Source: Desulfobacula sp. (GTDB lineage Bacteria > Desulfobacterota > Desulfobacteria > Desulfobacterales > Desulfobacteraceae). From it: 24,927 nt of DNA. Both the position numbers and the translations under genes were made by a program. The notes beneath the pieces were generated by a model that was not told the origin of the DNA, ran no database searches, and was given only the letters and a program-made list of their open reading frames with translations. Below, in pieces: positions 1 through 24,927 of this stretch. Numbering within the stretch: the stretch's first letter is position 1; each line of letters starts with the position of its first letter. The DNA is taken from the NCBI GenBank assembly GCA_029940235.1, contig JAOZRI010000003.1, positions 1 to 24,927 of the forward strand, given 5' to 3'.

Positions 1-362
1 CATATCGTGATGTTTATCACCAACAGGAAGTGGAGCAGTCAACCTATAATTTTGAGATTGCAGATGTTGATATGCTTTTTGATCTTTTCAAAAAATATGA
101 GAATGAAGCCCACAAAATCGTTAAAAAAGGTCTTGTGATCCCTGCCTATGAATTTGGTCTTAAATGCTCCCACACCTTTAATCTCCTTGACGCAAGAGGT
201 GCCATCAGTGTTACCGAGAGAACAGGATATATTAAGCGTATCAGGGATATTGCAAGGGCTTGTTCCAAAGCTTATCTCATTCAAAGAGAAGAGATGGGTC
301 ATCCCCTCTTGAAACATAATGTGGTACAAAATGCCGGGTTAAAAAATGGGGGAACAAAATAA
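1..362 (+). CDS. glyQ: Glycyl-tRNA synthetase alpha subunit, C-terminal part (5' truncated by the window edge)
   Basis: The reading frame is open from the first bases of the window (codons in frame from base 3), so only the C-terminal ~119 residues are seen. The visible protein starts [18 protein letters not shown] and continues through [23 protein letters not shown] and YIKRIRDIA, which are hallmark stretches of the class II GlyRS alpha chain in the alpha2beta2 type. The alpha subunit carries the aminoacylation core that activates glycine and charges tRNA-Gly in the cytoplasm. The GTG at 30 is an internal codon, not a start. The gene stops at 362, and glyS begins two bases later, so the two are certainly co-transcribed and probably translationally coupled. 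Family assignment is very secure; the N-terminal half cannot be assessed. Confidence 0.95.
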
Positions 363-363
363 A

Positions 364-2439
364 ATGGATAATCTTTTAATTGAAATTGGAACTGAAGAGA
401 TACCAGCTGGATATATAATCCCTGCACTTGAGGCATTTAAGAAAAATATTCTAAATGCTTTGGATAAATCAAGGGTTGATCATGGAGAGGCACAGATATT
501 GGGGACACCAAGGCGGCTTAGTCTGCTGGTCAATGATGTTGCAAATAGCCAGAATCCCAAAACATCTACCATTACAGGCCCTCCTGAAAAAATAGGCTTT
601 GATAAAAATAACAACCCCACCATTGCAGCTCAAAAATTTGCAGAAAAAGCAGGCATTGATGTTAAACAGATCAAAGTTGAAGATACTAAAAAAGGCAGAT
701 ATTTAACTGCAGTTATTGAAGAAAAATGCGAATCAACAGGTTCCATCCTTGAAAGCATTCTTGAAAAACAGATTCTGGTCATACCATTTCCGAAAAGCAT
801 GAGATGGGGAAGCCTTTCCATAAGTTTTGCCAGGCCCATAATCTCTCTGCTCGGACTCATCGGGAGTAAATCTCTTGATTTTAAAGTGGGTAATGTAAAA
901 TCAGGATCTACAATTTTTGGCCATCAATTCATGCATCCCGGAGAGTATGAAGTTTGCACTGCTGATGATTACAGCAAAGTTGCAGAGTCTATTGGTATTA
1001 TTCCAGATATTGAGAAGAGAAAAAAAGTTTTAATAGATGCTATTGAGTCTTGTGCCAAAGAAAAGAGTTCACAGATCCTTAAAGATGAGGAACTAATTGA
1101 TATTGTAGCCAATCTTGTTGAATATCCATACCCAATTGTGGGCAGGTTTGATGATGAATTTCTTAAAGTGCCGGATGAAGTTTTGATCACAGCCATGAGA
1201 GAACACCAGAAATATTTTGCCCTTACAGACACAAAGGGCAATTTAAGACCTCTGTTCATAGCTGTTAACAATACAAAAGCCAGAGATATGTCCCTTGTTG
1301 CACATGGTCATGAAAAAGTGCTGCGGGCCAGACTTTCAGATGCTAAATTTTTCTATGAGCAGGATTGTAAATCAACTCTTGATGAATTTTCCGATAAACT
1401 TAAAAACGTAACTTTTCAGGAAAAACTCGGCAGTGTTTATGATAAAACATTAAGAATCGCTCTGCTTGGTCAATTTCTTGTGAAAAATTCATCCTATGAT
1501 GATAAACAGAGTTTACAGAACAATATTACAAGAGCTGCTAAAATCTGCAAGGCAGACCTTGTAAGCCAGGTGGTTATTGAATTTACAAAACTTCAGGGTG
1601 TCATAGGCAGAGCATATGCACTTAATACCGGAGAGAATCAGGATGTTGCCTTCGCAATTGAGCAGCATTACAGACCTGTGCAGTCAGGTGGAAAACTGCC
1701 AGAAAATCCAACAGCAAACCTGCTTGCCATTGCTGATAAATTAGATACGATCTGTGGCTGTTTTTCCATTGGCTTGATTCCCACAGGCGCAGCAGACCCT
1801 TATGCATTAAGAAGACAGGGAATAGGTATTATCCAGATCATGCTGGAGGAAAAATATAATTTTTCTTTAAACTCCTTGATTGATCAGGGCGTTGATGCTT
1901 TTATGAGTGATAAAGACAAAGCAGAAGAGATTTCCCTTAAAATCAAAGAGTTTTTTCAAAACAGAATGGTTAATATTCTGATTGACAAAGGTTTTTCAAG
2001 GGAGGCTGTTAATTCAGCTCTCTTTGCATCCTTTGATAATCTTCCCGATGTAGTTTTAAGAGTTAAAGCTTTGGATTCTTTAATACAAGAGCCAGGCTTT
2101 CAGCCCCTTGCCATTACTTTTAAGAGGGTTGAAAATATTATTAAAAAAGCTAAAATAGTAGAAAATATAGTGGTTGATGCAACTCTTTTTGAAGATGAGA
2201 GTGAAAAACAGTTGTTTAATGCAGTGAATGAGGTAGGTCTGACTATTGATAGTTTTATTCAAGATGGTAATTATGATCAGGCTCTGTCAACAATTGCAGG
2301 CTTAAGGCCAAAAGTAGATACTTTTTTTGATGATGTCATGGTGATGTCAGACGATGAGAAATTAAGACAGAACAGGATTGCTCTTTTATCATCAATTTCA
2401 AAATTATTTAAAAATATTGCAAATTTTTCAATGATATAA
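364..2439 (+). CDS. glyS: Glycyl-tRNA synthetase beta subunit
   Basis: A 691-residue protein, the usual length of the beta chain of alpha2beta2 GlyRS, which binds tRNA-Gly through its C-terminal anticodon-binding region and is needed for charging. The N-terminus (LLIEIGTEEIPAGY) matches the family start. Other recognisable stretches are RRLSLLV, the KSMRWG/FARPI block, REHQKYFAL and the C-terminal VDTFFDDVMVM helix region. I prefer ATG 364 because a GGGGGA sequence lies about 9 bases upstream. The in-frame ATG at 346 would add six residues, overlap glyQ by 17 bases and lacks a good ribosome site. No key block appears lost. It forms the glyQS operon with the preceding gene; the 167 bases after the stop hold an inverted repeat that may end or regulate the next unit. 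Confidence 0.95.
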   Translation: MDNLLIEIGTEEIPAGYIIPALEAFKKNILNALDKSRVDHGEAQILGTPRRLSLLVNDVANSQNPKTSTITGPPEKIGFDKNNNPTIAAQKFAEKAGIDVKQIKVEDTKKGRYLTAVIEEKCESTGSILESILEKQILVIPFPKSMRWGSLSISFARPIISLLGLIGSKSLDFKVGNVKSGSTIFGHQFMHPGEYEVCTADDYSKVAESIGIIPDIEKRKKVLIDAIESCAKEKSSQILKDEELIDIVANLVEYPYPIVGRFDDEFLKVPDEVLITAMREHQKYFALTDTKGNLRPLFIAVNNTKARDMSLVAHGHEKVLRARLSDAKFFYEQDCKSTLDEFSDKLKNVTFQEKLGSVYDKTLRIALLGQFLVKNSSYDDKQSLQNNITRAAKICKADLVSQVVIEFTKLQGVIGRAYALNTGENQDVAFAIEQHYRPVQSGGKLPENPTANLLAIADKLDTICGCFSIGLIPTGAADPYALRRQGIGIIQIMLEEKYNFSLNSLIDQGVDAFMSDKDKAEEISLKIKEFFQNRMVNILIDKGFSREAVNSALFASFDNLPDVVLRVKALDSLIQEPGFQPLAITFKRVENIIKKAKIVENIVVDATLFEDESEKQLFNAVNEVGLTIDSFIQDGNYDQALSTIAGLRPKVDTFFDDVMVMSDDEKLRQNRIALLSSISKLFKNIANFSMI

Positions 2440-2522
2440 ACGCACAGCGTTTTGCAATTATTAGTGACTATGGCAAAAGGTGCAAAACAGTATTAAATTA
2501 TTATTAGGATTGAAGATCAGAC

Positions 2523-2557
2523 AACTTGAACAAAAGGCAGGAAATATTGTTCAAGTT
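2523..2557. promoter_or_regulatory. Perfect 11-bp inverted repeat upstream of the PC4-like gene
   Basis: AACTTGAACAA at 2523-2533 is repeated as its exact reverse complement TTGTTCAAGTT at 2547-2557, separated by 13 bases. The arms are AT-rich and the following ATTTTGTT is a poor T-tract, so as a terminator for glyQS it would be weak. It sits 49 bases before the ATG of the PC4-like gene, where an operator or 5'-UTR hairpin is equally possible. The repeat is seen directly; its role is inferred. Confidence 0.45.
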
Positions 2558-2606
2558 ATTTTGTTCACAATCTTTAGTTGTTTTATAAAAATCGGAGGAG
2601 ATAATT

Positions 2607-2864
2607 ATGGCTGGATATGATCCTGAGAAAGATAAAAAAATAAAAGAGTGGAAAAATGAAGAGACAGGGCTGCTTATTTCCATACAGCAGTATGGAGAGG
2701 GAGAGCCCAAGGTGCAGTTGGGCCCAAGAATTCTAAAGAAAAAAGATGGCTCTGACAGAGCTCCTTCAAAGGCTGGACGACTGTCCATTGAAGATATTGC
2801 TTGGCTTTATGATATTATTGATGAGGTTAAAGATGAGTTATCCGACATTGTCGGGCCTGAATAA
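2607..2864 (+). CDS. PC4/YdbC-family ssDNA-binding protein (transcriptional coactivator p15-like)
   Basis: An 85-residue soluble protein with a strong GGAGGA ribosome site 7-12 bases before the ATG. The core reads as the PC4/YdbC fold: a beta-rich half (LLISIQQYGEGEPKVQLGPR), a short basic loop (ILKKKDG), then KAGRLSIEDIAWLYDIIDEV, matching the pattern in which an SKxG-x-SL strand is followed by a C-terminal dimerising helix. Members bind single-stranded nucleic acid as dimers; bacterial roles are poorly known. The N-terminus is highly charged (DPEKDKKIKEWKNEE). It stands alone between glyS and ligA, with 77 bases to the latter; the ligase neighbour is suggestive but not proof of a repair role. 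I identify the family from sequence pattern with moderate certainty. No cysteine metal site or HTH motif is visible. Confidence 0.7.
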   Translation: MAGYDPEKDKKIKEWKNEETGLLISIQQYGEGEPKVQLGPRILKKKDGSDRAPSKAGRLSIEDIAWLYDIIDEVKDELSDIVGPE

Positions 2865-2897
2865 GATTTTGTCTGTTTTAGCTTTGCATAGTAAATC

Positions 2898-4975
<2,078 letters not shown>

Positions 4976-4980
4976 AAGTC

Positions 4981-5003
4981 AATACCCTGAATGGCAGACA
5001 CTA
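4981..5003 (+). repeat. Fragment of the interspersed structured repeat
   Basis: AATACCCTGAATGGCAGACA, just after the ligA stop, matches the centre of the copy at 15496-15594 (AATACCCTGAAGGGCAGAAA) with two differences over 20 bases, then diverges. It is probably a degenerate remnant of the same element; chance is not excluded at this length. Confidence 0.4.
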
Positions 5004-5038
5004 ACCTTGATGTCATAAATTGATTGATTTGTGGAGAT

Positions 5039-5060
5039 TTCCCTAGAAAATTCTTGGGAA
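5039..5060. terminator. Weak hairpin between convergent ligA and the PilZ gene
   Basis: TTCCC (5039-5043) pairs with GGGAA (5056-5060), and AGA with TCT inside, with one T-T mismatch and a four-base loop. It lies between two converging genes where a shared terminator is expected. The plus-strand T-tract is interrupted (GAAAATGTTTTT), so efficiency would be modest. Confidence 0.3.
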
Positions 5061-5074
5061 GAAAGAAAATGTTT

Positions 5075-5491
5075 TTAAGAGTTATATTCTACTGAAATGT
5101 CATCCATCTGTTCACCAACATTATTTTTAAGATAATAATCGAGATCAAATAGTTGTTTAAAGCTTAAATCAGTAAATTGTACATGTCTTTTTCTTATTTT
5201 CATGGAGCTGAAAGAAGGGGCATTGGTAACCTCATAGTCTGCAATGGTTTTAAATGGAAGATCTCCCACATAATATCCCATGCTGCTTAAAAAAATTGTC
5301 TCTTCAGGGTTTGTTTCATCTTTTAGGTCTTCATTGCTTGTGTCAATATATTTAAATGCAAGTCCGCCCATACTAAGATCAATTATCTGGCCTAATTTGT
5401 GAGAATTAGGACTTACTGCAGCATACGCTCCCTCCACAGCTTTATAGCGTCTATTTTTTCGCCTTTCAATTGTCCTTTTCCTGCCGACCAT
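5075..5491 (-). CDS. PilZ-domain protein, putative cyclic di-GMP receptor
   Basis: A 138-residue cytoplasmic protein with both c-di-GMP-binding signatures of the PilZ domain. An arginine-rich RxxxR block lies near the N-terminus (ERRKNRRYK, residues 9-17). The D/NxSxxG motif is DLSMGG at 38-43, at the usual distance. PilZ proteins bind c-di-GMP and alter motility, secretion or exopolysaccharide production through partners. No second effector domain is fused, so this is a single-domain adaptor-type PilZ; the ~60 residues after the barrel motif may complete the barrel and add a C-terminal helix. The ribosome site is AAGGA about 10 bases upstream. It is separated from the recX operon by a strong terminator and a 374-base spacer, hence an independent unit. 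A sigma-54-like site at 5595-5610 may drive it, which would fit a motility role. Confidence 0.85.
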   Translation of the reverse strand: MVGRKRTIERRKNRRYKAVEGAYAAVSPNSHKLGQIIDLSMGGLAFKYIDTSNEDLKDETNPEETIFLSSMGYYVGDLPFKTIADYEVTNAPSFSSMKIRKRHVQFTDLSFKQLFDLDYYLKNNVGEQMDDISVEYNS

Positions 5492-5741
5492 GAATATGAT
5501 TCCTTCTATATTTTTATCAGCTGGTCAAGGGTAATTTAAGTAGCTCGTCCAACTGACTATTGTTGTATAATTACTTTATCTATCAAGCTATAAATGCATG
5601 ATTTATGCCATTGGTCATATTTTTTAATAATTCTATATATAAATTGCAGAACTACTTAGAATTAAAAGATTTTTTATTAAAAGCATGTCAAATAATTGGC
5701 ATTAAAAAATAAAGCATATCAATTTTTTGACGGAGCATTGG
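5492..5741. other. Intergenic stretch upstream of the PilZ gene
   Basis: Together with the hairpin at 5742-5795 and the bases to 5865 this forms a 374-base gene-free gap. It holds the sigma-54-like site described separately and a TTGACA on the minus strand at 5686-5691 with only a poor -10. No plausible small gene, RNA gene or mobile remnant is visible. Confidence 0.5.
5595..5610 (-). promoter_or_regulatory. Candidate sigma-54 (-24/-12) promoter upstream of the PilZ gene
   Basis: Minus strand reads TGGCATAAATCATGCA: an intact TGGCA half, GG and GC exactly 10 bases apart, and TGCA at the -12 end. Compared with TGGCACGRNNNTTGCW it misses three non-core bases. A start near 5584 would give a ~93-base leader. 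Only a chance-level pattern until tested; no enhancer site was recognised. Confidence 0.35.
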
Positions 5742-5795
5742 AAAAAAATGTAATAGTTTTGGGAACTTTTTTTCCTAAAACTATTACATTTTTTT
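5742..5795 (-). terminator. Strong, symmetrical rho-independent terminator after recX
   Basis: A 24-bp stem with a 6-base loop. The outer 19 bp (5742-5760 with 5777-5795) are perfect, and the inner GGGAA/TTCCT adds five pairs including one G-U. The outer pairs are seven A facing seven T, so transcripts in either direction end in a U-run. It lies 71 bases past the recX stop and closes the long minus-strand operon. It also shields the PilZ gene from read-through. Confidence 0.85.
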
Positions 5796-5865
5796 CTCAT
5801 TTTATAAACCATCGCCTTTGGAAGAAATCATATCTTGTCAATTGGTCTTGTTAATAGATAGAAAT

Positions 5866-6348
5866 CTATTTTCCACCATCTTCTTGCAGATTTTTAAAAT
5901 AATTTAAAGTAGTCATGCATACATCATAGTTAAACCCTCTATATTGCAGGAAGTTCATCATTTTTTTTTTAAATTTTTCCCCATCAAGGTTTTGCCATAT
6001 CTTGATTTTTGGTTTTACAGCTTTCATTGCCATAGATAAATCATTATATTGTTCCAGAGCAGGTTCAATTATCCATGAATCTACTCCTTTCTTTTTTAAC
6101 TCAAACCCAATGGCAAATTTTGACTTTGGTTTATTTCTCATCATGGTTTCGATATATAATGCTGTAAAATCTATATCATTTAAATAATTTTTTTCCAATA
6201 AAACTGCAACCACCTGCCTGCTGATTGCTTTATCAAACCCTTTTTTTTTTATATATTCTTCTATTTCATAAACACTTCTTGGTCGATATGACAAATATTT
6301 CATTGCGAGTGTTAAAGGTCTTTCAATTATTTTTTTCTTATTCTCCAT
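5866..6348 (-). CDS. recX: RecX-family regulatory protein
   Basis: A 160-residue, lysine-rich helical protein with the three-repeat RecX pattern. It starts with ALxYLSxRPRSxxEIxxYxxKKGF (AMKYLSYRPRSVYEIEEYIK). Next comes LLEKNYLNDIDFTALYIE with an RNKPKS turn, and it ends with a FLQYRGFNYDVC helix. RecX binds the RecA filament and limits recombinase activity. RecA itself is not in the window. I choose ATG 6348, which overlaps the preceding AsmA-like gene by 11 bases; a TTG at 6369 would add seven residues. No clear ribosome site is seen, so translation probably depends on coupling to the upstream gene. It is the last gene of the operon, followed by a strong terminator. Confidence 0.85.
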   Translation of the reverse strand: MENKKKIIERPLTLAMKYLSYRPRSVYEIEEYIKKKGFDKAISRQVVAVLLEKNYLNDIDFTALYIETMMRNKPKSKFAIGFELKKKGVDSWIIEPALEQYNDLSMAMKAVKPKIKIWQNLDGEKFKKKMMNFLQYRGFNYDVCMTTLNYFKNLQEDGGK

Positions 6349-9300
6349 CGATTTGATCCAGTTTTTCAAATAATTTTACAGGGGTTTTTAAAATATCAGT
6401 CATCATATTTATAAGGCTTTTGCCTATAGATGAAGGGTGCAAAGGAACAACTACAGGGTCAGAAAGCTTCCCGCTTGCTTTAACCGGGATTGAAACCAAC
6501 CTGCCTTGAAGCATCGTGTTTATCATGGGGATTTTTTCAATTATCATATCAATGGTCTTAAATGGAGCTACAAGACAGGTTAAATCTATTTCGTCCTTTA
6601 AAGGATCAATCCAACCTCTAAATATAAGAGTCATATCTTCACCATCAATGATTGCTTTGGAGAAATAAATAATACTATCTTTAATATCAGCTTCAATAAT
6701 AATCTTTTTATATGCAAATCCCTTTTGCCTTAAATCTGGAAGGCTGCCCTTAAAAAGTTTTGAAACATTTAAGATTGAAAAAATTCTTGATAGAAGTGTA
6801 AAGTTGTCTATTCGGCCTTTTGTTGCTGAAAATTCCAATGGGCCGTTAATATTTTGTAATAAATCTTTTTTGTGGCTGTTAGATTCAATATTACACGATA
6901 AAGAGTATATACCTGTCATGAATTTTTCTTTATTTAAAAGACAAGACAACAGCTCCTCAATATTTGGTTTGTCAACTGCTTTAAAAGGAAGGTTCATCTG
7001 TACCACTCCCTTGTTAAATTTTATATTTCCACTTGTTTCAAGATCACATAAAAATGCCTGGTTTATTGTGATGTCAGTTTCCTCTTTGTTGAAAATAATT
7101 GTACTTTCAACGTTGGTAAAGGTGAGATTGTATATTTTCAGTGTGTCTGTTTTAAAATTAATGGTTTTGTCAAAAAGCAAATCATAATTTGGGTTGTCTG
7201 CAGGAAGTTTTTCCAGGCCGGGGTCAATGGAATCTAAATTAATGGTTTTACATGTAATATCTATATTAGAATATTGATCACTGGATATTAATATTGATTG
7301 ATTCTGTGTTAGTGCTTTAAGGGTTTTTTTCCAGTAGCTGTTGGGCTTAATCAGTTTATTTAATGTTATTGTGTTTAAATATCCATTAAAATCAAATAGA
7401 GGTTTCTTCTTGTTATAATTGATAGTAATATTTGCCTTAGAAATATTACTATCATGAAGATTTATGGAATTTAACTTCAAAGAATCAAGGTTTTTACCCG
7501 TCAATTCAATATCAACATCAGGTCCTGTATTGAATTTAAGATTACTCTTAAATAAAGAGTGTCTGGATTTGATTTGCAATGTGCCCCTGGTCATATCAAA
7601 TGGAAGTAAAAGGGTGTCATTATTTTTTTTATTAATAAAAGGTTCCAGCCATGAGAGATTGTTCATTGTTAAGGAGATATTATTCAAAAATAAAAGATTA
7701 TCAGATAGGTGGTAAGCACAAGATAGATTTTCTATCTCTTTTTGATTTAAACCAGTGAAGATATCTATACCATAACCTCTCCCATTGAAATCATATTCCC
7801 ATTTGTCTGATTCTAATATTGGTCCTGAAAATTGCATTGATGCAACATTGATTTTACCGCTGGCCATTTTAAGCGGAGAAAGAAAATTGTTTATTTTTTC
7901 AAAGGACATAAGCCAGGGCATTACTGAATCAAGGTCAAACATGCCTGAGCCTGATAAAATTTTAATCACTGTTTCATCTTTAAAATCCAGAAATATTTCA
8001 CAATCATCAATAGTGCTGCTGTTCACAGAACCAATAATCTCTTTTAGATGCACCATATCTGGCTCATAAGACAAATTGATATTTTTCAGGTAAATATCTC
8101 CTGGAATACGATCATACAGTCCGTTAATTGAAAAATCATCTGTGTGAACTTCAACTTTAAGATTATCAGATAGTGTTTCCATGGAGAGATTTAATTTTGC
8201 ATGGGCTCGGCCTGTGACATCGTGAACCAGTGCCAGCTCTTTTGCAAGAAGAGTGTCTGGTAAGAGTGATATTAAAACCTTAGGGATTTTTGAAAGATCA
8301 ATATCAAGCTCAAATTCACCGTTAAAGGGAAAGTCAGTAAAATTGAAAAGATCAATGGCAAGGTCTGCTTTTTCAATTTTAGAACCTTGGATCACACCCC
8401 TGTTCGCCTTTATATCAAGAACACCATTTTTGATGATGGCAGTTCCATTTACACTTGATGCCATCAAATCTGTTTCTGGAATTTTTACAAGGCCATTGTC
8501 AATATTACCATTTAGTTTAAAATTATTGTCGTTAAAAAGATCTTCAAGATTTTTACCATGGAAAGATACTATGATCTGGGGCACAACTCCTTTGCGAACA
8601 ATTTCAAAAAGTGAATCTGTGATTTTATTGTTTTTAAACAGCAATAAAGACATTTGTCTTGCCTGGTCTATATTGATATTGGTACCTGTAAATTGAAGAT
8701 CTGATTTTTTAAGGTCCCCATTGTCTTTAAATGAAATCTCAATCATTGATTCAGGGTAATTTAGTTTAAAGGGCTTAACATCAAATTGATAAAGATTTTT
8801 ATCAATTTGAAAGGATGAATCAATCCCATTCAAATCAAATAATCTTTGATTGTTTCTGTTTTTAATAATCAGGTCTGAGAGTCTACATTGTCCGGTTATA
8901 TTGCCTTGCGAATCTGCTTTTAATGAAAAATCAAACTGATCAATTTTAATTGAGCCTATGTCACAATAGTTGTTCAACTCAATAATATAAGGAACAACAG
9001 ATGAATTTAAAACAATATCTTTTATGGATGCGTTGATAATAATCTGATCTTTTACTTTTGATAGATAATAGGAGCCATCCATACGCTTAAACCAGGAAGT
9101 TTTAACATCGTTGAATTCAAATTTAATGGAATCCTGATGCTCTGGCAGCAGAGCAAATAATTTTTTGATACCATCAATGAGCTTAGATTGATGTTGAGAA
9201 ATCGATAGGTTTACAGGTAGGTCAAGTTTTTTATTTTTTAAAGTGTTGGTTTGAATTTCAGGCAGGAGAATTTCTAACCCGTTAATTTCAGGTTGTATCA

Positions 9301-9634
9301 CTGCTATGTGTGTGATATCAACCTTGCCGGATAATAATTTTATGAGGTCAAGAGTAAGTCGTATGGTTTTAATATTTATATTAGTTTTATGATAAGTGTG
9401 GAAAATACAATCTTCCACATCAATGCCGATTTCAGGAAACAGAGTAATAGAAAATTTGGAAGCAGTAAAGTTACCACCGGTTTTTTTAGATATGGATATG
9501 GATATTTTATCTTTAATATAGGATGTATTGACTGCCCAGTTCAGTATAAAAGGCATTGACACAAATAAAATAAGAATAAAAGTAAAAACACAAATAATAT
9601 AATTTTTTATTCTTATTTTTGTAAAAAAAACCAT
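6338..9634 (-). CDS. AsmA-like / YhdP-TamB superfamily envelope protein
   Basis: A 1098-residue protein with one N-terminal membrane anchor (residues ~11-33, IICVFTFILILFVSMPFIL) and a very long beta-rich body. The N-terminal part after the anchor (KTGGNFTASKFSITLFPEIGIDVEDC) is typical of AsmA. The last ~150 residues (FSATKGRIDNFTLLSRIFSILNV, then LRQKGFAYKKI, LIFRGWIDPLKDEIDL, VSIPVKASGKLSDPVV) match the AsmA-like C-terminal domain. Proteins of this superfamily span the periplasm and are implicated in lipid transport to, and homeostasis of, the outer membrane. The start ATG lies seven bases from the protease stop, with no good ribosome site, consistent with coupled translation. It probably works in outer-membrane maintenance together with the upstream Prc-like protease. 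Specific substrate unknown. Confidence 0.8.
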   Translation of the reverse strand: MVFFTKIRIKNYIICVFTFILILFVSMPFILNWAVNTSYIKDKISISISKKTGGNFTASKFSITLFPEIGIDVEDCIFHTYHKTNINIKTIRLTLDLIKLLSGKVDITHIAVIQPEINGLEILLPEIQTNTLKNKKLDLPVNLSISQHQSKLIDGIKKLFALLPEHQDSIKFEFNDVKTSWFKRMDGSYYLSKVKDQIIINASIKDIVLNSSVVPYIIELNNYCDIGSIKIDQFDFSLKADSQGNITGQCRLSDLIIKNRNNQRLFDLNGIDSSFQIDKNLYQFDVKPFKLNYPESMIEISFKDNGDLKKSDLQFTGTNINIDQARQMSLLLFKNNKITDSLFEIVRKGVVPQIIVSFHGKNLEDLFNDNNFKLNGNIDNGLVKIPETDLMASSVNGTAIIKNGVLDIKANRGVIQGSKIEKADLAIDLFNFTDFPFNGEFELDIDLSKIPKVLISLLPDTLLAKELALVHDVTGRAHAKLNLSMETLSDNLKVEVHTDDFSINGLYDRIPGDIYLKNINLSYEPDMVHLKEIIGSVNSSTIDDCEIFLDFKDETVIKILSGSGMFDLDSVMPWLMSFEKINNFLSPLKMASGKINVASMQFSGPILESDKWEYDFNGRGYGIDIFTGLNQKEIENLSCAYHLSDNLLFLNNISLTMNNLSWLEPFINKKNNDTLLLPFDMTRGTLQIKSRHSLFKSNLKFNTGPDVDIELTGKNLDSLKLNSINLHDSNISKANITINYNKKKPLFDFNGYLNTITLNKLIKPNSYWKKTLKALTQNQSILISSDQYSNIDITCKTINLDSIDPGLEKLPADNPNYDLLFDKTINFKTDTLKIYNLTFTNVESTIIFNKEETDITINQAFLCDLETSGNIKFNKGVVQMNLPFKAVDKPNIEELLSCLLNKEKFMTGIYSLSCNIESNSHKKDLLQNINGPLEFSATKGRIDNFTLLSRIFSILNVSKLFKGSLPDLRQKGFAYKKIIIEADIKDSIIYFSKAIIDGEDMTLIFRGWIDPLKDEIDLTCLVAPFKTIDMIIEKIPMINTMLQGRLVSIPVKASGKLSDPVVVPLHPSSIGKSLINMMTDILKTPVKLFEKLDQIDGE

Positions 9635-9640
9635 CCATAT

Positions 9641-11749
9641 TTACCATGAATAACCATGGATTTTTGCCAAACTAATATAATCAGCCATGACAAGATAAGC
9701 CTGATCCATTAACATTTTTTTAAAATCATTAACCATTGTCTCTTTTTCATCATAGCTTTCCATTGGCTCTTTGCCCATGGCTTTTAAATAATCGTTTTCA
9801 ATATCAAGCTCAGACTGCTCATATTGTTTTTTCTTGGATTTTCTCTGCTCAAGGTTTAAAGAGACTGAAGTCTCTTTATTTAACTGGGATATAATATCAA
9901 TTCTTTTGTTAAGGTAGTTTATTCCAGGATCTTTAGCAGACCTTTTAGTATATTGTCTATTAAGAGTGTTCTCAATATTCTGAAGCCCTTTATAGGGGAT
10001 ATAGGATGTTTTAATTGTTGTGTCCCAGGGCAGGGCGCCTTCAAGAGAGCTCTCTCCTGTATCTTCGATTTCATAAATTTGTGGAAATTTGATATCAGGT
10101 ACTATACCAAGATTCTGGGTGCTTTCCCCTGAAACACGATAAAATTTTGCACTGGTGAGTTTAAGTTTCCCTTCTCCAAGAGGCTGTAATTCCTGAACTG
10201 TACCTTTACCAAAGCTTCTTGTGCCGACAATAACACCTCTATTATAATCTTTAATAGCTCCTGCAAATATTTCTGACGCTGAAGCACTCATCCTGTTTAT
10301 CAATACAATAAGAGGGCCTGAATATGCAATGCCAGGATCGTTATCATATAATCGGGAAACCTGGTATTTTGTTTTGATCTGTACAATAGGGCCTGACTTG
10401 AGAAACAGCCCGGTTAACTGACTTGCTTCTTTTAAAGAACCGCCGCCATTGTCCCTTAAGTCAATAATCAGTCCGTCAATATTCTCTTGTTTTAATTGAA
10501 CAAGTAATTTTTCAACATCTTTTGTTGTGCTTTTATAATCTTTATCACCTCTGTTATAAGCTTTGAAATCAATATAAAAATTGGGTATTTCAATAACGCC
10601 TATTTTAAGGTTTTGTCCATCATGTTCAATTGTAATTGTATCTTTTTTTGCAGACTGCTCTTCGAGTTTAACACGATCCCGTTTTATCTGGATTGTTCTG
10701 GTTGAATTGTTTTTTTTTGCAGGTATTATTTTTAATCGCACAAATGTGTTTTTAGGGCCTCTTATCAATTTGACAACATGATCAATTCGCTGTCCCATTG
10801 TATCTTTTATCTCTCCTTGCTCACCTTGACCCACACCAATGATTTTATCTCCAGGCATGAGCAGGTTGGATTTTTCAGCAGGGCCTTTAGGAATTAAACG
10901 AACTACTTTGGTGTATTCATATTCAGTTTGAAGAACTGCTCCAATACCTTCAAGGGAGAGGCTCATATGAATATCAAAATCTTCAGAAGCCCTTGGTGGA
11001 AAAAATTGGGTATGGGGGTCAAAACTTGAGGTGACTATGTTCATTAAAATTTGAAAAATATCATTTGAATCGGTTTGTAACAGCCGTTTAAGTCTGTTTG
11101 AGTATGTTTTTTCAAGTGTTTGAGTAATGGAATCACTATCACTGTTTTCATCTTTATGATTCAGGATCAGAGATATAATATGGTTTTTCAGCTCTTTTTT
11201 CCACAATTGGTGCAGGCTTTGTTTATCAGTTTGCCAATGCCGCAAGTCATACTCAATCACCATGGATTCATTTTTAGAAAAATCTAACTCTTTTTCCCAT
11301 GTTTTTATTAATGAAGAGATATATGCAAGCCTCTGTTTTGATCTATTCATGTATAAATCAAATATTTGAAATCCTGTGTTGAGTCTTCCTCTTTTAAGGT
11401 CATCATCAAAACGGAACTGGTATTGTTCAAATAAATTAATATCCTTTAAAGTAAATAATTCTTTACGTGGGTCAAGTCTTTTTAAATATTGATGGAGAAT
11501 AGTAGAAGACATGTTGTCATCTAATTTTTTTTCAAGGTAGTGATATCTTTCAAGAGCTCTTATTATTTTTATACATTGAAAAGAGTGTTCAGATTTTGGT
11601 TTAATAAAATTATTTGTGTCACCCTTTGCCCAGACAATGGACGAATATGTGAAAATCAAGAGTATAAAAATAATGGATTGCAGGTAAACCCAGATTTGCT
11701 TAGAGGTTTTAACAGTTTGCCGGTCACTATTTTTAAATTTTTGTATCAT
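9641..11749 (-). CDS. prc: Carboxy-terminal processing (tail-specific) protease, Prc type, peptidase family S41
   Basis: A 702-residue exported protease close in length to Escherichia coli Prc. It has a basic N-terminus and a hydrophobic signal segment (~20-38) ending SSIVWA. Next come a helical N-terminal region (LDPRKELF), a PDZ domain (~262-352, LEGIGAVLQ and GPAEKSNLLMPGDKIIGV) and the S41 core (GLIIDLRDNGGGSLKEA). The Ser-Lys dyad is visible: S490 in RMSASASE and K515 in FGKGTVQ, 25 residues apart as in Prc. The lysine/glutamate-rich C-terminus resembles the extra Prc domain. It degrades or trims periplasmic proteins from their C-termini. The start is ATG 11749, with AGGA eight bases upstream, overlapping the GTPase gene by 17 bases; a TTG at 11773 is less likely. 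It sits between rbgA and the AsmA-like gene in one operon. Confidence 0.92.
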   Translation of the reverse strand: MIQKFKNSDRQTVKTSKQIWVYLQSIIFILLIFTYSSIVWAKGDTNNFIKPKSEHSFQCIKIIRALERYHYLEKKLDDNMSSTILHQYLKRLDPRKELFTLKDINLFEQYQFRFDDDLKRGRLNTGFQIFDLYMNRSKQRLAYISSLIKTWEKELDFSKNESMVIEYDLRHWQTDKQSLHQLWKKELKNHIISLILNHKDENSDSDSITQTLEKTYSNRLKRLLQTDSNDIFQILMNIVTSSFDPHTQFFPPRASEDFDIHMSLSLEGIGAVLQTEYEYTKVVRLIPKGPAEKSNLLMPGDKIIGVGQGEQGEIKDTMGQRIDHVVKLIRGPKNTFVRLKIIPAKKNNSTRTIQIKRDRVKLEEQSAKKDTITIEHDGQNLKIGVIEIPNFYIDFKAYNRGDKDYKSTTKDVEKLLVQLKQENIDGLIIDLRDNGGGSLKEASQLTGLFLKSGPIVQIKTKYQVSRLYDNDPGIAYSGPLIVLINRMSASASEIFAGAIKDYNRGVIVGTRSFGKGTVQELQPLGEGKLKLTSAKFYRVSGESTQNLGIVPDIKFPQIYEIEDTGESSLEGALPWDTTIKTSYIPYKGLQNIENTLNRQYTKRSAKDPGINYLNKRIDIISQLNKETSVSLNLEQRKSKKKQYEQSELDIENDYLKAMGKEPMESYDEKETMVNDFKKMLMDQAYLVMADYISLAKIHGYSW

Positions 11750-12581
11750 CTTCCATATCCTTTGGGGTTTCAAAACTTATTCTTCCAATCTTACCTGTTC
11801 TAAGTTCACGAATCAATAGTTGAGAGGCTTTTTGTATATTGACAACACCTCCCTTTTTTAAGCATCCCCTTGCTGTACCAACTTTTTCAATGAGAGCCTG
11901 AGCATCTTGGGGTAGGGTTTTTAAAAAAGGATACCGCTGCATCAAAAGATCAGGATAATGTTTTAAAAGGAGATTTCCAGCAAAAAAAGCAATATCATTA
12001 TAATCAATGGCTGTATCTGCTATGGCTCCGCTTGCAGCAAGGATATATGCTCTTTTTTCAGGTTCAATTATGGGCCATAATATTCCAGGAGTATCATAGA
12101 TATCAATATTGTTTTTTAAACTGGTTCTCTGATTGTGTCTTGTAATTGCCGGGACATTTCCTGTTTTGGCTATTTTTTTGCCAGCAAGGGTGTTTAAAAT
12201 AGTAGATTTGCCAGTATTTGGAATACCTACAACCATTATCCTTATTTTTCTGGCACGGTTCCTTTTAATTTTGCTTACACAATAGTTTAAAGATTCCCAA
12301 ACTTGAGATTTTTCAGTGCCTTCAATGGAGACAGCATAAGTATCTGTTTGATTTTTAAAATAATCCAGCCATAATTTTGTGTGTTCAGAATCTGCAAGGT
12401 CTTTTTTATTTAATATTTTTATCATAAGCTTGCCTTTGCAAAGTCTGCTCACAAGGGGGTTGGCACTTGCCATGGGCAATCTTGCATCGAGAATCTCCAA
12501 AACAGCATCTGTTTTTGATATGGCAGCTTTAAGCAAAGTTTTTGTTTCAAGCATATGGCCTGGAAACCATTGAATTGTCAT
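11733..12581 (-). CDS. rbgA: Circularly permuted GTPase of the RbgA/YlqF family (ribosome biogenesis)
   Basis: A 282-residue GTPase whose G motifs occur in permuted order, diagnostic for the YlqF/YawG group. G4 NKKD (58-61) comes first, then G1 GIPNTGKST (119-127), G2 around T147, and G3 DTPG (163-166). The start MTIQWFPGHM is the RbgA N-terminus. The C-terminal ~90 residues form the RNA-binding helical domain (KVGTARGCLKKGGVVNIQKAS). In Bacillus subtilis RbgA promotes late assembly of the 50S subunit; the same role is inferred here. ATG 12581 has an AAGAG-like site. It follows the phosphatase gene by 44 bases and its end overlaps the protease start, so it is an internal operon gene. Confidence 0.9.
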   Translation of the reverse strand: MTIQWFPGHMLETKTLLKAAISKTDAVLEILDARLPMASANPLVSRLCKGKLMIKILNKKDLADSEHTKLWLDYFKNQTDTYAVSIEGTEKSQVWESLNYCVSKIKRNRARKIRIMVVGIPNTGKSTILNTLAGKKIAKTGNVPAITRHNQRTSLKNNIDIYDTPGILWPIIEPEKRAYILAASGAIADTAIDYNDIAFFAGNLLLKHYPDLLMQRYPFLKTLPQDAQALIEKVGTARGCLKKGGVVNIQKASQLLIRELRTGKIGRISFETPKDMEDDTKI

Positions 12582-12625
12582 GTTTTTTAACTCTTTTATT
12601 TAAAATATAAATCGGCCAGTGGCGG

Positions 12626-13387
12626 TTATTTAAAGTTTGCCAGCAGGTCTTTTTGAATGCTTCTATTTGAAGCAATGATACCCTGGGCCGGAAAATCTGT
12701 GTTCCCGTTAAAATCACAGATTTTTCCACCTGCCTGTTCAACAATAAAAGCACCCGCTGCAATATCATAAAGATTTAAACTCATTTCCCAGAATCCATCC
12801 AGTCTGCCGCAGGCAACATAACAAAGGTCAATGGCAGCAGAACCATATCTTCTTATGTCCCTTAACTTAGGCGCAATCTTATTAAAATAGATAAGGCTGT
12901 TATTGCTAAGGTTTGCTCTTAAACAGGCAAATCCTGTACCCATTACACAATTTACAAGTTTGTCAGTTTTTGTAACACAAATGAGTTTGTCATTTAAAAA
13001 TGCACCACTATCATTATCAGCAAAAAATAACTCCCCCATTCTTGGGGCAAAAACAGCACCGAGAATAGTCTGACCTTTATACTGCACTGCAATACTTATG
13101 GAATAAAATGGCTGCTGATGAAAAAAAGATGTTGTTCCGTCTATGGGATCAATTATCCATATATAATCCGATGATTCGTTTGTTCTGCCAGTCTCTTCTC
13201 CAAAAATACCATGGGAAGGATATTTTTTTAAAATGTTGTTAACAAGAAAATCTTCAACTTGTTTATCTATGGTGGTTACAAGATCTTTTTTTCCCTTAAA
13301 ATCAACATCTGAAGGTTTTAAGAGTTTTTGTTCTTTTTTACAGATCTCACCTGCCTGGAGGATTATTTTTTTTAAAAAGGTTTTCAA
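12626..13387 (-). CDS. Inositol monophosphatase family protein (SuhB-like)
   Basis: A 253-residue Mg-dependent phosphatase of the IMPase family. Metal-binding motifs are complete: GEE at 63-65, the signature IDPIDGTTSF starting at I79 with D80 and D83, and DIAAGAF with D208 near the C-terminus. RYGSAAIDLCYVACGRLDGFWE is also typical. Substrates in this family include inositol-1-phosphate, NADP(H) phosphate, fructose-1,6-bisphosphate and PAP, and they cannot be told apart here. The only usable start is TTG 13387, because a stop lies in frame a short way upstream and no other start precedes the conserved helix; no Shine-Dalgarno is seen. It is 60 bases from the FlgC-like gene and 44 from rbgA, hence probably the second gene of the operon. 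Confidence 0.88.
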   Translation of the reverse strand: MKTFLKKIILQAGEICKKEQKLLKPSDVDFKGKKDLVTTIDKQVEDFLVNNILKKYPSHGIFGEETGRTNESSDYIWIIDPIDGTTSFFHQQPFYSISIAVQYKGQTILGAVFAPRMGELFFADNDSGAFLNDKLICVTKTDKLVNCVMGTGFACLRANLSNNSLIYFNKIAPKLRDIRRYGSAAIDLCYVACGRLDGFWEMSLNLYDIAAGAFIVEQAGGKICDFNGNTDFPAQGIIASNRSIQKDLLANFK

Positions 13388-13447
13388 GGGATTGTTTGTG
13401 TAATTAGTTATTTAAAAAAAGATAAAGGGCTGCTATTCAGCCTTATA

Positions 13448-13801
13448 TTATCCCAACATATCAATGAGTGATCCAATGGTTTCATCATAGTTTTTAATGA
13501 CTTTTGCGTTTGCCTTAAATCCATGTTCAATTACAATCTGGTTAACCAGCTCTTCGGCAATATCAGTATTGGATAATTCTTTTAACTCTCCGGTTGTACT
13601 TTTTGGATCATCCACAAGGGGGCCTGGGGTGTTAATTTTTGTTATTGTTGTTTTAACCTGATTATTTTCACCTTCGGTGTTGATTGCCCTGCTTTTTTTA
13701 AAATCATCGGAAAGGGCATTTGCAACATTATTGGCGCTGACTGACATCTGTTTTGAAAATGCTTGCAAAGCAGATACATTGCTGTTGATTCCTGTAATCA
13801 T
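13448..13801 (-). CDS. Short FlgC-like flagellar basal-body rod protein (orphan)
   Basis: A 117-residue protein with both ends of the flagellar rod/hook family. The N-terminal SALQAFSKQMSVSANNVANALSD (10-32) corresponds to the rod signature ANNVANxxTxGFK, with DDFKKSRA in place of the usual TxGFK part. The C-terminal SNTDIAEELVNQIVIEHGFKANAK (77-100) corresponds to the domain shared by FlgC, FlgF, FlgG and FlgE. It is shorter than typical FlgC (about 135-150 residues) because the middle is reduced. Rod proteins assemble across the periplasm by packing their terminal helices. No other flagellar gene is near, so it is either an accessory rod component or a paralogue with another job. The ribosome site is excellent (AGGGGAG seven bases before ATG). 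A sigma-54 candidate lies upstream. It heads the minus-strand operon. Confidence 0.8.
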   Translation of the reverse strand: MITGINSNVSALQAFSKQMSVSANNVANALSDDFKKSRAINTEGENNQVKTTITKINTPGPLVDDPKSTTGELKELSNTDIAEELVNQIVIEHGFKANAKVIKNYDETIGSLIDMLG

Positions 13802-13847
13802 ATTATTTTCTCCCCTAATGGTTTTTATAAATTATATTGAAAATACT

Positions 13848-13863
13848 TGCAATAATCGTGCTA
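13848..13863 (-). promoter_or_regulatory. Near-consensus sigma-54 promoter before the FlgC-like gene
   Basis: Minus strand reads TAGCACGATTATTGCA, against the consensus TGGCACGRNNNTTGCW: a single mismatch (the first G of GG), with exact 10-base spacing from AG to GC. The predicted start near 13837 leaves a ~36-base leader containing the AGGGGAG ribosome site. Sigma-54 control is common for rod and hook genes, so context agrees. No activator-binding site was identified. Confidence 0.55.
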
Positions 13864-13988
13864 AAAGTAATAAAAAAAGAAAATAATTAACCCTTCCCAT
13901 GATAATAGTGTTTAAGCCGGAAATAATGATAATTCACAATTTTAGTATTTGTATTATTGTTGTATCTTTAAAAATATGTTAACAAAAA

Positions 13989-14016
13989 ATGACAGGGATT
14001 ACAAATTATGTATAAA
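13989..14016 (+). promoter_or_regulatory. Sigma-70-type promoter for the isochorismatase-family gene
   Basis: ATGACA (13989-13994), 16 bases, then TATAAA (14011-14016); each box has one mismatch to consensus. The start near 14022 would give a ~20-base leader holding the strong GAGGAGG ribosome site just before ATG 14042. Confidence 0.5.
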
Positions 14017-14041
14017 ATATTCAAGTTAACGAGGAGGAAAA

Positions 14042-14584
14042 ATGTTTGAAATTGACAAAACTGTTATGCTTTTGATTGATGTCCAGGGTCAGCTGGCCCA
14101 GTTAATGTACCAAAAAGATAAATTGTTCAATTCGCTTGGTATAATGATCCAGGGGATGAAAGCTCTTGGAGTGCCCATAATCTGGATGGAGCAGATACCC
14201 AAAAATTTAGGGCCAACCACAGAAGTTGTTGCAAAATATATGACCAGTGAAGAACCCATTGAAAAATTTTCCTTCTCCTGCTGTAACGAACCTCGATTCA
14301 TGGACAGCTTTAAAAAAGCTGGTAAAACCCAGGTACTTTTAACTGGAATTGAAACGCATATCTGTGTGTTTCAGACTGGATATGATTTGATGAAGAAATA
14401 TGGATGCGATGTCCAGGTGGTTTCTGACTGTGTCTCTTCAAGGACAAAAGAAAACAGAGATATCGGTATTCAGCGCATTGTGCAGTGTGGTGGTCAGGTC
14501 AGTTGTGTTGAGATGATCTTTTTTGAATTATTAAAAGCTGCAAAGGGTGATGAGTTTAAACAGATAATTAAATTGATCAAATAG
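14042..14584 (+). CDS. Isochorismatase-family cysteine hydrolase
   Basis: A 180-residue cytoplasmic hydrolase with the family triad. D13 lies in LLIDVQ, K75 in EPIEKFSFS, and the nucleophile C108 in GIETHICVFQT, preceded by the family's usual glycine-rich strand end. The rest follows the alpha/beta fold (VQVVSDCVSSRTKENRDIGIQRI). Members cleave isochorismate, nicotinamide or other amides; no substrate determinant is clear. This small subgroup resembles the YcaC-like hydrolases whose substrates are mostly unknown. It is a single-gene unit with its own promoter and a very good ribosome site. It is divergent from the flagellar-type operon and ends at a strong hairpin. Confidence 0.88.
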   Translation: MFEIDKTVMLLIDVQGQLAQLMYQKDKLFNSLGIMIQGMKALGVPIIWMEQIPKNLGPTTEVVAKYMTSEEPIEKFSFSCCNEPRFMDSFKKAGKTQVLLTGIETHICVFQTGYDLMKKYGCDVQVVSDCVSSRTKENRDIGIQRIVQCGGQVSCVEMIFFELLKAAKGDEFKQIIKLIK

Positions 14585-14603
14585 ACTAAAGCGGGGAATC
14601 CGC

Positions 14604-14663
14604 AAGTTATCAGTTATCAGTTGTCAGTATGCTGATAACTGATAACTTTATCTTGTTTTTTTT
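14604..14663. terminator. Perfect 17-bp hairpin terminator between convergent genes
   Basis: AAGTTATCAGTTATCAG (14604-14620) pairs with its exact complement at 14632-14648 around an 11-base loop. The plus-strand side is followed by TTGTTTTTTTT. The arm itself is built of a 7-base unit TTATCAG repeated twice and followed by TTGTCAG. It ends the isochorismatase-family gene and may also serve the opposing gene. Confidence 0.8.
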
Positions 14664-14702
14664 GACAGAAACTAAGGAGTAAGGCATTAATATGATTATC
14701 TG

Positions 14703-15350
14703 TTAAACAGCAATTTGGAATGAGGAAGTATCATCTTCAGGCAGGTTATTGACTTTTACATAGGAATCTGAAGCCTGCTGAAGGTTACCAAATGCTTTGG
14801 ATTTATTTGATTCTGCCTGTTTTTCTGCTTTAAGCATCATAAGCTCAGATACAGCTCTGGATGCTGCCTGGGAGGCCTGGGAGGCTACTTTTATGTCTTG
14901 TGGAGAAGGGCTTACCGGAGCCAATGCAGCATTCTTAACCTGACGCATCTTCTGTATTGTTGCCTGGGGATCACCTGGCACTGGTGAGGTGTCAATGCTG
15001 ACTTCACCGCCAACAACATAGTTTTTCCCATCAGGCCCCTGCTTATAAGTAAAATGGGCTCCAGAAGTAATATATCGCCCTCCTGCAGCAATATGAGCCA
15101 TTTCATGCTGCCTGACTTTCGTATCAATTTGTTTAAGCTCCTGGAGAAGCTGCATCTCAGCCCGGGTAAGTTCATGGCCATGGATATCACTTGCTGTGGA
15201 ATTATTTTGAGTACCAGTCTGGCGATCGGTCTCTTTTGCATCAACCCGACTGTCTTTTGTTAAATTTTCATCAGGCGTTATCTGGGAAGTGTTGGAAATA
15301 GAATTTTGAACAAAGCCTGTATAATTATTATTTATAACCGAAATATTCAT
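14703..15350 (-). CDS. SprA-related putative metalloprotease
   Basis: A 215-residue protein with a zinc-protease-like HEMAH motif (H82, E83, H86) in KVRQHEMAHIAAGGRYITSGAHFTY. It continues into GPDGKNYVVGGEVSIDTSPVPGDPQATIQKM and a long alanine-rich helical stretch (VKNAALAPVSPSPQDIKVASQASQAASRAV). These blocks characterise the SprA-related family of putative metalloproteases. The N-terminal ~60 residues and the tail are low-complexity and polar, with no signal peptide. Biological role is not established. The helix downstream of HEMAH carries few obvious third zinc ligands, so catalysis is unproven. No clear ribosome site precedes the ATG, although a good promoter lies 22-50 bases upstream. 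It is a single-gene unit. Family call moderately sure; function unsure. Confidence 0.75.
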   Translation of the reverse strand: MNISVINNNYTGFVQNSISNTSQITPDENLTKDSRVDAKETDRQTGTQNNSTASDIHGHELTRAEMQLLQELKQIDTKVRQHEMAHIAAGGRYITSGAHFTYKQGPDGKNYVVGGEVSIDTSPVPGDPQATIQKMRQVKNAALAPVSPSPQDIKVASQASQAASRAVSELMMLKAEKQAESNKSKAFGNLQQASDSYVKVNNLPEDDTSSFQIAV

Positions 15351-15371
15351 TTTATCTTATTTCATAAGCTT

Positions 15372-15409
15372 ATATTAAAGATTTTTAATTATATTGACAA
15401 TTAATTGTC
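15372..15409 (-). promoter_or_regulatory. Promoter with 14-bp palindrome before the SprA-related gene
   Basis: On the minus strand TTGTCA (15395-15400), exactly 17 bases, then TAATAT (15372-15377). The -35 box is part of a perfect palindrome GACAATTAATTGTC at 15396-15409, positioned like an operator. The boxes and palindrome are seen; regulation is inferred. Confidence 0.5.
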
Positions 15410-15495
15410 TTGGCAAGAAAAATAACCAAAAAATATCATGGAGAGATATTGTAAATTGACTTTATGTTTTTCAATGCTTATTAATTGTTTTTACT

Positions 15496-15594
15496 AACCG
15501 CCATGTGGCGGATCTGGTTGAGTACCACATAATACCCTGAAGGGCAGAAACCAAAATATGAAAGAATACAAATTTATAACTTGTTCTTTTATAT
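15496..15594 (+). repeat. Structured interspersed repeat, copy A
   Basis: About 100 bases sharing long blocks with copy B at 20264-20379: AACCGCCATGT, TGAGTA, CCACA, AATACCCTG, AGGGCAGAAACCAAA, ATGAAAGAAT and TCTTTTATAT, in the same order and orientation. It contains the hairpin CCGCCATGTGGCGG (6-bp arms) and the palindrome CCCTGAAGGG. It lies between the divergent SprA-related and radical SAM genes, so it is intergenic. It is probably a REP/MITE-like element, but no terminal transposon ends were recognised. Confidence 0.75.
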
Positions 15595-15622
15595 GCACAA
15601 CAAAACAGGCAGGCCAAATAAT

Positions 15623-16777
15623 ATGAAAAAACAAGATAAATATCTGGGTTTTGAACAAGGGCCCATACGACCTCCCAGTGAGGCAAGCAGTCTTTTAATA
15701 CGATTGACACGTAACTGCCCGTGGAATCGATGTACATTCTGCAGAGTGTATAAAAAAGCAAAGTTTTCCTTACGATCCATGGAGAATATTATTAAAGATA
15801 TTGACTCTCTGCATAACTATATTGAAAAAATCAAACTAAATATTACAGTTGATGGATATATTGATAACAGAGCTGTTAATAACCTTTTCAACAGCCTGGA
15901 AGATAAAGACAGAGTTGCTCTTAATGCTGCTGTTAACTGGTATTCAACAGGCATGAAATCGATTTTTTTGCAGGATGCCAACTCCATGATCATAAAGCCC
16001 GATGATTTTGTATATATTCTTGAATATTTAAAAAAATGCTTTCCAGATATTGACAGAATTACAACCTATGCCAGAAGTCATACCATTGTGAGAATCAGGC
16101 AAAATGACCTGCGGCGTATGGCCGATGCAGGCTTAAACCGCGTCCATGTGGGCATGGAATCAGGATCAGACATTGTATTAAAAAAGATTAATAAAGGTAT
16201 TGATAAAGCAGGTCATATCAAGGCAGGTTTAAAAATAAAAAAAGCAGGTATGCAGTTGTCTGAATATGTGATGCCCGGCCTTGGTGGTATTGAGTACTCA
16301 ATTGAGCATGCAATGGAGACAGCTTCTGCACTTAACAGTATCAATCCTGATTTTATCAGAATCAGGACACTTGCTGTAACCAAGGGAACTAAACTTGCCC
16401 AGGAAGCTGAAACTGGAGATTTCCAAAAGCCCACTGATACCATGATGGCAAAAGAGTTAAGACTTTTCCTTGAAACCCTTGATGGAATAGATTCCCATAT
16501 CAAAAGTGATCACATTCTGAATCTATTTGAAACCATTGATGGAAAAATGCCTGAAGATAAAGATAAAATGATTAATATCATTGACAGTTTTTTTGAGCTT
16601 GATCCTGGCCAGAGGGCTTTATATCAGGTCGGTCGGAGAATGGGGTTTTTCCGTGGACCAGATGATATGGAATCAAGTCCCCATCTTGAAAGGATAAAGC
16701 AGACATGTGACCTTTATGGGGTTACACCTGATAATGTCGATTCAGTGATTGATGAATTAATGAAGCGTTTTGTCTGA
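15623..16777 (+). CDS. Uncharacterised radical SAM protein (Cx4Cx2C cluster motif)
   Basis: A 384-residue radical SAM enzyme. The cluster motif is CPWNRCTFC (C32, C37, C40), a Cx4Cx2C spacing rather than the common Cx3Cx2C. It is preceded by GPIRPPSEASSLLIRLTRN, a leader typical of one large uncharacterised group. Later blocks include RMADAGLNRVHVGMESGSD and KKAGMQLSEYVMPGLGG (SAM-binding glycine and barrel strands), then IRTLAVTKGTKLAQ. No B12 or accessory Fe-S domain is visible. The start is ATG 15623; earlier in-frame TTG 15581 and ATG 15593 fall inside or at the edge of the repeat and precede the conserved N-terminus. The 3' end overlaps hemW by eight bases, implying coupled expression. 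Reaction unknown. Confidence 0.85.
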   Translation: MKKQDKYLGFEQGPIRPPSEASSLLIRLTRNCPWNRCTFCRVYKKAKFSLRSMENIIKDIDSLHNYIEKIKLNITVDGYIDNRAVNNLFNSLEDKDRVALNAAVNWYSTGMKSIFLQDANSMIIKPDDFVYILEYLKKCFPDIDRITTYARSHTIVRIRQNDLRRMADAGLNRVHVGMESGSDIVLKKINKGIDKAGHIKAGLKIKKAGMQLSEYVMPGLGGIEYSIEHAMETASALNSINPDFIRIRTLAVTKGTKLAQEAETGDFQKPTDTMMAKELRLFLETLDGIDSHIKSDHILNLFETIDGKMPEDKDKMINIIDSFFELDPGQRALYQVGRRMGFFRGPDDMESSPHLERIKQTCDLYGVTPDNVDSVIDELMKRFV

Positions 16778-17996
16778 TCCATTGCCACAATCCTTTCCTG
16801 TACACTCCTTTGAACCTTCATCCAGGCTTGTATCGAATTGTTTATCAAACCCTCTGTCTAAAAAAGGGGCAATTTATATTCATATCCCTTTTTGCATTCA
16901 AAAGTGCATTTATTGTGATTTTTATTCAAAAACCGATCTCTCTTTGATTCCTGATTATATAACAACCCTTGTAAAAGAGATTAAAAAAAGGTCTGAATCG
17001 CAAAACAATATAAACACAATATATTTTGGTGGTGGAACTCCTTCGCTTCTCTCCATCGGGCAGGTTGATCTATTATTGCATACCATTAAAGATACTTTTT
17101 CAATTGCATCAAATGCTGAAATAAGTTTTGAAATTAACCCAGGAACCGTTGATTTAAAGTATCTTGAAAAGTTAAGAAATATTGGAATTAACAGGCTGAG
17201 TATTGGTGTACAGTCATTTAATGATGACAAATTAAAATTTTTAAAAAGAATCCACTCTGCTGATGATGCCCTCAGGGCAATTGACCATGCAAGAAAAGCA
17301 AGATTTATCAATATAAGTTTTGATCTGATTTATGGTCTTCCTTGTGAGACTAAATCAATGTGGCTCAAGGATCTTGAAAAGGCAGTTACTATGGAACCTG
17401 CCCATCTTTCGTGCTATATGCTCACAATTGAACCCTTAACTGCCCTGGATAAAAAAGTCACAACAGGCACAATAACTCCCCTTGATAACACATTCATGAC
17501 CCTGTTGTTTAAACATACTGCCAAAGTTTTAAATAATTTTGGTTTTGACCATTATGAGATTTCAAGCTTTGCAAAAAATAGATCAACAAGGTCTAAACAT
17601 AATTCACAATACTGGAATATGACTCCATACTTTGGATTTGGAGCAGCTGCTCACTCCTATGATGGCAAAAAAAGAGCCTGGAATCATAAAAGCATTAAAA
17701 ATTATATGAAAGATATAAATTCTGGCAGACTGCCCGTTGAAGGCTCTGAAATCCTTGACTTAAAGCAAAAAAAACTTGAAACAATTATGCTCAGGCTTCG
17801 CACCCTTGAAGGCATTGATATAAAAAAATATAAGTCACAATTTAATATAAATTTTAAGGAAGAATTCAAGGATATCATAAAGAGTGTGCAGGACAATGCC
17901 TTTGGATGTCTTAGCCATGATAGCTTTGCCCTGAATCTTGAAGGTAAAATTAGACTTGATAATATAATAGAAATATTTGCCAAAAAGATTCTATGA
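16770..17996 (+). CDS. hemW: HemW-type radical SAM protein (heme chaperone, formerly HemN-like)
   Basis: A 408-residue protein with IYIHIPFCIQKCIYCDF (Cx3Cx2C at C42, C46, C49), then GGGTPS (~87-92), RLSIGVQSFNDDKLKFLKR and a C-terminal HemN_C-type domain. The residue two after the last cysteine is F instead of a fourth C, which separates HemW from true coproporphyrinogen dehydrogenase HemN. HemW binds heme and delivers it to respiratory proteins. The 33 residues before the core are variable. TTG 16770 is the only start upstream of the core that I can place, it overlaps the radical SAM gene end and its ribosome site is weak; TTG 16782 is an alternative. It ends 32 bases from convergent selB with no obvious terminator. 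Confidence 0.88.
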   Translation: MSDPLPQSFPVHSFEPSSRLVSNCLSNPLSKKGAIYIHIPFCIQKCIYCDFYSKTDLSLIPDYITTLVKEIKKRSESQNNINTIYFGGGTPSLLSIGQVDLLLHTIKDTFSIASNAEISFEINPGTVDLKYLEKLRNIGINRLSIGVQSFNDDKLKFLKRIHSADDALRAIDHARKARFINISFDLIYGLPCETKSMWLKDLEKAVTMEPAHLSCYMLTIEPLTALDKKVTTGTITPLDNTFMTLLFKHTAKVLNNFGFDHYEISSFAKNRSTRSKHNSQYWNMTPYFGFGAAAHSYDGKKRAWNHKSIKNYMKDINSGRLPVEGSEILDLKQKKLETIMLRLRTLEGIDIKKYKSQFNINFKEEFKDIIKSVQDNAFGCLSHDSFALNLEGKIRLDNIIEIFAKKIL

Positions 17997-18028
17997 AAAT
18001 ATGAAGAGTGCTGCCTATTAAGTAATCT

Positions 18029-19945
18029 CTATCGCCTTTGTCTCAATTGTCTTGTATCACCCACACGTATGGTAACTTTAATGGAATCAAAATATTCAAT
18101 TAAAGGAATAAGAAATTTTCTTGAAACCTGTGCAATCCCTTTAAATTCAGGAGTGGTCATGGATTCATTAGTTTTCAAAAATTTTACAAGTTTTTGCTCT
18201 AGACTGCTGATCTCAGTGGCATTAAAATAGAGATCATCCTTTGTTTTTATAATGGATTTTTCATCAATGAGCATATTCAGAACATCTATGGAAGTCTTTT
18301 TATCAATATCAAGATCCTGGCAGATTGACCTGAAAAAAGGTGGTGTCAAGCCGGAATTTTCATAGATTTTTTTGATTTTTTCTTTGACTTCATGCTGATC
18401 TACCTGAAGGGCTATTTTATGATCTGATAATTTTATAATATTTTTATCAAGTATAACAAGGTTTTCCTTAGCCAATTTTGTGAACAGAATATTGAAAAAA
18501 CGAATATCATTAATATACTGGAATTTAGATTTAAGTTCCTGGGTTGGCATGCCGTCTTTTAAGGGATTATGTGTATGAAATATTGCAAGCTGATCAAGAA
18601 TTTTTTCTTTAAAATCATTAAAAAAAGATCCTGAAACAAAGATCTGTTTCTCCTTATCTGTCTGGACAATATCCTGTCTTGCCAGTAGTTTTTGTAAACT
18701 TGATTTAAGTTTTTTATCAGGGATGTTCGTCATTACACGAAGATTAGAAAAGCTAAGTCCATGATACCCCTTTAAAGATAAAAAGAAAGAGATAGTCTGT
18801 TCCATATCATTATCAAGGAGTTTAGTAAGCCCTGCGATTACATTTTCATCAAATAATTTATGTTTTTGTGAGGCTGGATTTAATATGGCACCCCCACCAA
18901 TGGTTTTTACAGGTGAATAACTTCGGATTACATATCGATCATCCTTGATGCAGCATACAGGTAATTCAAGTCGAAACTGGACAGGGGCATCACTGCCCGG
19001 CATCAACTCTTTTCTGTCAAGCAGAATTAAATATCCGAGTATCTCGCTTGTGCCTGAATGAAACCGTATTCTTGTTCTGCTTTTTAATGGTTTGGCATTA
19101 CTTTTTATGTAATGAAAATGAGCATCCACCATATAGCTTTCAATAAGAGCATCGGGCTGGGACAAAATATCTCCACGCATGATTGATTCTTTATCAAGTC
19201 CCTGAAAGTTAATGGCAGTTCTTGTTCCGGCAGCCGCTGTCTCTACAGAGGAGCTGTGCACTTGAATTCCCCTTACTTTTGAGACTATTTGTCTTGGATA
19301 AATCATAATTTCATTTCCAACATTAATACTGCCGGAAGTCAGAGTTCCTGTAATCACAGTGCCAAACCCTTTCATGGAAAATACACGATCAACAGGCAGT
19401 CTGAAAATAGAAGAAAACTCTCTTTTAGGAATGCTGCTGCAGATGGTTTCAAGGGTAGAAATAAATTTATCTATTCCCTCACCAGTGATGGAAGAGAGAG
19501 CAATAACAGGTTTATCTTCAAGAAAAGTACCCTGCACAAAATCGTTTATGTCCTCCAGGGCAAGTTCGAGAAGATCTTCATCCACCATATCTGTTTTGGT
19601 CAGGGCAACAACTCCATGTTCAACTCCCATTAGATTGCAGATTTCCATGTGCTCTCTTGTCTGGGGCATGACTCCTTCATCTGCTGCTATTACCATTGTT
19701 ACCACATCAATGCCACTGGATCCTGCCACCATATTCTTCACAAATTTTTCATGCCCGGGCATATCCACAATACCGATATGCTGCCCATTGGGCAGATCAA
19801 GTGATGCAAATCCAAGTTCAATGGTGATTCCCCGCTCTTTTTCCTCTTTAAGGCGGTCGGTCTCAACTCCGGTTAAAGCTTTGACAAGGCTTGTTTTACC
19901 ATGATCAATGTGTCCTGCAGTCCCGAGAATAATATTTTGTTCCAA
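18029..19945 (-). CDS. selB: Selenocysteine-specific translation elongation factor SelB
   Basis: A 638-residue SelB. The N-terminal GTPase is complete: GHIDHGKT (11-18), the [16 protein letters not shown] switch I region, DMPGHEK (61-67) and TKTD (116-119). Domains II and III follow ([18 protein letters not shown] and [17 protein letters not shown]), then C-terminal winged-helix domains (~350-638) that bind the SECIS hairpin of selenoprotein mRNA. SelB brings Sec-tRNA to UGA codons. The protein ends in a basic tail. The start is TTG, with GAGGA about 10 bases upstream. selA, selD and selC are not in the window, and no UGA-interrupted gene was found. A small membrane-protein gene precedes it on the same strand with a 119-base gap. 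Confidence 0.95.
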
Positions 19946-20064
19946 TTTTAAAATATCCTCAATCTATAGCTGATTTATATGAAAGAACTAACTTGTATTG
20001 CTATCACTCTTTAATTATTTGTTGTTTATAATCATTGCCTGCTGCTTCTACAGTAAGATTTCTC

Positions 20065-20229
20065 TTATTTTTTTCTGAAAAAGGTCATTCCATATGCCAG
20101 GCCAACCAGAATAACTCCTGTAATAACTCCATGGAAAATGGTCCATTCCGGCCGGAACATCCGTATAAGGAGGATACCAAATACAACTCCTAAGATAAGC
20201 CTTACAATAAAGATTAATAAAGTATTCAT
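20065..20229 (-). CDS. Small two-helix membrane protein of unknown function
   Basis: A 54-residue hydrophobic protein, MNTLLIFIVRLILGVVFGILLI followed by RMFRPEWTIFHG and a second helix VITGVILVGLAYGMTFFRKK. The two predicted membrane segments (~3-21 and ~34-50) have positive charges at the turn and at the C-terminus. I choose ATG 20229 because an AGGA lies about 8 bases upstream; longer forms would extend into the repeat at 20264-20379. I do not recognise the family. It may be co-transcribed with selB, but that gives no clear functional hint. Its reality is supported by the ribosome site, charge pattern and conserved-looking tail, but no homology search could be run. Confidence 0.6.
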   Translation of the reverse strand: MNTLLIFIVRLILGVVFGILLIRMFRPEWTIFHGVITGVILVGLAYGMTFFRKK

Positions 20230-20263
20230 AAAAAAATCCTGTTGATAAATTCCTAATTTCAAT

Positions 20264-20379
20264 AACCGCCATGTACCGGGTTTGAGTATTACCACACAAT
20301 ACCCTGGTTTCTGACCTTCAGGTTAAAGGGCAGAAACCAAAGCATGAAAGAATCAATACTGCTATCTGCTCTTTTATAT
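20264..20379 (+). repeat. Structured interspersed repeat, copy B
   Basis: A second copy of the element at 15496-15594, with the same blocks in order plus about 17-20 extra bases in the middle. The insertion creates a long hairpin. TGGTTTCTG (20305-20313) pairs with CAGAAACCA (20331-20339), and CCTT (20315-20318) with AAGG (20326-20329), giving 13 pairs with one mismatch. It lies between a minus-strand small gene and tRNA-His, again in a divergent intergenic region. Confidence 0.75.
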
Positions 20380-20480
20380 AAATATGGTTTAATAATTTTT
20401 TAAACCAATTTGATCCTCTGGGATCATAGTCAAACAGGGTTTGAAAATCAATGTTAAAGAAAATCTTATTGAAAAAACTA

Positions 20481-20509
20481 TTGAAAAACAGATATGATTC
20501 TGATAAAAA
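20481..20509 (+). promoter_or_regulatory. Possible promoter of tRNA-His
   Basis: TTGAAA (20481-20486) is followed after 15-17 bases by an AT-rich GATAAAAA (20502-20509). A start near 20515 would be just before the tRNA. The -10 is imprecise, so this is tentative. Confidence 0.3.
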
Positions 20510-20523
20510 GGTTCTTTTATTGT

Positions 20524-20600
20524 GGTGGGTGTAGCTCAGTTGGTAGAGCGCTAGGTTGTGGTCCTGGATGTCGAGGGTTCAAGCCCCTTCACTCACCCCA
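20524..20600 (+). tRNA. tRNA-His (anticodon GTG), CCA encoded
   Basis: A complete cloverleaf. The acceptor GTGGGTG (20525-20531) pairs with CACTCAC (20590-20596) with one G-U. The D arm is GCTCAGTTGGTAGAGC, the anticodon stem CTAGG/CCTGG has loop TTGTGGT (anticodon GTG), and the T arm is GAGGG-TTCAAGC-CCCTT. The extra G at 20524 facing C 20597 is the G-1 identity element of histidine tRNA. The 3' CCA is encoded. A hairpin terminator follows 33 bases later. Confidence 0.97.
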
Positions 20601-20632
20601 TTTTTATAAAGTTATTAGAACCAGGATTTTTG

Positions 20633-20668
20633 AAGCCCGAAACTCAACATGATTGAGACTCGGGCTTT
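20633..20668 (+). terminator. Hairpin terminator after tRNA-His
   Basis: AAGCCCGA (20633-20640) pairs with TCGGGCTT (20660-20667), and CTCAA (20643-20647) with TTGAG (20653-20657), with a small internal loop and a 5-base apical loop. The T-tract after it is short, so some read-through into the peptidyl-prolyl isomerase gene is possible. Confidence 0.65.
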
Positions 20669-20730
20669 GTATTATGGATAAGTGATTAGATCAAAGTAGC
20701 TGAAAAACAGCCCAAAAGGAGCCAGACAAA

Positions 20731-21750
20731 ATGGATTCATTAAAAAAAAATATTTTACTATTAAGTCTTTTGTTGTTATTGCCTGGAATATCATTTTCTA
20801 AAGACCTTGAAAAAGGTTTATATGCGCAATTTGATACAACCAAAGGCACAATAACCGCCAGACTTTATTATAAACAGGTACCCATGACTGTTATCAATTT
20901 TGCAGGCCTTGCCCAGGGGAGTATTGACTCCAACCAGGAACCTGGAAAAAAATATTATGATGGACTTGTTTTCCACAGAGTGATCAAGGATTTTATGATC
21001 CAGGGTGGTGATCCCACAGGAACAGGCAGGGGCGGACCTGGATATAAATTTCCAGATGAATTTGTTGATAAATTAAAACATGATTCCCCAGGTATCCTTT
21101 CTATGGCCAATTCCGGTCCTGGCACCAATGGAAGTCAGTTTTTTATAACCCATAAAGCAACTCCCTGGCTTGATAAGAAGCATACTGTATTTGGTAAAGT
21201 CATTAAAGGCCAGGATATAGTAAATAAGATTCAAAAGGGTGACAAGATAATCACCTTGACAATTTTTAGAATAGGCAAAGATGCAGAGGCATTTAAAACA
21301 GATCAGGCAAGTTTTGACGCATTGTTAGATAAAATGGAAGGGCAAAAAAGAGTGGAAGAAAAAGAAAAAATGGCAGAATTTGAGACAGCAATGCTCAAGG
21401 AGTATCCAGATGCAGTAAAAGAAAAATCTGGTCTCATGTATGTGTTAAAAGAAAAAGGATCAGGTGAAAAACCTGCAAATGGAAGTAAGGTAAAAGTCCA
21501 CTATACTGGTAAATTCGTTGATGGGAAAGTTTTTGATTCTTCCATTGAACGGGGTAAACCAATAGAGTTTGCCGTTGGAGTAGGTCAGGTTATCAAAGGT
21601 TGGGATCAAGCCATTGTAACCATGAAAAAAGGCGAAAAAAGAATTTTATTGATTCCATACTGGCTTGCCTATGGAAAGAATGGTTATCCCGGCGCCATCC
21701 CGCCTGAATCACATCTTATTTTTGATGTGGAACTCATTGATTTTAAATAG
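20731..21750 (+). CDS. Exported cyclophilin-FKBP fusion peptidyl-prolyl isomerase (dual-family immunophilin)
   Basis: A 339-residue exported protein. The N-terminal signal segment is [19 protein letters not shown]; no lipobox cysteine is seen, so release into the periplasm is likely. Residues ~28-185 are a cyclophilin: [15 protein letters not shown] (R83, F88, Q91), NGSQFFIT and W146 in PWLD. A charged linker (~190-232) probably forms a helix. Residues ~233-339 are an FKBP: VKVHYTG (Y258), VFDSS (F268, D269), [10 protein letters not shown] (W291), LAYG (Y314) and a C-terminal FDVELIDF. Active-site residues of both folds are present, so both domains may catalyse proline isomerisation during periplasmic protein folding. 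A ribosome site AGGAG is about 10 bases from the ATG. It lies alone between tRNA-His and the TetR gene. Confidence 0.92.
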
Positions 21751-21904
21751 TAGTGAGATGTAAATAATGAGTTGTAATTCATGTCGGCTTGATTGTATCA
21801 AATAATTATTTCTTCAAATATAATAAAAACTATTGTTAATGTAAGTATCTGAAAAATAGCAATAAATATATTTTAAAATAAAATATACAATAAAAATTAA
21901 CTGC

Positions 21905-21949
21905 TTGACATTTATAAAACTCTTTTGTTAAATACTGAATAGTTATTCA
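21905..21949 (+). promoter_or_regulatory. Promoter plus palindromic operator candidate before the TetR gene
   Basis: TTGACA (21905-21910), 17 bases, TTAAAT (21928-21933). Immediately downstream TGAATAGTTATTCA (21936-21949) is a perfect 6+2+6 inverted repeat covering the predicted start of transcription. This is the usual site of autorepression by TetR-family regulators. The elements are seen; autoregulation is inferred. Confidence 0.6.
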
Positions 21950-21976
21950 TTATTTATAGATAAGGTGGATGTAAAT

Positions 21977-22582
21977 TTGTTAAAACTTAAATCAAAACAG
22001 CAGAAAAACAGATCAGAAAAATATAATAATATTTTAGATAGTGCAGGTGCTGTATTCGCACAATACGGGTTTCACAAGGCAACCATATCCCAGATAGCAT
22101 CACAGGCTGGTGTGGCTGATGGAACACTCTATCTCTATTTTAAAAATAAAGAAGACATTCTATTTCAGTTTGCAAATTTTAAAACAGATCAAGTGTTCAA
22201 GAAAATGCATTCTGCCGTAAAAAAAGGTAAAAATGCAGAAGAGAAACTGCGTAATTTAATAAGGTGTCATCTTTCAGAATTCCAGAACGATAAAAACATG
22301 GCAATTATTTTTCAGTCAGAGGTAAGATATCTGAGGGATATGGAGTCTCAAATTAAAGATATATCAAAAATGTATCTTGACCTGTTATCTGATATTATTG
22401 AGCTCGGACAGATTGAAGGAAGCATGCGCAAAGATCTTTTTGTCGGCCTTGTAAAGAGGTTTATTCTTGGTGCTGTGGAAGGTGTTATTAATACCTGGTT
22501 ATCAGCTGATGGCAGGTATGACCTTGTTCCCATGGCAGACCCCCTTGTGGAACTTTATCTTACAGGTGTTAAAGGTAAATAG
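21977..22582 (+). CDS. TetR-family transcriptional regulator (fatty-acid/acyl-CoA type likely)
   Basis: A 201-residue repressor with the TetR helix-turn-helix in the first quarter (ILDSAGAVFAQYGFHKATISQIASQAGVADGTLYLYFKNKEDIL). The C-terminal ligand and dimer domain looks like that of FadR/YsiA-type members (FQSEVRYLRDMESQIKDISKMYLDLLSDII). I choose TTG 21977 because AAGGTGG lies 8 bases upstream; the GTG at 21965 would add four residues but has no ribosome site. A palindrome over its own promoter suggests autoregulation. The next genes encode an ETF-linked oxidoreductase and EtfB, so a ligand such as an acyl-CoA is a reasonable inference but not shown. Confidence 0.85.
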   Translation: MLKLKSKQQKNRSEKYNNILDSAGAVFAQYGFHKATISQIASQAGVADGTLYLYFKNKEDILFQFANFKTDQVFKKMHSAVKKGKNAEEKLRNLIRCHLSEFQNDKNMAIIFQSEVRYLRDMESQIKDISKMYLDLLSDIIELGQIEGSMRKDLFVGLVKRFILGAVEGVINTWLSADGRYDLVPMADPLVELYLTGVKGK

Positions 22583-22642
22583 GTATTGCTAAATTTCATA
22601 CAGTAGATGAATGCAATATAATAGTTAAATATGGCTTTTTGC

Positions 22643-22684
22643 TTGACGTGTTCTTTCATCTTTATTAGATTTCAATGTTTTGAA
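22643..22684 (+). promoter_or_regulatory. Promoter before the ETF-linked oxidoreductase gene
   Basis: TTGACG (22643-22648), 17 bases, TAGATT (22666-22671). Starting at 22671, TTCAATGTTTTGAA forms a 5+4+5 inverted repeat that could be an operator. It does not share the same half-site order as the repeat before the TetR gene, so common control is unproven. Confidence 0.45.
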
Positions 22685-22717
22685 TTTTTAAGATAAATAT
22701 TTTGGAGGTAAAGAAGT

Positions 22718-24784
22718 ATGACTTCAATAATTGGTCCAGCAAGTTTTAAATTATTTGGGATTTTTCCCACAGTAATACTGTCATTTATTATACCCATCAT
22801 TGGAATAGGATTGTTTTCATATATAATGGCAAGGCGTATTGCACCCCTTGTAAGGGCAAATCCTGATAATAGATTTGATAATATTGCCCTGCGCCTTAAA
22901 AACCTTTTTATTGTCTGGCTTGGGCAGATCAGACAACCCAGGTATATGTTGGCGGGCGTACTTCATATCTGTATTTTTTTTGGGTTTCTTGTTTTATCCA
23001 TACGCTCCTCCTCCCTTGTTATTGTCGGTCTTGCTGACGGATTTGTTTTACCGGGATTTGGTGGGACTTTTGGTAGTATCTATAATTTTTTCAAAGACTA
23101 TGCAGCCACCATTGTTCTTATTGCCTGTATAATTGCTGCTGTCAGAAGGGGTATCTACAAACCTGCGCGATACGCAGTGCCTGAAAAATATGGTCATGAC
23201 CATACATCAGAAGCTGTTTTTGTCCTTGGTATTATTTCAGTTCTAATGATTTCTGAAAGCCTTTTTGAAGCAGCCCAGGTTGTAAGTGTTGCTCACCATA
23301 CCGGGCATACTCATTTTTTGGCTCCCCTCTCCCTTGTCTGGATATTCAGGGCAATACTTTCATCAGCTTCTCAAAATGTTCTTCAAGGCTTTCATATTTT
23401 TGCATATTTTGTACACGATATTACCTTTTTCTTTTTTCTTTGTTTTCTACCCCTTGGCAAACATTTTCATGTTATTACATCAATATTTAATGTATTTTTT
23501 ATGCGGGTTAAAAAAGGAAATATCAAACCTGTCATGTATGGAGTTACAGATGAGCAGTTAGATGATCTTGAATCCTTTGGAGTTAAAAAACTTGAGGATT
23601 TTACATGGAAACATATGCTGGATTTTTATTCATGTGCAGATTGCGGCAGGTGTTCTGATCAATGCCCTGCAAATGCAGTTTCCAGACCCCTGTCTCCAAG
23701 ATTTATTACTATTAAGGCAAGGGATTTGATGTTTAAAAATTATCCGCTTTCAGGAGAAATCTATAAGAGTAAACTGCTGGTGGAAGATATTTATACAGAG
23801 GATGAAATATGGTCATGTACCACCTGTGGTGCCTGCGAGCAGGAGTGTCCTCTTGGAATCGAATATATTGATAAAATAGTTGATCTGCGAAGAGGTATGG
23901 TTGATGAAGGAATGGTGCCACAATCTCTGCAAAAACCTTTGAAAGCCCTTGAAAAAAGAGGTAATCCCTATGGAAAAATGGAGAAAAAGAGAGCTGACTG
24001 GGCAAATGATAAGGAATTTAAAGCAAATCATACAATTAAAGACCTTGGTAAAAAAGATACAGCAGATACCCTGTTTTTTGTGGACAGCATCACATCTTAT
24101 GATGATAACCTCCAGGAGATTGCAAGACGAACTTCTATTATTCTTGAAAAAGCAGGAGTCGATTTTGGAATACTTGGTAAAAAAGAGAAAGACAGTGGAA
24201 ATGAGGTCATCAGGTTTGGTGAAGAGATGCTGTATCAGGATTTAAAAGAGCAGAATAGTGCGGCTATTGAGGCAAGTGGCGTCAAACATATAGTAACAGC
24301 CGATCCCCATGCCTATAATGCTTTGAAAAATGATTATGACAATCTTCCTCCTGTTCAACATATCAGTCAGGTGGTTGCCCAGAAAATATCCACAGGCGAG
24401 CTTGATCTTAAACCCTGCATAGATCCTGACAAAGTCTATGTGTATCATGATCCTTGTTATCTTGGACGGCATAATGGTATTTATGAAGATCCAAGGCAGG
24501 CAATGGATGCTATTGATGGATTGACAAGAGTAGAGCTTGAAAAGAGCCGGGATAGATCATTTTGCTGCGGCGGCGGTGGATTGATGCTTTTTTATGAGCC
24601 TGAAGAGGAGACAAGAATGGGAGTTTTAAGAGTTAATATGGCTGCTGAAGCAGGAGCAACTGTAATTGTAACTGCCTGTCCTTTCTGTCTTGTAAATATC
24701 GAAGATGCAATCAAGGTTGCAGGAAAAGAGGGAGAAATAGAAGCTTTGGATTTTACAGAACTTATGGAACAGCACCTTGCATAA
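22718..24784 (+). CDS. Membrane cytochrome b / Fe-S / CCG-domain oxidoreductase linked to ETF (EtfAB:quinone oxidoreductase type)
   Basis: A 688-residue fusion. Residues ~10-265 hold about six membrane helices with histidines (H83, H193/H194, H226, H233) of a NarI-like b-type cytochrome. Two [4Fe-4S] motifs follow: CADCGRCSDQCP (C306-C316) and CTTCGACEQECP (C367-C377). Two heterodisulfide-reductase-type CCG domains come next. CCG-2 is intact: HDPC (C580), SFCCGG (C616-C617), ACPFC (C654, C657). CCG-1 has lost its cysteines: VDS at 455-457, DSGN at 492-495 and DPHA at 529-532 stand where the family normally has C, CCG and CPHC. Such proteins carry electrons from reduced ETF to menaquinone in beta-oxidation or aromatic degradation. 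The ribosome site is GGAGG. It is followed by etfB after 58 bases, which supports the role. Confidence 0.85.
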   Translation: MTSIIGPASFKLFGIFPTVILSFIIPIIGIGLFSYIMARRIAPLVRANPDNRFDNIALRLKNLFIVWLGQIRQPRYMLAGVLHICIFFGFLVLSIRSSSLVIVGLADGFVLPGFGGTFGSIYNFFKDYAATIVLIACIIAAVRRGIYKPARYAVPEKYGHDHTSEAVFVLGIISVLMISESLFEAAQVVSVAHHTGHTHFLAPLSLVWIFRAILSSASQNVLQGFHIFAYFVHDITFFFFLCFLPLGKHFHVITSIFNVFFMRVKKGNIKPVMYGVTDEQLDDLESFGVKKLEDFTWKHMLDFYSCADCGRCSDQCPANAVSRPLSPRFITIKARDLMFKNYPLSGEIYKSKLLVEDIYTEDEIWSCTTCGACEQECPLGIEYIDKIVDLRRGMVDEGMVPQSLQKPLKALEKRGNPYGKMEKKRADWANDKEFKANHTIKDLGKKDTADTLFFVDSITSYDDNLQEIARRTSIILEKAGVDFGILGKKEKDSGNEVIRFGEEMLYQDLKEQNSAAIEASGVKHIVTADPHAYNALKNDYDNLPPVQHISQVVAQKISTGELDLKPCIDPDKVYVYHDPCYLGRHNGIYEDPRQAMDAIDGLTRVELEKSRDRSFCCGGGGLMLFYEPEEETRMGVLRVNMAAEAGATVIVTACPFCLVNIEDAIKVAGKEGEIEALDFTELMEQHLA

Positions 24785-24842
24785 TAATGGGAGCTATCCT
24801 TAATTCAAAATTGAGAATTAAAAATTAAAAAGAGGAGGCAAT

Positions 24843-24927
24843 ATGGAAATTTTGGTATGTGTCAAGAGAGTGCCAGATACTGCTGAGAATGAATTTGAAC
24901 TCAACAGTGCCGGCAATGATCTTGATC
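24843..24927 (+). CDS. etfB: Electron transfer flavoprotein beta subunit, N-terminus (truncated by window end)
   Basis: Only the first 28 residues are seen. The start MEILVCVKRVPDT is the classic EtfB N-terminus, followed by ENEFELNSAGNDLD. EtfB forms a heterodimer with EtfA, taking electrons from acyl-CoA dehydrogenases; some forms bifurcate electrons, which cannot be judged from this fragment. The ribosome site GAGGAGG ends four bases before the ATG. The upstream oxidoreductase gene ends 58 bases earlier, so an operon is likely. A small inverted repeat (TAATTC at 24801-24806, GAATTA at 24815-24820) lies in the gap. Confidence 0.88.
   Translation, partial: MEILVCVKRVPDTAENEFELNSAGNDLD

Follow-up and report, generated by a model that had tools for sequence, protein, structure and literature searches.

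The product of the gene at positions 22718-24784 of the window (the whole 24,927-nt stretch of Desulfobacula DNA analyzed here) is predicted, from its sequence, to be probably an ETF:(mena)quinone oxidoreductase of the EtfD/FadF type, in which the four cysteines that would hold iron-sulfur cluster D1 are replaced while the aligned ligands of the remaining electron wire are intact. This exchange of D1 ligands is real, beyond chance or sequencing error, and is shared by a Desulfobacterota-centred clade of 46 rows including the query, with a lowest identity of 36-39%. We consider it probable that this is a D1-less enzyme of the FadF type, in which ETF passes electrons directly to cluster D2 and the vacated D1 site has become an acidic plug without redox function. 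In this sulfate reducer the membrane enzyme would probably feed electrons released in fatty-acid degradation into the respiratory chain.

Our reference for the ligands was EtfD of Mycobacterium smegmatis (PDB 9ojn), an ETF-linked membrane oxidoreductase with which the protein has its fold and its D2, D3, D4 and heme b ligands in common. In EtfD, D1 is a linear [3Fe-4S] cluster on C503, C538, C581 and C584; D2 is a noncubane [4Fe-4S] cluster on C637, C672, C673, C709, C712 and H583; D3 is ligated by C311, C412, C415 and C418, D4 by C301, C304, C307 and C422, and heme b by H78 and H241 (PMC13083937). EtfD differs in having all four D1 cysteines, and also in its length of 1042 residues, which includes a long disordered C-terminus absent from the 688-residue protein. 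Alignment to EtfD gave the following features, listed with the flanking genes.

21965..22582, plus strand: TetR/AcrR regulator with a YsiA-like C-terminal domain, upstream (Pfam TetR_C_4, 87.7 bits; TetR_N)
22718..24784, plus strand: predicted FadF/EtfD-type membrane ETF:quinone oxidoreductase, 688 aa, D1-less (alignment to EtfD)
22964..22966, plus strand: H83, counterpart of EtfD heme b ligand H78 (alignment, PMC13083937; 46/46 clade rows)
23468..23470, plus strand: H251, counterpart of EtfD heme b ligand H241 (alignment, PMC13083937; 46/46 clade rows)
23633..23665, plus strand: C306, C309 and C312 (ligands of cubane D4) and C316 (ligand of cubane D3) (alignment to EtfD)
23816..23848, plus strand: C367, C370 and C373 (ligands of cubane D3) and C377 (ligand of cubane D4) (alignment to EtfD)
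24080..24088, plus strand: VDS 455-457, with S457 in place of D1 ligand C503 and D456 invariant in the clade (alignment, row counts)
24191..24202, plus strand: DSGN 492-495, with D492 in place of D1 ligand C538 (alignment, row counts)
24302..24313, plus strand: DPHA 529-532, with D529 and A532 in place of D1 ligands C581 and C584 (alignment, row counts)
24308..24310, plus strand: H531, retained, equivalent of the noncubane D2 histidine ligand H583 (PMC13083937, row counts)
24455..24457, plus strand: C580, D2 ligand (EtfD C637; alignment)
24563..24568, plus strand: C616-C617, D2 ligands (EtfD C672-C673; alignment)
24677..24688, plus strand: C654 and C657, D2 ligands (EtfD C709 and C712; alignment)
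24843..24927, plus strand: first 28 codons of etfB, which runs off the window; MEILVCVKRVPDTAENEFELN..., with which the ETF beta protein of locus L075 begins (Pfam ETF)

The first-pass annotation had described the three altered motifs and the five CCG2 cysteines within an unbroken frame, and all of them lie where it placed them, in a single 688-residue open frame to which relatives align end to end. It had also proposed that the ligands of the first CCG domain (CCG1; 24080-24325, codons 455-536) were lost at three positions, each with an aspartate. The loss stands, but four EtfD-mapped D1 ligands are gone (S457, D492, D529 and A532) rather than three, and aspartate occupies two ligand columns (D492 and D529) rather than three, as D456 precedes the first. 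Nor does H531 belong among the lost positions, since its EtfD equivalent ligates D2, and it is present in 78/78 D1-less and 57/57 cysteine-bearing rows.

Together with C580, C616, C617, C654 and C657 of CCG2, H531 completes the noncubane D2 ligand set. The eight cysteines of the two predicted [4Fe-4S] cubane sites are retained in 46/46 clade rows, and the N-terminal membrane domain carries both predicted heme b histidines. The earlier proposal that one cluster was discarded is supported to the extent that cysteines cannot hold D1 here. We rejected the possibility that the D1 cysteines had moved nearby: the protein has 17 cysteines in all and none between residues 378 and 566, so no substitute is available within CCG1, and C567 sits between the two CCG domains, off the aligned ligand columns.

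This pattern also places the protein among known families. CCG1 is free of cysteine and the NCBIfam CoB_CoM_SS_B model scores 25.2 bits against a cut-off of 345.15, which separates it from HdrB/HdrD with their two full-cysteine CCG motifs and substrate-binding noncubane clusters; S457, D492, D529 and A532 in place of the four ligands of a linear [3Fe-4S] D1 separate it from EtfD proper. Absent D1 cysteines with intact D2 ligands agree with the D1-less enzymes FadF and DgcB. A Desulfobacula relative that is 86% identical (P0034) is named FadF by its source and carries identical D1 replacements.

The first-pass annotation had suggested an alignment with homologues, and the D1 replacements proved common to all 120 relatives listed. 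Among these best 120 of 5186 homologues passing E 0.001 (82-100% identity, query included), D456, S457, D492, D529, H531 and A532 are each found in 120/120; residue 493 is Ser in 119 and Ala in 1, and residue 495 is Asn in 115, His in 4 and Ala in 1. Across the clade, D456, D492, D529, P530 and H531 are each present in 46/46 rows, as is E502. We then considered the phylum, where 255 of 395 genomes had a match at E 1e-60. Of the 50 rows inspected, those with at least 39% identity and readable motifs lack all four D1 cysteines, and each readable row at or below 37% retains three or all four of them; two rows (L035 and L036) end before the second motif and one (L002) before the first.

A frameshift, an assembly error or a pseudogene can be dismissed on the strength of the 120/120 counts among the best 120 of 5186 homologues and of a pN in CCG1 far below pS (0.11-0.24 vs 0.76-0.97 in three pairwise comparisons, of which only the direction counts because pS is near saturation). 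A related reading, that CCG1 is a functionless remnant in decay, might draw on its mean column entropy in the clade, which at 1.26 bits exceeds the 0.89 bits of CCG2. We regard it as highly improbable: positions 456, 492 and 529-531 are invariant in the clade, the histidine among them corresponds to a D2 ligand, pN lies far below pS, and every ten-residue block of the AlphaFold model from 451 to 550 has a mean pLDDT of at least 90. Within the soluble part, the columns that separate the clade from 57 cysteine-bearing rows are 456, 492, 502, 529, 532, 619, 624, 634, 641 and 651, together with 323 and 333. Most of these fall in the CCG region, and five further separating columns lie in the membrane part.

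Beyond the clade, we compared 78 D1-less rows, which comprise the clade itself and rows from Bacillota, Pseudomonadota, a haloarchaeon, a Chloroflexi MAG and a Chlorobiota MAG. D529 is present in 76 of the 78, the two exceptions being Paenibacillus rows with C529, and D456 is peculiar to the present clade. We took 20 Bacillota rows as kin of the Bacillus subtilis FadF named in PMC13083937. They resemble the Desulfobacula protein in lacking the D1 cysteines (18/20), in keeping the D2 ligands and H531, in having D529 (18/20), and in standing beside fatty-acid genes at two annotated plasmid loci; they differ in S/A457, N492 and G or S456. The two Paenibacillus rows (L067 and L108) combine S457, N492 and T532 with a retained C529, a possible intermediate in cluster loss.

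For DgcB of dimethylglycine catabolism, also named in PMC13083937, we took loci L069, L070 and L073 as kin. These likewise lack the D1 cysteines and keep the D2 ligands, and ETF genes adjoin the one in Azospirillum (L069), but they read [VLA]G[DE]/DxGD/DPH without D456, and their BLAST match covers the soluble part only. Another D1-less group, from Shinella (L072), Azoarcus (L074), a Chloroflexi MAG (L115) and Natrinema (L068), reads VGD[YF]/[NF]xGN/DPHS; in the first three, Asp also takes the place of C657 (CPKD), the fifth of the D2 cysteines, which Natrinema retains. D1-less copies that are 58-60% identical to the Desulfobacula protein occur on three contigs of Terriglobia/Acidobacteriaceae MAGs (L078-L080), named Acidobacteriota.

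We built trees from 130 rows kept out of 139 ORFs plus the query, excluding rows shorter than 600 residues and, where a locus had two ORFs, the second one; because the named loci are the best 80 of 590, the locus sample is uneven. In the unconstrained trees, Bacillota rows fall among cysteine-bearing rows. In the first of these trees the D1-less state needs four changes, two of them forced by starred branches; the second needs two, and 0% of 200 bootstrap trees had one. When the D1-less rows were held as one clade, the AU test gave p 0.128 (24 vs 26 rows) and p 0.127 (18 vs 26 rows). With 66 vs 57 rows it gave p 0.67, and the one-clade tree scored 20.8 log units above the free quick tree. As none of these tests rejected a single clade, we dropped the claim of convergent losses with the same aspartate.

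The invariance of three aspartates over such a distance exceeds what a plug would need and could reflect an ion bound at the site or a function involving protons. In one arrangement, which we think unlikely, S457, D492 and D529, with the neighboring D456 and perhaps E502, would ligate mononuclear Fe, Zn, Mn or Ca/Mg in a structural or redox-active site. The clade-invariant residues at 456, 492, 502 and 529 face mostly G, C, N and C in the 57 D1-bearing rows, a change from Cys to Asp takes two base changes per codon under the genetic code, and 492 and 529 admit nothing but Asp in the clade, the latter Asp recurring in nearly all D1-less rows as counted above. Yet other acidic functions can also account for this conservation, and the residue set is absent outside the clade. 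Since the Bacillota rows have N492 (20/20) and G or S456, one metal site for all D1-less enzymes is unlikely. In its fullest form, to which we give the same low weight, the four-cysteine D1 would have been rebuilt as an invariant carboxylate site that binds a metal or cation other than iron-sulfur beside D2 and fixes the D2 potential or gates ETF docking. If that were true, a cluster site would have become another metal site inside one conserved fold. The clade-wide aspartate signature also illustrates that strict conservation of the replacement can follow the loss of a cluster, and that counting clusters by motif only would misread such a site.

The setting of the gene bears out the earlier view that the enzyme is ETF-linked, with etfB beginning at 24843. 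Among 70 D1-less loci, etfB and/or etfA lies downstream in 59 of the 60 with at least 800 bases on that side; in the exception (L172), etfA and etfB lie upstream. A tetR homologue precedes the gene in 14/14 same-genus loci examined (from 15 same-genus relatives, the copy in G401 being a fragment) and in 20/57 D1-less clade loci with at least 800 upstream bases. The gene kinds are those of the fadF locus of Desulfococcus multivorans, likened here by gene content, with a TetR-type FadR2, the membrane FeS oxidoreductase FadF and EtfA5B5 (PMC5109826). Farther upstream in the window, at 20731-21750, one ORF seems by eye to combine cyclophilin-like and FKBP-like prolyl isomerase domains behind a signal-like start.

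We also surveyed 25 genomes, its own and 24 relatives, for the cysteine-complete paralogue that the first-pass annotation had thought worth seeking; further copies were read from 20 stretches, a part of those listed, and counts are lower bounds. The D1-less motif was read in 24/25 genomes, the G401 fragment accounting for the other. By the residues at the D1 columns, the 53 aligned ORFs divide into 23 SDDA (one gene twice, as L163 and L203), 17 CCCC, 11 CCSC and 2 unreadable. At least 11 of the 25 related genomes combine the D1-less gene with one or more full-cysteine copies (G395, G396, G398, G399, G400, G402, G403, G408, G414, G415 and G416). The CCSC ORFs have lost one D1 ligand; eight, of 384-399 residues, are soluble paralogues that lack the membrane part (L190-L192, L195-L198 and L207), with Ser in the C529 column (SSPHC), and three are larger copies of 685-721 residues (L204-L206). 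Five of the soluble copies (L191, L195, L197, L198 and L207) share their stretch with a full-cysteine membrane copy and etfBA.

Gene order around the cysteine-bearing copies is relevant to a further reading, in which the D1-less enzyme uses another donor or runs in another direction, from quinol to ETF or with a dedicated acyl-CoA dehydrogenase complex, and the loss of D1 sets the potential. D1-less genes stand before their etf genes, and 10 of 18 cysteine-bearing loci follow a co-directional etfB-etfA pair (L185, L191, L195, L197, L198, L207, L089, L091, L114 and L145); in addition, EMO has been proposed to be bidirectional in Syntrophus (PMC8805022). This contrast is not general, however, because one of the 18 lies behind etfA alone and seven have no adjacent etf gene within the stretch examined. 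Moreover, the products of the D. multivorans locus, FadF and EtfA5B5, were produced on every substrate tested, which was read as an outlet of beta-oxidation (PMC5109826), and direction is not something that sequence can tell. We judge this reading very unlikely.

In the Desulfobacula genome itself, a second copy (L002, contig C58, 2-871, minus strand) encodes an EtfD-type membrane domain behind etfA and reaches the contig end before the CCG domains. With a cysteine-bearing relative as the query, no convincing remainder of the gene came to light in this genome, which is 78.69% complete. The position behind etfA, like that of the ten loci behind etfB-etfA, is a possible sign of the cysteine-bearing type, though only a hint. 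Other tasks may fall to the cysteine-bearing paralogues of several related species, some of which have an ETF of their own.

Under the preferred reading, direct transfer from ETF to D2, the outermost cluster would have been given up permanently long ago, a loss now fixed in the lineage. By analogy with EtfD, electrons may pass from the reduced FAD of ETF directly to noncubane D2 and on through D3, D4 and heme b to menaquinone, with D456, D492 and D529 forming a polar acidic plug beside D2 that would act in packing, charge, docking or tuning, not as a redox center. In AlphaFold3 docking of EtfD, D1 lay ~12.5 A and D2 ~11.6 A from the FAD (PMC13083937). The altered path from ETF to quinone proposed in the first-pass annotation is not new, since the same source (EMBO J 2026) has already inferred direct transfer to D2 for FadF and DgcB, both without D1 cysteines; for the Desulfobacula enzyme it should be read just as conditionally. 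EMO of Syntrophus aciditrophicus and a DUF224 protein of Syntrophomonas wolfei are alike by description, as membrane FeS oxidoreductases between ETF and (methyl)menaquinone, EMO being reported as diheme (PMC8805022, PMC3582634).

The D1-less state itself is thus already known (PMC13083937), and the Desulfobacterota branch is a useful extension of it. In the openly licensed literature we found no report of this branch or its aspartate signature, of the D2 histidine kept across D1-less rows, or of coexisting full-cysteine paralogues with their own etf pair. Which cluster of EtfD-type enzymes takes up electrons from ETF is a stated open question (PMC13083937, 2026), and the clade, as a natural deletion of D1, bears on it. 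At least six related genomes (G395, G396, G398, G400, G402 and G403, which supply six of the ten loci behind etfB-etfA) encode both kinds of enzyme in a single cell, the D1-less one followed by etf genes and the cysteine-bearing one preceded by an etfBA of its own. Comparison of these natural pairs of paralogues therefore offers a test of where ETF electrons enter.
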